Shown here one piece after another: positions 1 through 64,000 of a stretch of 64,000 nt of DNA (position 1 is its first letter; the number at the start of each line of letters is the position of its first letter). Under the pieces are notes generated by a model. The model was not told the DNA's origin, ran no database searches, and was given only the letters and a program-made list of their open reading frames with translations. Position numbers and translations under genes: made by a program. The stretch is from Desulfuromonas acetoxidans DSM 684 (GTDB lineage Bacteria; Desulfobacterota; Desulfuromonadia; Desulfuromonadales; Desulfuromonadaceae): contig NZ_AAEW02000002.1 in the NCBI RefSeq assembly GCF_000167355.1, positions 1-64,000 on the forward strand, given 5' to 3'.

Positions 1-59
1 CCTGATCTGTTTCTATCATTGAGAGCGATTTATCACTCAGTAGAGGAGGAAACAATCTC

Positions 60-389
60 ATGGCTAACGATAACGTTGTACAGTTTACCGATGATAATTT
101 TGATGCGGAAGTTCTCAAAGCTGACCAGCCCGTGCTGGTCGACTTCTGGGCCACTTGGTGCGCCCCTTGTAAAGCGATCGCCCCGGTTATTGACGAGCTG
201 GCCAATCAGTTCAGTGGTCAAGTCAAAATCGGCAAGGTAAATGTGGATGAAAACCCCAACACTCCCGGCCAGTACGGCGTGCGCGGCATTCCGACCCTGG
301 TACTGTTCAAAAACGGTGAGGTGGTGGACCAACTGGTTGGTGCGATTCCCAAGAATCAGCTTGAGGAGTTCATCAACAAAGCACTGTAA
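60..389 (+). CDS. trxA: Thioredoxin
   Basis: A 109-residue cytosolic thioredoxin, the general protein disulfide reductase. The length and the whole sequence follow the family: the active site reads FWATWCAPCKA near residues 28-38, and the cis-Pro loop reads GIPTLVLF near residue 75. The redox pair is CAPC instead of the usual CGPC; the middle residues tune redox potential, so it may differ slightly from canonical TrxA. A strong AGAGGAGGA ribosome site lies just upstream of the ATG. It is monocistronic and ends at a hairpin shared with the convergent darP operon. The family call is certain; the physiological partner (thioredoxin reductase) is not in the window. Confidence 0.95.
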   Translation: MANDNVVQFTDDNFDAEVLKADQPVLVDFWATWCAPCKAIAPVIDELANQFSGQVKIGKVNVDENPNTPGQYGVRGIPTLVLFKNGEVVDQLVGAIPKNQLEEFINKAL

Positions 390-414
390 ACCACGGTCAC
401 ATCAAGGAACACGT

Positions 415-445
415 AAAAAACCCGGAGTTTCCCTCCGGGTTTTTT
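415..445. terminator. Bidirectional rho-independent terminator
   Basis: The arms CCCGGAG and CTCCGGG have an A-run on the left and a T-run on the right. It can therefore end both trxA (+) and the darP operon (-). Confidence 0.9.
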
Positions 446-449
446 ACGT

Positions 450-953
450 TCAGGACTCTTCTGCCGCATCACTGGCCGCCCGCAACAGTCGAAATACCTG
501 ACGATAAGCGCGCTTATCCTGCGGACCGCGATACCCGTTGAGCCATTTTTTCAATTCCACAATATCCACCAAAGGCAACAGCTCCTGCACCTCATCCATC
601 GCTTCGGCTCGCTGGGTCACATCACACAACCGTTCACGCAACTGTTCCAACTGATGAGTCCGTCGATTCTGATCCAGTTGTTGCTGATGTTCACCGGCCA
701 GAAAGGCGCGCAACTCGTCACACTGCTCCGGTTCGCGGCGCAATAGCCCGGAAAAAAACTTGAGTTGGCGCTTGCGCGATCCGTGGCCACGGGTCTGACG
801 AACGTCATTCAGGGCCTTGGACAGAAGATCATTTAACGGCAACAGAGCCACTTCGGCATCCGGCAGTTCAGTCAGCTCCCAGGCCATCTGTTCAACTTCC
901 TTGGCCGCCCTCTTCTTGGCTGACCGGCTTGGCTCCATCCCCTCATCCACCAT
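450..953 (-). CDS. darP: DarP/YjgA family ribosome biogenesis factor (DUF615)
   Basis: 167 residues, highly charged and helical. The N-terminal SRSAKKRAAKE segment, the ALPD-like ELPDAEVALLPL stretch and HGSRKRQLKFFSGLLR match the DUF615/YjgA family, renamed DarP in E. coli, where it binds late 50S assembly intermediates. The ATG overlaps the dtd stop as TGATG, so this is the last gene of the prmA-rsmE-RDD-dapF-HAD-dtd-darP operon. It ends at the terminator shared with trxA. The family call rests on conserved motifs; a role in 50S maturation is carried over from the E. coli protein. Confidence 0.85.
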   Translation of the reverse strand: MVDEGMEPSRSAKKRAAKEVEQMAWELTELPDAEVALLPLNDLLSKALNDVRQTRGHGSRKRQLKFFSGLLRREPEQCDELRAFLAGEHQQQLDQNRRTHQLEQLRERLCDVTQRAEAMDEVQELLPLVDIVELKKWLNGYRGPQDKRAYRQVFRLLRAASDAAEES

Positions 954-1402
954 CAAAACTCCTTACGACTGTCCAGCAACAGGGTCACCGGTCCGTCATT
1001 AATCAATGATACTTTCATGTCAGCCTGAAACACCCCACACTCGACAGCAATCCCACGCTGACGCAATCGGGCAACAAACCCCTGATACAAAGCATCCGCC
1101 TCATCTGGCGGTGCGGCAGCGGAAAATCCCGGCCGCCGCCCTTTACGGCAATCGGCCAGCAGGGTAAATTGAGACACGGCCAGCACCTTGCCACCGATCT
1201 GTTCCAACGACAGATTCATTTTACCGGCGTCATCTTCAAAAATACGCAGATTGACCAGCTTATCGACCAGGTAATCAACATCTGCCACACTGTCGTCGCG
1301 GGCCACGCCCAGCAAGACCAGAATCCCCTGATCAATAGCACCGGTGGTGTCACCATCCACCTGCACATCCGCCTGTGTCACCCGCTGCAATACCGCTCTC
1401 AT
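953..1402 (-). CDS. dtd: D-aminoacyl-tRNA deacylase
   Basis: 149 residues if started at the ATG giving MRAVLQRV, the normal N-terminus of the family; an in-frame start five codons earlier (MAGGC) is possible but unlikely. Dtd hydrolyses D-amino acids wrongly charged onto tRNA, in the cytosol. Both family signatures are visible: SQFTLLAD (Thr as catalytic centre, about residue 80) and the cross-subunit [11 protein letters not shown] motif near the C-terminus (the Gly-Pro motif that excludes L-amino acids). The start overlaps the upstream HAD gene and the stop overlaps darP, so translation is coupled. Confidence 0.93.
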
Positions 1403-2040
1403 GCATCCCCCTGCCATTGTTGCACCACTCGGGCTGCTTCACTGGCCGTGCGGGCAACAGCATCGAAATGGGCCGTTTCATCGCTATCGCCACCTACCAG
1501 AATTGTTTTCATGCCCAAGCGGGCGGCAGTATGCAGATTGGGTACCGAATCTTCGACCATGATACTGCACTGAGGCGCAACACCACTGGCCTTGAGCACA
1601 GCCAGATAAGGTAGTTCCTGTGGTTTTGGAATATAATTACTCACCCGGATATCGTAGATCGCTTCAAAACAGCGCTCAATCCCCAGGCAACCGAGCACCC
1701 GCTGGGCATGATCGCGACTGCCATTGGTAAACACGAATTTTCGCGCGCAAATTCGCCCCAGTTCCTGTTCGAGACACGGATCAGCGCTCAGACGGCTGGA
1801 CACATCAATATCATGCACATAATCAAGGTAATGTTCGGCATCAGCACCGTACTCCTGAATCAGACCTTGCAGGGTCACACCGTAGACCGCCCAGTAGTGA
1901 CGCCGCAGCCCGTCGACACGTTCGGGAGCAATGCCGACCACTTCGTGCATGTAGCGGTTAATGCGGACATCAATCAGATTGAACAGGTTGTGTTCAGCAC
2001 TGTAAAGGGTGTTGTCGAGGTCAAAAAAAACCGCGTCCAT
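1399..2040 (-). CDS. HAD-superfamily pyrimidine 5'-nucleotidase-like phosphatase
   Basis: 213 residues. HAD motif I is [10 protein letters not shown] at the N-terminus, motif II is FTNGS in the middle, and motif III/IV includes the Lys of YIPKPQ and the acidic VEDSVPNL. The DxDNTLY form of motif I and the cap layout fit the SDT1/YjjG-like pyrimidine 5'-nucleotidase branch, which dephosphorylates UMP/CMP-type nucleotides. The exact substrate cannot be read from sequence. The ATG overlaps the dapF stop as TGATG, and the stop overlaps dtd. It may be a house-cleaning nucleotidase; the operon context gives no specific hint. Confidence 0.8.
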
Positions 2041-2888
2041 CAAGCCTCCGGCCATGGATAATCACCGGTAAAAACCTGTTCGGCGGGGCCGGTCATCATC
2101 ACGGTTTCATCATCGCAATACTCCAGGGTCAACACACCACCACGCAGATGATTGCGGATCGTGCGCTGGGTGCGCCCGGTGAGAAACCCGGCCACAGTAA
2201 CGGCTGAAGCCCCTGTACCGCAGGCCAGAGTTTCTCCAGCTCCACGTTCCCAGGTGCGCTGGCGAACCTCGGAACCAGAGATGATTTCGACAAATTCAAC
2301 ATTGATCCGTTCGGGAAACAACGGATGATTTTCCAGCAGCGCGCCCCAATAGGCAACATCGAACTGCTCGACATCATCAACATAAACAACACAATGCGGA
2401 TTGCCCATGGACACACAGCTGGCAGTAAAGGTGCGGTTTTTGACACGGATTTCAACCTCTAAAGCCTGGTCCTGTTGCGGCCCAGTCATGGGGATCTGGC
2501 CACGCTGCAAACGCGGCTGGCCCATATTAACCGTCACCTGACTGATGGCGGGGTTTTCCGTATCCGCCGTCACATCGACACTCAGCACGCCGGCGAGGGT
2601 TTCGATGGTCAGCTGCGAACCTCGATCAGATTGTTGATCACACAGATACTTGGCCACGCAGCGAATGCCGTTGCCACACATCTGCGCCTCGCTGCCGTCA
2701 GCATTGAACATGCGCATACGCGCATCGGCACAGTCCGACGGCAGAATCAGAATCAACCCGTCGGAACCGACACCGAAATGGCGATCACTGATGCGGACGG
2801 CCAGCTCTTCCGGACGATGCACATCCTGCTGAAACCCGTCGACATACACATAATCGTTACCGGCCCCATGCATTTTAATAAATTTCAT
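2040..2888 (-). CDS. dapF: Diaminopimelate epimerase
   Basis: 282 residues, the usual length. DapF interconverts LL- and meso-diaminopimelate for lysine and peptidoglycan synthesis in the cytosol, without cofactor, using two cysteines. Both are present: Cys in MCGNGIRC (near residue 71) and Cys in ACGTGASA (near residue 223). The N-terminus KMHGAGNDYVYVD is canonical. It overlaps the RDD gene upstream by 4 nt (ATGA) and the HAD gene downstream by 1 nt, so all three are probably translated together. Confidence 0.96.
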   Translation of the reverse strand: MKFIKMHGAGNDYVYVDGFQQDVHRPEELAVRISDRHFGVGSDGLILILPSDCADARMRMFNADGSEAQMCGNGIRCVAKYLCDQQSDRGSQLTIETLAGVLSVDVTADTENPAISQVTVNMGQPRLQRGQIPMTGPQQDQALEVEIRVKNRTFTASCVSMGNPHCVVYVDDVEQFDVAYWGALLENHPLFPERINVEFVEIISGSEVRQRTWERGAGETLACGTGASAVTVAGFLTGRTQRTIRNHLRGGVLTLEYCDDETVMMTGPAEQVFTGDYPWPEA

Positions 2889-3709
2889 TGCGTTTCCTCC
2901 GTAACAGTCTGTGGTAACGCGTCAGGACCATCCTCCCGGCTGTCAACAATCCGGGTTCCGGCCAGGCGATCACTCCAGCCGCGCTGTTGTTCATCACGCC
3001 AGATAGCGACAAAACCGGCTCCCAAGCACAACAACGATAACACACTTCCCGTCGAGCGTAATACGGTCTGGGCCATCGTTAAAGGCGCCCCATTGTCGCT
3101 AACCACCCGCACGGCAAAGAGGACTTTCCCCAACGTTTGCCCCGTAAGGTAATGACCGAGAAAAAAATAAAGAAACGCCATCAAAACGATCAACAGATAA
3201 CAGGCCAGTCGCAACAGTGCATCCTGACGCACGTGTTCAAGCCATTGCCCCAGGGTCCAGCCTTGCAGATGCCAGGCCACCACAGCAAACAGGGCCAGCA
3301 ATCCGACCAGGGCGAGCAGATCGACCAGTGTGGCCAGGGCTCGACGCCACATCAATTGGACCGGCAACTCTTGTGGCTCAGCGGCAGACCACCCTTCCCA
3401 GTTGTTGGTTGTTTCATGGGGATCATCAAGCAGAAAAGAGGGCAGCGCCATCTGTTCAGAACACGACGGATCTTTGGCCCCGCTCTGGCGTTGTTTTTCA
3501 ACAGCACGCAACGGCGACATTCCAGACAAAGCTTTCACCGGTGTCGAAAAAATCTCCGCGCGCTTCTTCAGCTCTTCGGGACTGAACAGTTGCCCCTCAA
3601 CCGGCGCATCAGGCCTGCGTCCCGCATGGCGGGCCAGTAATGGCGTGCCGCACTTTTTGCAGGCGCTCAATTCATCGAAGCTGTGATAACCACACTGGGG
3701 ACAACGCAT
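2885..3709 (-). CDS. RDD-family membrane protein with N-terminal zinc ribbon
   Basis: 274 residues. The N-terminus has a rubredoxin-like zinc ribbon, CPQCGYHSF followed by CKKCGTPLL. A polar linker of about 100 residues follows, then an RDD domain with three hydrophobic segments beginning at the RRALATLVDLLAL motif and ending with the WSDRLAGTRIVD signature. RDD proteins are inner-membrane proteins of mostly unknown function. It sits between rsmE and dapF with a 4-nt overlap to dapF. The zinc ribbon plus RDD layout is seen in other delta-type genomes; no function is claimed. Confidence 0.8.
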   Translation of the reverse strand: MRCPQCGYHSFDELSACKKCGTPLLARHAGRRPDAPVEGQLFSPEELKKRAEIFSTPVKALSGMSPLRAVEKQRQSGAKDPSCSEQMALPSFLLDDPHETTNNWEGWSAAEPQELPVQLMWRRALATLVDLLALVGLLALFAVVAWHLQGWTLGQWLEHVRQDALLRLACYLLIVLMAFLYFFLGHYLTGQTLGKVLFAVRVVSDNGAPLTMAQTVLRSTGSVLSLLCLGAGFVAIWRDEQQRGWSDRLAGTRIVDSREDGPDALPQTVTEETQ

Positions 3710-3714
3710 CTATC

Positions 3715-4473
3715 TCACTCCGAAACAATCTGCTCACGCGGGATCCGATTCAGATCACCATACTGATACTGCAAAATCGCCATCAACGCCATCCCGGCGG
3801 TTTCTGTCCTTAAAATACGCGGGCCAAGGCCTACAGCCACAAAGCCGTGCTCAACCGCCAGAGCGACCTCCTCTTGCGCCAGCCCCCCTTCCGGCCCCAC
3901 CACCACAGCAACTCGGTCGGGAGAGATTTCCGGCAGCACGCGTTGCAGCGGCTGGTCCGCCTGCTCCCACAACACCAGTTTGACATCGGCATCACAGTGC
4001 TGCAACGCCTCTTCAAAAGAGCACAGAGCCGCAACTTCGGGCAGCCAGGAACGTTCCGACTGGCGGGCGGCCTCGGTAACAATTTTTTGCCAGCGTTCGA
4101 GTTTTCGGGCGGCTTTGGCTGGAGCAATGGGGTATTGGCAGCGCTGACAACGTACCGGCCTCACCTGTTGGACGCCAAGCTCCGTGGTTTTTTGCAGAAT
4201 CAAATCCAACTTGTCACTGTGCGGCAGCCCCTGAATCAGGGTCACCGGCAAGGCGGTTTCCTGTTCCAGCCAGTGACGGAGACGTGTCACACGACAACGT
4301 TTCGGTGAGATCTCGTCGATTCGGCACTCTGCGCAACCGCCACGGCCATCGCACAAAACAATCCGGTCATCCGTACGCAATCGCAACACGGTGCTGATGT
4401 GATGAGCGACATCGCGAGGAAGGTCAGCACTGGAGTGGGTAAATGTTATCTGTGGAGTAAAAAAGCGCCGCAT
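3715..4473 (-). CDS. rsmE: 16S rRNA (uracil-1498-N3)-methyltransferase
   Basis: 252 residues from the ATG giving MRRFFTPQ, which overlaps the prmA stop (TGATG). RsmE is a SPOUT-fold enzyme that methylates U1498 of 16S rRNA. Visible family marks are the N-terminal PUA-like part (HHISTVLRLR), the GPEGG motif in the cofactor knot (VVVGPEGGLAQEE, near residue 195) and the LGPRILRTETA motif close to the C-terminus. prmA-rsmE adjacency is common in bacteria. Earlier in-frame starts exist inside prmA but are not needed. Confidence 0.93.
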   Translation of the reverse strand: MRRFFTPQITFTHSSADLPRDVAHHISTVLRLRTDDRIVLCDGRGGCAECRIDEISPKRCRVTRLRHWLEQETALPVTLIQGLPHSDKLDLILQKTTELGVQQVRPVRCQRCQYPIAPAKAARKLERWQKIVTEAARQSERSWLPEVAALCSFEEALQHCDADVKLVLWEQADQPLQRVLPEISPDRVAVVVGPEGGLAQEEVALAVEHGFVAVGLGPRILRTETAGMALMAILQYQYGDLNRIPREQIVSE

Positions 4474-5396
4474 CAGTGACCGAGTCGATACTGAATACAC
4501 GCCCATTCCTCATCATAGAACAGGTCAGGGGCATTCAGCCCCAGGGTTGAAAAGGCTGTGGTCACTAACGACACCTTCTCTTCAAGAATACCGGACAGAA
4601 TTAACACGCCGCCTGGACGAACACGATCGATCAGAGCCTGTGCCAGGCGTATATTTTCTTCGGCAAGAATATTGGCCAGGACCACGTCGTACGTTCCTGT
4701 TAACTCTTCGAGCAACCTGTCCGTGACCTCAACACGATCGATCACCTCATTGAGGACACAGTTTTCGCGCGCTGTTTCACAGGCAATGGGGTCGATATCA
4801 CAGGCAACGACCCGTTCGGCACCAAGGGCAGCGGCGGCTATGGCCAGGATACCGGAACCGGTACCCACATCGAGAACATGATGGATCGCCTCGCCACCAT
4901 CGAACAACGCGGCCAGTGTCTCCAGGCACAAGCGGGTCGTGCCATGGGTGCCGGTACCAAATGCCATGCCAGGATCAAGCGTGACCACCACATCACCGTC
5001 TTGGCCGGAAAACTCTTCCCAACTTGGTTTGATCACCAATCGCGCTCCGATTCGCGTCGCCTGAAAGTGCTGTTTCCAACCTTCCGCCCAGTCCTGCTGA
5101 CCGATATCCGCCACTCCGACATCTACCGCACCAAGGTCGGGGAAAAATTCAGCCAGCCGCTTTAAACAGCCCTCAACCGAAGCAACGCGCTGCGCTGCCG
5201 GCAGGTCTTCGTCAAAATAGGCTTTAATTGTAAACATGTCACTGTCTGTCTCATCCGGGTCCGGAGGGACAAACGTATCCAACTGTCTTTCCTCAACCAC
5301 AACACCGACGCTGCCAAGCTCATAAAGCTCATGACACAACACATCGGCACAGGCCACGGGAACACAGACCTTGATTTCCATCCATTTATCAGTCAT
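4473..5396 (-). CDS. prmA: Ribosomal protein L11 methyltransferase
   Basis: 307 residues. PrmA trimethylates ribosomal protein L11 with S-adenosylmethionine. The N-terminal substrate-recognition domain (about 1-100) is followed by the class I methyltransferase core. Motif I is DVGTGSGILAIAAAALGA, a following acidic residue is in ACDIDPIA, and the NILAE motif binds near the target amine. The TGTHGTTRLCLE segment is also typical. It is the first gene of the seven-gene leftward operon; its promoter must lie in the divergent intergenic region with the ppsR-type gene. Confidence 0.94.
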   Translation of the reverse strand: MTDKWMEIKVCVPVACADVLCHELYELGSVGVVVEERQLDTFVPPDPDETDSDMFTIKAYFDEDLPAAQRVASVEGCLKRLAEFFPDLGAVDVGVADIGQQDWAEGWKQHFQATRIGARLVIKPSWEEFSGQDGDVVVTLDPGMAFGTGTHGTTRLCLETLAALFDGGEAIHHVLDVGTGSGILAIAAAALGAERVVACDIDPIACETARENCVLNEVIDRVEVTDRLLEELTGTYDVVLANILAEENIRLAQALIDRVRPGGVLILSGILEEKVSLVTTAFSTLGLNAPDLFYDEEWACIQYRLGH

Positions 5397-5440
5397 TTCG
5401 CTTATGTAGCAAAGCTGACTTTTAAAGGCAATAAAAAACC

Positions 5441-5469
5441 TTGACAGACCCCCAACCGTTACGTTTAAA
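5441..5469 (+). promoter_or_regulatory. Sigma-70-type promoter for the PEP-synthase/PPDK regulator gene
   Basis: TTGACA and TTTAAA are separated by 17 bases, a near-consensus layout pointing towards the gene starting at 5617. A leader of roughly 140 bases would result. Confidence 0.6.
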
Positions 5470-5616
5470 TTTTACCCCAAACTAATGAAGCACCTACCAG
5501 ATAAGATACAGAGATACCATCATATAAAAATGTTTTTTTATGAGAGACACACAGATTGTACTTGCGGAACAGGCAAGACCTGATATAAACCATAACAGAG
5601 GTCTAATGAATCGCCT

Positions 5617-6423
5617 ATGACACACAACCTGACAGTCTTTCTGCTTTCTGATGCCACCGGCGAAACAGCCGAAAACATTATTACAGCGGCATTAACCCAG
5701 TTCAAAGGGCAGTCAGTACAGATTAACAGAATCAGCAATGTTCGCACGAAAAATCAGGTTTACGAGGCACTGGATGCGGCTGCTGAACGCCGCGCGTTGG
5801 TCATTTATACCATGGTCAATTGTGAATTATCCCGTCTTGTTCACGATGAGTGTGAAGCCCTCGGCCTGACCAGTTTGGACATCATGACGCCGTTGCTGAT
5901 GAAATGCTCGGAATTTTTCGGTGCCACTCCGAATGAAACCCCGGGCCTACTGCACAGCGTTGATGAAGAGTATTTTCGCCGTATTGAAGCGGTTGAATTC
6001 ACCGTCCGCAACGATGACGGTCAAGAAGTCCGCTTTCTCAACAATGCGGACATCGTTTTGGTTGGCGTGTCCCGCACCAGCAAAACCCCGCTGTCCATCT
6101 ATCTGGCGCACCGCGGCTGGAAGGTGGCCAACATTCCGTTGGTGCATGGAATCGACCCGCCAGCGGAACTGTTGAAAATGGACCACAAGCGAGTCGTTGG
6201 CCTGTTGATCAACCCGGAACGTCTGGTGGAGCTGCGCGCCTCACGGTTACGCAACCTCGGCCAGGACCCGAGAACGGCCTACGCCGACTTTGAACAGATT
6301 GAACTGGAACTGAAACAGGCGCGCAACTTTTTCCGCCGCCAGAAATGGGCCACGGTCAATGTCACCGGCAAAGCCGTTGAGGAGACCGCTAACGAGGTCC
6401 TGGTCAAATTGAAACTCAAATAA
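5617..6423 (+). CDS. Pyruvate, water/phosphate dikinase regulatory protein (bifunctional kinase/phosphorylase)
   Basis: 268 residues, DUF299 family. These enzymes inactivate PEP synthase or PPDK by ADP-dependent phosphorylation of a threonine and reactivate it by phosphate-dependent removal. The N-terminus ([17 protein letters not shown]) and the P-loop-like [15 protein letters not shown] (about residue 150) are hallmark segments. The gene stands alone between the prmA operon and a two-component pair. Whether the partner is PpsA or PPDK cannot be told here, so no symbol is given. The start giving MTHNLTVF matches family N-termini. Confidence 0.9.
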
Positions 6424-6493
6424 CCTTCAGCCCCAAGCTGATTTGAACGAAGCAGTTCTTGCTGCACCACAGTAAAAATAAAGGAGATCAACC

Positions 6494-7165
6494 ATGAAAA
6501 TTCTCGTTGTTGAAGATGAGAAAAAAGTCGCCAGTTTTATCAAGCGCGGCCTCGAAGAGGAAAACTTTACAGTCGATATCGCTGCAAACGGCGAAGAAGG
6601 TCTTTATATGGCGGAAAGTAACCATTATGACCTGATCCTGATGGACATTATGCTGCCGAAAAAAGACGGTCTGACTGTCATTAAGGAACTGCGCAGCAAA
6701 GAAGTGACCACACCGGTACTGTGCCTGACCGCCAAAGACAGTGTCGAAGATATCGTTGCCGGTCTTGACAGCGGCAGCGACGACTACCTGACCAAGCCGT
6801 TTGCCTTTGCTGAGCTGCTGGCCCGTGTTAAAGCGCTGGTCCGTCGTGGGGCAAAAGACCGCGGTGCAGAGATCTACTTTGCCGATCTGCGCCTCGACCC
6901 GGTCACCCACAAGGTATGGCGTGCCGACAAAGAGATCGATCTGACGGCCAAGGAATACGGCCTGCTCGAATATTTTATGCGCAATCCCAACCAGGTGTTG
7001 ACGCGGACCATGATTGCCGAACATGTCTGGGATTACACCTTTGACTCATTCACCAACATCATCGATGTCTACGTCAACTACCTGCGTAAAAAAATCGACA
7101 AGGATTACAGCAAAAAACTGATTCACACCATTCGTGGTGTCGGTTACGTTCTCAAGGAGGACTAA
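6494..7165 (+). CDS. OmpR-family response regulator
   Basis: 223 residues. The receiver domain (1-120) has the acidic pair in VVEDE, the phospho-acceptor Asp51 in LMDIMLPKKDG, Thr in LTAKD and Lys in LTKPFAF. The C-terminal winged helix (about 130-223) contains EYGLLEYFMRNPNQVLTR and ends with IRGVGYVL, typical of OmpR/PhoB. A good AAGGAG site precedes the ATG. The stop codon is directly followed by the kinase start, and a DegP-like protease gene follows, so an envelope-stress role (CpxR/MprA-like) is a reasonable inference. Confidence 0.92.
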   Translation: MKILVVEDEKKVASFIKRGLEEENFTVDIAANGEEGLYMAESNHYDLILMDIMLPKKDGLTVIKELRSKEVTTPVLCLTAKDSVEDIVAGLDSGSDDYLTKPFAFAELLARVKALVRRGAKDRGAEIYFADLRLDPVTHKVWRADKEIDLTAKEYGLLEYFMRNPNQVLTRTMIAEHVWDYTFDSFTNIIDVYVNYLRKKIDKDYSKKLIHTIRGVGYVLKED

Positions 7166-8233
7166 TTGCTGAGTACGGCTAGAAGTCGTCTTACTCTGAT
7201 TGTCGCGCTGGCACTGGCGGTGGCTATGGCCGCCAGTGCTGGCGTTACCTGTCTGGTCCATACCACCGACTGGTCAGCAAACGTGCGTCTGCTGACTATC
7301 GTCGCCTGCTCTATCGTTATAATCACCCTGTTCTCCCTGGGCTTCCGCCTTGTCCTCAACATCCATCGCCGCACGCTGCTGCAGATGGTTGACAATTTTC
7401 GCGACATGTCCATCGACCATCTGTCTCTGAGGGCTGATTTCCCAACGTCCTGCGTCGAGCTCGGAATACTGCGCGACGAATACAACGCCATGCTTGAACG
7501 CTTGGAAAGTGCGGTACAGCGAGTTCGTCAGTTTTCCGGTGACGCCTCTCATGAATTGCGCACACCGTTGACCATTTTGCGTGGCGAAACGGAAGTCACC
7601 TTGCACTGGGCCAAAACACCGGAAGAGTTTCGCGCCGCACTGCAGTCCAACATGGAAGAGATCGACCGGATGGGACGGATACTCGAAGATCTGCTCACGC
7701 TGGCCAAAAGCGAATCGGGCGAGCTGCCTCTGTCCATCGGCCAGCTCAGTCTCAGTGATCTGGTTCAGGAGCTTTACATTCAGGGCAGAACCCTGGCCGA
7801 AGGAAAAGACATCACCGTGTCGATGCACCATGGTGCCGACTCGGAAGTCTCCATTCGCGGCGATGATCTCCGTCTGCGCCAGTTGTTTCTCAACCTGCTG
7901 AGCAACGCCATCCGCTACACCTCTGAAGGGGGACGGGTGGATATTGATGTCTCACGTTGTGATGACACCGTAACCGTTGCGGTGATCGACAGCGGTATCG
8001 GCATCGCTCCAGAACATCTGCCCCATATCTTTGAGCGTTTTTACCGTACCGATGAAGCGCGAAACCGCGCCCACGGCGGCACAGGATTGGGGCTGGCCAT
8101 CGTTAAATGGATCACCGAAGCTCACGATGGGACCATCCGTGTCACCTCAACCGTCAACGAGGGCAGCCGCTTTGAAGTGTGCCTGCCCCTTGCCGGACCA
8201 ACACTTGGTGAAGAGTCGAAGGACAAGAACTGA
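7166..8233 (+). CDS. Sensor histidine kinase, cognate partner of the upstream OmpR-type regulator
   Basis: 355 residues with a TTG start. It sits immediately after the regulator's stop, behind a clear AAGGAGG site inside the regulator's 3' end. Two membrane helices (about 8-30 and 42-66) flank only a very short periplasmic loop, so sensing may be within the membrane or through another protein. A HAMP-like linker leads to HisKA with His129 in DASHELRTP. The HATPase domain has the N box NLLSNAIRYT, the G1 box DSGIGI and the G2 box GGTGLGLAIVK. All catalytic motifs look intact. Confidence 0.9.
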   Translation: MLSTARSRLTLIVALALAVAMAASAGVTCLVHTTDWSANVRLLTIVACSIVIITLFSLGFRLVLNIHRRTLLQMVDNFRDMSIDHLSLRADFPTSCVELGILRDEYNAMLERLESAVQRVRQFSGDASHELRTPLTILRGETEVTLHWAKTPEEFRAALQSNMEEIDRMGRILEDLLTLAKSESGELPLSIGQLSLSDLVQELYIQGRTLAEGKDITVSMHHGADSEVSIRGDDLRLRQLFLNLLSNAIRYTSEGGRVDIDVSRCDDTVTVAVIDSGIGIAPEHLPHIFERFYRTDEARNRAHGGTGLGLAIVKWITEAHDGTIRVTSTVNEGSRFEVCLPLAGPTLGEESKDKN

Positions 8234-8235
8234 TT

Positions 8236-8251
8236 CTGTGCAAAAGCACAG
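8236..8251. promoter_or_regulatory. Inverted repeat CTGTGC-N4-GCACAG (copy 1)
   Basis: A perfect 6-bp inverted repeat with a 4-base spacer, just after the kinase stop and about 190 bases before the protease start. An identical-arm copy lies at 9943-9958 after the protease. Either a regulator site or a small hairpin. Confidence 0.45.
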
Positions 8252-8436
8252 TCGCACTTCTCATAAATTATTCTTGAAAAAACCATGAAACACGCCTTTC
8301 ATCTTGATCTCTACTGCCCTTAGAATGCACGATAGGCTTTTGATAAAAGCTGTTTTTCTGATCAAACCGATTCTCACGTCAGCAATCGGTGACACCGTTT
8401 ATTCCGTTTCACGTCAGACTGTATGGAGGTATCCCA

Positions 8437-9816
8437 ATGAAGCGTTTAACCTGCGCCTTTATAACTTTGACAAGCATGCTCCTCGTTCCCCTGCTGTGCT
8501 GGGGCAACACGCCCGATTTTGTCAAACTGACCAAGGAACTTAAACCGGCGGTTGTCAATATCAGCTCCTCAAAAACCGCTGATGCCCACAGTTCCATGCT
8601 CAACCAGTTCGATTCGCGCCATCGCGATTTTTTTGAAGAATTTTTTGAAAATTTCTTCCAGGGCCGCGAAATGCCGCAGCACAAACAAAAATCGCTCGGT
8701 TCCGGATTCATCATCTCTTCTGACGGTTATATCCTCACTAACGACCACGTGGTCGACGATGCCGACGAGATTACGGTTCAGCTGGCCGGCGGTAAAACCT
8801 ACCCGGCAACAGTGAAGGGCATTGACCAGAAACTGGACCTAGCTCTATTGAAAATCGACAGTGACGAGACACTGCCGACCGTCAAACTCGGCAATAGCGA
8901 TCGCCTCGAAATCGGCGAATGGGTCATGGCAATCGGCAACCCGTTTGGCCTGGAACAAACCGTCACCGTCGGCATTGTCTCGGCCAAGGGACGTGTCATC
9001 GGCGCCGGCCCCTACGATAACTTCATTCAAACCGACGCTTCGATCAATCCCGGCAACTCCGGCGGTCCGCTGTTCAACACCCGCGGCGAAGTCGTGGGAA
9101 TCAATACCGCCATTGTCGCCGGCGGCCAAGGGATCGGTTTTGCCATCCCCATCAATGCGGCCAAAAACATCCTGCCCCAACTCAAAGAAACTGGTCATGT
9201 CACACGTGGCTGGTTAGGTGTTACCATTCAGCATGTTTCCGATGAACTGGCCGATTCGTTTGGACTCGACACGGCGGAAGGGGCCCTGATTTCCTCTGTT
9301 GCGGGCAACTCTCCAGCAGAAAAAGCTGGCTTGGAACGCGGTGATATTATCCTGCGCCTTAACGATAAGAAAATTGTCTCAATGACTGACCTGCCACGAT
9401 TGGTCGCGGAGATCCCAGTTGGAGAAACCGCTGACGTCACTGTTTTTCGTGACGGCAAAGAAGAGACATTTGAGGTTGAAGTCGGCAAAATGAGTGACGA
9501 CGGCAATCCGGTCAAAGTCACCAGCCGCACCAACGCTCTGGGCTTAACGGTCATGGAGATCACACCTGAATTGCGCCGTCGTCTGAACATTCAGGCCAAA
9601 CATGGCGTCGTCATCACCGCGGTTGAACCGAACAGCGCGTCCGCAGAATCTGGGCTACGTCCCGGTGATGTAATTATTGAGTTCAATAATCAGGAGATCG
9701 CGACAGCGCAGGAATTTAAAACGACTCTGGAGAAATCAGACAACAAAACCATCCAACGGCTGCTTATCCAACGCGGCAAAGGACTGTTTTTTATCGCAAT
9801 CAAGGCGAAAAAGTAA
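8437..9816 (+). CDS. DegP/DegQ-like periplasmic serine protease (Do family)
   Basis: 459 residues from the ATG behind TATGGAGG. A signal peptide (about 1-23, ending near CWGNT) exports it to the periplasm. The chymotrypsin-like domain has the full triad: His104 in TNDHVVDD, Asp134 in KLDLALL and Ser208 in INPGNSGGPL. Two PDZ domains follow (about 255-345 and 365-455), the layout of DegP/DegQ rather than single-PDZ DegS. It degrades or chaperones misfolded envelope proteins. Its position right after a two-component pair suggests control by that system. DegP and DegQ cannot be separated from sequence here. Confidence 0.92.
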   Translation: MKRLTCAFITLTSMLLVPLLCWGNTPDFVKLTKELKPAVVNISSSKTADAHSSMLNQFDSRHRDFFEEFFENFFQGREMPQHKQKSLGSGFIISSDGYILTNDHVVDDADEITVQLAGGKTYPATVKGIDQKLDLALLKIDSDETLPTVKLGNSDRLEIGEWVMAIGNPFGLEQTVTVGIVSAKGRVIGAGPYDNFIQTDASINPGNSGGPLFNTRGEVVGINTAIVAGGQGIGFAIPINAAKNILPQLKETGHVTRGWLGVTIQHVSDELADSFGLDTAEGALISSVAGNSPAEKAGLERGDIILRLNDKKIVSMTDLPRLVAEIPVGETADVTVFRDGKEETFEVEVGKMSDDGNPVKVTSRTNALGLTVMEITPELRRRLNIQAKHGVVITAVEPNSASAESGLRPGDVIIEFNNQEIATAQEFKTTLEKSDNKTIQRLLIQRGKGLFFIAIKAKK

Positions 9817-9878
9817 CTTGTCGGGGGTAAAAGACTCCGGCATCTGCGAACCACCATAAACACGTCATCCGCCACCAC

Positions 9879-9915
9879 CGCTTGTCGTTGCCGTACAACG
9901 CGGTAACGACAAGCG
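9879..9915. terminator. Long hairpin downstream of the protease gene
   Basis: Fifteen paired bases (CGCTTGTCGTT.. against ..AACGACAAGCG, with one G-T) enclose a 7-base loop. The following T-run is weak (ATTTC), so termination strength is uncertain. Confidence 0.55.
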
Positions 9916-9942
9916 ATTTCCCGATGGGAAGAGATCATGCTT

Positions 9943-9958
9943 CTGTGCATTTGCACAG
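9943..9958. promoter_or_regulatory. Inverted repeat CTGTGC-N4-GCACAG (copy 2)
   Basis: Same arms and spacing as 8236-8251, about 35 bases before the NarX-type kinase start. It is followed by TGTTTT, so it could also act as a weak terminator hairpin. Confidence 0.45.
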
Positions 9959-9993
9959 TGTTTTAGCCAGGGTGCTATGCTAGCTTTAATCAT

Positions 9994-11382
9994 ATGCGCA
10001 TAAAACTTAAACACCAGATACTGATGGCACCGGCAGCGGTTTTGCTGATTATGAGCCTGCTGTTGGTCTTTCTTCAATACACCTACTGGGACCTGTCTGT
10101 CGAACGACGCCAGGCAGCTAACTTGGGCAAAGTGTTTATTTCGCTGGCAGAAGCGGATCTGGCGGCTAAAAGGATTCACGCCCTGTCCACCTCGCTGCGA
10201 CGCAACTTCATCCTCAACGCCCCCAAGCTGGAGGAGATGGACCAGCTCTACGAGCATCTTTCCAGCGCCATTGACCGCACCCTGCTCTATCTGGAAGTCC
10301 CAAAAGAAACCGTCACGGTTCTCAATCAGGCTGTCGGCGATCTCGATCCAGCCGACGGCATTGATACTGAACGTTTTATCGAATCTCTGTCGATCCTGCG
10401 TCCGCAGTTGATCACTCTGATTGAAACCGCGCGCAGCCAGCGCGGCAAACTGAATAATCTTAAAAACGAATACATGGACGAACTGGTTGCCCGCACGGCC
10501 CTGGTGTCATTGATTGTCCTCAGCGCTGCCATCGTTTTGGGCATCCTGTTGTCGCTGTTTTTCTCCCGGCGTATTCTGCGTCGCATCCAGCGAATCTCCA
10601 ATGGTGCCAGCAGTCTGGTGCGCGGTGAACGGGATTCCGTCAGCGCCCCAGAGACCATCAGTGATGAGCTGGACGACCTGACCGTTTCTCTGTTCAATAT
10701 GGCTGACAAGCTGGTACGGGTGGTTGGTGCGGAAAAGCTGCTCGAAGGCGGCGAAGAGGAACGGCGGCGCATCGCCCGCGATCTTCACGACCAGACGTTA
10801 TCCGATCTTTCTTCTATCCTGCGTGATATTCAGGAGTTGAAAAGCGGCAGTTGTGCGAATGTAGCGAACAGACTGGAAGAGGAATTACAAAGCGCCATCA
10901 ATAATCTGCGTGCGGTTATGGACGACCTTCATCCACAAACATTGGATGTCCTCGGTCTCAATGCCGCTCTGCAATCACACATCGAAACCCATCGCAACAG
11001 CAACAACGGCAAACAGATGGAAAGCCATTACTACGCGACTGAAGCAGCAGAAGATCTGGCCCTGCCGAAATCTCAACAACTTCACCTGTACCGCATCGTT
11101 GTCGAAGCTGTCCACAATGTCTATAAACATTCCGGTGCCACCCGTTATGAAGTCAATTTTGATTTCTGCAATGATCAGGTATTGCTGTCGGTTGAGGACA
11201 ACGGCAACGGGTTCACCCCCAACCAGGAGAGGCTTGGTCGCGGTCTGCATAACATCCAAGAGCGTGCCAGAACTATTGGCGCCACGGTTTCCTGGAAACC
11301 GTCACGTTTTTCAAGCGGTACCCGTTTTGAATTGACCATGCCGGTTATTCAGAAAACGCAACACAACGACAAGGCGGCATAA
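9994..11382 (+). CDS. NarX-type sensor histidine kinase (HisKA_3) with HAMP domain
   Basis: 462 residues. The N-terminal membrane helix (about 9-30), a periplasmic helical region of roughly 130 residues and a second helix (about 168-190) are followed by HAMP. The dimerisation/phosphoacceptor helix is of the HisKA_3 kind, with His in RRRIARDLHDQ (about residue 265). The ATPase domain has VVEAVHNVYKHS (N box), VEDNGNGF (G1) and GRGLHNIQERA (G2). This is the NarX/DegS class that pairs with LuxR-type regulators; one such gene follows 42 bases later. The signal is unknown. Confidence 0.88.
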   Translation: MRIKLKHQILMAPAAVLLIMSLLLVFLQYTYWDLSVERRQAANLGKVFISLAEADLAAKRIHALSTSLRRNFILNAPKLEEMDQLYEHLSSAIDRTLLYLEVPKETVTVLNQAVGDLDPADGIDTERFIESLSILRPQLITLIETARSQRGKLNNLKNEYMDELVARTALVSLIVLSAAIVLGILLSLFFSRRILRRIQRISNGASSLVRGERDSVSAPETISDELDDLTVSLFNMADKLVRVVGAEKLLEGGEEERRRIARDLHDQTLSDLSSILRDIQELKSGSCANVANRLEEELQSAINNLRAVMDDLHPQTLDVLGLNAALQSHIETHRNSNNGKQMESHYYATEAAEDLALPKSQQLHLYRIVVEAVHNVYKHSGATRYEVNFDFCNDQVLLSVEDNGNGFTPNQERLGRGLHNIQERARTIGATVSWKPSRFSSGTRFELTMPVIQKTQHNDKAA

Positions 11383-11424
11383 CTACCGTCATTTCCTCGC
11401 AGGAGGATAGAGGAGAAACAGGTT

Positions 11425-12183
11425 ATGGATCCCGTTAAAATTATCATCGCCGAAGACAACCCTAAGGATTTTGAATTCCTAGAACACCTACTGGCGGAAC
11501 ACCTGCAGCAGGCATTTCAGGTTTCCCGTGCCAGTAACGGTGAAGATGCTCTGAAAATGGCTCTGGACTGTGAACAACCCTTGGTTATCAGTGATATCCA
11601 AATGCCTGAAATGAACGGCATTGATTTTGCGAAATCGTTATGGGACCAGAAACCACAGGCGCGCATCATTTTCTGGAGCCAGTTTAAAGACGAGATGTAT
11701 GTGCGTTCGCTGCTGCGCATTGTGCCACCGGAAACGGTCTACGGCTACATCCTCAAATCCAATACCAAAGAGAGAATTGCCGGCGCCGTGGTTACCGTGT
11801 TAATCGATGAGCAATGTTGGATTGACCCGGAAGTGCGCAAAGTTCAAGGCCGCACCGACCATAGTCAGACGGCGCTGTCCGACATCGAATTCGAGGCTCT
11901 GATTGACATCTCGCTGGGCTTGACCGACAACCTCATTGCTCAGCGACGCTATCTGTCACGTCGTGGCGTACAAAGTCGCCTCAACTCTTTGTACAACAAA
12001 CTCAGTATCGATCAGGAACAATTCCAGGCCGAGAAAGTCGGTGAAGCGTTTAACCCGCGCAACCGGGCGGTATCCGTCGCCATTCATCGCGGCCTGATCA
12101 ACTCCTTTGAACTGGAGCACGAAGAGAAGGAACTGCAGAAATGGTTGGTGCAGTTCAAACAACGTCATAAAATCGACGATTGA
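11425..12183 (+). CDS. Response regulator with divergent LuxR-like output domain
   Basis: 252 residues. The receiver (1-125) has the acidic pocket IIAEDN, phospho-acceptor Asp in VISDIQMPEMNG and Lys in YILKSN. The C-terminal half contains an HTH resembling the LuxR/GerE type (FEALIDISLGLTDNLIAQRRYLSRRGVQSRL, read in parts), where NarL-type proteins usually have an AxGxSNKEIA-like stretch. The C-terminal tail of about 60 extra residues is longer than in NarL. It is preceded by AGGAGG and forms an operon with the HisKA_3 kinase. Target genes are unknown; the downstream transporter is separated by a terminator. Confidence 0.82.
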   Translation: MDPVKIIIAEDNPKDFEFLEHLLAEHLQQAFQVSRASNGEDALKMALDCEQPLVISDIQMPEMNGIDFAKSLWDQKPQARIIFWSQFKDEMYVRSLLRIVPPETVYGYILKSNTKERIAGAVVTVLIDEQCWIDPEVRKVQGRTDHSQTALSDIEFEALIDISLGLTDNLIAQRRYLSRRGVQSRLNSLYNKLSIDQEQFQAEKVGEAFNPRNRAVSVAIHRGLINSFELEHEEKELQKWLVQFKQRHKIDD

Positions 12184-12215
12184 CAAAAAACATCTGTCCG
12201 CTTTTCGCCATTAAA

Positions 12216-12253
12216 GGCCAAAATCCGCCATCTGCGGATTTTGGCCTTTTTTT
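12216..12253 (+). terminator. Rho-independent terminator of the kinase/regulator operon
   Basis: Perfect 13-bp stem GGCCAAAATCCGC / GCGGATTTTGGCC, followed by seven T residues. Confidence 0.95.
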
Positions 12254-12333
12254 GTCCAGAAAGGCGTAAACGGAAAAAGCATGGAATAACAACGTTCTAC
12301 AGAATAAAATAAGTCGTTTTCTTCAACACAAAG

Positions 12334-12350
12334 TTGGCACTAAGGTTGCT
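12334..12350 (+). promoter_or_regulatory. Sigma-54 promoter for the SLC13 transporter
   Basis: TTGGCAC-N5-TTGCT matches the -24/-12 consensus TGGCAC(N5)TTGC[AT] with the correct spacing. It lies about 45 bases before the transporter ATG. Confidence 0.75.
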
Positions 12351-12395
12351 CTTTTCTCCCCGACAGCCATTTAAGCTTGAAAGGGGAATTTTTTT

Positions 12396-14117
12396 ATGAT
12401 CACTGCAGTCTGGAACCGTCTCTGGGAGATGCACGTTGAGGTGAAATCTCTCACTTTGTTCAATCCGAAAAGCACCATCAAAAAACACCTTCATTTCAAA
12501 GAAGGCTTGCAGGAAAAGGACGCGGATCTCGTTCATGAAATCGAGGACGCTCCGGCAGAACACCTGGAACGATTGCGCACATCACCCGAGGGGATGCACG
12601 AAGAGGAGCCGAGGAGCTATACCACGCGCCAGAAAGTCGGTCTATGGTTAGGCCCTCTGTTATTCATCACCATGCTGCTGATTCCCACCCCGGCCGGCAT
12701 GGAACCTTCCGCCCAGAAAATGGCGGCTGTCGCTCTACTGATGGCCACCTGGTGGATGTGTGAATCCATCCCCATTCCAGCGACCAGCCTGCTGCCATTG
12801 ATGCTGTTTCCATTGCTCGGCATCATGCACACCAAGAGTGCCGCCGCACCCTATGCCAGTCATCTGATCTTTCTGTTCATGGGCGGCTTTATCATTGCCC
12901 TGTCCATGCAACGCTGGGATCTCCACCGCCGTATCGCCATGACGATTGTCAAACTGGTCGGGTTTTCGCCCAGTCGGCTCATTTTCGGTTTCATGGCCGC
13001 CACAGCAACCTTGTCCGCCTTTGTTTCCAACACCGCGACTGCCGTAATGATGATGCCTATCGGCCTGGCCATCATCAGCCACGTTATCGAAGAGGGTAAA
13101 AAAGAGGGGCTTGATAAAGAGATCGATTTCTCTCCTGAGCATTTCTCATTCGGCCTCAACCTGATGCTCGGCATTGCCTATGCCGCATCCATCGGCGGCA
13201 TGGCCACTTTGATCGGTACTCCGCCCAACACCGTTCTTGCCGGTTATCTGAATAAAACCTACGGCTTTGAAATCAGCTACGTGGACTGGTTGAAAGTTGG
13301 TGTTCCTCTGGTTGTCGTCATGCTGCCGTTGTGCTGGTTGTGGCTGACCCGGATCGCCAACCCGATGAAACTGAAAAGAGTTCCCGGTGGTCGTGAAATG
13401 ATCCTCGACGAATTGAAGCAGATGGGACGCATGTCGAGCGGTGAAAAATGGACCGCAGTGGTCTTTGGCCTCACCGCCCTGGGCTGGATTTTCCGCAAAC
13501 AGCTCGGCTTTTTGTTCCCGGACCCGACCTTGGTCACCGATGCAGCCATCGCCATGACCGGTGCTCTGGTGTTGTTTATGATTCCGGTCAACATGAAGAA
13601 AAATATTTTCGTCATGGACTGGCACTGGGCGTCAAAAATGCCGTGGGGTGTTCTATTGCTGTTCGGCGGCGGACTGGCCATGGCGGCTGGATTCAAACAA
13701 ACCGGCCTAGCCACCTGGATCGGTTCACAAGTCAGCCTGCTCAACAATGCCCCGATTCTGGTTCTGGTTGTAGCGGTTACCGCGCTGATCATCTTCCTCA
13801 CCGAATTGACCTCCAACACCGCAACCGCAGCCATGGTTATGCCGATCCTCAGTGCTGTCGCCATCGGTATCAACCAGAATCCGCTGCTGTTGGTCATTCC
13901 GGCAGCCATTGCCGCATCCTGCGCATTCATGCTGCCAGTGGCAACGCCACCGAATGCCATTGTCTTCGGCTCCGGCTATGTCACCATCCCTCAGATGGTT
14001 CGCAGCGGGTTCGGACTCAATATCGTCGGTGTTATCTTTACGACCATTATCACCTACCTGTTGGTCATTCCGGTATTTGACATTGTCATCGGCACGCTGC
14101 CGCTGTGGGTCAAATAG
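12396..14117 (+). CDS. SLC13/DASS-family Na+-coupled anion (dicarboxylate or sulfate) transporter
   Basis: 573 residues with an unusually long, soluble N-terminus (about 80 residues) before roughly 11-12 membrane helices. Both repeats carry the family's SNT motifs: SNTATAVMMMP in the first half and SNTATAAMVMP in the second. They form the Na+ and anion sites, and ATPPNAIVFGSGY near the end is also typical. Di- or tricarboxylates are the commonest substrates, but sulfate-type members exist. The sigma-54 promoter upstream resembles control of C4-dicarboxylate uptake in related bacteria (inference). It is monocistronic, ending at a strong hairpin. Confidence 0.85.
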   Translation: MITAVWNRLWEMHVEVKSLTLFNPKSTIKKHLHFKEGLQEKDADLVHEIEDAPAEHLERLRTSPEGMHEEEPRSYTTRQKVGLWLGPLLFITMLLIPTPAGMEPSAQKMAAVALLMATWWMCESIPIPATSLLPLMLFPLLGIMHTKSAAAPYASHLIFLFMGGFIIALSMQRWDLHRRIAMTIVKLVGFSPSRLIFGFMAATATLSAFVSNTATAVMMMPIGLAIISHVIEEGKKEGLDKEIDFSPEHFSFGLNLMLGIAYAASIGGMATLIGTPPNTVLAGYLNKTYGFEISYVDWLKVGVPLVVVMLPLCWLWLTRIANPMKLKRVPGGREMILDELKQMGRMSSGEKWTAVVFGLTALGWIFRKQLGFLFPDPTLVTDAAIAMTGALVLFMIPVNMKKNIFVMDWHWASKMPWGVLLLFGGGLAMAAGFKQTGLATWIGSQVSLLNNAPILVLVVAVTALIIFLTELTSNTATAAMVMPILSAVAIGINQNPLLLVIPAAIAASCAFMLPVATPPNAIVFGSGYVTIPQMVRSGFGLNIVGVIFTTIITYLLVIPVFDIVIGTLPLWVK

Positions 14118-14140
14118 AGCATAATATAAACGTTACAAAA

Positions 14141-14172
14141 AAACGGCACCAGGTTATCCTGGTGCCGTTTTG
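14141..14172 (+). terminator. Rho-independent terminator
   Basis: Stem AAACGGCACCAGG / CCTGGTGCCGTTT with loop TTAT, after the SLC13 gene. It could also serve the convergent SulP gene. Confidence 0.85.
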
Positions 14173-14292
14173 CGTTACAGGGTCGTGTTCCCCCACTGAG
14201 GTAAACACTCTACGGCTCAACAGCAAAGCACTCCCCCCATGGCAACCGGGTCAACGCTATCGCCATGGGGCTTCCTGAAACATGGAGGAAAT

Positions 14293-15972
14293 TCAGTCGT
14301 CGCTTTTGCGACACAGGCCCCGCGCAACAGTAAGAGCAGTATCGATTTCGGCAAAGATGTTGCCCTGACCTATTTCATCGTATAGGTGTGTTTTCTGGAG
14401 TTTCTTCAGCAGATGCGGCCGTACTCCCGACAACATCAACTGCGTCCCGTCACGCTGGGTTTTCTCCAGCACATCTTCAAGAACCCGAATTGCCGTCGCG
14501 TCAATGGTGAAAATATGACGCATGCGCAAGATCAGAATCTGCGGCGGTTCCTTGATAATGCTCAGCGTATCTTTAAACTGATTGGTGGCACCGAAAAAAA
14601 ACGGTCCGTGAATCTCGAAAACTTCGACACACGAAGGGATCTGGCGACCACAGATCGGTTGATCATCCTCCTCATCCTCTTCATCATTGATCTCTCGACT
14701 GATATGCCGCACTTCAGTGGCATTGGCCATGCGCTGCATGAACAACAGTGCCGACAGCACCACCCCCGTCTCAATCGCCACAGTCAGATCGACAAAGACC
14801 GTCAGCACAAAGGTGGTCAACATAACGACAATGTCGTTGCGCGGCGAACGAAACAATTTGACAAAGTGACGCCACTCGCTCATGTGATAGGCAACAATCA
14901 GCAGTATGGCCGCCAGCGTTGCCATAGGAATCAAACGAGCCCAGCGTCCAAACAGCATCATGATCAGCAGCAACGTCAGGGCATGAACAATGCCCGACAC
15001 CGGCGAGGTTCCACCGCTTTTCACATTGGTTGCCGTGCGCGCGATGGCACCGGTCGCCGGAATGCCACCAAACAGCGGCGATGCAATGTTGGCCACCCCT
15101 TGAGCAACCAGCTCCATATTGGATTTATGACGCCGTCCAGTCATCCCATCCGCCACCACAGCGGATAACAACGACTCAATCGCAGCCAGCAGAGCAATGG
15201 TCAGGGCTGGAGAGATCAATTGTGGAACCATGGCCAGGTCGATTGACGGCAGATGCGGCATGGGCAGCGTAGAAGGCACATCGCCAAATGCGCTACCAAT
15301 GGTTGCCACCGGCCAGTCCATCACATGAACCAGAGCTGTGGTCACCAGCAGGGCAATAATGGAGCCGGGAACCTTTTTGGTCACCTTCGGCCACAACAAC
15401 AGAATCGCCATGGCCAGTCCGGCAATGATCACGGCATGCAGGTTAAGCGTGTCAATCGCGTCAACGTACAACAGAACCCGATCGACAATTCCCTCTGCAG
15501 AGCGGGTCAAGGTCAAGCCAAGCAGATCTTTGCCTTGCGTGATGGCAATAATCAGGGCAATACCGCTGGTAAAACCGATGGTCATCGGGTAAGGAATAAA
15601 CTTGATCGCCCCGCCCAGGCGACACACCCCCATGACCACCAGCAAGGCACCGGCCATGATGGTAGCAACCGCCAATCCACCATAGCCATACTGCTGAACA
15701 ATGGAGAATACCACGACGATAAACGCCCCGGTGGGGCCACCGATCTGCACCCGACTACCACTGAGCAGTGAGATGAGAAAGCCGGCGATCACAGCCGTAT
15801 AAAGCCCCTGCTCCGGCTTAACCCCTGAAGCAATGGCAAAGGCGATGGCTAAAGGTAAAGCGACAATTCCGACGATCATGCCGGACAATAGATCTTCCAC
15901 CAGCCGCTGGCGGTTGTAGCCCTCTTTGAGGCAACACCACAGCTCTGGTACCAAACGCGAAGTCATCAGCAT
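14293..15972 (-). CDS. SulP-family anion transporter with STAS domain
   Basis: 559 residues. The membrane part (about 25-420) starts with the DLLSGMIVGIVALPLAIAFAIASG signature region (read in parts) and has the GGPTGAFIV motif. The cytoplasmic STAS domain occupies about 440-555. An acidic run (EINDEEDEEDDQ) links the two. SulP proteins carry sulfate, bicarbonate or other anions; the substrate is not evident. It converges with the SLC13 gene and stands alone. A start two codons later (MTSRL) is equally possible. A second SulP paralogue lies at 27254-28783. Confidence 0.88.
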   Translation of the reverse strand: MLMTSRLVPELWCCLKEGYNRQRLVEDLLSGMIVGIVALPLAIAFAIASGVKPEQGLYTAVIAGFLISLLSGSRVQIGGPTGAFIVVVFSIVQQYGYGGLAVATIMAGALLVVMGVCRLGGAIKFIPYPMTIGFTSGIALIIAITQGKDLLGLTLTRSAEGIVDRVLLYVDAIDTLNLHAVIIAGLAMAILLLWPKVTKKVPGSIIALLVTTALVHVMDWPVATIGSAFGDVPSTLPMPHLPSIDLAMVPQLISPALTIALLAAIESLLSAVVADGMTGRRHKSNMELVAQGVANIASPLFGGIPATGAIARTATNVKSGGTSPVSGIVHALTLLLIMMLFGRWARLIPMATLAAILLIVAYHMSEWRHFVKLFRSPRNDIVVMLTTFVLTVFVDLTVAIETGVVLSALLFMQRMANATEVRHISREINDEEDEEDDQPICGRQIPSCVEVFEIHGPFFFGATNQFKDTLSIIKEPPQILILRMRHIFTIDATAIRVLEDVLEKTQRDGTQLMLSGVRPHLLKKLQKTHLYDEIGQGNIFAEIDTALTVARGLCRKSDD

Positions 15973-16087
15973 CCTCCTGATAAGTTCGTCGTCAGGTAGA
16001 TATCAGATGGTCATGGTCTTTACACGAGACACGGGACAGGGTAAAGGCGGGGCCAGGTGATAGGTACCTTACGAATCTTCAATTTCA

Positions 16088-16242
16088 ACCTGAAGAATTC
16101 TTCAGGTGCCAAGTCTCGTTAGGCGATGTCCACCAATGGACACCGTCTGGCTGGTGGCTACTCTAAGACTTTTCGTTGAGTGATGCAAGGCGGGAACGCA
16201 AAAAATCGATAAAAGCGGCTTTGCGAGACAACATCTCGCAAA
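16088..16242. repeat. Cluster of three inverted repeats in a gene-free stretch
   Basis: The roughly 290-base gap between the SulP gene and mltG has no gene. It holds a perfect 20-base palindrome (16088-16107, ACCTGAAGAATTCTTCAGGT), TGTCCA-N4-TGGACA (16127-16142) and TTTGCGAGA-N5-TCTCGCAAA (16220-16242). The last, followed on the minus strand by T-rich sequence, probably ends mltG. The first two could be operators upstream of the SulP gene. Confidence 0.55.
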
Positions 16243-16262
16243 TATTCACATTTTGAGAGTTA

Positions 16263-17294
16263 CTAACGACGCAACTGATAACGGCGCACGGCCCGGTTGT
16301 GTTCTTTGAGTGTCTTGGAAAAGTAATGGACACCATCGCCGGTAGCGACAAAATACAGATAGTTTTCGTCAGCCGGATGAGCCGCTGCAGTGAGAGCATC
16401 GAGGCCGGGATTGGCGATCGGCCCAGGGGGCAAACCGCGGTGAACATAGGTGTTATAAGGCGTCGGCGTGCGCAAGTGGATACGGGTCAGGTTGCCGTCA
16501 AATTCACCCAGGCCATAGATCACCGTTGGATCAGCCTGCAGCAACATCCCCCGCTTAAGCCGGTTATGGAAGACCGCTGAAATCAGTGGCATCTCTTCAA
16601 CATTACCCGCCTCTTTTTGAATGATTGAGGCGAGGGTGAGCAACTGCAATTCATTCAATCCCTGCTTTGCAGCCGCAGTCAGCAGGGACTTGTTGAGATG
16701 ACGACGCATCTCTGTAACCATGGTGGTCAACACGGAAGATTCACTGACGCCGGGTGCAAAACGGTAGGTTTCCGGAAACAGATAGCCTTCCAGGGCGTCC
16801 ACGCCCAACGCATTGAGGAAGTCACGATCTGAGAACAAGGCACGGTAGCGCTCGAGCTGTCCAATTCCGGCTGCGCTGCACCGATGCGCCACCTCAAGAG
16901 CCGTCATCCCCTCCGGCAGTGTGCATTGGACCAATTCCACCCGTCCTTCAACCAGAATCTGCAGCACCGATCCCGGCTGATAACGACCGGCGGCAAACCG
17001 ATAACTGCCCGCCTGAATCTTCCGTCCCTGACCATGCCAGCGCGCCAAAACCCGAAAAGCAAAAGGATCAGCAATCAATCCATCACGATGCAACGTTCGC
17101 GCAACAGCAGCCAGCGATTGACCACTGGATACGGTGAAAAACAGGTCCCGATCAATCTGACAGGGGCGCAGGGCATAGACACCGAGCACCAGAAGAGCGA
17201 AACAGACAAGCACACCGGCGGCAAAAAATTTCTTGAAAACTCGCCGCTGTTTTGGCAACGCAGGCGATTCATTGGATGGAGATGAGTCGGCCAC
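16263..17294 (-). CDS. mltG: Endolytic murein transglycosylase
   Basis: About 343 residues from a GTG that follows AAAGGATAACC, the site overlapping the end of plsY. An upstream ATG at 17327 inside plsY lacks a ribosome site. One membrane helix (KKFFAAGVLVCFALLVLGVYAL region) anchors a periplasmic domain with a LysM-like segment. The YceG/MltG catalytic region contains LASIIQKEAG (catalytic Glu) and the HNRLKRGMLLQADPTVIYGL and NTYVHRGLPPGPIANPG motifs. MltG cuts nascent glycan strands and sets their length. plsY-mltG form a leftward pair. Confidence 0.93.
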   Translation of the reverse strand: MADSSPSNESPALPKQRRVFKKFFAAGVLVCFALLVLGVYALRPCQIDRDLFFTVSSGQSLAAVARTLHRDGLIADPFAFRVLARWHGQGRKIQAGSYRFAAGRYQPGSVLQILVEGRVELVQCTLPEGMTALEVAHRCSAAGIGQLERYRALFSDRDFLNALGVDALEGYLFPETYRFAPGVSESSVLTTMVTEMRRHLNKSLLTAAAKQGLNELQLLTLASIIQKEAGNVEEMPLISAVFHNRLKRGMLLQADPTVIYGLGEFDGNLTRIHLRTPTPYNTYVHRGLPPGPIANPGLDALTAAAHPADENYLYFVATGDGVHYFSKTLKEHNRAVRRYQLRR

Positions 17295-17298
17295 GCGG

Positions 17299-17889
17299 TT
17301 ATCCTTTGAAACGACTTTCGCTTCCATCAAGCAATCGGGAGATATTGCCGCGATGACGATAAATAACACCGGCAGCAATCACCAGCGTGGCGATAAAAAT
17401 CGGTAAAGAGCGCTCAAAACCATAGACCAGGGCCGGAATAACCGCAGCCGCACAGATCGACGCCAACGAGACGTACTGCCAGCGCCACAGGACAAAGGCA
17501 AAAACCAGCAATGCAATCCCCACTGAAGCCGGTGATAACACCAGATAAATCCCCAGAGCCGTGGCCACCCCTTTGCCCCCCTTGAACATCAGGTAGACGG
17601 GATAGCAATGACCGACAAACAAGGCCACGGCAACCCATGCCAGCACCTTGGGCTCAGAACTGTACAACCATTGTACTGCCAGCAGCGGCACAACCCCTTT
17701 GAGCATATCTGCCAGCAGGGTCAGGATCCCCAGTCGCTTTCCCGCTACACGATAGACATTGGTTGCCCCGATGTTGCCACTGCCGGCTTTGCGGACATCG
17801 GTGGCCCCACTCAAGCGTGTTAACACCACACCGCTGGGGATAGCCCCGATCAGATAAGACACCAGCAGGATGACGGTCAGCTCCATCAT
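17299..17889 (-). CDS. plsY: Acyl-phosphate:glycerol-3-phosphate acyltransferase
   Basis: 196 residues, all membrane. PlsY acylates glycerol-3-phosphate from acyl-phosphate, the first step of phospholipid synthesis. Conserved motifs are the N-terminal YLIGAIPSGVV, the GSGNIGATNVYR motif (about 37-48) and FKGGKGVAT (about 105). The length is standard. It may start at the first or second of two adjacent Met codons. mltG follows five bases downstream on the same strand. Confidence 0.95.
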   Translation of the reverse strand: MMELTVILLVSYLIGAIPSGVVLTRLSGATDVRKAGSGNIGATNVYRVAGKRLGILTLLADMLKGVVPLLAVQWLYSSEPKVLAWVAVALFVGHCYPVYLMFKGGKGVATALGIYLVLSPASVGIALLVFAFVLWRWQYVSLASICAAAVIPALVYGFERSLPIFIATLVIAAGVIYRHRGNISRLLDGSESRFKG

Positions 17890-18209
17890 GATTTCGACCC
17901 TTTTCGTCTTTGAAAAAACAGGTTGCGCCCTGACTGTTTCTCCGGTTCACAGATACAGATTTTCGTCTGGGTTTAATACCACAATTTGCCTGGGAACAGA
18001 ACCGTTATCTCCCGGCTCACCCGAGCAAAACCCCAGGCCCTGAGAGGAAGTATCGTCGGTAATGATTGCCTGCCAAAGCGGTATATGCCAGAATATACAA
18101 ATCTTTTGTAACAGACGCGAACCGCCTGGTGCACAGTTCTCCAGACACCCGGTGTTATCCCCATCACGGCCACACGGCTACAACACGCAATGAGAGAAAG
18201 CAACCACCG

Positions 18210-20174
18210 ATGCCCGACCATCTGTTTTTGTTGGATTTGTTGATTTTATTAGCTCTGGCCCTGGGCAGCGCGCTGATCTTTACGCGCCTCAAGCTGTCTC
18301 CGATCATCGGCTATCTGATCTCGGGGATCATTGCCGGTCCTTACGGTTTTTACCTGATCAAAAATATTCACGAAGTTGAAGTGATCGCTGAATTTGGCGT
18401 CATCCTGCTATTGTTCACCATCGGTCTCGAATTTTCGATCTCGCGGTTGTTGCGTCTCAAGAAACTTCTGCTGGCAGGCGGCCTGTCGCAAATTCTGTTA
18501 TGCGGGGCCCTGTTCACAGGCATTGGCACCCTGTTCGGCTTTTCCATGACAACCAGCCTGACGCTGGCGATGGCTCTGGCCCTTTCCTCCACGGCCATTG
18601 TCCTCAAACTGCTCAGTGAACGCGGTGAGATCGACACCAGTCATGGCCGCATGTCGTTGGGGATTCTGCTCGCTCAAGATTTGGCTGTGGTGTTTTTTCT
18701 CGTCGCCTTGCCACTTTTGGCCGGGCAGGATCTGACCTTTTCCATCAAAGAGATTGGCAAGGTCGCCCTGTTGATGGTCGGCTTGCTGATCTTTTCGCGC
18801 TTTCTGCTCCAGCCGTTCCTGCTGGCGATTCTCAAGACGCGTTCTCAGGAACTCTTTCGCCTGACCATTCTCGCCTTGATTCTGGTCACGGCATGGCTAA
18901 CCAGTGCCGTGGGCCTGTCACTGGAACTCGGAGCGTTCCTCGCCGGTCTGGCGTTGGCTGAATCTCCTTATGCCCACCAGGCGCTGTCGGATATCCTGCC
19001 GTTTCGTGACACGTTTCTGGCCATCTTCTTTGTCTCTATCGGTATGCTGGTCAATCTGGATCTGGTGCTCGCGAATTGGACCATCGTGCTTTCGGCAACC
19101 CTGGCGGTCTTTGCCATTAAATTTTTCGCCGCAGCCCTGGCAACAGCATTGTGTCGGTTTCCGTTGCGAATCATCTTATTAACCGGCTTCCTATTGTTTC
19201 AGGCCGGTGAATTCTCTTTCGTGTTTATGAAAGCGGCCACGTCGTTGCAGCTCATTGACGATCAGGTGTATCAGATCACCCTGGCGGTGATTGCCCTGAC
19301 AATGATCCTGACACCACTGATCGCCGGCCAGGCCGAACGCTGGGCAGCCGCTCTATCCGGGCTGCTCGGTAAACCGCGCACCGAAATCCACCCGGAGATT
19401 CAAGAACAGACCGGCAACCTTACCGGCCATGTGATCATCGCCGGGTACGGTTTGTCAGGACGCAACATCGGCCGCATTCTGCGCCGTTTTCATATCCCAC
19501 ATGTGTATGTGGAACTCAACGGCGACAGTGTTCATAAGGGCCGTCAAAAGGGGGATTTTGTCATCTACGGTGATGCCACGTCGGGTGATGTGCTTCACGA
19601 ACTCGGCATTCACCGGGCCAAAGCACTCGTCCTGTCGATTAATGACCCGGCGGCTCTGGCCCGGGCGATCCCCACGGCACGCCATCATAATCCGGATCTT
19701 TACATTCTCGCTCGCACCCGTTATGTCGCCGAGCTGGAACATCTGTGTGCCCTAGGAGCTAACGAAGTGGTCCCCGATGAATTTGAAGCCAGCCTGCAAC
19801 TTGGCGCCAACCTGATGCATCGCTTTGAGTTCAGCGAGGGTCATATTCTCCACGTTATCGCCAACTTGCGTAAAGAACACTATACCTCAATGGTTGATGC
19901 CGAAATTCCAACCGAAGGATTATCTGTCCTCAAGGGAGGACGCCTGCAATATCAAGCGGTACCCGATGACTCGCCGTGCCTTGACCGCAGTCTGGCTGAA
20001 ATGGATCTACGCAACCAGACCGGTGTCACCGTGGTTGGGATTATCCGCCAGAATCAAACCATCTATAGCCCGTCAGGCTCTTTCTGCCTCGAGAAAGGCG
20101 ATACCCTGATGCTGCTTGGTCGCGAAGACGAAGTGGCGCAGGTGTGCGAACTGCTCCATGGCCACCCTCTTTAA
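18210..20174 (+). CDS. Kef/CPA2-type monovalent cation:proton antiporter with RCK domains
   Basis: 654 residues from the ATG giving MPDHLFLLDLL; upstream in-frame codons look non-coding. Residues 1-385 form about 12 membrane helices of the CPA2 fold (GYLISGIIAGPYG, LAQDLAVVFFL, GLSLELGAFLAGLAL). The RCK_N/TrkA_N Rossmann domain begins at GHVIIAGYGLSGRNIGRIL (about residue 410), and an RCK_C domain ends the protein. This is the KefB/C layout: a K+ (or Na+) efflux system controlled by nucleotide or ligand binding. No KefF/G accessory gene is adjacent. The neighbour kamA could link to osmotic adaptation (inference). Confidence 0.88.
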   Translation: MPDHLFLLDLLILLALALGSALIFTRLKLSPIIGYLISGIIAGPYGFYLIKNIHEVEVIAEFGVILLLFTIGLEFSISRLLRLKKLLLAGGLSQILLCGALFTGIGTLFGFSMTTSLTLAMALALSSTAIVLKLLSERGEIDTSHGRMSLGILLAQDLAVVFFLVALPLLAGQDLTFSIKEIGKVALLMVGLLIFSRFLLQPFLLAILKTRSQELFRLTILALILVTAWLTSAVGLSLELGAFLAGLALAESPYAHQALSDILPFRDTFLAIFFVSIGMLVNLDLVLANWTIVLSATLAVFAIKFFAAALATALCRFPLRIILLTGFLLFQAGEFSFVFMKAATSLQLIDDQVYQITLAVIALTMILTPLIAGQAERWAAALSGLLGKPRTEIHPEIQEQTGNLTGHVIIAGYGLSGRNIGRILRRFHIPHVYVELNGDSVHKGRQKGDFVIYGDATSGDVLHELGIHRAKALVLSINDPAALARAIPTARHHNPDLYILARTRYVAELEHLCALGANEVVPDEFEASLQLGANLMHRFEFSEGHILHVIANLRKEHYTSMVDAEIPTEGLSVLKGGRLQYQAVPDDSPCLDRSLAEMDLRNQTGVTVVGIIRQNQTIYSPSGSFCLEKGDTLMLLGREDEVAQVCELLHGHPL

Positions 20175-20208
20175 CCCCCCACGCTGAAGCCAGGCCCTGT
20201 CACCCGGA

Positions 20209-20250
20209 AACCAAACAAGCCGCCCACAGGTGCGGACGGCTTGTTTGGTT
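20209..20250. terminator. Hairpin between the convergent antiporter and kamA genes
   Basis: A 14-bp perfect stem AACCAAACAAGCCG / CGGCTTGTTTGGTT. It can act in both directions, although the T-runs are interrupted. Confidence 0.75.
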
Positions 20251-20300
20251 TGTCTTCGTGGAACCGAGCACACGCCCATTCACACTTTTTTAATGACTTG

Positions 20301-21482
20301 TTAAAGATCAACCTCTTCAAGGTCGTCCAGCCAGCCGCCGGTGTCATTGAGTCGCCGGAACAGCAAGCGGGAACATTCCTGCGGCGCTTCCTGACGGGCA
20401 TGAATCTGTTTCAGAACCATGGTATCGCCACTGCGACCACAAATTTCCAATTTTCCGATATCATGACCGATGATGAACTTGAAACGTTTGGCGTAGCCAT
20501 CCATGCGCCTGCGCGCCTCATCGACAATATCAACACCACGCTTCAGCGGCACCTGGAAATGGTGGCGCACGCGCGCCACGGGCATACACTGGTACAGGTA
20601 GTACGGATTCACTCCGATGCGCAGCAATCCGTTCATCAGCTCAGTCAGCGTTTCAACATCGTCGTTGACCCCGCTTAAAAAAACCGCCTGGTTATTCACC
20701 GTGACCCCCGCTTCGCGAACCCGTCGAATCGCTTCGGCCGCTTCGGAGGTCAATTCCACTGGATGATTGAAATGGGTCGGCATCTGCAAGGTTTTTTTGC
20801 GACCAAAATCCCGTAATACGTCAATCAGTTCGTCATCGGCAAATCGGATCGGATAGACCACCGGAGCCCGTGAGCCGATGCGGACGAAGTTGAGGTGAGG
20901 GATATCCTCCAAAGCAGCCAACATTTTGCGAATAACATGGGTCGGCAGCAACAGTGGATCACCACCTGAAATCACGACATTGGTTATTTCAGGATGCGCG
21001 GCAATATATTTTGCTGCGTTATGAAAATTTTCCACGGTTTGGTGGTTGGGTAGTCCTACCATCCGTTTGCGAAAGCAATGTCGGCAGTACATGGAGCAGT
21101 ATTCCGTGGCCACCACCAACGCGGTGTAGGAATACTTATGTAGAATACCGTTGCCTTTATCGTGTTTGTCGTCACCGTAAGGATCTTTGGTTGTTTCGCC
21201 CATAGCACCGGCCACGACCAATTCTTCTGCAGCCGGAACCGCCAGTTTGCGAATCGGGTCGTGCGCATCGTTGGGATCAATCAGGCTGAGATAATAACGC
21301 GGGATATTCATCGGATGGGCTTCTGTCACGGTGCGCAGATCCGCCTCTTCGTCGTAACTCAGAGGAAGATAGGCCTTTAATTCGTCAACAGACGTGATGT
21401 TGTTGCTAAGTTCTTTTTGCCAATCAAGAGCCATCCAATCGGTTGGCAGGTCATTTTCCAGAGCAGATGTTGTCGATTTCAT
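20301..21482 (-). CDS. kamA: L-lysine 2,3-aminomutase (radical SAM, PLP-dependent)
   Basis: 393 residues. The radical SAM cluster motif CSMYCRHC lies near residue 128, preceded by the HKYSYTALVVATEY segment of the KamA family. PLP- and zinc-linked features of the family follow (SGGDPLLLP, MPTHFNHPVELT, NQAVFLSGVNDD, MPVARVRHHFQVPL). It converts L-lysine to beta-lysine, used either in lysine catabolism or to make the osmolyte N-epsilon-acetyl-beta-lysine. No ablB-type acetyltransferase is adjacent. The length favours KamA over the shorter EpmB, which modifies EF-P. Confidence 0.9.
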   Translation of the reverse strand: MKSTTSALENDLPTDWMALDWQKELSNNITSVDELKAYLPLSYDEEADLRTVTEAHPMNIPRYYLSLIDPNDAHDPIRKLAVPAAEELVVAGAMGETTKDPYGDDKHDKGNGILHKYSYTALVVATEYCSMYCRHCFRKRMVGLPNHQTVENFHNAAKYIAAHPEITNVVISGGDPLLLPTHVIRKMLAALEDIPHLNFVRIGSRAPVVYPIRFADDELIDVLRDFGRKKTLQMPTHFNHPVELTSEAAEAIRRVREAGVTVNNQAVFLSGVNDDVETLTELMNGLLRIGVNPYYLYQCMPVARVRHHFQVPLKRGVDIVDEARRRMDGYAKRFKFIIGHDIGKLEICGRSGDTMVLKQIHARQEAPQECSRLLFRRLNDTGGWLDDLEEVDL

Positions 21483-21513
21483 TGTATGTCCTCTTTCGTA
21501 CCTATCGATTCAG

Positions 21514-21711
21514 TTAATCGAACCGGTCGAGTTTACGTTGCCGTTTCCGTTCACGTTGCAGGGACTCTTTTTGCTTGCGTTTACGCTTGGCACTGGGTTT
21601 TTCGTAATAACGCCTTTTCTTCATTTCACGAAACAACCCCTCCTGTTGCAGTTTTCGTTTCATCAAACGCATGGCTTTGGCCAGATTGCCATCAACCACT
21701 TTGAGTTCCAC
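21514..21711 (-). CDS. rpsU: Small ribosomal subunit protein bS21
   Basis: 65 residues, basic, with the family's KAMRLMKRKLQQEGLFREMKKRRYYEKP pattern (read in parts). The GTG start giving VELKVVDGN follows a strong AAAGGAGGGG, so upstream in-frame codons are leader. bS21 helps base-pairing of initiating mRNAs to 16S rRNA. It stands alone here, with kamA just downstream on the same strand, so the two may share transcripts. Confidence 0.93.
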   Translation of the reverse strand: MELKVVDGNLAKAMRLMKRKLQQEGLFREMKKRRYYEKPSAKRKRKQKESLQRERKRQRKLDRFD

Positions 21712-22125
21712 GGTCTCCCCTCCTTTCACGGATTTCTCATTGAATACATCATCATGAGACATACACCACAACAGGTTAACGGGATGAGACAGGCAGCGCA
21801 GAAACCACAGGAGAACACTCAGACAACAATGAAGGGCTGGCTACAACAAAGGATGGCCGACAAAACGACAAACAATTCGTCTCAATACGACCTGGAGAAG
21901 CGTACATCTTTGGGATTTTTGAAAGCGACGGGGCCACCCGCACCCGGTATTGAAGCGGATCACCTCAAACCAGTGCTGCCCCCAAGACAGAGGGTTCGTC
22001 CCGAACAGACCAGGCCTGAACGGTCCACCTCATGAGCGGGTCTATGGTCGGAACGTCCAGACAGAACGCCACCATATGCTTACCATGCTAACATAGCCAT
22101 TCGGGCGGGTCAAATCGACAGGCAA
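21712..22125. other. Gene-free stretch upstream of rpsU
   Basis: No convincing gene, tRNA or known RNA. The first part is the rpsU leader. The rest shows no repeats and no clear terminator for the GGDEF/EAL gene. A short unnamed RNA cannot be excluded. Confidence 0.4.
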
Positions 22126-24138
22126 TTACTGGCGCAGAGCCACCGGCTCAGGAGAGTCGACAGCGGTTCCGGAACAAAAAACTTTCGGCTTTTCGACGAC
22201 ATAGCCTTGGACATAATCAACCCCGATCTCCTGCAACACCTGGAGTGTCTGTTGATCTTCGGCATGTTCAGCGACGGTCTTCAGCCCAAGAGCTGAAGCG
22301 ATATTATGAATGGAGGTAACAATTTCCCGTGACAGCTCGTTTTCTACCATATCGACGATAAAGCTGCCGTCTATCTTAATCACGTCAACAGGAAAGTTTT
22401 TCAAATAGCGAAACGACGACATGCCACTGCCAAAATCGTCCAGGGCGAAGCGACAGCCAAACCGCTTAATACGGTGGATAAAAGTGACACTACGCTCCTC
22501 ATTCTCTACGGCAGCGGTTTCGGTAATTTCGAAGCAAATCTTTTCCGCAGGGAACGTCGCACGGCGTAATTTCGTTTCCAGATACGCCAGAAAAGTTGGG
22601 TCATTAAAACTTTTCCCCGACAAATTGATCGCCATAAAATCAAGATTCTTCCAACGTTCACCATCCTCTTCAAGCCAGTCAAAGCAGTGATTTATCACCC
22701 AACGATCAATCGACGGCATCAGATCATAGCGTTCGGCTGCGGTCAAAAACTCTTCTGGAGCCAGGCTGCTGCCATCGGCCAACTGCATCGACAACAACAC
22801 TTCATAACAATCACTGTGAGGCTCAACATTCCCAACGGGACAGATTTTTTGTCTTCGCAGAAAGAACAGATTTCGATGGAGAGCCTCTCGGATAAATGGC
22901 AGCGCACGGATCTGACGATTCAGCTTGCGATAAACCGGAGCAAGTGGATTGTACACTTTGAATCGACTGCGCCCCTCCGCTTTGGCCTGTCCACAGGCTT
23001 TTTCCGCACCAAGAAACACGTCGTCAACGGACTCATCTCCAGGTTCAATAATTTTAACCCCGACACTGACGGTCAAATTCACCTTTTCCAGATGCCAGAC
23101 GGGTTCAAAAGACTGCGACTCGCTAACCAACCATTGCGCAAAGCCACGTGCCTGTTGGTCAGTGGACACCTTTTTCAGCACGGCAAATCGATCACCACCG
23201 ATTCGCGCAACCACATCCTGCTCAGCAACTGTTCGTTGTAAAAAATGGGCATACTGAATCAGCAACTGGTCACTGACATAACTCCCCAACACATCATAGA
23301 GCGCTTGAAATCGGTCAATATCGACCAGAAGCAGGGCATATCTTTCATTTTGATTTCGAACCCGATCAATTATTGTGGCCAGCTCAGACATGAAGGTATT
23401 TTTGTTGTTGAGCTGGGTGAGAGGGTCATGACTCTCCAGAAAATTAATTTTAGACTGCATCTCCTGGCGCACTGACGCGTCGCGGAACACAAGAATCCCG
23501 CCATCTTTTGCATTCAATGCCGGATAAATGCAAATTTCCGTGGCAATAATCTCATGTTCTCTCTGCCAAAGGATCTCTTCATAGATGGTATCACGCTTTT
23601 GAGTACTGAACGTTCGATGGGACCACAATGGCTCAAGGGACACTTCATGGCCATAGCGATCGTGATAACGAAACAGAGAAAAGATATTTTTTCCACTCAT
23701 CTCAAAGGAGCTGTAGCCGAGCATTCGACACGCTTCACGGTTGGCATAACAGCAAAGACCATCCGCATCGAATTCGCAGATCCCCTCGCCCACCGAATCG
23801 AGAACGTGACTCTTCTTTTCCGCTTGCTCTTTCAATGCCAATGAAGTGCGCTGCAGCCGCAACATCAATTCACGTGAGCGCCAGAGGCCAATGCTGACAA
23901 AGGAGCCGGCCACCCAACCAACCAGAGACGGTGTGGCGTAGCCAGCCAGGTCATAAGGAAGATCACCGCCCCATTTGACTTTCTGAACAAAGGAGATCAC
24001 ACAGACGATAACCGCGCCAAAAAAAGGCGCCACAAGGCAGCGCCAATGGCGGAACAACGTATGTGTTGGTATTGAGGATGATAATTTGGTATCGATCACG
24101 TCAAGCGTCCCACCTGAATATCCGATCGCCCGGCGCAT
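22126..24138 (-). CDS. Membrane PAS-GGDEF-EAL protein, degenerate GGDEF and probable c-di-GMP phosphodiesterase
   Basis: 670 residues: two N-terminal membrane helices (about 30-90), a PAS sensor (about 110-225), GGDEF (about 235-395) and EAL (about 410-660). The cyclase signature reads GGDRF instead of GGDEF, which normally abolishes cyclase activity; such domains often bind GTP and regulate the EAL. The EAL motif reads EVLLSM, keeping the metal-binding Glu. The other catalytic residues are visible (NLSGKSF, EITETA, LDDFGSG, KIDGSF, the Glu of AEHAE, QGY). It therefore probably hydrolyses c-di-GMP at the inner membrane. Monocistronic. Confidence 0.85.
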   Translation of the reverse strand: MRRAIGYSGGTLDVIDTKLSSSIPTHTLFRHWRCLVAPFFGAVIVCVISFVQKVKWGGDLPYDLAGYATPSLVGWVAGSFVSIGLWRSRELMLRLQRTSLALKEQAEKKSHVLDSVGEGICEFDADGLCCYANREACRMLGYSSFEMSGKNIFSLFRYHDRYGHEVSLEPLWSHRTFSTQKRDTIYEEILWQREHEIIATEICIYPALNAKDGGILVFRDASVRQEMQSKINFLESHDPLTQLNNKNTFMSELATIIDRVRNQNERYALLLVDIDRFQALYDVLGSYVSDQLLIQYAHFLQRTVAEQDVVARIGGDRFAVLKKVSTDQQARGFAQWLVSESQSFEPVWHLEKVNLTVSVGVKIIEPGDESVDDVFLGAEKACGQAKAEGRSRFKVYNPLAPVYRKLNRQIRALPFIREALHRNLFFLRRQKICPVGNVEPHSDCYEVLLSMQLADGSSLAPEEFLTAAERYDLMPSIDRWVINHCFDWLEEDGERWKNLDFMAINLSGKSFNDPTFLAYLETKLRRATFPAEKICFEITETAAVENEERSVTFIHRIKRFGCRFALDDFGSGMSSFRYLKNFPVDVIKIDGSFIVDMVENELSREIVTSIHNIASALGLKTVAEHAEDQQTLQVLQEIGVDYVQGYVVEKPKVFCSGTAVDSPEPVALRQ

Positions 24139-24311
24139 CCATCAGGCACAGGCCAACAAGGTTAATGTGTTTATATTTCTAATTAACTTTTGCGGCGTAT
24201 TGCGAGTTGACCAGCGACTGCAACAAAAACTATGTATCATGGTCTTTTTTTAATAGCAACCAATTTAACGATTCTCTCACGCAACCGCAACGTCGTCCCA
24301 GACAAAAAGAC

Positions 24312-24347
24312 AAGCACCCTCCCAACAACAGTGCTTGGAGGGTGCTT
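24312..24347 (-). terminator. Terminator of the glnK-amt operon
   Basis: The stem AAGCACCCTCC / GGAGGGTGCTT lies about 45 bases beyond the amt stop. On the minus strand it is followed by TGTCTTTTTG. Confidence 0.75.
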
Positions 24348-24389
24348 GCCAACAGGACCAGACCAACACATCGTGTTGGTGGTAACGGA

Positions 24390-25790
24390 TCAAGCTTGTG
24401 TGACCGGCTTGCCGTTCACGGGTTCAGCGGCGGCAACAGGTTGGCCGCTCAAGCCACCGGGACCACCCGGCATACCACCACTGCCCAGATGAACTGTCTG
24501 AAAATCCGGATAAGCACTGGCACCATGTTCGGAAAAGTCGAGACCGGTCATCTCTTCTTCAGCCGTCACGCGCATGCCAATAACCAGGTCAATCGCTTTA
24601 AACAACACCAGACCGGCACCAAGGGCCCAGACAAAGCAGGTAGCAATACCAATCAGTTGCACTCCAACGGTGTGCATTGAAAAACCAGCGCTGTCAAACA
24701 GGCCTGCGGCCAAGGTTCCCCAGGCACCGCAAACACCATGAACAGAAACCGCACCAACAGGATCATCCACTTTAATTTTATCAAAGAACAAAACAGACAG
24801 GACGACCAGGACGCCGGCAACCAAACCAATCACTACGGATGAAGGCACTGAGACATTGGCGCATCCAGCTGTGATTCCGACCAGACCGGCCAACGCACCA
24901 TTCAACGTCATACCGATATCGCTTTTGCCAAACTTAACCCAGGTAAACAACATGGCAGCAACGGCACCCGCTGCGGCCGCCAGCGTCGTGGTTACGGCAA
25001 TAAGGGCGATCGAGGTATCACCGGTAGTTGTTGAGCCGGGATTAAATCCATACCAGCCAAACCAGAGGAGAAAGACACCAAGAGAGGCAACGGGAATATT
25101 GTGACCGGGAATGGGCTTAACCTTGCCCTCTTTGGTATATTTGCCAAGGCGGGGACCGACAACAATCGCACCGGCCAACGCCAGCCAGCCCCCCACGGAG
25201 TGAACAACCGTTGAACCGGCAAAGTCGATGAAGCCCATCCCTTCGAGCCAGCCAGCGCCATGAAACAAGCTGCCCCAGGCCCAGGAACCAAACACCGGAT
25301 AGATCAATGCGGAAACGAAGAATGAATATACCAGGTAGGCACTGAACTTGGTTCGTTCAGCTACGGCACCGGAAATAATCGTTGCTGCGGTCGCCGCAAA
25401 AACCACCTGGAACATCCAGAAGGCATAGTTCCAAGCCTCTCCGTCACCGCTGGCACCGCTGAAAAAGAAATCACTGGTACCAAAAAAACCGTTGGTAGTC
25501 CCGAACATCAGACCAAAACCAATGGCCCAGAATGCCAAAGCGCCGACAGAAAAATCCATCATATTTTTCATCATAATGTTGCAGGCATTTTTGGCCCGAG
25601 TGAATCCGGCCTCAACCATGGCAAAACCGGCCTGCATGAGAAACACGAGAAAGGCGGCAACAAGAGTCCAGACAAAGTTGAGATTGTTCTGAACATCGTC
25701 CGGCGTAATCGGCGCAGCTTCATCCGCCAGCGCAAAAACCGGCAGGGCCAGAAATGCCCCGACCAAAATAAGTGAAAGTAACCGTTTCAT
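24390..25790 (-). CDS. amtB: Ammonium transporter (Amt/MEP/Rh)
   Basis: 466 residues. A cleavable signal peptide (about 1-22) comes before 11 membrane helices. Conserved parts include QAGFAMVEAGF, the Phe gate region, and the twin-His channel regions with VHSVGGWLALAGA and VHGVCGAWGTLA. A cytoplasmic C-terminal tail ends in a Gly/Pro-rich stretch. It conducts ammonium across the inner membrane and is blocked by PII proteins. glnK lies 30 bases upstream in the same operon, the classic pair. Expression probably depends on the leader terminator at 26188-26235. Confidence 0.95.
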   Translation of the reverse strand: MKRLLSLILVGAFLALPVFALADEAAPITPDDVQNNLNFVWTLVAAFLVFLMQAGFAMVEAGFTRAKNACNIMMKNMMDFSVGALAFWAIGFGLMFGTTNGFFGTSDFFFSGASGDGEAWNYAFWMFQVVFAATAATIISGAVAERTKFSAYLVYSFFVSALIYPVFGSWAWGSLFHGAGWLEGMGFIDFAGSTVVHSVGGWLALAGAIVVGPRLGKYTKEGKVKPIPGHNIPVASLGVFLLWFGWYGFNPGSTTTGDTSIALIAVTTTLAAAAGAVAAMLFTWVKFGKSDIGMTLNGALAGLVGITAGCANVSVPSSVVIGLVAGVLVVLSVLFFDKIKVDDPVGAVSVHGVCGAWGTLAAGLFDSAGFSMHTVGVQLIGIATCFVWALGAGLVLFKAIDLVIGMRVTAEEEMTGLDFSEHGASAYPDFQTVHLGSGGMPGGPGGLSGQPVAAAEPVNGKPVTQA

Positions 25791-25820
25791 ACTTTACCTC
25801 CTTGAAATCATCGCGTGGGT

Positions 25821-26285
<465 letters not shown>

Positions 26286-26524
26286 TTATCGCAGATTTTA
26301 CCTTAGCTTCTCCACCTTACACCAATTCAACAAATAAGGGGATAAAAATCACAATATCAACAAGTTGCACTAATCTCACTTCAAGCTGTTTTTTATCAAT
26401 CCAGGGACAATACGTGATTTTACAGGCTGCCCCCCACTACGGGCAACCTGGGCAAAAATTAAAACCCTTGATGGCGACTCTGTAGAAAATGTAGACTCAA
26501 TTAACAAATCAACAAGGAGCAAAC

Positions 26525-27007
26525 GTGAAAAAAACCATCCTGACAGTGACCATATTTCTTACCTCTTTGACCTCGTTGGCGTCAGCCGACTTCTACACCT
26601 GGAAAGATGACGATGGACAACTGCACGTCACAAACAAAGAACCTTCGGGTGTGAGCAAAGAAGACGTTATTGTTCGAGAATACAGCCAGGAGAGCCATGC
26701 GCAAAGACAACCGTCTGAAACATTCCAACGTCGGGTTCACCAGCAATTAGATGCTGTCAATTCACATAAATATGCCAAACCCAATGACGGTAATGAGATG
26801 AAGAGAGCTATTGAAAAACGCAGATTCAAAAAAACAGTCGACGTTGAAGAAGACATGCTCAAAGAGAGAATCCACTACTACCAGTGGGATTGCCAAAAAA
26901 ACAACAACCGCAAATACTGCGATTCAAAACAAAAAATGTATGAGCAGAAGCTGAAACTTTTAAACCGCGATCCGGAAGAATATTTTATGCGGGAAACGCG
27001 CTACTAA
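26525..27007 (+). CDS. Secreted DUF4124-domain protein
   Basis: 160 residues with a signal peptide (about 1-21, ending at SLASA). DFYTWKDDDGQLHVTNKEPS is the DUF4124 pattern, a short beta-domain found near the N-terminus of many periplasmic proteins. The remainder is highly charged and helical. The function of the family is unknown. Monocistronic, with a good AAGGAG-type site. It diverges from glnK; the intergenic 26160-26524 otherwise holds the glnK leader and no further gene. Confidence 0.7.
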   Translation: MKKTILTVTIFLTSLTSLASADFYTWKDDDGQLHVTNKEPSGVSKEDVIVREYSQESHAQRQPSETFQRRVHQQLDAVNSHKYAKPNDGNEMKRAIEKRRFKKTVDVEEDMLKERIHYYQWDCQKNNNRKYCDSKQKMYEQKLKLLNRDPEEYFMRETRY

Positions 27008-27253
27008 GTCATGCCGCCATATCCTTGGCGATTTTTTTACGGACACCTAACACGTTCTGGATAAAACCGCTCCAACCACATCATCCTTGAACCGTCGCCA
27101 GACCAGCATCGCACTTCACAACCACGTGAAATGCGTCTAGAAAATACCCCCCCACGACATGGCAAAAAACTAACTTGCCTCCTTGTTGCTAAACCAATAC
27201 AATCTGCGTCTTTTTCCCAATTACAATGCAAATTCAACTATTTAAGGAAAACG

Positions 27254-28783
27254 ATGTTTGATTTTATTGTCAGAAAATCCGCGAATGCCAAAGCCGACAT
27301 TCTGTCCGGTCTCACCGTCTCTTTAGCACTCGTTCCCGAAGCCGTGGCCTTTGCTTTTGTCGCCGGAGTCGCGCCACTGGTTGGCCTTTATGCCGCCTTT
27401 ATGATCGGCCTGATTACTGCCATTATCGGTGGACGTCCAGGAATGATCTCCGGGGCCACCGGCGCCCTGGCTGTCGTCATGGTCGATCTTGTTGCTGGGC
27501 ACGGCATTGAATATCTCTTTGCCACAGTGGTGCTGATGGGGATCTTTCAAGTCACGGCCGGAGTATTGCGACTCGGCAAATTCATCCGCCTGATTCCCCA
27601 TCCGGTGATGCTCGGGTTCGTCAATGGCCTTGCCATCGTCATATTCCTTGCTCAACTCGGTCAGTTCAAGGTCGCTGATACAACAGGAAAACTTCACTGG
27701 CTCCATGGCCAGTCCCTCTACCTGATGCTCGGACTGGTTGCGATTACAATGGCAATTATCTTCCTGCTTCCCAAGCTGACCCTGGCCTTCCCCTCGGCAC
27801 TCGCGGCTATTTTAGTGGTCACGGCACTAGTGCACATCTTCAACCTGGACACCCGCACGGTTGGCGACCTGGCTTCCGTATCCGGCGCATTGCCTTCCTT
27901 TCACCTGCCCATGGTCTCGCCAGGCCTTGACACTCTGGCGATTATCCTTCCCTACGCGGTGATCCTCGCGGCGATCGGTCTAATCGAATCGTTGATGACA
28001 TTGACACTGATCGATGAAATCACCGAGACCCGCGGGCGTGGCAACCGGGAGTGCATCAGTCAGGGCGTCGCCAATATCATTACGGGGTTTTTCGGCGGCA
28101 TGGGTGGTTGCGCCATGATTGGCCAGAGCATCATCAATATCAACTCCGGTGGCCGCGGACGTTTGTCAGGGATCACAGCAGCCTTAGCACTCATGTGTTT
28201 TATTGTTTTTGCCTCCAGCCTGATTGAGATGATCCCACTGGCTGCGTTAATCGGTGTGATGTTTACGGTGGTGATCGGCACCTTTGCCTGGTCGAGCCTG
28301 CGCATTCTGCACAAAATTCCGTTCTCTGACGCTTTGGTATTGGTACTGGTTTCCGCGGTCACGGTTTTCACCGACCTGGCTATTGCCGTGGCGACCGGAG
28401 TGATTGTTTCAGCGCTGGTCTTTGCCTGGCAAAGTGCCCGTCGGATCGATTCAGAAACCTCTCTTGATAACGACGGCGTTAAGACATACCACTTGAACGG
28501 GCCGCTGTTTTTCGGCTCAGTACGCTCTTTTAACGAACAATTCACCCCGAGCAAAGACCCCGACGAAGTGGTGATCGACTTCCGCGACTCACGCGTCTGT
28601 GATCATTCAGGTCTGGAGGCGGTCAACAGTTTGACCGAACGCTATCTCGGCCAGGGAAAAAAGTTACGTCTCAAGCATCTCAGCCCTGAATGCCGCTCAT
28701 TGCTGGCCAATGCGGGCAGCATGATTGAGGTCAACGTGATTGAAGATCCACGCTATCGGGTGGCGGTTGATCAGTTGGCGTAA
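27254..28783 (+). CDS. SulP-family anion transporter with STAS domain (BicA-like)
   Basis: 509 residues from the ATG behind TAAGGAAAACG. The membrane domain starts with [24 protein letters not shown] (read in parts), has [10 protein letters not shown], and is followed by a compact STAS domain (about 415-500) with [16 protein letters not shown] around the regulatory loop. The short N-terminus and the PEAVAFA motif resemble BicA-type Na+/bicarbonate members, but sulfate or other anions are possible. It is clearly different from the other SulP gene in this window. It ends at a 12-bp hairpin. Confidence 0.85.
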
Positions 28784-28822
28784 CGGGAAGGAAATGTGTC
28801 GCGTGGGCGGCAAAAAATGAAA

Positions 28823-28851
28823 AGCCCTACTTCACATATTGAAGTAGGGCT
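28823..28851. terminator. Terminator hairpin after the BicA-like gene
   Basis: A 12-bp perfect stem AGCCCTACTTCA / TGAAGTAGGGCT. The T-run is poor on the plus strand; on the minus strand TTTTCATTTTTTG follows, so it may also end the tRNA-Pro transcript. Confidence 0.7.
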
Positions 28852-28878
28852 ATGATCACAGAATCAATCGAAAATTAA

Positions 28879-28955
28879 TGGTCGGGGCGAGAGGATTTGA
28901 ACCTCCGGCCCCCTGCTCCCGAAGCAGGTGCGCTACCAGGCTGCGCTACGCCCCG
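28879..28955 (-). tRNA. tRNA-Pro(CGG)
   Basis: 77 bases with encoded CCA. The acceptor CGGGGCG pairs with CGCCCCG. The anticodon loop TTCGGGA sits between CCTGC and GCAGG, so the anticodon is CGG. The T-arm contains GGTTCAAATCC. Confidence 0.95.
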
Positions 28956-29040
28956 ACATCATTTTCAACGGCTCAATGTAGTACCACGAGGTTTAGAAAA
29001 AGGCAAGAGGTTTCACCAGATTTCCACCTCGAAAAAGAAA

Positions 29041-29178
29041 TTATTTTCGTACGCTTTCGGAGGTATCTTCCAACCAGTGTCCTGCGTACTGGATATCACG
29101 GCCCAGGCCGCCGATACACTCGCATCCGGTCAGTGTCAACACAAGGATCAACAATAATGACGCGATCAAAGTCTTCAT
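29041..29178 (-). CDS. Small entericidin-like lipoprotein
   Basis: 45 residues behind a perfect AGGAGGTC site. A hydrophobic signal peptide ends in the lipobox LTGC, so the mature chain would be a lipidated peptide of about 27 residues ([12 protein letters not shown]...). The G-x-G-x-D-I-Q pattern after the Cys resembles the entericidin A/B family, small envelope lipoproteins of toxin/antidote or unknown role. It lies just downstream of lspA, the enzyme that would cleave its signal peptide. It could be part of the ileS-lspA transcript. The family match is moderate. Confidence 0.65.
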
Positions 29179-29197
29179 TCGACCTCCTTTGTCATGA

Positions 29198-29686
29198 TCA
29201 GGCGTGTTTCCGTTTGCGTCGTTCTTCCTGCCACAAATCGACCAGCAACAGACCAACTCCGACGGTGATGGCCGAATCAGCAACGTTGAATGCCGGCCAA
29301 TGGTGGTGATACCAGTGGACATCGAGAAAATCAATCACCACACCAAGACGCACCCGGTCAATCAGATTACCAAGCGCTCCGGAAAAGACCAGCGCCAGAC
29401 CAAAACGTTGCCAAAATGCCGTTAACGGCAACTTACAAAACATCCAACCGATCACGCCACAAGCGATCAGGGCAACACCCGACAAAAGCGGCAGGCGCAG
29501 CTCACTGTTGGCCAGGATACCGAAAGCCGCACCACTGTTGTGAACATAGGTGATATTAAAAAAGTGCTCAATCACCGTACGGCTCTGGTGCAATGTCATG
29601 GTGTGATCAATATACCACTTACTCCATTGATCGCCCACCAGCACAACTAGCGTGACCAGAATCAGGAGACGATAGCGCTGCGCCAT
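29198..29686 (-). CDS. lspA: Lipoprotein signal peptidase II
   Basis: 162 residues from the ATG giving MAQRYRLL, two bases after the ileS stop. It has four membrane helices. The conserved motifs are GDQWSKW, the NxGAAFG element, and the two catalytic aspartates in GALGNLIDRVR and FNVADSAI. It cleaves the signal peptide of diacylated prolipoproteins in the inner membrane. The ileS-lspA arrangement is widely conserved. A longer in-frame start inside ileS is unlikely. Confidence 0.96.
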   Translation of the reverse strand: MAQRYRLLILVTLVVLVGDQWSKWYIDHTMTLHQSRTVIEHFFNITYVHNSGAAFGILANSELRLPLLSGVALIACGVIGWMFCKLPLTAFWQRFGLALVFSGALGNLIDRVRLGVVIDFLDVHWYHHHWPAFNVADSAITVGVGLLLVDLWQEERRKRKHA

Positions 29687-29688
29687 CG

Positions 29689-32481
29689 TCAGGCTTGACC
29701 CCGCTCTTTCAGAGCTGCAAGACATTTCGGGCAGGCCTGGGGATGGTCGCTGTCTTCACCGAGCTGAGTTGAGTAATTCCAACACCGTTCGCATTTGTCA
29801 CCAGCGGCTTTTTCAACCAGAATCTTCAGACCGTCAATCTTCTCGGACGCGTAACCATCGGCAACGGACTCCGCCAGGTCAGTCTGAGACACAATCCACA
29901 GGGTTGGCAATTGCTCGGCATATTTCTCTAGCAATGTACGGCAGGCGTCATCACTGACGGCAACCGTAACTTTGGCTTCCAGAGAATTACCGATCAGCTT
30001 GGCATCACGTGCCAGCTCAAGTGCTTTGGACACTTCGGAGCGCACAGTCCACAGTTGCTGATAAAGATCATCAAGTCCGCTGTCGAGCAGGCTGGTTTCA
30101 AAGCGGGGGAATCCAGCCAAGTGGACACTGGCTTCACGCTCACCCGGCATTTGTGCCCAGATTTCATCCGCTGTAAACGACAGCACCGGTGCAATCAGGC
30201 GGGTCAAGGCATCAAGAATACGATACATGGCCGTCTGAGCACTGCGTCGCGCCACACTGTTGGGTGCAGCAGTGTAGACGCGATCCTTGAGGATATCCAG
30301 GTAAATGGAACTCAATTCAACGCTGCAGAAATTATGGACGGCATGATACAGCATGTGGAATTCGTAATCATTGTAGGCTTTTTCCACTCGGCCAACCAGA
30401 CTTTCCAGGCGTGACAACGCCCAGCGATCGAGCTCCAACAGATCACCATCGGCAACACTGTCCGTTGCCGGATCAAAATCGTAAATATTGCTGAGGATGT
30501 AACGCGCCGTATTACGGATCCGCCGATAGGCGTCCGACAGTCGCTGAAGAATCTCCTGACTGATCCGGATATCGTCCTGGTAATCCTGTGCCGCCACCCA
30601 CAGGCGCAGCACTTCGGCACCAAACTTGTTGATCACGGCATCGGGAGCAACAACATTACCCTGCGACTTGGACATCTTGCGCCCATTGCCATCCACAACA
30701 AAGCCGTGCGTTAATACGGCCTTGTAAGGCGCAACGCCACGTGTACCCACCGCAGCCAACAGGCTGGAATGGAACCAACCACGATGCTGATCACTGCCTT
30801 CGAGATAGAGATCGGCCGGGGAATCGAGATAATCGCGATTTTCAACCACGGCAGCGTGTGAAACACCGGAATCGAACCAGACATCAAGAATATCGGACTC
30901 TTTGGTAAAGTGGTCGTGGCCACAGGAGGGACACACAGTCCCTTCGGGCAGCAATTCACTGACCTCTTTTTCGTACCACTGATCACTCCCGCCGTCCTCA
31001 AACAGATCGGCGACATGATGCATGGTCTTGCCGTCGGCCAACGCCTCTCCACATTCGGCACAATAGAAGACCGTAATCGGCACGCCCCAGGTCCGCTGAC
31101 GACTGATACACCAGTCGGGACGCTTCTCAATCATGCCGTAGATGCGCTCACGCCCCCAGCCGGGGATCCACTGCACATCGTTGATGTGTTTAAGCGCCTG
31201 CTGCCGCAGGTCGTTTTTCTCCATGGAGATAAACCACTGTGCCGTCGCCCGGAAAATAACCGGTTTTTTACAGCGCCAGCAGTGCGGATAACTGTGCTCC
31301 ACCTTGCTGACCTTGAGCAACGCGCCCACCTCGGTCAGCTTGTCGCACACAGCATCATTGGCCTCGGCCAGCTTCATGCCGCCAAACAGTTCGACATCTT
31401 TACGATAACGGCCGTAATCATCGACCGGATTGTAAATATCCAGACCGTACTTCAGACCAACGACATAGTCATCGTGACCATGACCGGGAGCGGTATGAAC
31501 ACAGCCGGTACCGGCTTCCAGAGTGACATGGTCGCCAAGAATAACCAGGGAATCACGCTCATAGAACGGATGACGGCACCGCTTGTTTTCAAACAGCGGT
31601 GCTTTGAAGCTGGCAATGACCTGCCCTTCGAGCTCCAACTCCTTGAGCACGCCCTGATACAATCCTTCGGCCAGAACCAGCACATCACCACCAGCCACTT
31701 CCACCGCGACATAGTCCAGTTCAGGATTAAGACAGATGCCCAGGTTGGCGGGAATGGTCCACGGTGTCGTCGTCCAGATGACAAAATAAAGCGACTTGCC
31801 TTCGAGAGCGTTCAGTTCGACGGGCAACGTATCCACATAGGGAAACTTAACAAAGATGGATGGTGAGACGTGATCGGCGTATTCCACCTCGGCTTCCGCC
31901 AGGGCGGTCACACAGGAGGAACACCAGTGCACCGGTTTCTTGCCTTTGTACAGACCTCCACGTTCAGCGAAGCGCGCCAATTCTCGGGCGGTGGCCGCTT
32001 CATAGCTGTCGTGCATGGTTAGATAGGGATCGTCCCATTCACCAAAGATACCCAGCCGTTTAAATTCACTGGCCTGGGTGTCCACCCATTCAGTGGCATA
32101 ATTGCGGCACTCACGGCGGATTTCAGCCTTCGTCATGTCGCGCTTTTTCTTGCCGAGCTTTTTATCCACCATCAATTCGATGGGCAAGCCGTGGCAATCC
32201 CAGCCCGGAACATAAGGCACGTCAAAGCCCTGCATGCGGCGGCTTTTGAGGACAATATCCTTGAGAATCTTGTTCAGTGCGTGGCCGATATGGGTATGAC
32301 CGTTGGCATACGGAGGACCGTCATGCAATGTAAAACGGGGCCGTCCGGCAGTGGCTTTGCGGATCTCGCCGTTGAGGTCCATCTTCTCCCACTGTTGCAG
32401 CATTTCAGGTTCCCGCTTGGGCAGATTGCCGCGCATGGGGAAGTCTGTTTTCGGCAGATTCAAGGTATCTTTGTAGTCCAT
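29689..32481 (-). CDS. ileS: Isoleucyl-tRNA synthetase
   Basis: 930 residues, standard for the bacterial type with a C-terminal zinc finger. The class I signatures are HTHIGHALN (HIGH, about residue 65) and KMSKSQGN (about residue 600). The editing domain lies between them ([12 protein letters not shown] region). The C-terminal zinc ligands are CERCWNY and CPKC. It charges tRNA-Ile and is the first gene of ileS-lspA. The AT-rich ATATATAATATATAT just upstream may hold the promoter. No T-box elements (specifier/antiterminator) were recognised in the leader. Confidence 0.97.
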
Positions 32482-32952
32482 GGTGTCCTCGCCTTTGACT
32501 GATTTATATATAATATATATGGCAAGCTCCCGCCCGACAGTTTTTCGGTACGGAAAAACAGGTTGAAAATAAGCAAATCAAGTTATCAGAATAGCCTAGG
32601 AAGTCAAGAAAAACGGCGGACATGAGCCCGGTTAACATTTAAAGACCGGTCCTGAGAAAAGACCAGGGAACGATTTTCTTTCGCTTAGTTACTCAAACGA
32701 AATACAGGCAATGGCCTGAAAGCGAAAACCGCACAAAGAGGAATAGACAGGATTAAAACCTGACAAACGCAATAAACCGATCAAAATCCATTTCAACCGA
32801 TCAAACCTTCGTCAGGTTCTCATCCTCGAAAATGGAAGATTGCGGGTGGTGTCAAACACGATCAAGGTATTTATTCGTGAGGCCGACTATCCAGAAGATC
32901 ACTTGTGAGAAATTCGCGAGCCGACATCGCTAACAATTTATTCCTGGCAAAG
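32482..32952. other. Gene-free stretch upstream of ileS
   Basis: About 470 bases without a credible gene. It contains an AT-rich palindromic run (around 32503-32520) likely to be ileS promoter DNA, AACCTGAC (32757) matched by GTCAGGTT (32812) as a wide inverted repeat, and two copies of AACCGATCAAA inside it. No known RNA was recognised. Confidence 0.45.
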
Positions 32953-33615
32953 TTAGCGACTGAAGGCGCTCCGGCAGTGTTGATTTAACGGGCACGCCTC
33001 ACAACGGGGATTACGACTACGACAACAGACCTTACCCAGCTCAACCAACAATGCATGGAATTCATTAAATAGCGAGGTGTCAGCAGGAAGGTGCTGCATC
33101 GCGTAGCGCTGGACCATGTCGTAACGTGCTTTGGCGTCAAGCAACCCCAATCTGGAGAAGATTCGGCGAGTATAGGCATCAACGACAAAAATGGGAAGAC
33201 CGGCACCATACAGAACCATGCAGTCAGCCGTTTCCGGGCCAATACCGGGCTGGTCGAGAAGCCGCTGACGGACAGCGTGCAGATCTCCGCCGAGAAAAGA
33301 ATCCACCCGCCCCTGATAGTCACGGCAAATCACTGCCGCCAGATTTTTCAAACACTGACTCTTACGCTGAAAGAATCCAGAGCTGCGAATCAAGACCTGC
33401 AACTCCTGGTGCTCAAGCCGGTGTAACGCCAAGGGGGTCATCACCTGAGCCTCTTTAAGAGCAGCAATGGACAGTTCCACATTGCGCCATGCAGTGTTCT
33501 GAGTCAAAACCGCGCCCACCATCATCTCAAATGTATCATCGGCGGGCCACCACGATTGGGAACCAAACCGTTCGAGCAACAACTCAAAAACGCGCGTTAA
33601 AGAGGGTAATGCCAT
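32953..33615 (-). CDS. HhH-GPD base-excision DNA glycosylase, endonuclease III-like, probably monofunctional
   Basis: 220 residues. The helix-hairpin-helix reads QPGIGPETAD, and the catalytic Asp lies in VVDAYTRRI. A C-terminal [4Fe-4S] cluster has four Cys in a C-x6-C-x2-C-x5-C layout (CCRSRNPRCEACPLNQHC). In true Nth the HhH carries a Lys (GVGRKTA) needed for the AP-lyase step. Here a Glu occupies that place, so it resembles MagIII/MIG-type monofunctional glycosylases. The damaged base removed is unknown. The start overlaps the LysR stop (TAATG), so the two are co-transcribed. Confidence 0.85.
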   Translation of the reverse strand: MALPSLTRVFELLLERFGSQSWWPADDTFEMMVGAVLTQNTAWRNVELSIAALKEAQVMTPLALHRLEHQELQVLIRSSGFFQRKSQCLKNLAAVICRDYQGRVDSFLGGDLHAVRQRLLDQPGIGPETADCMVLYGAGLPIFVVDAYTRRIFSRLGLLDAKARYDMVQRYAMQHLPADTSLFNEFHALLVELGKVCCRSRNPRCEACPLNQHCRSAFSR

Positions 33616-34523
33616 TACTCACCGGGATCGAGTTCAAAGTGACGACAGACACTCTCCATGAACGCCCTCTTTAATGACGCGGACGACTCACACTCTCTGG
33701 CCACAATGCTGCGATGTCGGTAGCAGTGAAAGCCGGGAACATGGTGCTCAAGCAGGCGCCCCTCATCAAGATACTCCTGCACCGCAGAGCGGGAAATAAA
33801 CGTCACCCCCTGCCCGGCCAGAACCTCTTTGATGATCAGACTGAAATCATCCAGCACCATGACGCGACGGAAGTCCGCAAGATCCCCCCCGGTGCCTTTT
33901 AAGTTGAAGCTCAGCAAATCACGACAGCTACAGCCATCGCGCCGGGTGATAAAGTTACACTGCTGAATATCTTCCAGGGTGATGTCATGCGCTGTCGGAC
34001 CATAGGTTGGTGAGCTGACAAAGATCATCTCGTCTTGGGGCAGGTCCATATGACGCATCGTGCCAAAATCCATATCGGCAAGATGCTCAATGACTGCCAC
34101 ATCAAACTCGCCGTTTTTGATACCGTCCAAGGCCTGCAACGGCGCACCGAACAAAAACTTGAGGTCCTCCACTTCACCGAACTCCTGCATGAAGCGTTTA
34201 AGAATTTGCGGCAGATGTGCCATGCCAAAGGCCGGGGTGCAACAGATATAAAGATGCTGCCGGTCCGTCAGTGATCGCAACTCCTGCAGCATCTGCTCTT
34301 CCATATCCAGAATACGCCGCGCCCCTTCAAGGACAATGCGACCAGCAGCCGTCGGCTCCAACACCGCACCGGAACGATCGAGAAGCTGCTCGCCGCAACA
34401 CGCTTCAAGGCTCTTGGTCCGTTGCGAGACAGCGGATTGGGTTAAATGCAGTTTCGCCGCCGCCCGAGAGAAACTCCCCTCTTCTGCAGCGATAAGTAAT
34501 GTCTTTAGATATTGTGTTTCCAT
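33615..34523 (-). CDS. LysR-family transcriptional regulator
   Basis: 302 residues from METQYLKTLL. The winged HTH occupies residues 1-60 (GSFSRAAAKLHLTQSAVSQRTKSLE, read in parts), followed by a periplasmic-binding-like effector domain. It diverges from the cytochrome/barrel operon and overlaps a DNA glycosylase gene downstream. LysR proteins often control the divergent gene and themselves; the T-N11-A palindrome at 34554-34568 lies right before its start. The effector is unknown. Cysteines near residue 30 (ACCGEQ) and 125 (GCSCRD) are a minor oddity. Confidence 0.88.
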   Translation of the reverse strand: METQYLKTLLIAAEEGSFSRAAAKLHLTQSAVSQRTKSLEACCGEQLLDRSGAVLEPTAAGRIVLEGARRILDMEEQMLQELRSLTDRQHLYICCTPAFGMAHLPQILKRFMQEFGEVEDLKFLFGAPLQALDGIKNGEFDVAVIEHLADMDFGTMRHMDLPQDEMIFVSSPTYGPTAHDITLEDIQQCNFITRRDGCSCRDLLSFNLKGTGGDLADFRRVMVLDDFSLIIKEVLAGQGVTFISRSAVQEYLDEGRLLEHHVPGFHCYRHRSIVARECESSASLKRAFMESVCRHFELDPGE

Positions 34524-34553
34524 AGGGTATTCCGAATATGAAAAAAGGATTCT

Positions 34554-34568
34554 ATAAGCCAAGCTTAT
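34554..34568. promoter_or_regulatory. LysR-type T-N11-A operator candidate
   Basis: ATAAG-N5-CTTAT, a perfect inverted repeat fitting the T-N11-A LysR box, about 30 bases upstream of the regulator's ATG in the divergent region. Confidence 0.5.
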
Positions 34569-34693
34569 GTAGCCATTAAAATGATTCGTTTTACACTACC
34601 AGCTCGTAAAAGTATTGTACACAGTGATATCAAACGTGGGCGTTATGCATAAATATGATCGGACAGTCATTTCATGCTTAACTCTCTGTTTTT

Positions 34694-34759
34694 CTTGACC
34701 TTAACTTTCCCGCCAGCGACACAGCGTTAATGGGTATACGGGAAAGAACCAAGGTCAGG
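34694..34759 (+). promoter_or_regulatory. Bipartite hairpin in the cytochrome operon leader
   Basis: CTTGACCTT pairs with AAGGTCAGG (G-T at one place), and after a small internal loop CTTTCCCG pairs with CGGGAAAG. They enclose about 26 bases, and the structure ends about 25 bases before the ribosome site. No match to a riboswitch class I know, including the c-di-GMP-I type. Confidence 0.5.
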
Positions 34760-34793
34760 GCACATCATTGGAGGAAGAACGAAAGGAGAAAAC

Positions 34794-35828
34794 ATGCGAA
34801 GGAAGTTCAACACCAAGGCCTCATGGCTGGTGAAGGCTCTTCCCCTGCTACTCATCCTTGGCGCTTGCGCCACAGGAAGTATCCGGGAAAAAGTACTGAC
34901 CCTGCCTGTGATCGAAGGTGCATGCTACGTCGGTCAAGAGACCTGCGCAGACTGCCACGACGACATGGCCGGCGACATGTTCGCCACCTCTACATCGGCT
35001 GAAGGCTTCGCCAAGACCATTCACGGTCGCCTGGCAACCTGGGAGCTGATGGGCGCGGAAAAAGGCTGCGAATCCTGCCACGGTCCCGGCAGCCAGCACG
35101 TTGATAACGATGGCGACACTGAGATGATTCTGCGCCCTGCAGAACTGCTCTCTGACGAAGCATCGGCAATCTGCGCCAAATGTCACACCGACGGCAAACT
35201 GATGGACTACACCCACAGTGCTCACGCTCTGAGCGATGTCGGTTGTGTCGACTGCCACAGCATCCATGACGGCGAAGGCAAATTCAGCCTGAAGATGGAA
35301 GATCCTGAGCTGTGCTACAGCTGCCACCAGGAAGAGCAGGCAAAATCACACTTCCCTTCCAGCCATCCTTTGGCTGAAGGCAAGATGAACTGCTCCAGCT
35401 GCCACAACACTCACGGTGCTGTTGGTGAGTCCCTGAACACGGATGAGCGTCTTAACGATCTGTGCTTGAACTGCCATACGCGTTACCAAGGCCCCTTTGT
35501 CTTCGGCCATGCACCGGTTGAAGATGATTGCACCATCTGCCACGACCCCCACGGCAGTGTTGCAAACAACCTGTTGGTACAAAACGAGCCGTTCCTGTGC
35601 CTGCAATGCCATGAAGGTCACTTCCACATTCTGCGCAACTCTGCCCAGACACCAGGAAGCCCGGCTGGCACCATCGCAACAGTTCCAGGTATGACGGAAA
35701 CTGCAAACCCCCATGGAACTGAGGGTTTCCAGACATCATTCGGCACCAAGTGCTCAACCTGTCACAAGGTTGTCCACGGCAGTGACTATCCGTCCCAGCC
35801 ACTCAGTGGCCACGGCCTGACTCGTTAA
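34794..35828 (+). CDS. Decaheme c-type cytochrome lipoprotein (DmsE/MtrA family)
   Basis: 344 residues. The signal peptide ends in a lipobox (LGAC, Cys25), so the protein is probably anchored in the periplasmic leaflet of a membrane. Ten CXXCH heme-binding motifs follow (CADCH, CESCH, CAKCH, CVDCH, CYSCH, CSSCH, CLNCH, CTICH, CLQCH, CSTCH), the count of MtrA/DmsE. Extra His residues can serve as distal ligands. The next gene, 27 bases downstream, encodes an MtrB/PioB-type barrel, so the pair should form a transmembrane electron conduit. No outer-surface cytochrome (MtrC-like) gene is adjacent. Confidence 0.92.
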   Translation: MRRKFNTKASWLVKALPLLLILGACATGSIREKVLTLPVIEGACYVGQETCADCHDDMAGDMFATSTSAEGFAKTIHGRLATWELMGAEKGCESCHGPGSQHVDNDGDTEMILRPAELLSDEASAICAKCHTDGKLMDYTHSAHALSDVGCVDCHSIHDGEGKFSLKMEDPELCYSCHQEEQAKSHFPSSHPLAEGKMNCSSCHNTHGAVGESLNTDERLNDLCLNCHTRYQGPFVFGHAPVEDDCTICHDPHGSVANNLLVQNEPFLCLQCHEGHFHILRNSAQTPGSPAGTIATVPGMTETANPHGTEGFQTSFGTKCSTCHKVVHGSDYPSQPLSGHGLTR

Positions 35829-35855
35829 CAGCTCGTATTAATAGGAGGCAAAACT

Positions 35856-38174
35856 ATGAAGCAAAGCCGATTGTGGCTGCTTGCATTGATGTCCGTCCTG
35901 GCGATGCTGGCCACTGCCACTGTGGCAGCAGCTGAAGGTGACGAAGCCCACCTGTCCGGTTCTTGGGAACTAGGCATGAGTGCTGTCACCACCAAGGACA
36001 ATGCAGCACGTGTAAATGAATTCGCAACAGTCCATAAGGATGACGGGGTTGCTCTGGCACCGAAACTGGACTTGGAATTTGAAAAAGGTTCTTTCCTGCT
36101 GGAAGTCGAGAGTGAAGTTAATGGCGCTCGCGATCAGCAGCATGCTCTGGAAATCGACGCAGGTCGTATTTTCAAACTCGGCAGCGAGTACAGTGTTATG
36201 CAACACTGGAAGGATCATGAAACGTTGGACCAGATGGGCGCCACCGCCCGTGAGGACACCGGCGGTTCCCAGCCTTCTGTAACGACCGATAAAATCTTTG
36301 CCGACCTGGCCGAGATTGGTGTTACCTCAGTCGGTGGCGTTACCCTGAACTATGATGCTGCTGAAGCTTACGCTCAAGAGCTGGATAACGAGTATATCGT
36401 GACCCGCAAAGAGTGGAAAAACGAAGCAGAACTGACTCTGCCCCAACTGCCTAACGTGACGTTCAAGGCAGGCATTCGCATTGAAACACGCGAGGGCATG
36501 GAACAAGCCATCGGCCTGTCCAAGTGTGACGGTTGTCACGTTTCTGCCGTTGGCAAAGACATCGATGAGATCACTGAAGAGTACACCTTCGGCGCTACCG
36601 GTAAATTCGGTATCCTGACCGTGGACTATGAGTACCTCACGCGTTACTTTGACGAAGACAGCACCACCCCGACCCGCTACTACGAAGATGCTGGCAACCC
36701 CTCTGCGGCAGACCAGCTGATTTATGAAGCGGGCGACCTGGAGCTCAACCGTACGCCTGACTCTGAAAAAGAGACACACATGATCAAGGCGCGCGTTGAT
36801 CTGCCCCGCAACACCAGCATCACTGCAAGCTATGTTAAATCTGAAGTAGACAGCTCCAAGTCGGAAACTCAAACCGACTACCAACTGCTTGACGGCGACA
36901 CGCTGACCACCGAGTACGAATCTTTCGGTGCCAAGCTGGCCACCAAGTTCAACAAAATGATCAGCCTGTCCCTGCGCGGTTCTTACTATGAGATCGAAGC
37001 AGACGACAACGAGATCTACTATCAGGCCCGCGAAGATTCTGCTCGCTACGACGCTGACCCCGCTCTGTCCCTGCTGCCTTTCGGTGCAAGCGACGAGTAC
37101 CACTCTGCTGAAGAACGCGAAGTCACTGACGCTGGTGCTGACGTAGTTATCCGTCTGGCTAAAGCCACCACTTTGCGCCTGGGCTACGAGTACGAAGAAG
37201 TTGAGCGCGTTGAAGAAGAGCTGGGCGAAACTGAAACCCACAGCTTCAAAGCTGCTCTGAAAACTCGCCTGAGCAACAAGCTGTCCGGCCGCATCAGCTA
37301 CACTTACCAGGATATTGATGATCCGTTCGGTGGTGAAGACGTTACCGGTATTGCCCAAGGTATCGGCACTGAGGATCCCCTCGGTTCCGGCCTGTGGTAC
37401 CTCGACACAGCAGACTACTACGGCATCGAGAACAACAGCGCCACGGCAGTATGGTACTGGAATAGCGTCTATCCCAACCGTACTATGGATGCCACAACGG
37501 AGCCTGATACGGTTCACGAAACCAAGCTGAGCACCACTTGGGCACCGTCTGCCAACATGGCAGCCACCCTGTTTGCCCGCGTTCGCTACGAAGAGAACGA
37601 CGACGTAGAATACGAGCAGACGACTTATGTTCCCGGCGTTACCTTCTGGTATGCCCCGAGCGACAAACTCAACCTCACCATGTCGTACACTTTCAACAAC
37701 CAGGACACTGAAAACCGTGCCTGCGTTGGCTGGTACCATGGCTGAGCGAACGCAGTTTCTTCGGCCCAGTTTGGGTCGATCTGTGACATCGTTGAGTATG
37801 AGTCCCAAGTACACACTGTTTCTTTCACTGCCGACTATCAGGCGACAGAAAAGCTCAACCTCAACGCCAGCGTTGTGTACAACAAAGCTGACGACGAATG
37901 GGATTGGGATTTCTATGAGCGCGCTTCCCTCATCATGGGTGGCGGTGCGTACAACTACGATTCTGTAGACCAGAACAACCTGATCGACGAGTACTCTGAC
38001 CTCTCATACGAGCAGTACGAGATCACTCTCGGCGCCACTTACAACTTCTCCGATGCCTTCTATACGAAGATTTCGGGTACCTACGACATCTTCGAATCTG
38101 ATGAGATGTATGTCTACGGTGATGAAGATGGTGATTCCTATACGGGTTATGTAGCCTTCGGTTACAGCTTCTAA
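35856..38174 (+). CDS. MtrB/PioB-family outer-membrane beta-barrel, candidate selenoprotein
   Basis: 772 codons read through an in-frame TGA at 37743-37745 (codon 630); without readthrough it would stop at 629. The signal peptide (1-27) and alternating amphipathic strands give a barrel. The segment after the TGA keeps the same strand/loop style and ends in Y-S-F, the C-terminal Phe expected for insertion by BAM. The TGA sits in ACVGWYHG-U-ANAVSS and is followed by a SECIS-like hairpin. MtrB/PioB proteins sheath a decaheme cytochrome across the outer membrane; one is encoded just upstream. A CXXCH motif (CDGCH, 224-228) is unusual in a barrel. The alternative is a nonsense mutation or sequencing error (Trp TGG to TGA). 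Confidence 0.85.
37751..37785 (+). promoter_or_regulatory. Candidate bacterial SECIS element
   Basis: Starting 5 bases after the TGA: a lower stem CGCAG / CTGTG, an asymmetric internal loop, an upper 7-bp stem TCGGCCC / GGGTCGA (one G-U) and apical loop AGUUU. The loop begins 22 bases after the TGA and carries a G in its first two positions, as in bacterial SECIS rules. Confidence 0.65.
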
Positions 38175-38194
38175 TCCGTTTCAGGATGCACAAC

Positions 38195-38231
38195 AAAAAG
38201 CCCGGCCGCTTTATGCAGCCGGGCTTTTTTT
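38195..38231 (+). terminator. Terminator of the cytochrome/barrel operon
   Basis: AAAAAGCCCGGC / GCCGGGCTTTTT with further T residues. It lies 20 bases after the TAA at 38174 and not after the internal TGA. Confidence 0.92.
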
Positions 38232-38254
38232 ATTTTCGCTGGCATTGCAATACC

Positions 38255-38917
38255 TCAAAACAGCTCCTGACAGCATCTGTCAAGAAACTGCGATACCGTG
38301 TTGGCATGACTCACTACCATGCCGTGGCCGGCCTCATCAAGAAGTTCCAGCTCAGATAACTGCGGCGGGCGAATCACCTGGTCCTGAGCTCCATGAAGGG
38401 CAAAAACCGGAACCGCAATATCCTGTTGAGGAAAATAGCTGACCGCCAGCCGCCCACCCTCTCGTACGAGCTGTGCAGGTGCTTCGAGAATCATCGTCCG
38501 ACCCAGCGCCAACTGCGCCTCAGTTCCACCACCAAACACGCGCTGCAAAAACCAACGACGAGTCAGAATATGCCGAATCACAGGATAGGGGATCCACGTC
38601 GCCCAGCGATTCAACTGCTGCCCTTTTGAGACAACCGCTTGTGACGAGACTGCGCCACTGAGTAAAACCAGCCCCCGGCAGGGGTGCTGGCGGGCAATTT
38701 CACTGGCCACCAGGCTGCCAAACGAACAGCCACCGACCACATCATCGGCAGCGACATCCAGCGCCTCAACATGACGTCGGGCATAGCAGGCCATGGTTTC
38801 CTGCCGCCGAGGAATGAGAAGTCGCGGCGTCACCAGTTCACGACACGAGCAGTTAATCCCTTGATACATCCGTTCATCCGCTGCCAAGCCGGGAAGCAAA
38901 ATAAGACGTCCGCCCAT
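38255..38917 (-). CDS. Small alpha/beta hydrolase
   Basis: 220 residues. It begins with LILLPGLAADERMY, the usual first strand and oxyanion region. The nucleophile elbow is GGCSFGS (Ser, about residue 65), the acid lies in HGAQDQVI (Asp), and the His in DEAGHGMVV. The triad is complete. Substrate unknown. It converges with the barrel operon and diverges from feoA, standing alone. The sequence is Cys-rich near residues 23-25 (NCSC) and at the C-terminus (RCC), of unknown meaning. Confidence 0.82.
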   Translation of the reverse strand: MGGRLILLPGLAADERMYQGINCSCRELVTPRLLIPRRQETMACYARRHVEALDVAADDVVGGCSFGSLVASEIARQHPCRGLVLLSGAVSSQAVVSKGQQLNRWATWIPYPVIRHILTRRWFLQRVFGGGTEAQLALGRTMILEAPAQLVREGGRLAVSYFPQQDIAVPVFALHGAQDQVIRPPQLSELELLDEAGHGMVVSHANTVSQFLDRCCQELF

Positions 38918-39034
38918 GATCTTTCCCCCAAGAGAGTTGCCTACATTTTGATGTTTTAAAAATCAACTTATCGTGTCAGTGTGTGAATCAAAAGGTCAAC
39001 ATCATAACATTAACAGCCCAACATGCGTTTGTCC

Positions 39035-39076
39035 TTGACTCACACTCCGGCAAAACTATAATGAAATACACTTTCA
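39035..39076 (+). promoter_or_regulatory. feoAB promoter with possible Fur-type operator
   Basis: TTGACT and TATAAT are separated by 16 bases. TGAAA-N5-TTTCA (39062-39076) overlaps the end of the -10 box, a good place for a repressor. Its likeness to the Fur 7-1-7 box is only partial. Confidence 0.55.
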
Positions 39077-39115
39077 AAATCAAAGAATACTCAATTTATT
39101 CAACATGGTACCCTT

Positions 39116-39355
39116 ATGAGCGCATCTATCCGTTTGTTACAAGTTCACGATAAAGCAACCATCACTTCGGTCACGGCTCCGGGGGAAATGGGACGCCGCC
39201 TGCGCGACATGGGGCTTGTTCCCGGCACTGAAATTGAAATTATCGGTCGCGCACCACTGAAAGACCCCGTCGCCTTGCGCTTACGCGGTTTCACTCTGAC
39301 ACTACGTAACAACGAGGCCGATTATATCCACGTCGCCAAGAAAGATTCGAACTGA
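39116..39355 (+). CDS. feoA: Ferrous iron transport protein A
   Basis: 79 residues, a single SH3-like FeoA domain: GEMGRRLRDMGLVPGTEIEIIGRAPLKDP (read in parts) is the family core. It is a small cytosolic partner needed for full FeoB activity. Its stop overlaps the feoB start (TGATG). Upstream are a good sigma-70 promoter and an inverted repeat. The protein starts MSASIRLL. Confidence 0.95.
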   Translation: MSASIRLLQVHDKATITSVTAPGEMGRRLRDMGLVPGTEIEIIGRAPLKDPVALRLRGFTLTLRNNEADYIHVAKKDSN

Positions 39356-41532
39356 TGCAATCCTGCCACGTCGCATTTGCCGGCAACCCGAATGCCGGCA
39401 AAACGACCTTATTCAATAATGTCACCGGGTCACGGCAACATGTTGGCAATTACCCCGGCATCACCGTCGAGCGCAAAGAAGGCCGCCTGATTCATCAGGA
39501 GACCGAACTCAATATCGTTGACCTGCCCGGATGTTACTCATTGACAGCCTACACCCAGGAAGAACTGGTTGCCCGTCAAGTTCTGGTAGAGGAACGCCCT
39601 GAACTGGTAGTCAATGTCGTTGATGCTACGAAACTTGAACGGCACCTTTACCTGACCATTCAATTTATGGAGCTTGGTGCGCCAATCCTCCTGGCGCTGA
39701 ACATGATGGACGATGTCCGCAACAAGGGAATGTCCATTGACCTGAAAAAGCTGGCCAAAGGCATGGGCTGTCCAGTGGTCGGCACCGTGGCCCGCAGTGG
39801 AGAAGGAAAGCCGGAACTGCTCGACCGCATTATCGAAGCGGCGGAAGACCAGTCTACCTGGCAACCATTGCAAATTTCCTACGGCCCGGACATTGATCCG
39901 GTGCTGGAAACACTCATCACCGCAATCGAGCAGCACCAGTTTCTGACCCAGCGCTATCCGTCACGATGGTTGGCCATCAAATACCTCGAAGACGATGAGC
40001 AAATCATTGAACAGGGCCGCAAAGAAAACCCATCCATTGCCGACGAACTCAACAGTATTGTTGAAAATCTACGTGACCACTGTGCAAAAACGTTAAACTC
40101 GTTTCCCGAAGCGATCATTGCCGACTACCGTTACGGTTTCATCCATTCTCTACTGAAACGGGGCATTGTCACCTACCCCGAAGATGTTGAACGGATGGAC
40201 CTGACCGATAACCTGGACAAGGTTCTGACCCATAAGGTTTTCGGCCCCGCCTTGATGATGATCTTGCTCTACCTGATGTTTCAGATCACATTCACACTGG
40301 GGGACTATCCTCTTCAAGCCCTTGAATTTCTGTTTTCATGGCTGGGCAGAACTGTTGGTGGCTGGCTGCCGGACGGCGGCTACCTGCAATCGCTTGTGGT
40401 CTCCGGCGTTATCGACGGCGTTGGCGGTGTCCTGAGCTTTGTCCCGCTCATTGTCATCATGTTTATCATGATCGCGTTCCTCGAAGATTGCGGCTACATG
40501 GCCCGGGTGGCCTACATGATGGACAAGATCTTTCGCACGTTTGGCTTGCACGGCAGCTCAGTCATGCCGTTTATCATCTCCGGCGGCATTGCCGGTGGAT
40601 GCGCCGTTCCAGGCGTTATGGCGGCACGCACCTTACGCAGTCCCCGCGAAAAATTAGCCACCATCCTGACCGCTCCGTTTATGCCTTGCGGCGCCAAAAT
40701 TCCGGTTTTTTTATTGCTGATTGGAGCATTCTTTGCCGAATACCGGCCTCTGATCATGTTCGGAATCACGCTGACGGCCTGGGCCATGGCATTGCTGGTT
40801 GCTCGGCTACTGCGATCAACCCTGATCCGCGGCGAATCAACGCCGTTTGTCATGGAACTTCCTCCGTACCGCTGGCCGACACTGCAGGGGATACTGATCC
40901 ACACGTGGGAACGAACCTGGGAATACATCAAGAAAGCCGGCACCGTCATTCTGGCGATCTCCATTCTGCTCTGGCTGGCCATGACCTTCCCCCGCCCCGA
41001 CCACACCCAAACCGAATCCTTTAACCTTCAACGGAGCCAACTGCAACAGCAGTTGAGGCATGCGAATACCACAGAGCAAGTTGCCCAGTTAGAAGGTCAA
41101 CTCACAGAGATTTCACGCCGTCAAAGCCTTGAGGCTCTAAAGTCCTCTGCTGCCGGCCAACTCGGAAAAATGCTTGAGCCGATCAGTTCCTGGGCCGGGT
41201 TTAACTGGCGGACCAATATCGCACTGATCGGTGGCGTCGCCGCTAAAGAAGTGATCGTTTCAACTCTGGGAACAGCCTATTCCCTTGGCGAAGTTGATTC
41301 CGACGAGCCTACCAGCCTGATTGACCGCATCGCCAAAGACAACGACTGGAACCGCATCAGTGCCATCAGTGCCATTTTGTTTGTACTGCTTTACGCCCCC
41401 TGCTTTGTCACGATTGTTGTTATGGCGCGCGAAACCTCATGGCGCTGGGCCTGTTTTGCTCTGTTTTTCAATACCGCCATCGCTTTTGGTCTAGCTACTC
41501 TGGTTTACCAGACAGGCCTGCGTCTTTTCTGA
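39355..41532 (+). CDS. feoB: Ferrous iron transport protein B
   Basis: 725 residues. The N-terminal GTPase has G1 GNPNAGKTT, G3 DLPGCYSL and G4 NMMD. A GDI/helical linker follows, then a membrane domain with the two Gate motifs (GGIAGGCAVPGVMAARTL near residue 412, and the MPCGAKIP segment). It imports Fe2+ across the inner membrane. A charged Gln-rich insert (about residues 553-590, QRSQLQQQLRHA) precedes the last helices and is longer than in the E. coli protein. It is translationally coupled to feoA. Confidence 0.96.
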   Translation: MQSCHVAFAGNPNAGKTTLFNNVTGSRQHVGNYPGITVERKEGRLIHQETELNIVDLPGCYSLTAYTQEELVARQVLVEERPELVVNVVDATKLERHLYLTIQFMELGAPILLALNMMDDVRNKGMSIDLKKLAKGMGCPVVGTVARSGEGKPELLDRIIEAAEDQSTWQPLQISYGPDIDPVLETLITAIEQHQFLTQRYPSRWLAIKYLEDDEQIIEQGRKENPSIADELNSIVENLRDHCAKTLNSFPEAIIADYRYGFIHSLLKRGIVTYPEDVERMDLTDNLDKVLTHKVFGPALMMILLYLMFQITFTLGDYPLQALEFLFSWLGRTVGGWLPDGGYLQSLVVSGVIDGVGGVLSFVPLIVIMFIMIAFLEDCGYMARVAYMMDKIFRTFGLHGSSVMPFIISGGIAGGCAVPGVMAARTLRSPREKLATILTAPFMPCGAKIPVFLLLIGAFFAEYRPLIMFGITLTAWAMALLVARLLRSTLIRGESTPFVMELPPYRWPTLQGILIHTWERTWEYIKKAGTVILAISILLWLAMTFPRPDHTQTESFNLQRSQLQQQLRHANTTEQVAQLEGQLTEISRRQSLEALKSSAAGQLGKMLEPISSWAGFNWRTNIALIGGVAAKEVIVSTLGTAYSLGEVDSDEPTSLIDRIAKDNDWNRISAISAILFVLLYAPCFVTIVVMARETSWRWACFALFFNTAIAFGLATLVYQTGLRLF

Positions 41533-41694
41533 CCTTACAACTCGGAAACAACCATAAACAGGCCTGTTGACGGGTGAGAGAACTCGCCATTTTTTTGCTA
41601 GACATGACAAGAAAACTCTGTATATTGAGAGTCAGTTTATACAATCGGGCTGGTTAGACAGCCCACGATTTAACCATGCTAAAGGAGATTTAAA

Positions 41695-41865
41695 ATGGCT
41701 TACGAAATCACTGAAGATTGCACCAGCTGCGGTGCATGTGAAGACAGCTGCCCGGTAGAGGCTATCTCTGAGGGTTCTGACAAGTACGTTATCGACGCTG
41801 ACACCTGCACTGACTGTGGTGCATGTGCTGATGCTTGCCCGGTAGGCGCAATCGTCGAAGGCTAA
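41695..41865 (+). CDS. 2[4Fe-4S] ferredoxin
   Basis: 56 residues behind AAAGGAG. Two clusters are bound by CTSCGACEDSCP and CTDCGACADACP, the clostridial-type bacterial ferredoxin pattern with full symmetry. It is a cytosolic low-potential electron carrier. It stands alone, with its own promoter region (TATATT about 70 bases upstream) and a strong terminator. The protein is short and acidic, as is usual. Confidence 0.95.
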   Translation: MAYEITEDCTSCGACEDSCPVEAISEGSDKYVIDADTCTDCGACADACPVGAIVEG

Positions 41866-41882
41866 TCGCCAAACTGTTTCAT

Positions 41883-41916
41883 AAAAAAGCGCCGGCGGCA
41901 ACGTCGGCGCTTTTTT
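41883..41916 (+). terminator. Terminator of the ferredoxin gene
   Basis: AAAAAAGCGCCG / CGGCGCTTTTTT, a classic intrinsic terminator. Confidence 0.95.
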
Positions 41917-42117
41917 ATTGTGTAGATTTAGTATCTTACACGTAATCCAGGCACTTTTTTCTTGCCCACCCACTTCGCGTCATGTTAGCGTAATCTTATG
42001 CCTGCAGTTTAGTACGGAATTTCTTTTGATTTACGGTACGAAATAACGCACCACAGAATTCCGGCTGTCGGCACACTGACAGACCGGCGCTGCCGGCTAA
42101 AAAAGGAGTAGTTCACA

Positions 42118-42318
42118 ATGGCACAAGGTTCAGTAAAGTGGTTCAATGACGCAAAAGGATTTGGTTTCATTGAGCAAGATGGTGGTCCGGATGTATTTGT
42201 TCACTTTTCAGCGATCCAAGGCGACGGCTTCAAATCCCTCGCTGAAGGCGATCGCGTCGAATTCGAAATTACTGATGGCCAGAAAGGCCCTCAAGCAGCT
42301 AACGTCATCAAGCTGTAA
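42118..42318 (+). CDS. Cold-shock domain protein (CspA family)
   Basis: 66 residues, a single OB-fold with RNP1 KGFGFIEQ and RNP2 VFVHFSAI. It binds single-stranded RNA/DNA as an RNA chaperone. A strong AAGGAG site precedes the ATG. The roughly 150-base upstream region could form the long structured leader typical of csp genes. Monocistronic, closed by a terminator. Which csp paralogue it is cannot be told. Confidence 0.94.
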
Positions 42319-42340
42319 AAAATCGAATTAAAAAATTACA

Positions 42341-42372
42341 AAGGCCCTGCCAACCCGGCAGGGCCTTTTTTA
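42341..42372 (+). terminator. Terminator of the cold-shock gene
   Basis: AAGGCCCTGCC / GGCAGGGCCTT followed by TTTTTATT. Confidence 0.95.
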
Positions 42373-42401
42373 TTGCGGCTAAATTCCACCCCTCTTTGAC
42401 C

Positions 42402-42430
42402 TTGACACCTCTCCGGGCTGTTGCTAGGTT
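42402..42430 (+). promoter_or_regulatory. Sigma-70 promoter of serA-hisZ-purA
   Basis: TTGACA-N17-TAGGTT, about 70 bases before the serA start. Confidence 0.55.
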
Positions 42431-42499
42431 GCTTAAGGTCAAACTGTTTACATTACAAACCTCCCGATAGATGATCGACCTTGCGTCGAGGTGACCTTC

Positions 42500-44086
42500 T
42501 TGCAAGTTCTCATTTCAGACAACTTTTCCTCTGCCGGTTTAAAGCTTTTCGACGAGGCTGAAGGCATCACTGCAGACTATCAACCCGGTATCACCCACGA
42601 CAATCTTCTGAAAATCATCAACAACTATGATGCTTTGATCGTTCGCGGCGGCACCACGGTCAGCGAAGAACTGATCTTTGCCGCCAAGCGGCTGAAAATT
42701 ATCGCCCGCGCTGGCATCGGCGTTGAGAACATCGCCATGGACGCGGCCAACATAAAGGGCATCGTTGTCACCAACACCCCACTGGGGAGCACCACAACAA
42801 TTGCCGAGCATGCCATCGCAATGATGATGTCCCTAGCTCGCCTGATTCCTCAAGCCCATGAATCAATGAGCCAAGGGAAATGGCAGTCAACAGAATTCCT
42901 CGGTTCGGATATCAACGATAAAACACTCGGTGTCATCGGCGGCGGAAAAATTGGCCGTCGTGTCATTGAATACGCTCGCGGCCTGCATATGCATGTCAAC
43001 CTTTACGATCCCTATCTTTCCGAAGAGGTGATTACGCGACTGGGGGCCAGTAAAGTCTCACTTGAAGATCTTTTATCAACGGCGGATTTCATCTCGCTCC
43101 ACCTGCCGCTGACACTGGAAACGGAACAGATCCTCAACGCCGAAACGTTTGCCATGGTTAAACCCGGCTGCCGTTTGATCAACTGCGCCCTTGGGGGTCT
43201 GATCAATGAAGACGATCTGGTCAACGCACTGACAGATGGGACCTTTGCCGGTGCAGCGCTTGATACCTTTGCAACGGAACCCCCGGCACCGGACAACCGG
43301 TTGTTACACATGGACAATGTCATCTGCACACCACATCTGCGGGCAGCGACAGTGGATGCCCAGACCAACGTGACGGTCCAGGCGGCCCACCAAGTGATTG
43401 ACTTTCTCACCAATAAAACCGTGCGCAACGCCCTGAACGTTCCATCCATCAGCATTGACCACCTTGAGGCCATGCGCCCCTATCTCGACATGGCTGAACG
43501 CATGGGACTATTTCTCGCTCAACTATTGCACATGCCGTTTAATGCCATCACCATTGAATACAGCGGCGACCTCACCAGCCACCCGATGGAACCGATGACA
43601 ATGACGCTGCTCAAGGGCTTTCTCACTCCAATCATCGGCAACCGGATTAACTATGTCAACGCCACTCATGTTGTACGGGAACGGGGAATAACTGTCACTG
43701 AAACGCGCAGAAATGTTGCCGACGGCTTCTCGAACATGATAGAGTTGATCGTTTCGGGAGAACAGGGAAGCCAATCGGTGCGCGGCGCCATCTTTAACAA
43801 CCGTGAGTGCCGCATTATCGGTGTGGATGATTATGCCATTGAGACGATTCCGAGCGGGCACCTTCTGGTGGTCCGCAACCTGGACCGTCCCGGCGTAATC
43901 GCCCTGCTCGGACGCTTATTGGCAGAAGCTGAGATCAATGTCGCGATGATGAATTTATCACGACAAAAATCCACCGGGGACGCCATGAGCCTGGTCACTG
44001 TGGATCACAAAATCCCAGAACAGGTCATGGAAGAATTGCGTCGACACGACAGCATTCTCTCCGCCGTTCAGATTGATCTCCCATAA
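42500..44086 (+). CDS. serA: D-3-phosphoglycerate dehydrogenase
   Basis: 528 residues from a TTG eight bases after GAGG, giving the canonical N-terminus QVLISDNFS; a GTG three codons earlier is the alternative. It starts serine synthesis by oxidising 3-phosphoglycerate. Seen in order: the substrate domain, the NAD domain with GGGKIGRRV (about residue 145), catalytic residues including the His of CTPHLRAAT, an allosteric substrate-binding domain (about 320-445) and a C-terminal ACT domain (LLVVRNLDRPGVIALLG region) for serine feedback. This is the long, four-domain SerA type. hisZ follows 70 bases later. Confidence 0.93.
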   Translation: MQVLISDNFSSAGLKLFDEAEGITADYQPGITHDNLLKIINNYDALIVRGGTTVSEELIFAAKRLKIIARAGIGVENIAMDAANIKGIVVTNTPLGSTTTIAEHAIAMMMSLARLIPQAHESMSQGKWQSTEFLGSDINDKTLGVIGGGKIGRRVIEYARGLHMHVNLYDPYLSEEVITRLGASKVSLEDLLSTADFISLHLPLTLETEQILNAETFAMVKPGCRLINCALGGLINEDDLVNALTDGTFAGAALDTFATEPPAPDNRLLHMDNVICTPHLRAATVDAQTNVTVQAAHQVIDFLTNKTVRNALNVPSISIDHLEAMRPYLDMAERMGLFLAQLLHMPFNAITIEYSGDLTSHPMEPMTMTLLKGFLTPIIGNRINYVNATHVVRERGITVTETRRNVADGFSNMIELIVSGEQGSQSVRGAIFNNRECRIIGVDDYAIETIPSGHLLVVRNLDRPGVIALLGRLLAEAEINVAMMNLSRQKSTGDAMSLVTVDHKIPEQVMEELRRHDSILSAVQIDLP

Positions 44087-44156
44087 GCCATTCGATACGG
44101 TTCATTTACTATTTAAGATCCCAAAGGCGGCCGTGCTGCCACAAGAAGAGAGCATC

Positions 44157-45437
44157 ATGAAAACAACCGCAACCATTGAAGCGATGATCCCCAAGGGAGT
44201 AAAAGACTTTCTGCCCCTCAATTCAGTAAAGATTGAACACCTAAAAAGCTGTCTGCACGACGTATTCAAGCAGTGGGGATTCCAGCCGATCACACCGCCG
44301 TCCCTCGAATTCCTCGATGTTTTGGAACAGGGTCTCGGCAATGATCTTAAAGAGTGCACACTGCGCTTTGATGATCGCCAAAGTGGTAAGCTGCTGGCCT
44401 TTCCTCCTGACATCACGCCACAAGTCGCGCGGATTTTCGCCACCCGTCTCAAGGAAGCTCCACTCCCGCAGCGGTTGTGCTATTCGTGCCGCGTATTGCG
44501 TCATACCGAAGAGCAGGCCGGAAAAGATCGGGAAGTTTTTCAATCCGGTGTTGAACTGATCGGCCACAACGGGCCTCAAGCAGATGCTGAAATGATCGCG
44601 ATGGCGCTGGAATGCTTTGACCGCCTTGCCACACCGCAATACACCATTGATATTGGTCAAGTTGAATTTTACCGCGGGGCACTCAACTCCCTCAACCTTA
44701 CCCCGCAGGATCTTTGCGCCGTTCAGCAAGATATTCTGCGCAAAGACAGTTCAAGCCTGAAACAACATCTCGAAACGCTGAACATCAGTGACGCAGAAAA
44801 AGATGAAATCCTTGCCCTGCCTCGCCTGTTTGGCAACCGCAGCGTTCTTGATCAGGCGGCAACCGTCGTTACTAACGATCGCTCAAAACGCGCTCTGGAC
44901 GACCTGCACAGCGTTCTGAAAACACTGGAGATTTATGGTGTTGATCAGCATATTACCGTTGACTTAGGCGAACTGCGCGGTCTTGACTACTATACCGGCA
45001 TCACGTTCCAAGGCTTCCTGAGTGGTTACGGTCAAGCGGTTTGCCTCGGTGGCCGCTATGACAATTTGACCGCTGGATATGGATTGCAAGCACCGGCAAC
45101 CGGGTTTGCGTTCAACCTGCTCAACCTGCTGTTTTCCATGTCTGACGAGTTGAGCCAAACTATTCAGCCGGCAACGGAAATCCTCATCCACTGCTGCGAC
45201 AACGAAACAGGTCAAGCCCACAGCGTCGCACGCCAGTTAAGGGCTCAAGGTCGCTCGGTCTGTATCGACATCCCACGGACATTGGAGCAAGCACAAACAT
45301 ACGCCAAGAAAATGAACTTTACATATTTAATGACCGTTACAGCGACTTCGGACCAAATCGAAGTAAAAACGCTGAGCGATGGCCAGAACACCACCATATC
45401 GATGGCCGAGCTGACCAGTGGTCAAATTAAGCTGTAG
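44157..45437 (+). CDS. hisZ: ATP phosphoribosyltransferase regulatory subunit
   Basis: 426 residues, a HisRS-like protein lacking the C-terminal tRNA-binding domain in its usual form. PKGVKDFLP opens the class II fold, with motif 2-like YSCRVLRHTEEQAGKDREVFQSG and the later LRGLDYYTGITFQGF and LGGGRYDNL-like CLGGRYDNL segments. HisZ pairs with short-form HisG to start histidine synthesis; hisG is not in the window. A true histidyl-tRNA synthetase is the main alternative; the position between serA and purA and the divergent motifs favour HisZ. Confidence 0.87.
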   Translation: MKTTATIEAMIPKGVKDFLPLNSVKIEHLKSCLHDVFKQWGFQPITPPSLEFLDVLEQGLGNDLKECTLRFDDRQSGKLLAFPPDITPQVARIFATRLKEAPLPQRLCYSCRVLRHTEEQAGKDREVFQSGVELIGHNGPQADAEMIAMALECFDRLATPQYTIDIGQVEFYRGALNSLNLTPQDLCAVQQDILRKDSSSLKQHLETLNISDAEKDEILALPRLFGNRSVLDQAATVVTNDRSKRALDDLHSVLKTLEIYGVDQHITVDLGELRGLDYYTGITFQGFLSGYGQAVCLGGRYDNLTAGYGLQAPATGFAFNLLNLLFSMSDELSQTIQPATEILIHCCDNETGQAHSVARQLRAQGRSVCIDIPRTLEQAQTYAKKMNFTYLMTVTATSDQIEVKTLSDGQNTTISMAELTSGQIKL

Positions 45438-46751
<1,314 letters not shown>

Positions 46752-46775
46752 TTTATTTTAGGTTAGAAAAAAGGG

Positions 46776-46804
46776 TTGACTTCAATAGGGTCATCACGTA
46801 TAAC
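46776..46804 (+). promoter_or_regulatory. Promoter for the tRNA-Lys/tRNA-Glu unit
   Basis: TTGACT-N17-TATAAC, ending 12 bases before tRNA-Lys. Confidence 0.8.
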
Positions 46805-46816
46805 ACTCCTCGTTGT

Positions 46817-46892
46817 GAGCCGGTAGCTCAGTTGGTAGAGCATCTGACTTTTAATCAGATGGTCGTGGGTTCGATCCCCCCCCGGCTCACCA
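46817..46892 (+). tRNA. tRNA-Lys(UUU)
   Basis: 76 bases including encoded CCA. Acceptor GAGCCGG / CCGGCTC, anticodon arm CTGACTTTTAATCAG with anticodon TTT, T-arm GGTTCGATCC. Confidence 0.96.
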
Positions 46893-46905
46893 TTTTTATA
46901 CATAA

Positions 46906-46983
46906 GTCCCTATCGTCTAGCCTGGCCCAGGACACCGCCCTTTCACGGCGGCGACGGGGGTTCGAATCCCCCTGGGGACGCCA
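46906..46983 (+). tRNA. tRNA-Glu(UUC)
   Basis: 78 bases with CCA. Acceptor GTCCCTA / TGGGGAC (one G-T), anticodon loop CTTTCAC with anticodon TTC, T-arm GGTTCGAATCC. It is the last core gene before the accessory region, so its 3' end is a natural candidate attachment site. Confidence 0.96.
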
Positions 46984-46991
46984 AAGCATAT

Positions 46992-47024
46992 AGCCCTGCT
47001 GATCACTGATCGGCAGGGCTTTTT
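46992..47024 (+). terminator. Terminator after tRNA-Glu
   Basis: AGCCCTGC / GCAGGGCT followed by TTTTT. Confidence 0.88.
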
Positions 47025-47486
47025 ACTTTCTTATCAGTATGTTACAAACCTGCACCACCAATCAAACCACCCCCAGCATCTCGTTTCGCTTAGTTCATCC
47101 TTCCCACAGATTAAAAAAATCCCCCAGATCCAAACTACTCCATTTTTGGCAAAAATCCGCCCAGAGTTACCGACACAATCCAACTACGGATTCCTCACAA
47201 GGTTGGTTGTAGGTTGGTCTGATTTCTTTTAGATTGATCCCAGATTGACCCACATACCATTTCGTCAGAGAGAATCCTCTATGACTTTCCTACCCAGCTA
47301 CCAGTGCGCGTGAGCAATGGATCAACTTCCTTTACCGTCACCTACTCGGTTAAAATACCCCTTGTGACATCTTCAAACGAAACACAGCAAAGGTCCGTGA
47401 TCTGCAGTCCCCGTTTCCGTATATATCGACCTGTTCAAATAGATATTACCTCCTTGATATCAACCCTATCTACGGAGGTAACCCTT
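47025..47486. other. Gene-free stretch at the start of the accessory region
   Basis: About 460 bases with no credible gene. GGTTGGTTGTAGGTTGGT shows short GGTTG iterations; otherwise I see no clear hairpin or promoter. The left attachment site of the element may lie here or in tRNA-Glu. Confidence 0.4.
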
Positions 47487-47843
47487 ATGAAACAGTACGC
47501 TTGCTTGAAAGACATTCAACAATCCGACCTTGCCCCACCACTTGCAGCATTGATTGAACAGATCCTGACTGTTGAACTATCGATCGCTCACAGTTCCCGC
47601 CTTGAAGCCGATGACGGCGCGGTCTTCCTTCTGGAGCATTGCGACACGGATAAAACCGTGATCAACCAATTCGGGGCAATGTTTCATCGTATTCCATTTG
47701 AAAGCATTGAGCATATTTCCAACGCCGAGGCGTATCTGTGCCGACTGCTGCGTGACAATCAGTGTGTAATCACCCTTATTATCCCGGACAAGAAATGGCT
47801 CCCTGATAGCTGGCGAAAGAAAATCACGGAGGAACTGTCATGA
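47487..47843 (+). CDS. Hypothetical protein, first gene of a small accessory operon
   Basis: 118 residues from the ATG behind ACGGAGG; in-frame codons further upstream look non-coding. Family not recognised. It is a soluble, mixed alpha/beta sequence with no signal peptide or membrane helix, and it ends WRKKITEELS. The stop overlaps the next start by 4 bases (ATGA), so it is co-translated with the YkvA-type gene. Small coupled hypothetical genes of this kind are common in integrative elements. Confidence 0.65.
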   Translation: MKQYACLKDIQQSDLAPPLAALIEQILTVELSIAHSSRLEADDGAVFLLEHCDTDKTVINQFGAMFHRIPFESIEHISNAEAYLCRLLRDNQCVITLIIPDKKWLPDSWRKKITEELS

Positions 47844-48202
47844 GTCTTCCCACCTTCCCCGACTACGAAAGGCATTACAGTTCCGAGAAGCTGACGATGA
47901 AATTGCAAGATCTCTCGGGCCGAGCGTTACGTCTGATCGTACTTAAGGCCTGCTTGCTATATGAGCTGCTCAAGGCCAAGGAAACACCCTACGCCGTTAG
48001 ACTTTCTATTATCGCCGTTCTGGGTTATCTGATCTGCCCGATAGATGCGATACCCGACCCGTTACCGGGTGGCTTTGTTGACGACATTGCTCTGATGACG
48101 GGGATACTGGCATCCCTCAATAACCTGATAAGCCGGGAGATCAAACAATGCGCGGAAGAACGTGCTGAACAGTTTGGTCACAGCTCAGGAGACTTACCAT
48201 GA
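47840..48202 (+). CDS. YkvA-family (DUF1232) membrane protein
   Basis: 120 residues. The DUF1232 core GYLICPIDAIPDPLPGGFVDDIALM (read in parts, about 70-95) is clear, with a hydrophobic segment before it. The family is found near toxin/antitoxin and mobile genes as well as in chromosomes; the function is unknown. It overlaps both neighbours by 4 bases (ATGA each), indicating a tight three-gene operon. Confidence 0.82.
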   Translation: MSLPTFPDYERHYSSEKLTMKLQDLSGRALRLIVLKACLLYELLKAKETPYAVRLSIIAVLGYLICPIDAIPDPLPGGFVDDIALMTGILASLNNLISREIKQCAEERAEQFGHSSGDLP

Positions 48203-48582
48203 TCCGTATTACATCGACCCAACAGGCAGAATCCCTCAAGGGGATTCTGCCTGAACTTGTCATCAAGCGGATGCAAGAGTTTGAAGGCACAGACGATATC
48301 TATGATCCAGACATCTTCGGCTATCTGATCTGGCTGGAGCCGGGTGATGACCTGACTCAATTAACCGACCTGGCTCAAGGCGGCCTTTATGACCTGTTGG
48401 ACAATGAATGGCTGGGCTTCGAGCATGTTGAGCTCCACCGCGAAGTAGGCCGGGATATTTACGAAATGGTGGTCGCTATTGATGCTGACAAGACCATCGC
48501 GGTTTTTCTGGAAGCTGGTCCTTGGCTTGATCTGCATCTGATCGAAGTTCTCAAGGCGGAAGCTGCGGCTCACTCTTCTTAA
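48199..48582 (+). CDS. Hypothetical acidic protein
   Basis: 127 residues, strongly acidic, no signal peptide or membrane helix. Family not recognised. Segments such as DPDIFGYLIWLEPGDDLTQL and VVAIDADKTIAVFLEAGPWLD read as an ordinary globular domain. It is the third member of the coupled operon with the YkvA-type gene; the start overlaps the previous stop. Confidence 0.65.
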   Translation: MIRITSTQQAESLKGILPELVIKRMQEFEGTDDIYDPDIFGYLIWLEPGDDLTQLTDLAQGGLYDLLDNEWLGFEHVELHREVGRDIYEMVVAIDADKTIAVFLEAGPWLDLHLIEVLKAEAAAHSS

Positions 48583-48672
48583 CCTTTCACACAAACAGCG
48601 AATAAACTTCATGAACCAATGCGCCCTGATCCCTTATCGGATCAGGGCTCTATTTTTATCAAGGAGTCTTAC

Positions 48673-49074
48673 ATGACAATTGATACACAGGCATGTCCCT
48701 ATCGCCTCAGCACCAAACTGGTATCACTTCTCAACCATGAACTGCAGCGACTCAATTCTGACGTGAGCGGTGATATCATTCTCCACTTTCGAGATCACAA
48801 CTACAGCGCCGAGAGCGGTGGCTTTCACCCCGTGGAGATCATGATCCGTTCCTCGGGTCAAATTGCCTACATCACTGATTTCGCCTACGTCGGTGTCGGC
48901 CCCTATGCCGAATTAACAAAGGAACTCGACTTTGATTTTGGCTTAGGGGTCTTTGGTCACATGGGCCGGGATTATGACATTGCCACAGGCAGAGCGCTCT
49001 TTGATGTGTGGCAAAAGAATTTTGTCTGCTATTACGCCATGGGGAGTTACAACGTCACGAGTGATCCCTCCTAA
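48673..49074 (+). CDS. DUF2787-like protein
   Basis: 133 residues from the ATG behind AAGGAGTCTTAC. The segment HFRDHNYSAESGGFHPVEIMI (read in parts), followed by YITDFAYVG and a FDFG stretch, resembles DUF2787, a family of small proteins frequent in genomic islands and of unknown function. Soluble, no signal peptide. It follows the three-gene operon after 90 bases with its own ribosome site. Confidence 0.65.
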   Translation: MTIDTQACPYRLSTKLVSLLNHELQRLNSDVSGDIILHFRDHNYSAESGGFHPVEIMIRSSGQIAYITDFAYVGVGPYAELTKELDFDFGLGVFGHMGRDYDIATGRALFDVWQKNFVCYYAMGSYNVTSDPS

Positions 49075-49129
49075 CGCGTCGTTCTTCGACTCAAAACCAA
49101 CCTACTACCAACCCGTGAGTTCCTTCATT

Positions 49130-49163
49130 CCCGGCAGTGGTCATATTTGATGACCCTGCCGGG
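49130..49163. repeat. Strong hairpin with single bulged T
   Basis: CCCGGCAG(T)GGTCAT pairs with ATGACCCTGCCGGG: 14 pairs, one extrahelical T and a 5-base loop. It lies between the DUF2787 gene and the first recombinase. No T-run follows, so it is not a typical terminator. Confidence 0.6.
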
Positions 49164-49237
49164 AGACGACCCACTGATCTCACAGATGACGATCCTTTTT
49201 TTGATCCCATTTTTGACCAATACAACGGAGTGTAATA

Positions 49238-50431
49238 ATGACCAGAACCAAAACAAAACGGATGACGGTGCGGGTGATCGAGTCCCTTCCCGGTCCGCCA
49301 TCAAACTCAAAGACGTCCAATATTGAATATTCCGTGGCTCAGGAAACAAACCTGTGTCTCGCCGTGTATAAGAACGGTTCACGTTCCTGGCGCTTTAAGC
49401 AGAAGTTTCGCGGCAAGCGGTTATTCATCACCATCGGCCCCTACCCGCTGTTCAGCTTACAGGAGGCCATTGATAAGACCCGCCACTTCAAAAGACTGAT
49501 TGCTGACGGGATTGATCCGCGTCAGGAGCAACAGCCACAGTCCCAACTGACCCTGGCGCAATTCGTTGAGCAGGATTTCTTGCCCTATGCAAGGAAACAC
49601 TACAAGACCTTCCACAATCAGCAAAACATGCTGGATAAGCGGATCATCAAAACCTTTGGGGCAACACCACTGGCGGATATCTCAAAACGGGAGGTCATGC
49701 TGTTTCACCAGCAGGTGTGTGATGAGACCAGCGGCACCACGGGGAACCGCCACCTAAGCCTGCTGTCGTCCATCTTTAAGTTGGCACTGGAATACGATTT
49801 ACTGGAAAAGAATCCCTGCCGGGGGATCAAGAAGGCCAAGGAAAACAGAAGCCGTGACCGGTTTTTACAGGAGGATGAATACACTCGTTTCATCCAGGTG
49901 TTACAGACAAAGCTTGACCAGCCTTCGGCCTGCGCGATCTTTTTACTGATTGCTCTGGGAATGAGGAAGTCCGAGCTCCTGAGCTTACGCTGGGAAGATG
50001 TCAGTCTGGCAGATCGCCACCTCCACCTGCGCGACACAAAGAATGGTGAATCACGCTACGTGGCACTGAATTCGGTCAGTCATGGCCTGCTTACAAAGAT
50101 GAAGCAGAAACGCAAAGCGTCGAACCCTTGGGTATTCCCGTCACGCACGAGTTCGGAATCGGGGCACTTACAGGATGTGAGAAGGACCTTCGCGACGGTT
50201 TGCCGTGAGTCAAAGATCACCGGTCTGAGGATTCATGATCTCAGACGCAGCCACGCCTCTCACTTATTGAACGCCGGTGTGGACATCTCCATTGTCGGTA
50301 AGATTCTCGGTCACAAATCTCTGAAGAGTACACAAATCTACGCAAAAGTCGCGACGTCATCTCTGGCCCGAACCAGCGAAATCGCATCGAGGAAAATCGA
50401 GGAGGTCATGAACCAAGCCCCGGATTCTTAG
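49238..50431 (+). CDS. Tyrosine recombinase/integrase 1
   Basis: 397 residues. The N-terminal arm-binding domain (about 1-95, DUF4102-like: SRSWRFKQKFRGKRLFITIGPYPLFSL, read in parts) and the SAM-like core-binding domain (about 105-205) are followed by the catalytic domain. Catalytic residues: Arg in GMRKSELL, Lys in DTKNGESR, His-x-x-Arg in HDLRRSH, His in LGHKSLKS and the nucleophile Tyr368 in TQIYAKV. All six appear intact. It is one of two related recombinases here and the nearer to tRNA-Glu, so it is the likely integrase for that site. Confidence 0.92.
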   Translation: MTRTKTKRMTVRVIESLPGPPSNSKTSNIEYSVAQETNLCLAVYKNGSRSWRFKQKFRGKRLFITIGPYPLFSLQEAIDKTRHFKRLIADGIDPRQEQQPQSQLTLAQFVEQDFLPYARKHYKTFHNQQNMLDKRIIKTFGATPLADISKREVMLFHQQVCDETSGTTGNRHLSLLSSIFKLALEYDLLEKNPCRGIKKAKENRSRDRFLQEDEYTRFIQVLQTKLDQPSACAIFLLIALGMRKSELLSLRWEDVSLADRHLHLRDTKNGESRYVALNSVSHGLLTKMKQKRKASNPWVFPSRTSSESGHLQDVRRTFATVCRESKITGLRIHDLRRSHASHLLNAGVDISIVGKILGHKSLKSTQIYAKVATSSLARTSEIASRKIEEVMNQAPDS

Positions 50432-50442
50432 ATCTGGGGCTT
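50415..50442 (+). terminator. Hairpin over the stop codon of recombinase 1
   Basis: AAGCCCCGGAT / ATCTGGGGCTT (one G-T) with the TAG in the loop; TCATTCTCCC follows. It could also close the convergent jetD operon. Confidence 0.6.
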
Positions 50443-50629
50443 CATTCTCCCTATCAAGATCGATCTTTTTTTAGCGAGTTATCAAGGTGTCGACAGAATC
50501 GTATTTATTCCAGTCAAACCCCGCCATCCATTATCATGCAAACCCTGCTACCTGCTCTTATCTGAAATCTGCCAGACTTTCTTATCAAAAAAATCTATTC
50601 CCCGTTCTAGCTTGAACTGTTATGGACAT

Positions 50630-51820
50630 TTACAGGAATAGCTCCTGCTCACCCTTAAGCCCGTTCTTTTCGATCCAGTCGGCCAAAATCAATAAGTCTG
50701 GATGTCGATGTTCGCTTGCAATGAATGACCTCAACAGATTCTTATCATGTACAGTCAACATAGAAAGAGAGGAGGACTCAGAAAAAAAACTCGGATCCAT
50801 CTTCCAGGGAGACCAATCAACGCCCAGCTCTGCGCACAGTGAACCTACCTGAGAAGCGATATGGAGCCCGGCTGGGTCAGGGTCACTAGCGATAAAGACT
50901 GGAGTAGCAGAAAGCTGAAGAAGGTGCTTGATACAGATCTGCCACCAACTCGGGGCGAAACCAGGAAGCCAGACGATTCCCTCTTCAGACGCAGAGTTTT
51001 TGACGACGCGCTCGAAGGACGTCAAGTTCTCGACAAATCGCCAGCAAGAGATTGGATTATTGATCTTGGTGATAGTCAAAATTTGCTGTTGAGTGAGACC
51101 TATCTGGCCGGGGAGAAGTCGTAAATCAAGAGCCCCCTCCTCAGTCGAAACAACCGAAGGTAATTTGATGTAAAGAAGAGGGGTGTGTCCCGAGATTCCA
51201 ACCTCCTCAAAATCGATATTCGATTCGAGCCAGTCCCATTCGGAGGATGTAATGGCTTTTGTTGTTCCTCGGGCAAAAAGAGAGAAGTCACGCTTAGTAC
51301 CGAATCGCTTTTCGGTTATCCATTTGTCCAGCGAGCAAAGTAGTCCATGGCGTTTTAACCGTGTTTCAGGACCAAAGGCGGTCAAATGATCTGCAGCGCA
51401 GAGGAGGATAGGTCTGAACTCCCCTTCAAGATTATCCGCCTGTTCCTGCAAGGTGGTCCGATTCACTAATCCAAGTTTTTCTCGCAAATCCTCGTAATAA
51501 AGAAATGTGATCCACGTCTTTTCCCACCCTTGGGATGTGCGTTTTTCCTCCGTCTCCAGCCAGCCGTGGTTTAATAGAAGGCTGATCAGGTCTTCTGCCA
51601 AAAGCGTGCCGGTGAATCCGGCTTTTTTACGAATCGTAGACCATTTCTTTCGGGGGGTGATGTCCTTCACCCACGAACGGATCATATCTCTCTGATCTTC
51701 TGCAAGGTGCCCGAAGTCGGTGGGAGGTGTAAAGGACGGTCGGCAGAATCGTTTTCCTTTAAGGGTACTGCGTTCACCAACACCCTCGGTTGTAACGATA
51801 ATCTTTGGATCTATCGTCAT
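50630..51820 (-). CDS. jetD: Wadjet JetD-like TOPRIM nuclease
   Basis: 396 residues; the ATG overlaps the jetC stop by 4 bases. The N-terminal half has winged-helix-like parts (SWVKDITPRKKWSTIRKKAGF). The C-terminal half is TOPRIM-like: a Glu in VENLTSFE, then the acidic pair in FIASDPDPAGL (about residue 313), the layout of DUF2220/topoisomerase VI-A-like nucleases. In Wadjet, JetD cuts plasmid DNA held by the SMC complex. Position as the last gene of the JetABCD order supports the call. The subtype (I, II or III) is not assigned; the sequence looks divergent. Confidence 0.82.
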   Translation of the reverse strand: MTIDPKIIVTTEGVGERSTLKGKRFCRPSFTPPTDFGHLAEDQRDMIRSWVKDITPRKKWSTIRKKAGFTGTLLAEDLISLLLNHGWLETEEKRTSQGWEKTWITFLYYEDLREKLGLVNRTTLQEQADNLEGEFRPILLCAADHLTAFGPETRLKRHGLLCSLDKWITEKRFGTKRDFSLFARGTTKAITSSEWDWLESNIDFEEVGISGHTPLLYIKLPSVVSTEEGALDLRLLPGQIGLTQQQILTITKINNPISCWRFVENLTSFERVVKNSASEEGIVWLPGFAPSWWQICIKHLLQLSATPVFIASDPDPAGLHIASQVGSLCAELGVDWSPWKMDPSFFSESSSLSMLTVHDKNLLRSFIASEHRHPDLLILADWIEKNGLKGEQELFL

Positions 51821-54621
51821 GCGGCGTCCTCTGTTTTTTGACGTCGTGCCCATGCAATTTGGGGTGCCCAAGGTTCAGGGGAACGCCAAGTTCGGGTAGA
51901 TAACGTAATATCTGAAGTTTCAAAGACCTTGATATCGTGGGTCGAGGGGGTGGTCAGGACGAACTGGGCACCGCTTGATCGCAAGAAATTGCTAACAAGG
52001 GCGATGTTCATGACATCCAGATGCGCGAATGGTTCATCGATAAATATGAAGCCTCCGCTTTCACCCTGATCCATCATGAGACTGACAAGCAAGATGAGGC
52101 TCTTGATGACCTTTTGTCCCCCTGACGTCTCATCCGTTTCCTTGCGATCAAATCTGAACTCGATCTGCAAACCGGCACTGGCAAGAGACAGATCATCATT
52201 TACGAGAACAGGCATTTTATGTCTGACTTCAACTCCGGCGATAGCTGAAAGTGCACGGACATTTTTGATATATCGGTTCAGCGTCGCTTTAAGAACGTGG
52301 ATGTATTGTTCTCGCGCGTGTTGGATCTCCATTAACGCCCGGTTATTATCCCCACGGCGTTTAGATACCGTTTCCTCTTTGGTCTTGTATTCAGCGACTA
52401 GACGCGCGCCAATCTGAATGACAACAGGGTCTGTTTCCCATTCTTGACTTTGTAAGTCATCTTGGCGTAGCTCAAGTGCTTTTTTAGCACCAGCGAGGGT
52501 TTCATGTTGCGCCTTTAGGTCAGCAAGAATCTCTTTGGTTCGACCCGAAACAGGAATTTTAAGACGAATACTTAGGATAGACTTACGCCAGTCCTGTAAT
52601 TTTGATTGTTCGCCCTTGATTGTTCTTTGTGCGGCAAAAATATCCTCATCCATGGTTTTGATTTGACCCTCAACATTGCCGAGGGCTTTATTCAGGGCGT
52701 TGATGGTGTTTTCGAATCCGACCCTTTTTTTGGAGGCTCCTTCTACCTGACTCTCAAGACTATCGTGCTGCTCCTGGATTTCTGGAAGACGTTTCTCTGC
52801 ATCTGTAAACTCATGTAGTTTTGATTTCAGCTCAGCGTCCGCATCCCAGCCGTTGAGTAATCGTTGACAATCTGTAATCGTGTCCTTTGCAGTATTCAGT
52901 TCCTCTCCGAGTTTTCCCGCCTCTTCTCTGAGGTCCCGTAGCCTGACTGCAATTTCTTCCAGTTCTGCACGCACCGCACCAGTACCAAATGTGAACTTGC
53001 TACGCAAATCCACCCCGACGTAACGACCACCCCTTTGTGTGCTGTGATAGCCTTTTCTGGTTATATAGTCCTGCCCCTGGGGGAGAAAGTTTCCTTCATG
53101 GACATCTTCCACGCGCATCGTCCGATTAAGTAAGTCGATGACCCAGGATTGAACAGGGGCAGAGAATTCAACCATCTCTAAAATTGAGCCGACGCGAGGC
53201 TTTGGTTTGTCTTTTCTATCCGCCGTGATCAGTGAGCGATACTTCTGATCTTCTCCAAAAACTTGTGCCTTTTTTCGGTCATCAGGGTTATCCAGAAGAA
53301 TTGTAAACGCTTCGCCTGCTATCAAGCCTTCAATCGCTGGCTGCCAGCTCGGCTCAGGAATTTCGACTGTATCGCGGAAAACCTGCGCCGACACCCCAGC
53401 ATTTTTTAATGCCTTTATGAGGTCGTCAGTCGGTTTAGGTAAATCCTTCTGGTTACTGACTTCCAAACGAGTTTGTCGGCCGGTATCCTCTTTAATCTGT
53501 TTTGAGATCTCTTTGATCCGGTTTTCAATCCGAGCCTTATCTTGATGAGCTGCATCGAGTTTCTGTGTGAAATCTTCAGCGTCAAAACCATCGTTACGCG
53601 TTGTAACCAGACTCTCAAGGCGCTCTTTTTCTTGCAGGGTCTTTTTGAGACTAGTAAGTTGCTGTGACACACTGCTAAAGCTCGCACGACAGGAATCTTC
53701 TTCACTCTGGGCAATGCATTTACTGCTCTCTGCTTCTTGAATCTGAGTGTTAAGACTTGAAAGAGTCTGGCGTCGTTCTACAAGGGTTTCTCTCTTTTCT
53801 GCCACTTTACGGCGAATCCCTTTGATGTTCCTTCGGGCTCCAACTGACTGCTCGCTTTGTTCCATAAGTTCCATGCGAGGGATATCTTCGGTCAATAACC
53901 TATAGACGTCCTCGGTCTTGCGCTTCCACTCATTGTAGTTATCGATTTTCCCCTGATTTGTCTGAATCTCAAGGCCAAGTGATGCCAGATCTCGGTCAAG
54001 TTCGTCGAGTTCTTGCTTAATGATGGCCTGGTCATCTTTTGCCTTTTGGTAATTATCGAGGGTCTTCTGCTCCCCATACGCTTCAAAGACCAGATTCAGT
54101 ATTTCTCGGGGGGAGCGTGTGCAGAGTTCATCCGTTGCTCCCTGTTCGAGGGTCAAAACTTTACGAATGGCACCACGTAACCCCGCTTTTGCTAGCAAAG
54201 AGTTGTATTCGTTCAGACCGAACCAGTCTTTACCAGCTTTTTCCTCAAGCTGTTCGATAGGGACATCCCCTTCAAGAATACAGTAGTGACGTTCCCAATC
54301 GCCTCCCTTGCGACGGATACGACAGGCGAGGGTTACTTCACTGTTGACGATGGGGAAAAAGGCCGCAAAACCTCGAGCAGTTCGCTCGTTTTTGACGACA
54401 GAACGTAACCATGATGTGGCCATCTTCTTCCGACGCACATAGCGTCGATAATCGCGTTCAGAAGAACAGCGGATGCCCAAAAGAGTCCGGATGCCATCCA
54501 GAAGCGTTGTTTTTCCCGACCCATTCGGCCCTACAACGGTATTGATCTGCCCATCCAGCGGGATAGCTATTCTTTGCCAGAAGTCCCAATGGACAGCTTC
54601 AAAGTTCTTGAATTCGAACAT
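51817..54621 (-). CDS. jetC: Wadjet JetC-like SMC ATPase
   Basis: 934 residues from the ATG behind GGAGGGGGA, giving MFEFKNFEAVHW. Walker A is GPNGSGKTT (31-39). Two long coiled-coil arms (about 220-470 and 600-830) flank a hinge-like middle with SAPVQSWVIDLLNR and GRYVGVDLRS segments. The ABC signature reads ETSGGQK, and Walker B is FIFIDEPFAHLD with the catalytic Glu. This is the MukB/MksB/JetC kind of SMC motor that extrudes DNA loops. It is shorter than type I JetC proteins as I recall them. It overlaps jetB by 23 bases. Confidence 0.88.
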   Translation of the reverse strand: MFEFKNFEAVHWDFWQRIAIPLDGQINTVVGPNGSGKTTLLDGIRTLLGIRCSSERDYRRYVRRKKMATSWLRSVVKNERTARGFAAFFPIVNSEVTLACRIRRKGGDWERHYCILEGDVPIEQLEEKAGKDWFGLNEYNSLLAKAGLRGAIRKVLTLEQGATDELCTRSPREILNLVFEAYGEQKTLDNYQKAKDDQAIIKQELDELDRDLASLGLEIQTNQGKIDNYNEWKRKTEDVYRLLTEDIPRMELMEQSEQSVGARRNIKGIRRKVAEKRETLVERRQTLSSLNTQIQEAESSKCIAQSEEDSCRASFSSVSQQLTSLKKTLQEKERLESLVTTRNDGFDAEDFTQKLDAAHQDKARIENRIKEISKQIKEDTGRQTRLEVSNQKDLPKPTDDLIKALKNAGVSAQVFRDTVEIPEPSWQPAIEGLIAGEAFTILLDNPDDRKKAQVFGEDQKYRSLITADRKDKPKPRVGSILEMVEFSAPVQSWVIDLLNRTMRVEDVHEGNFLPQGQDYITRKGYHSTQRGGRYVGVDLRSKFTFGTGAVRAELEEIAVRLRDLREEAGKLGEELNTAKDTITDCQRLLNGWDADAELKSKLHEFTDAEKRLPEIQEQHDSLESQVEGASKKRVGFENTINALNKALGNVEGQIKTMDEDIFAAQRTIKGEQSKLQDWRKSILSIRLKIPVSGRTKEILADLKAQHETLAGAKKALELRQDDLQSQEWETDPVVIQIGARLVAEYKTKEETVSKRRGDNNRALMEIQHAREQYIHVLKATLNRYIKNVRALSAIAGVEVRHKMPVLVNDDLSLASAGLQIEFRFDRKETDETSGGQKVIKSLILLVSLMMDQGESGGFIFIDEPFAHLDVMNIALVSNFLRSSGAQFVLTTPSTHDIKVFETSDITLSTRTWRSPEPWAPQIAWARRQKTEDAA

Positions 54622-55315
54622 TGTTCTCCCCCTCCAACACCATATCATCCTCTTCATACTTATCATCGTTGACATCATCGATCGACTGATCAGGATCGCG
54701 GAGTAAATCCCCCAAAGTTCCATCAATAATCCGAGACCCAAGGAAGTCGTAATCCAGAGCCAAGTCTAGGATAGGCCCTTCCATCAGATCGTTACCGCGC
54801 ATTGTAATGAATCCATGACGCTTCAAGATTTTCAGGTTGATGTTGATCCGACTCTTTCCGCCAAGTTTTCGACCAAAATCGTTGATCAATGCAGAAAGCC
54901 GGACAATAGGTTTTTCGACATCCCGGACGGTGACCAGAACGGGGGAGGGTAAAAACGACATCTGCGGTTCTTCTTCTACGCCGGCTGAATATTGTCGTTG
55001 CCGTTTCGGTATAATCAAAAGCGCCCACAAAATGACAAGAAGAGCGACGGCATCCTTGGGCAAATTGAAGTTGTTCGACAAGTAATGGGTGTCCTGGCCC
55101 ATCACCTGATCCGTGACTTGCGGAGCCAGTCCAATGGCGACATGGTCTGAAAAGGGATTTTCCAAAAGGCGTAATCCACATGATTCTAATCGCGACAGCA
55201 CATTTTGTCTAAACTCTTCGTTTGTAATAAGAGGAGCTACCATTTCATCGGTTCGTGGCAGCCATCGGTGCGAGATCAGTCGAGCAACAAGAGTTTGTGC
55301 TTGGTTGTGCATCAT
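54599..55315 (-). CDS. jetB: Wadjet JetB-like KITE subunit
   Basis: 238 residues. Winged-helix content: a central LPKDAVALLVILWALLIIP helix and LKILKRHGFITMRGNDLMEGP near the C-terminus, as in MukE/MksE-type KITE proteins. It ends in a very acidic tail (DDVNDDKYEEDD). Such subunits bind the kleisin and DNA in SMC complexes. The start overlaps the jetA stop by 4 bases and the end overlaps jetC, so it is embedded in the operon. Identified mainly by position, size and fold features. Confidence 0.75.
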   Translation of the reverse strand: MMHNQAQTLVARLISHRWLPRTDEMVAPLITNEEFRQNVLSRLESCGLRLLENPFSDHVAIGLAPQVTDQVMGQDTHYLSNNFNLPKDAVALLVILWALLIIPKRQRQYSAGVEEEPQMSFLPSPVLVTVRDVEKPIVRLSALINDFGRKLGGKSRININLKILKRHGFITMRGNDLMEGPILDLALDYDFLGSRIIDGTLGDLLRDPDQSIDDVNDDKYEEDDMVLEGENNVRIQEL

Positions 55316-56628
55316 GCCGATTCTCCAGTCGGGGTAATCGCTCCAGCCGAAAGTTCTTCGATGCCGCAGCGTTGTATTTTTGTTGGAACATCAGAGTTAT
55401 GGATCTTCATTTCCAATGGAAGCCCTGCAAGAATCTTAACCGGATTATTCTTTTCCAGTTCTCCGCAGCGCCCAATCAGGGACAACAATGATAGACGATA
55501 AGAGGATGTTGCAAAGTCCTCTCTTGGAACCACTTCCTCAATAGGCATTGAGGACTTGACCTCTACCAATTCGCCATGAAGATCGTGCAGCGGCTTGTAG
55601 CTAAGGAAGTCAAACTCAACCCCCGTCAGTTCTTCGGATTCGGGGAGAGGTGGAATGATATCTTCTTCTTGGGCTCCTTTTTCAGCATCCATAACGTCCT
55701 CAGCGATATCGGCAAGGATGTCTTCCAGAACAAATGCCTGCTGGGGAGTGGTTGGACAATATTGCTCCCCAAGAATGACCAGATCTTCTATCGACTGACG
55801 TTCCAACCAGTTGGAGATGTCCGATGTCGATACCCCCCTACCTATCATAACTTGATTCTTTTCAATCAAGTTCAGTTCAGACTGGAATCGCGCCGCGATA
55901 TGAAGCATCTTACTTTGGCGCCCTCCGATCTCTTGAGCAAGACGATGAACGCTGATATCCGCTTCAAGATCCGCACTTATCGACTCAATCACCTCTGTCC
56001 CCTTAGAGACCCAGGACCAAACGGATTCAAGCCGAGCTTCAGCCTGCTTAATCCGTTTCTCAGACCCTGATAAGAGCGCACGATCAAAGAAGCTGTCCAG
56101 ATCCGTCAAGCGGCCCAGGAGGTGTTCCATCGCATCAGAATTCACTTTGCCGAGTGCCTGGCTAGCAGCAATCTGTGAGGTGATATAGCCGATCTCACTG
56201 CCGTCCTCTTGTCCAAAGGCCAGAATCGTCGACAAGGAGGCTAAGGCCATGCGTCCTAATGGGCTGAGTTCGTAGGCTCCGACTTCCGGCAGATATGCCA
56301 ACAACTTGTTCTTTTTGAGAGTGAGCAGAGCCGAGTTAAACTTAACCGGAGCCAAGAAAGAGAATAACCGTTCTAAATCGCGTGATGTCCACTGGGGTTG
56401 TTCTGAACGACTACCGATTCCCTGCAGTATCAAAATTCGCACCAGAATTGAGTTCGAAGAGCCTGAAAACAAAGCAGAGAAAACGTCGAGAGTCTCCTGA
56501 GCTTGCTTGAGACGAAACACTCCAGGCAGATCATCGGGGTCGATGTTCGGATGAAAAAAAGATGCAAGGTCTTCGACCGGCCGCTCTTGCTCAGTCGATT
56601 GGTCCTCGGATTCGTTGGGTTCAGACAT
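55312..56628 (-). CDS. jetA: Wadjet JetA-like kleisin subunit
   Basis: 438 residues. An acidic N-terminus (MSEPNESEDQSTEQE) precedes a helical region with a winged-helix-like LKKNKLLAYLPEVGAYELSPLGRMALA. The middle has long helices (about 180-270) suited to bind the SMC neck, and a C-terminal winged-helix-like part follows an acidic linker. This matches MukF/MksF/JetA kleisins in layout and in being the first structural gene of the operon. It overlaps the WYL gene by 8 bases. No catalytic motif is expected or seen. Confidence 0.75.
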   Translation of the reverse strand: MSEPNESEDQSTEQERPVEDLASFFHPNIDPDDLPGVFRLKQAQETLDVFSALFSGSSNSILVRILILQGIGSRSEQPQWTSRDLERLFSFLAPVKFNSALLTLKKNKLLAYLPEVGAYELSPLGRMALASLSTILAFGQEDGSEIGYITSQIAASQALGKVNSDAMEHLLGRLTDLDSFFDRALLSGSEKRIKQAEARLESVWSWVSKGTEVIESISADLEADISVHRLAQEIGGRQSKMLHIAARFQSELNLIEKNQVMIGRGVSTSDISNWLERQSIEDLVILGEQYCPTTPQQAFVLEDILADIAEDVMDAEKGAQEEDIIPPLPESEELTGVEFDFLSYKPLHDLHGELVEVKSSMPIEEVVPREDFATSSYRLSLLSLIGRCGELEKNNPVKILAGLPLEMKIHNSDVPTKIQRCGIEELSAGAITPTGESA

Positions 56629-57463
56629 TTTGCCCCTCCAGCAATGTCAGTATTTCCTCGCGGTTTTCAAGAACCACTTGTTGAATGTATGGATTTGGTG
56701 ATGGGTCAAGCAGGCGCATATGCCCTATTACATAAAACAGGCAGGCTTGACGCACCTTCAACACCGCTTGTCCGGCTTTCATTTCATAATCGAGTGCCAC
56801 AATCTCTTGCTTATCTTCGGGAAGGTCAGGATGAGGCCTGAGAATAAGTGAAACTTTTGTATTCCATCCCTTGTCGTGACGTGGATTCCACGACTGTTTT
56901 CCCTTACTTCTGCTCGGTTGAGTCTCAACCGTGCGACCGATTCGACCTAAAACAAAATCACGGAAAGATTCAGAGGCAAAATCATAAGCCCTCACATGCC
57001 ATCGCCGGCCATCGTGGACATAGTGATGAGGTGCAATAATGCGATGTCGTGTTGTGCTTTGCGACAATGAACTGTAATCAATCGTCACCCAGGATTTCTT
57101 TTCAATTGCTCGCTGAATCACGCGCAAATGATCGGGGCTGACATGGCGAAGTGGAAAGGTCACATGCTCAGCATATTGCCCGACTTGCTGAAGTAGAAAT
57201 GTCTCGGGAGCGGTATCAATAAAAACGGGTTTAAATGTGTCTGTCACATAGTACGTTTTGTCGCTCAGGGAGTAGGTCATGTTGTTTTCGGCCAACTCCT
57301 TGTACTGCGCAATATCCAAGCTGACTTGGGGCCTAGACACCCCCGTCTTGTCGATAACCGTTTGCCTCTTGAGCTGACCCGACCAAAACAGCTCATGCTC
57401 GATAAACTCGAGACGCTTTCGTACACTCCACTTAAGATCGCTAGGTATTTCTGCTGCCCGCAT
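56621..57463 (-). CDS. WYL-domain transcriptional regulator of the Wadjet operon
   Basis: 280 residues from the ATG behind GAGGA, giving MRAAEIPSDLKW. The N-terminal HTH (about 10-65, with TGVSRPQVSLDIAQYKEL) is followed by a WYL domain (about 125-200). There VTIDYSSLSQSTTRHRIIAPHHYVHDGRRWHVRAYD carries the family pattern, with the name residues as R-W-H instead of W-Y-L. A WCX-like C-terminus ends the protein. WYL proteins bind nucleic-acid-type ligands and regulate defence operons, including CRISPR and BREX. It leads the transcript and overlaps jetA, so it is likely an autoregulator. Confidence 0.83.
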   Translation of the reverse strand: MRAAEIPSDLKWSVRKRLEFIEHELFWSGQLKRQTVIDKTGVSRPQVSLDIAQYKELAENNMTYSLSDKTYYVTDTFKPVFIDTAPETFLLQQVGQYAEHVTFPLRHVSPDHLRVIQRAIEKKSWVTIDYSSLSQSTTRHRIIAPHHYVHDGRRWHVRAYDFASESFRDFVLGRIGRTVETQPSRSKGKQSWNPRHDKGWNTKVSLILRPHPDLPEDKQEIVALDYEMKAGQAVLKVRQACLFYVIGHMRLLDPSPNPYIQQVVLENREEILTLLEGQNV

Positions 57464-58022
57464 GATTCCTCGTCGAATAAAAAATAGACCCAGGCTAAAT
57501 AATAGACTCATCAAAAACAAAAGACAAGCTATTAGTGCAAGAGTTCGTAGATGGGTTTCGGTCGGAAGGAGTGGTCTAGTTTGGAGATAGAATGCCTAGC
57601 AGGGGGGTCGTGTCCGGAATTAATCATGCATATTCATGACTAAGTACAACATTTTTTCACTAATGGACATCAGCATCACTGTCTTTACTTGGAAGAACTG
57701 CGTGAAGGTTGTGAACGATGTGAAGGATATTTTGCGATAAAAAATTCACCATATGTGCGCATTCCGCTTCAAACCCACAGGATTGCCATATGACCCTGGC
57801 AAAACATAAGTCCCTGGAATCATATGTGAATAGTTATTGCGGTGTAACGTTGCCATTGGGGTTATATCAATTAAACGGCGATCAGACCGTCTGCTCACGA
57901 ACGGATCGCTTACTTTTTTTTTCGCTTGAGTGGTGCCAAGCGGGTGTAGGTACTTCTAAAAGCCATTCCATTACCTTAGGCAGTACGAACTTTTGGATAC
58001 TGTTGTTCACTCGGGAATGGTC
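57464..58022. other. Gene-free divergent region between the Wadjet operon and recombinase 2
   Basis: About 560 bases. It should carry the leftward promoter of WYL-jetABCD (TATTAT about 40 bases before the WYL start) and that of recombinase 2. A short rightward frame (57790-58056) looks non-coding. No known repeat or RNA was seen. Confidence 0.45.
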
Positions 58023-59270
58023 ATGGCGAAACGAAAACCACAAATATCATCACTAGCCGATGCGATGTCAGCTAAAGGCCCAGAGATTGACTCTGGTCTG
58101 AAATATGTGACGTATTCGTTTCATAGTGTCCCAAACCTGTACCTGAGCGTATGGCAAAATGGCTCTCGAAAATTTCACTTCAAGATGACCTTTTTGCACG
58201 AAACGACTTTCATCGCGCTCGGTGCCCTCGGAGAAATCACACTGCCGGATGCTGTCCAGAAAGCACAACTGTATCGACAGATGATCCAGGAAGGCCTGGA
58301 CCCTCGCCGTACTCTCACTGAGCGACGGATAAAAACCCTCGAGAAATTTTGCCACGAGTATTTTGAAGACTTTATTGACCAGAATCACAAGCATCCGAAA
58401 AAGTCTCGCCACATGCTGAAGAGATGGATTCTACCGGTTTTTGGTCACATTCCCCTTAAGCAGATCGATTCGAGGCTGGTCAGCGAATTCGTTCAGCAGA
58501 TTCTGACGACCGTCAGCCAAAAAACAGAACGCAGAATCTCCGGCTCGACGGCGAAGCAGGCTCTCTCACTGCTGTCAAAACTGTTCCAGTGCGCTATCGA
58601 CCAACATCTTGTGGATGCGAACCCCTGCGACGGTGTACGTCGCCCCAAAGTAAACAGATCTCGTGAGCGTTATCTTTCAGGCGACGAATACCCTCGATTT
58701 ATCAAGGCAACTATGTCGCTCATCGATCGACCTCAGGCCAAAGCTATCATGATATTGGCTGTCCTGGGTCTGAGACCCTCAGAAGTCTTGGGTCTTGCTT
58801 GGTGCGATGTTCATCTTATTGACAACCGGATCCATATCAAACAGGCGAAAAACGGAGAGAGCCGCTTTGTGACGTTGAATTCGGTCGCCCGGGATCTGTT
58901 ACAGCAACTCTATGACGCACGAAAAAAAAGAGCAGTGTGGGTCTTCCCGTCTCGCGGAAAGTCGTCTACAGGTCACCTCCAGAGCGTATCCAAGACCTTT
59001 GAACGAATATGCAATATGGCCGAATTGCCAGAGTTCAATCTGTATGATCTGCGCCGATCACACGCAACTTTCCTGCTTCAATCAGGGGTTGACTTGTTCA
59101 CGATCAAGGAGGCCCTCCACCATAAAACTCTCGCGAGTACCATGGTTTACGCCAGAGTTTCTAGCGAGTCGATGGTAAATGCTAACGAACTGGCGGCACA
59201 GCGTGCCCTGGAGGCTATTAGCGGTCAATTTGAGCCTTCCGGTGAAGGATGTGAGGGGTGTGAAGGATAA
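58023..59270 (+). CDS. Tyrosine recombinase/integrase 2
   Basis: 415 residues; an ATG two codons earlier (58017) and a TTG at 57993 are alternatives. Domain order is as in recombinase 1: arm-binding (about 20-105), core-binding (about 115-215) and catalytic (about 230-405). Catalytic Arg in GLRPSEVLGL, Lys in QAKNGESR, Arg in YDLRRSH, His in LHHKTLAS and nucleophile Tyr376 in MVYARV. The His of the HxxR box is replaced by Tyr (YDLRR), as in a minority of active recombinases. The tail ends in a Gly-Cys-Glu repeat (EGCEGCEG), encoded by a short tandem repeat. It is clearly related to recombinase 1 but not a recent copy. Confidence 0.9.
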   Translation: MAKRKPQISSLADAMSAKGPEIDSGLKYVTYSFHSVPNLYLSVWQNGSRKFHFKMTFLHETTFIALGALGEITLPDAVQKAQLYRQMIQEGLDPRRTLTERRIKTLEKFCHEYFEDFIDQNHKHPKKSRHMLKRWILPVFGHIPLKQIDSRLVSEFVQQILTTVSQKTERRISGSTAKQALSLLSKLFQCAIDQHLVDANPCDGVRRPKVNRSRERYLSGDEYPRFIKATMSLIDRPQAKAIMILAVLGLRPSEVLGLAWCDVHLIDNRIHIKQAKNGESRFVTLNSVARDLLQQLYDARKKRAVWVFPSRGKSSTGHLQSVSKTFERICNMAELPEFNLYDLRRSHATFLLQSGVDLFTIKEALHHKTLASTMVYARVSSESMVNANELAAQRALEAISGQFEPSGEGCEGCEG

Positions 59271-59303
59271 TCTTGTTCCGAAAATTTTATGGATCAATTC
59301 GGG

Positions 59304-59333
59304 ATCTCCGCTTGAGCACACTCAAGCGGAGAT
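59304..59333. repeat. Perfect hairpin before the helicase gene
   Basis: A 13-bp stem ATCTCCGCTTGAG / CTCAAGCGGAGAT with tetraloop CACA, 34 bases after recombinase 2. It shares CCGCTTG..CAAGCGG with the hairpin at 60914-60937. Confidence 0.65.
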
Positions 59334-59396
59334 GCTGTGTTTAGTCTCCTTGTCAGCCATAACAGTAGCTAACTTTTAACTTATAGGAGGAACACC

Positions 59397-60893
59397 ATGG
59401 AACATGAAAAATCACCTGTCTTACCCGATTTTGAAGCTGACCCCTTACCCCTTGAAAAAGGCCCTGAACTTGATTGCGACACGCTGCAAACGGATTACGG
59501 TAATGCCCTACGTATCAAGTTCTATTTTGACAGGCTGATCTTCTTCCACCATGCGCAAAAAAACTGGTTTCGCTGGACCGGTTGTCACTGGCAGCGGGAC
59601 ACGAATCAGTGCCTCACCTTGCAGATCGTTGAAGCGATCCGCAAAATCCTCACCGTTGAAATCCCGTGGCTTCGCTACCTGAAAGAAGATAAGCAGCGCG
59701 ATGATATCGCGTTTCCAGATACCTCGTTTGTTGAGAAAAGCCTGAGCCGCTCTAAAATCAGAGCCGCCGGTTTACTCGCTGCGGACCTGATGCCACTCCC
59801 CGCCCATCTGGATGCCCACAAAGAGCTGCTCAATTGTCAAAACGGAACTGTAGATCTGAAGTCTGGTGAGTTAAAAGATCATGATCGTGAAGACTACCTG
59901 ACAAAGATCGCTCCTTTTGCATTCGAGAAGGACGCTCAATGTCCCCGATTTATCGCCTTTCTTGAACGGGCATTCCCGGACAACCCGGAAGGGATCGCGT
60001 TTATCCAAAAAATCTTCGGTTATTCGTTAACCGGAGATGTGTCAGAGAAAAAAATCTTCATCCTCTGGGGCGCTGCTGGTAACAATGGAAAAACCCTGTT
60101 GTTCAATGTGTTCCGTGGCATCCTGGGTCAGTGCTTTTGTGTCCAGTTGGCCAGCGAATCGCTGGTGAGTGGCCGAATCAATGCGATTCGCTCCGATATC
60201 GCTAAATTGATCGGTTACCGCTTTGTCACGGCTTCGGAGACCGACCGCCGCTACAAATTTAACGAAGCCCTGATCAAACTTCTCACCGGCGGCGATGCCC
60301 TTACAGCTCGTCACCCTCACGAGCGTGAATTCGAGTTCACTCCTGAACTCAAGCTCTTCATCGGCACGAACGCCAAGCCCGAGTTTACACTATCCGATCA
60401 GGCTATGCTGAACCGCGTTTGCATCATTCCGTTTCATGTGTCGATCCCGCCAGAAGAGCAGGACAAGCAGCTGACCCAGAAGCTGATAAACGAAGAAGGT
60501 GAAGGAATATTAGCTTGGGCAATTGAAGGGGCACGGTTGTGGGCCAAGGAAGGGTTAGGTGAAAATCCATTTGACCAGGATTCGGCTTCCGTCATCACTC
60601 CCGTCATCACAATTGACCAATTCATCAAGGCGTGCTGTACGCAAAACCCTGGTGACAGGGAGAAGACGCATGACCTGATGACCGCTTTCAACCTATATAA
60701 AGAGCATACGGGGGACGAGTCACCCGCAGTCAACGTCAAGGCTTTCAGCAATATGATCAAAGGGTTCGGCACGGAAGCTAAGCATCATCGCGACGGGAAT
60801 TATCGCGAGCACATTGCCTTAAACGCGTTCGGACGAAGCTTTTTGCGCGACAGCTCTGAACCCGAAACCTTGGACGATACACCTGTCCACTAA
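59397..60893 (+). CDS. D5/P4-type SF3 replicative helicase without primase domain
   Basis: 498 residues behind ATAGGAGGAACACC. Residues 140-210 are the D5_N region (LLNCQNGTVDLKSGEL, AFPDNPEGIAFIQKIFGYSLTGD). The SF3 ATPase has Walker A GAAGNNGKT (225-233), a Walker B-type acidic region in VTASETDR, and the FIGTNAKPEF motif C (sensor Asn). The C-terminus is a winged-helix-like domain (CCTQNPGDREKTHDLMTAFNLYKEH, read in parts). P4-type primases carry a primase domain in front; here the first 130 residues are too short and lack its motifs. It pairs with the PolB gene downstream. Confidence 0.88.
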   Translation: MEHEKSPVLPDFEADPLPLEKGPELDCDTLQTDYGNALRIKFYFDRLIFFHHAQKNWFRWTGCHWQRDTNQCLTLQIVEAIRKILTVEIPWLRYLKEDKQRDDIAFPDTSFVEKSLSRSKIRAAGLLAADLMPLPAHLDAHKELLNCQNGTVDLKSGELKDHDREDYLTKIAPFAFEKDAQCPRFIAFLERAFPDNPEGIAFIQKIFGYSLTGDVSEKKIFILWGAAGNNGKTLLFNVFRGILGQCFCVQLASESLVSGRINAIRSDIAKLIGYRFVTASETDRRYKFNEALIKLLTGGDALTARHPHEREFEFTPELKLFIGTNAKPEFTLSDQAMLNRVCIIPFHVSIPPEEQDKQLTQKLINEEGEGILAWAIEGARLWAKEGLGENPFDQDSASVITPVITIDQFIKACCTQNPGDREKTHDLMTAFNLYKEHTGDESPAVNVKAFSNMIKGFGTEAKHHRDGNYREHIALNAFGRSFLRDSSEPETLDDTPVH

Positions 60894-60913
60894 CTTTCAA
60901 TCAGAAAACGATC

Positions 60914-60937
60914 CCCGCTTGGCAGCCACCAAGCGGG
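60914..60937. repeat. Hairpin between helicase and polymerase genes
   Basis: CCCGCTTGG / CCAAGCGGG with a 6-base loop. The core is the same as in the hairpin at 59304-59333. No T-run follows. Confidence 0.55.
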
Positions 60938-61000
60938 AGTCGGTACTTCCACAACGTTATCTCTTATGGTCAAGGGCAACTAAAACCTCGAGGAGATGAC

Positions 61001-62935
61001 ATGGAAACATCGAAAGAAATACCATCCTTTACAGAAATCCCGACCCATTACGCTCGTTTTTTTGATGTTGTTGAGTTCCATAACAAAAAGCCGATTTACA
61101 ACTTCGCCTACTTTGCCGCGCTCGATGCGGAGTGGGTAACACGCTTTCACAAAAACCGCCCGATCTCTACTCAGGTGGCAGTGGCCTCACGGCACTCAAT
61201 AACCAACACCATCTATTATGAACCAAACGGCAAAGCCCCGACCCTGCCCGAAATTGCTGAGAGGATCATCCTTGCAGCGAATGGTGGAAAATTTCCAGAG
61301 TCTCACCGACGGGCAAAAATTTTCATCAACATCGTTGCCCACCACAGCACCGCAGAGATGTCGATCCTGGCTGATCGTGACGTCCCGTATGTGACCGAAG
61401 CGATCTCGCTTGTTCGTAACTCCCCCATCGTCCTGCTGGCGCCCATCTCATTCACGATCAAGGGGGACTGCGAAGTCCATGTGAGAATCTCGGACACCAT
61501 CCTGATCGCCCCTGCCACTCACCGCAGTCTGAAGAACTTATCAACCCTCCTCGGCAAAAAAGACGCCCTGAAGGAGGAGATATCCCAGCATCACATCGAG
61601 AATATGGACATCTACCTGCGCGAAGACCCGCAAGGGTTCGAGCGATACGCATTGAAAGATTCTGAGGTAACACTGCGGCTGTTCTTCCTGCTTCAGGATG
61701 CCCTCAATCAACTGTCCACCGGGAGGATCGAGCGGCTCTATGTCACCATCGGCTCGGCGGCTGTGCATGCCTTCCTGAAGAAAAATTCCTGGGTCAAAAA
61801 GCATCTGAAGAAACTGCAGTCGAATGAGTTCACCGACGCGATCAGGCTGGTCAAAAGAGCGTATTTCGGCGGACGGAACGAAGGACTCTTGGTAGGACAG
61901 ACTTCCAATTTCCCATCAACCACCAATAAAACATGGGTCGATATCGATGAAAAAGGTGCCTACGCTACCCTGATGTCGATGATCCCAGTAGTCGACCTTG
62001 GTGGGAAAGTGACGACGCTGTTCCAGACCTACGAATTGTCCGAGGACCGCGTCCAAGCGTTGTTGGCCGACAATGTTCCCCTGGATGCGATCAACCGGGC
62101 AAAGGAGGCTCTCAACAAATCTCCAAAGGATCTGGAGTGGGCGCTGCGTGGGATGAAAAGGGGGATTGCCGGTCGCATCCGCAAGGCCGCATGCGTCTAC
62201 AACAACAACCTGCTTATCAAATGGCATAAGGAGTGGGATCTGAAGAAGGTGAGCGGCGAGGTTCCAGCCTACCTGGTTCCCGGTTTTGCCTGTGTCCGGT
62301 TCAAGTTTCCCTCATCTGTGCTGTACCCCTGTCTGCATGTTCACCATCCCCGCTATGGTCTGGTCTATCCGTCTTCAGGGATCACGGTTGCCACCCACCA
62401 GGAGATCATGCTGGCGTTTGATGCCGGTGCCGAGATCGATGCGATCTGGTCGCTGGAGTTTCCTGTTAAACGAGCAGCGGACGGCTCTGTCACCATGTAC
62501 CTACGAGAATTTCTTTCTGAGTTGGCTGTAAAACGCAATGAATACCGGGCAGCATCAGATGCGGGCGACGGCTCAGCAGCCGTCTATGAAAAGCTGCTGA
62601 AGGAGTTCATGAACAGCCTTTACGGAAAATTCAGCCAAGGGGTCAATCCGCGTAACGTCACCTGCGCCAGCACGTTCGAGACCAAACCTCTCGGCCCCTC
62701 CAAAGTCACTGACCCGATCGTTGCCGCCCTGACCACCGGCGCAGGTCGAGCGACCCTCTCCTCCCTGATGTTCGCGGTCGAGGCGTTTAATCAGAGTCGC
62801 CCAGCTGAGCAGTGGATTGATATCGCTAGCTGCACGACCGACGGATATCTAGTCGGTCTCCCTTCTGACGAATCCTTTTCTGTCGCCGGAACCTATTACG
62901 TTGAAAGCGAGCTTGAGTATGAAGAAGATATTTAA
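61001..62935 (+). CDS. Family B DNA polymerase, exonuclease and palm (N-terminal part of a split gene)
   Basis: 644 residues behind CGAGGAG. Proofreading: ExoI DAE (42-44), an ExoII-like AHHSTAE (113-119) and ExoIII YALKD (216-220). Polymerase: motif A DIDEKGAY (314-321), motif B ending in NSLYGK (538-543) and motif C TTDG (612-615), the last differing from the usual DTD. The chain stops 30 residues after motif C, before any thumb. The downstream overlapping frame continues with thumb-like sequence. The short size and motif style resemble protein-primed or primer-independent (pipolin) PolB and not replicative Pol II. Confidence 0.85.
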   Translation: METSKEIPSFTEIPTHYARFFDVVEFHNKKPIYNFAYFAALDAEWVTRFHKNRPISTQVAVASRHSITNTIYYEPNGKAPTLPEIAERIILAANGGKFPESHRRAKIFINIVAHHSTAEMSILADRDVPYVTEAISLVRNSPIVLLAPISFTIKGDCEVHVRISDTILIAPATHRSLKNLSTLLGKKDALKEEISQHHIENMDIYLREDPQGFERYALKDSEVTLRLFFLLQDALNQLSTGRIERLYVTIGSAAVHAFLKKNSWVKKHLKKLQSNEFTDAIRLVKRAYFGGRNEGLLVGQTSNFPSTTNKTWVDIDEKGAYATLMSMIPVVDLGGKVTTLFQTYELSEDRVQALLADNVPLDAINRAKEALNKSPKDLEWALRGMKRGIAGRIRKAACVYNNNLLIKWHKEWDLKKVSGEVPAYLVPGFACVRFKFPSSVLYPCLHVHHPRYGLVYPSSGITVATHQEIMLAFDAGAEIDAIWSLEFPVKRAADGSVTMYLREFLSELAVKRNEYRAASDAGDGSAAVYEKLLKEFMNSLYGKFSQGVNPRNVTCASTFETKPLGPSKVTDPIVAALTTGAGRATLSSLMFAVEAFNQSRPAEQWIDIASCTTDGYLVGLPSDESFSVAGTYYVESELEYEEDI

Positions 62936-64000
62936 GATTTTAAAGCCGAATAAGGCGGCGGACTGGAGCGTCTCGGCCGTTCTTGAGGCCTTCGATTGTG
63001 GTCAACTGGAGGAAGAGTTTAACCGCCTTGTCCCCTTCCAAATGTACCAGCAGGCGCGACGTCGCCTAGCACCGGACGAGGGGGCATGTCTAGAGATCAA
63101 GGGGATGGCGGATAACGTTTCGGCCGTTAAATCGCGCGGTCAGATCGGGTTCGACAGCTCGGGAGAACACGTCTTGATCCTGGCGAAGTTTTCGATCAAG
63201 CCTCCTCTGAAAGAGATCATCAAGGATGGTTCTGTGAGGCGTTTCGTTCTGGCAAACAAGGAGTTGCTACGTAACTTTGAAGGGCGCTGGATTCAGGCGC
63301 AGATCGATGAGACGCAGAACGGTCGCGACGAGATTTTCACCTACAACCTGTACACCCTGCCGACCTACACAAAAATCATGAAAAGTGACGGGCAACTTGG
63401 GCTGGTGGAGCAGTGTGCTCTCCGCAAGTTCAATAGCGACTTCGATATGAAAAGGCTGCCCGTCCTTGCCCGGACTCAAACCATCATAGCAGGGCGATTA
63501 CTTCCCCAGCCCTACACAGTTCCGTTTTCATCTTTGGAGCAGATGAAGATCCACCGTCATCAGGTCGACAACATCCGTCGCAGTGGCCGTGTTGCCCGCC
63601 CCGATGAGGTCATCGATCGGGTGCGACTGCGTGGCAAAAGCGTTCGTTTCCAGGGGGGAGAGGCTGCGACCGTTGTCAGAACTATTCTGCGCGGGGTGAC
63701 TCAAGGCAAGCTGCTACGTATCGGCGACGGTGCCTTTCCAGACTATCCCGAAATTGCCCGTCTTGTCTCGACGCAATGGAAAAAACTACCGCCGAGTCTG
63801 CAAGGATCTAAAGCGCAGTGGTCAACGACTGATGTCAAAAACGCGAAACGCGCCAATTGGGAAGAAGGGTTTATTCGTCCCCACCCGCTGCTGAAAAAGC
63901 TGACTGCTGAATTGTGCGCGGTCCTTTTGATCGACTGGTCTGATGCTGAATCGCGTTTGTTTTATGGTGACGATGTTCAGGACAACCGCGTCCTGGTGAC
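62919..64000 (+). CDS. Continuation of the family B polymerase (thumb/C-terminal part), incomplete at window end
   Basis: 360 codons, open at the window edge. It overlaps the previous gene by 17 bases in the +1 frame, with no good ribosome site at its first ATG. LVPFQMYQQARRRLAPDE is followed by CLEIKGMADNVSAVKSRG. The last part matches the post-motif-C region of family B polymerases, where a K-x-R-G (KTRG in pipolin PolB) element contacts DNA. So this is probably the polymerase thumb plus a long C-terminal extension. Either the gene is split into two coupled subunits, uses a +1 frameshift near the TAA at 62933, or carries an indel. Confidence 0.75.
   Translation, partial: MKKIFKILKPNKAADWSVSAVLEAFDCGQLEEEFNRLVPFQMYQQARRRLAPDEGACLEIKGMADNVSAVKSRGQIGFDSSGEHVLILAKFSIKPPLKEIIKDGSVRRFVLANKELLRNFEGRWIQAQIDETQNGRDEIFTYNLYTLPTYTKIMKSDGQLGLVEQCALRKFNSDFDMKRLPVLARTQTIIAGRLLPQPYTVPFSSLEQMKIHRHQVDNIRRSGRVARPDEVIDRVRLRGKSVRFQGGEAATVVRTILRGVTQGKLLRIGDGAFPDYPEIARLVSTQWKKLPPSLQGSKAQWSTTDVKNAKRANWEEGFIRPHPLLKKLTAELCAVLLIDWSDAESRLFYGDDVQDNRVLV

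Follow-up and report, generated by a model that had tools for sequence, protein, structure and literature searches.

Selenocysteine (Sec) commonly occurs in enzymes of the cytoplasm or the periplasm. Among electron conduits of the outer membrane, the systems closest to the locus described here are the MtrCAB complex and the DmsE/DmsF-type conduit from Shewanella, the latter of which has, to our knowledge, no counterpart to the Sec loop treated below. The barrel family itself is catalogued in NCBIfam as NF041027, "GSU2204 family CXXCH-containing (seleno)protein". The selenoproteins of prokaryotes compiled in a 2022 review (PMC9312934) include an "MtrB/PioB family outer membrane beta-barrel protein", a 2026 review names NF041027 among selenoproteins (PMC13188914), and both credit the barrel family to Zhang and Gladyshev 2008 (PMC2398784). 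A text search of the main text of the latter gave no mention of MtrB or of the outer membrane. Since the family is already listed as a predicted selenoprotein, the idea of a Sec-containing barrel is not new, and the first-pass annotation of this DNA, which knew of no described case, has to be corrected in this respect. Among the matches listed from the open-licence literature, neither an experimental test of the barrel Sec nor a structural account of it was found.

Several relatives have been studied from other perspectives. GSU2203 is OmcK (PMC4070692), from which we infer that GSU2204 is OmcL, and both genes are up-regulated in G. sulfurreducens on iron oxides (PMC4070692). An OmcK/OmcL pair, whose copy may or may not carry Sec, is reported to be expressed in HotSeep-1, a partner of methane-oxidising archaea, and is discussed there as a conduit with an extracellular OmcK homologue (PMC10553843). 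MtrAB of D. acetexigens, which may or may not equal the pair described here, is expressed on an electrode (PMC12133095). Furthermore, the ExtKL multiheme cytochrome (NF040886) is a predicted Geobacter selenoprotein (PMC5877670, PMC1914089, PMC13188914). Like the barrel it carries a predicted Sec, here in a multiheme protein for electron transfer from the same class as our organism, while being, by its description, a cytochrome and not a barrel.

Here we analyse a barrel gene within a stretch of 64,000 nucleotides from Desulfuromonas acetoxidans DSM 684, referred to as the window. What we add to the known family is the placement of Sec and a CXXCH motif on extracellular loops, as predicted by topology, a covarying SECIS element, a paralogue with Cys, the absence of a Cys partner for Sec that is common to the family, and a barrel closure that should depend on selenium.

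Genomes and Loci Compared

The barrel family was found over cut-off in 50 of the 136 genomes of the window's order and in 40 of the 395 genomes of the phylum sample. From the order, 64 loci were taken. L080 gave no match; broken or shifted loci (L062, L068, L079), loci at contig ends (L055, L063, L065 and L054, the last showing TGA in the same motif) and duplicates (L009, L010, L020, L022, L078) were left out. The result set thus comprises 45 Sec loci and 6 paralogues, with the window as the 46th Sec row, and does not count the N-terminal fragments G013:C92, G003:C255 and G084:C197. From the phylum, 42 of 49 matches were fetched, own genome and G160 aside; the matches left out lie in G279, G345 (twice), G478, G526, G559 and G648, six of the seven being below cut-off. 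L122, for which an internal TAA is listed, was counted as a TGA locus and stands outside the wider set of 39 loci (35 from the phylum and 4 from the class) used for the flanking Cys residues. The site states of L113 and L145 were taken from the reading of the loci, not from their rows in the protein alignment. Finally, 14 distant homologues were picked by hand from many matches below cut-off, 13 of which were informative (L100 was not used), and a plasmid search with the barrel protein gave no match.

Organization of the Locus and Its Partner Genes

The locus consists of a divergent pair of transcription units (Table 1), with the LysR gene read leftward and the decaheme and barrel genes read rightward towards a terminator-like hairpin. 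The strong terminator claimed earlier was recovered as such a hairpin; folding detected it, while it is absent from the list of a simple pattern scan. The barrel frame likewise agrees with its first description: it starts at 35856 and has TGA as codon 630, after which 142 more codons (37746-38171) lead to F772 and the final TAA (38172-38174).

Table 1. Features of the conduit locus, in window coordinates.
Feature	Position	Strand	Evidence and remarks
LysR-type regulator (NF041036, multiheme cytochrome-associated LysR)	33615..34562	-	524.1 bits, cut-off 210; divergent from conduit operon
Decaheme c-type cytochrome, GSU2203/OmcK type, MtrA/DmsE family	34794..35828	+	10 CXXCH; NF041028 464.4 bits (cut-off 325)
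Barrel gene, 772 aa with predicted Sec630; GSU2204 family, MtrB/PioB type, 26 strands	35856..38174	+	NF041027, Pfam MtrB_PioB, AlphaFold2 model
CXXCH of barrel, residues 224-228 (CDGCH; C224, C227, H228)	36525..36539	+	Tip of strand 7/8 hairpin, extracellular by topology
Cys623, -7 relative to Sec	37722..37724	+	46/46 in order, 29/39 in wider set
TGA read as Sec630, strand 21/22 loop	37743..37745	+	TGA/Cys column across homologues
SECIS apical hairpin, stem CGGCCC/GGGTCG, loop AGUUU	37762..37778	+	Covariation and de novo prediction
Cys643, +13 relative to Sec	37782..37784	+	46/46 in order; Cys in +1..+30 in 4/39 of wider set
Terminator-like hairpin with T run, 3' of TAA	38195..38229	+	-24.2 kcal/mol, z -6.2 (folding)

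An NF041036-family LysR gene is also divergent in L010 and in L011, a relative with 92% identity. The second-best model of the window's regulator is the HrsM-like selenium-metabolism LysR (NF040786), for which it scores 140.1 bits and thus lies below the curated cut-off of 250.

With 246 bits against a cut-off of 192.2, the decaheme cytochrome also belongs to the DmsE family as modelled by TIGR03508, in which it resembles the DmsE/DmsF conduit; no molybdenum DMSO reductase gene was noticed next to it. By sequence, its nearest solved chain is 6r2q_A of the Mtr complex (E 3.4e-42), which we take to be MtrA, the molecule name of that chain in the entry being a misnomer. An open stretch with 8-10 CXXCH motifs lies directly upstream of the barrel in 40/40 testable loci, i.e. 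those with at least 800 bases upstream; in the other five of the 45 the upstream DNA was too short. Within the window, L010, L011 and L093, no CXXCH-containing ORF of at least 90 aa was found besides decaheme and barrel. Consequently, no MtrC-like gene lies alongside in these four loci, unlike in the MtrCAB complex with its surface decaheme MtrC. The relationship to MtrA and DmsE suggests that the OmcK-type cytochrome is the wire inside the barrel, in contrast to the term "extracellular" used for the HotSeep-1 homologue in PMC10553843.

Barrel Family, Fold, and Topology

The barrel matches NF041027 with 640.8 bits (cut-off 350) over practically the whole profile (positions 3-580 of 580). It shares the CXXCH of that family and the adjacent GSU2203-type decaheme gene, while nothing was found that excludes membership. 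The match extends up to residue 629, the one before Sec (window position 37742), so that the last 142 residues and with them the last five strands fall beyond the end of the model. A predicted protein of 629 residues lacks five strands, and barrel modelling from such a prediction would go wrong. The Pfam model MtrB_PioB (PF11854) is matched as well (50.9 bits, cut-off 23), whereas TIGR03509 gave 33.9 bits against a cut-off of 240.05, which points to a related fold and operon outside that subfamily.

An AlphaFold2 model, computed from an alignment of 46 rows (A1; 40 Sec, 6 Cys) with Cys in place of Sec, comprises 26 strands (mean pLDDT 79.9, pTM 0.73). Among solved structures, MtrB matches it best (6r2q_B; Foldseek E 1.2e-24), with Z 28.3 and rmsd 3.3 over 594 aligned residues, while the next-best match reaches Z 17.4. 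Both barrels have 26 strands and are encoded beside an MtrA-type decaheme gene. However, they share only 13% identity, and the window barrel differs from MtrB in its Sec and CXXCH, which lie on loops that are extracellular by topology, as well as in lacking an mtrC-like gene alongside.

This placement follows from strand parity. Long loops connect odd to even strands in the model, while the even-to-odd connections comprise only 2-6 residues. Since the C-terminal strand of such outer-membrane barrels ends in the periplasm, the Sec loop (residues 626-638, strands 21/22) and the CXXCH tip (residues 221-227, strands 7/8) should both be extracellular. The pLDDT is about 55-64 for residues 621-640 and about 55-68 for the Sec and CXXCH loops, so that the model supports the side of the membrane, not the shape of the loops. 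As the two hairpins are 14 strands apart, they would lie roughly opposite each other across the mouth of the barrel. The CXXCH is invariant in the 42 orthologue rows covering it (42/42) and in all 6 Cys paralogues of the order, and probably represents a heme c site. What follows the Sec residue are strands 22-26, i.e. five of the 26, and the C-terminal Phe.

Conservation of the Sec Codon

TGA occupies the site in 86 loci of order, class and phylum. In the window's order all 46 usable rows, the window among them, have it within the motif C-x-G-[WF]-Y-[HD]-G-U-[AG]. Elsewhere in the class, four of five loci have it; the fifth (L107) shows no motif and its match stops at a contig end. Outside the class, 36 of the 42 matches fetched from the phylum carry TGA, while the others have Cys (L145, L146), neither Sec nor Cys (L144, L147) or fall short of the site (L148, L149). 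The signature shared across the Sec loci is [YF]-x-G-Sec-[AG], and it is accompanied by CXXCH in the full-length rows that are read correctly. Cys takes the Sec column in eight paralogues, namely L145, L146 and 6/6 in the order. Trp was not seen in this column in any of the homologues aligned from order, class and phylum. Apart from L144, L147 and the 13 informative distant homologues, which have neither Sec nor Cys there, the column is therefore one of TGA or Cys, as expected if the earlier proposal of Sec was right. A base error cannot recur in 86 loci, which rules out a mis-sequenced position.

In a quick tree of 55 rows, seven Cys rows form one clade (support 100) within the Sec-bearing family. 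L144 and L147, family members that possess the CXXCH, are paired on long branches (support 99) and indicate that the barrel can do without Sec or Cys. Because several deeper forks of this tree are open and some branches are long (SEC_L113, SEC_L112, NON_L144, NON_L147), we make no claim on the ancestral state.

The region behind the TGA bears the marks of coding sequence. Its dN/dS of 0.06-0.17 is similar to that before the TGA in the six of eight pairs with finite dS; the two others, L037 and L026, had a saturated dS behind the TGA, and L026 also ahead of it. A second stop follows 140-165 codons past the TGA in 44 loci, and these final stops are 31 TAA, 8 TAG and 5 TGA, while the site codon is TGA in 45 loci plus the window and never TAA or TAG. 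Only 14 of 20,000 base shuffles left 142 codons open. Taken together, the comparison strongly supports Sec at codon 630 of this MtrB/PioB-type barrel as by far the best reading of the in-frame TGA. By all comparative tests run, except for the Rfam scans described below, which gave no SECIS, the barrel gene is a real selenoprotein gene.

The SECIS Hairpin

A two-part hairpin had been proposed behind the TGA, of which one part stands. The upper stem TCGGCCC/GGGTCGA with its loop AGUUU (37761-37779) was recovered, with the loop starting 22 bases past the TGA, and it covaries. In an alignment of 43 rows (A2; 35 distinct sequences), which excludes L060, L070 and L077 because of a loop shorter by 3 nt, the stem at columns 20-25/31-36 from the TGA is paired in 97.6% of 210 cells. 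Double changes occur in four of the six pairs and amount to 21 cells against a shuffle mean of 3.5 (0/500). Sliding the stem partner by 1-3 columns lowers the pairing to 20-49%, and RNAalifold predicted exactly these 6 pairs de novo. The lower stem CGCAG/CTGTG, in contrast, is present in the window's own fold and pairs in 52% of cells across the alignment, compared to 53.6% in shuffles. Judged by this comparison, it is not conserved. The 50-nt fold of the window has -18.7 kcal/mol (z -2.1), a stability matched by 5 of 200 shuffles.

In L019 and L021 an insertion of 10 residues follows the Gln between Sec and the second Cys and alters the protein immediately past the hairpin loop; the residues behind it differ, while that Cys is kept. 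Despite the insertion, 6/6 stem pairs can be formed in L019 and 5/6 in L021. Thus the SECIS RNA seems to be under a constraint of its own, since the pairs are kept while the protein changes. Single-sequence folds of L021 and L060 lack the hairpin in its place.

A scan of positions 37650-37900 with all Rfam families gave nothing relevant and no SECIS match. The same holds for a whole-genome search with RF00031, which says little, as no positive control rang.

Sec Machinery in the Genome

The sel genes to be expected if Sec is inserted were all found. On contig C16, selA, selB and selD are consecutive, with selD carrying an in-frame TGA of its own, while a second selB is located on C10. Two tRNA-Sec genes scored 71 and 69 bits. 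A third match with 47.9 bits lies just above the cut-off of 47, and ARAGORN calls a tRNA-Trp there. The two selB sets (G000:C10:114388-116553, L090, and G000:C16:23425-39402, L091) encode proteins that are 58% identical, and the two tRNA-Sec genes agree at 87/92 positions, while the genome has a single selA match. The C10 set has two neighbours, a GrdH-type gene resembling betaine reductase, which carries a TGA of its own, and a gene for a betaine transporter. Another genome of the same genus (G030) also has two selB genes over cut-off.

Throughout the order, 47 of the 50 barrel genomes have selB over cut-off, and the remaining three are draft assemblies that are 81-87% complete. Conversely, none of the five genomes of at least 90% completeness without selB over cut-off has a barrel over cut-off. 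These co-occurrences were counted by hand, with the selB search covering 134 of the 136 order genomes.

A Cys Paralogue in the Same Genome

Contig C6 encodes a Cys paralogue of 805 aa with its own NF041028 decaheme directly upstream. The Sec and the Cys form thus coexist in one genome, and either is accompanied by a separate decaheme gene. Such paralogues are present in 6 of the 50 over-cut-off genomes of the order and are 24-26% identical to the Sec form. All six have Ala and Tyr at the positions of the two flanking Cys, while the CXXCH is kept. In two relatives a di-heme enzyme gene (Pfam CCP_MauG; L151:6728-7801, L152:8389-9462) is divergent from the Cys-form operon, where it takes the place held by LysR in the Sec operon. 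A selenium-controlled use of the Sec and Cys conduits is possible.

Discussion

The explanation that very probably accounts best for the data as a whole is that of a selenoprotein barrel which, together with its decaheme, forms a conduit that closes only in the presence of selenium and carries an extracellular redox terminus. The locus would encode a two-gene electron conduit across the outer membrane, built from an MtrA/DmsE-type decaheme and an MtrB/PioB-type GSU2204 barrel. SelB, acting on the short SECIS hairpin, would decode UGA 630 as Sec, as the comparative evidence indicates. Since five of 26 strands and the C-terminal Phe follow the Sec, a complete barrel should require selenium: a stop at this UGA would leave an unclosed barrel without assembly signal, and a working conduit would be made only if selenium is available. 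The most likely role of the Sec is that of a redox terminus of the barrel itself, through which electrons would pass from the decaheme to a surface selenol and on to an extracellular acceptor. A lone surface selenol served by hemes seems the simplest reading, and elemental sulfur or polysulfide, metal oxides and electrodes would be candidate acceptors. One might speculate further that a barrel with surface selenol and covalent heme loops, fed by the decaheme and tied to selenium in its assembly, needs no MtrC-type surface cytochrome at all. This notion is tentative, and we lean towards doubting it.

Alternatively, Sec630 could form a selenenylsulfide with Cys623 or Cys643 and act as a redox switch on the barrel, similar to thiol-disulfide systems. 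Both Cys residues are invariant in the 46 order rows, and C643 is retained although the length of the loop between it and Sec varies (L019, L021). The first of them lies at -7 as originally described, while the second is found at +13, not +14. However, in the wider set Cys at -7 is restricted to 29/39 loci, 10/39 have no Cys at all from -12 to +30, and Cys in +1..+30 occurs in just 4/39, all of them from the class-level search and hence only in the window's own class. In addition, neither flanking Cys is left in the six Cys paralogues from the order. As these residues are neither kept across the phylum nor in the paralogues, a selenenylsulfide is not a shared mechanism, and the suggestion of one with a nearby Cys does not describe a feature of the family. 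On the whole we consider this reading unlikely, while a local selenenylsulfide may have been added in the window's class.

Another scenario would treat Sec mainly as a selenium gate on conduit production, with the C6 Cys paralogue as the selenium-free substitute. It fits the occurrence of both forms with their decaheme genes in one genome and the divergent LysR with a selenium-metabolism LysR as second-best model. In Methanococcus, Sec/Cys isogenes are a target of HrsM, which is likewise a LysR protein (PMC5322559). However, the window's LysR lies well under the NF040786 cut-off, Sec is kept far beyond the few order genomes with a Cys paralogue, and the paralogues are too dissimilar in sequence to be obvious substitutes. 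Thus we regard a role mainly as a gate as distinctly improbable.

That translation instead passes the UGA without selenium, by suppression or by inserting Trp, is highly improbable. The open frame behind it is all that this idea explains, while it is contradicted by the TGA/Cys column without Trp, the covarying SECIS and the presence of Sec genes. Furthermore, UGA terminates 5 of 14 genes checked in this genome, including selA and one selB, and we therefore reject UGA as a Trp codon.

A true stop, or a broken or mis-sequenced gene with the downstream frame as a remnant, is next to inconceivable: the 629-residue product does obtain the full NF041027 score, the model ending at precisely that residue, and damaged loci do exist (L062 with an in-frame TAG, L068, L079), but we reject it given the invariant site codon beside mixed final stops, the open and constrained frame, the covarying SECIS and the five strands with C-terminal Phe, which a remnant would not be expected to retain.

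While Sec is commonly an affair of enzymes within the cell, the evidence puts it here at the outer edge of a barrel that conducts electrons, and does so for one phylum at least. A catalytic Sec in such a conduit would turn selenium into a control of extracellular electron transfer that can be tested. If the conduit with a surface selenol proves true, the supply of selenium would set part of the extracellular respiration of metal- and sulfur-reducers.
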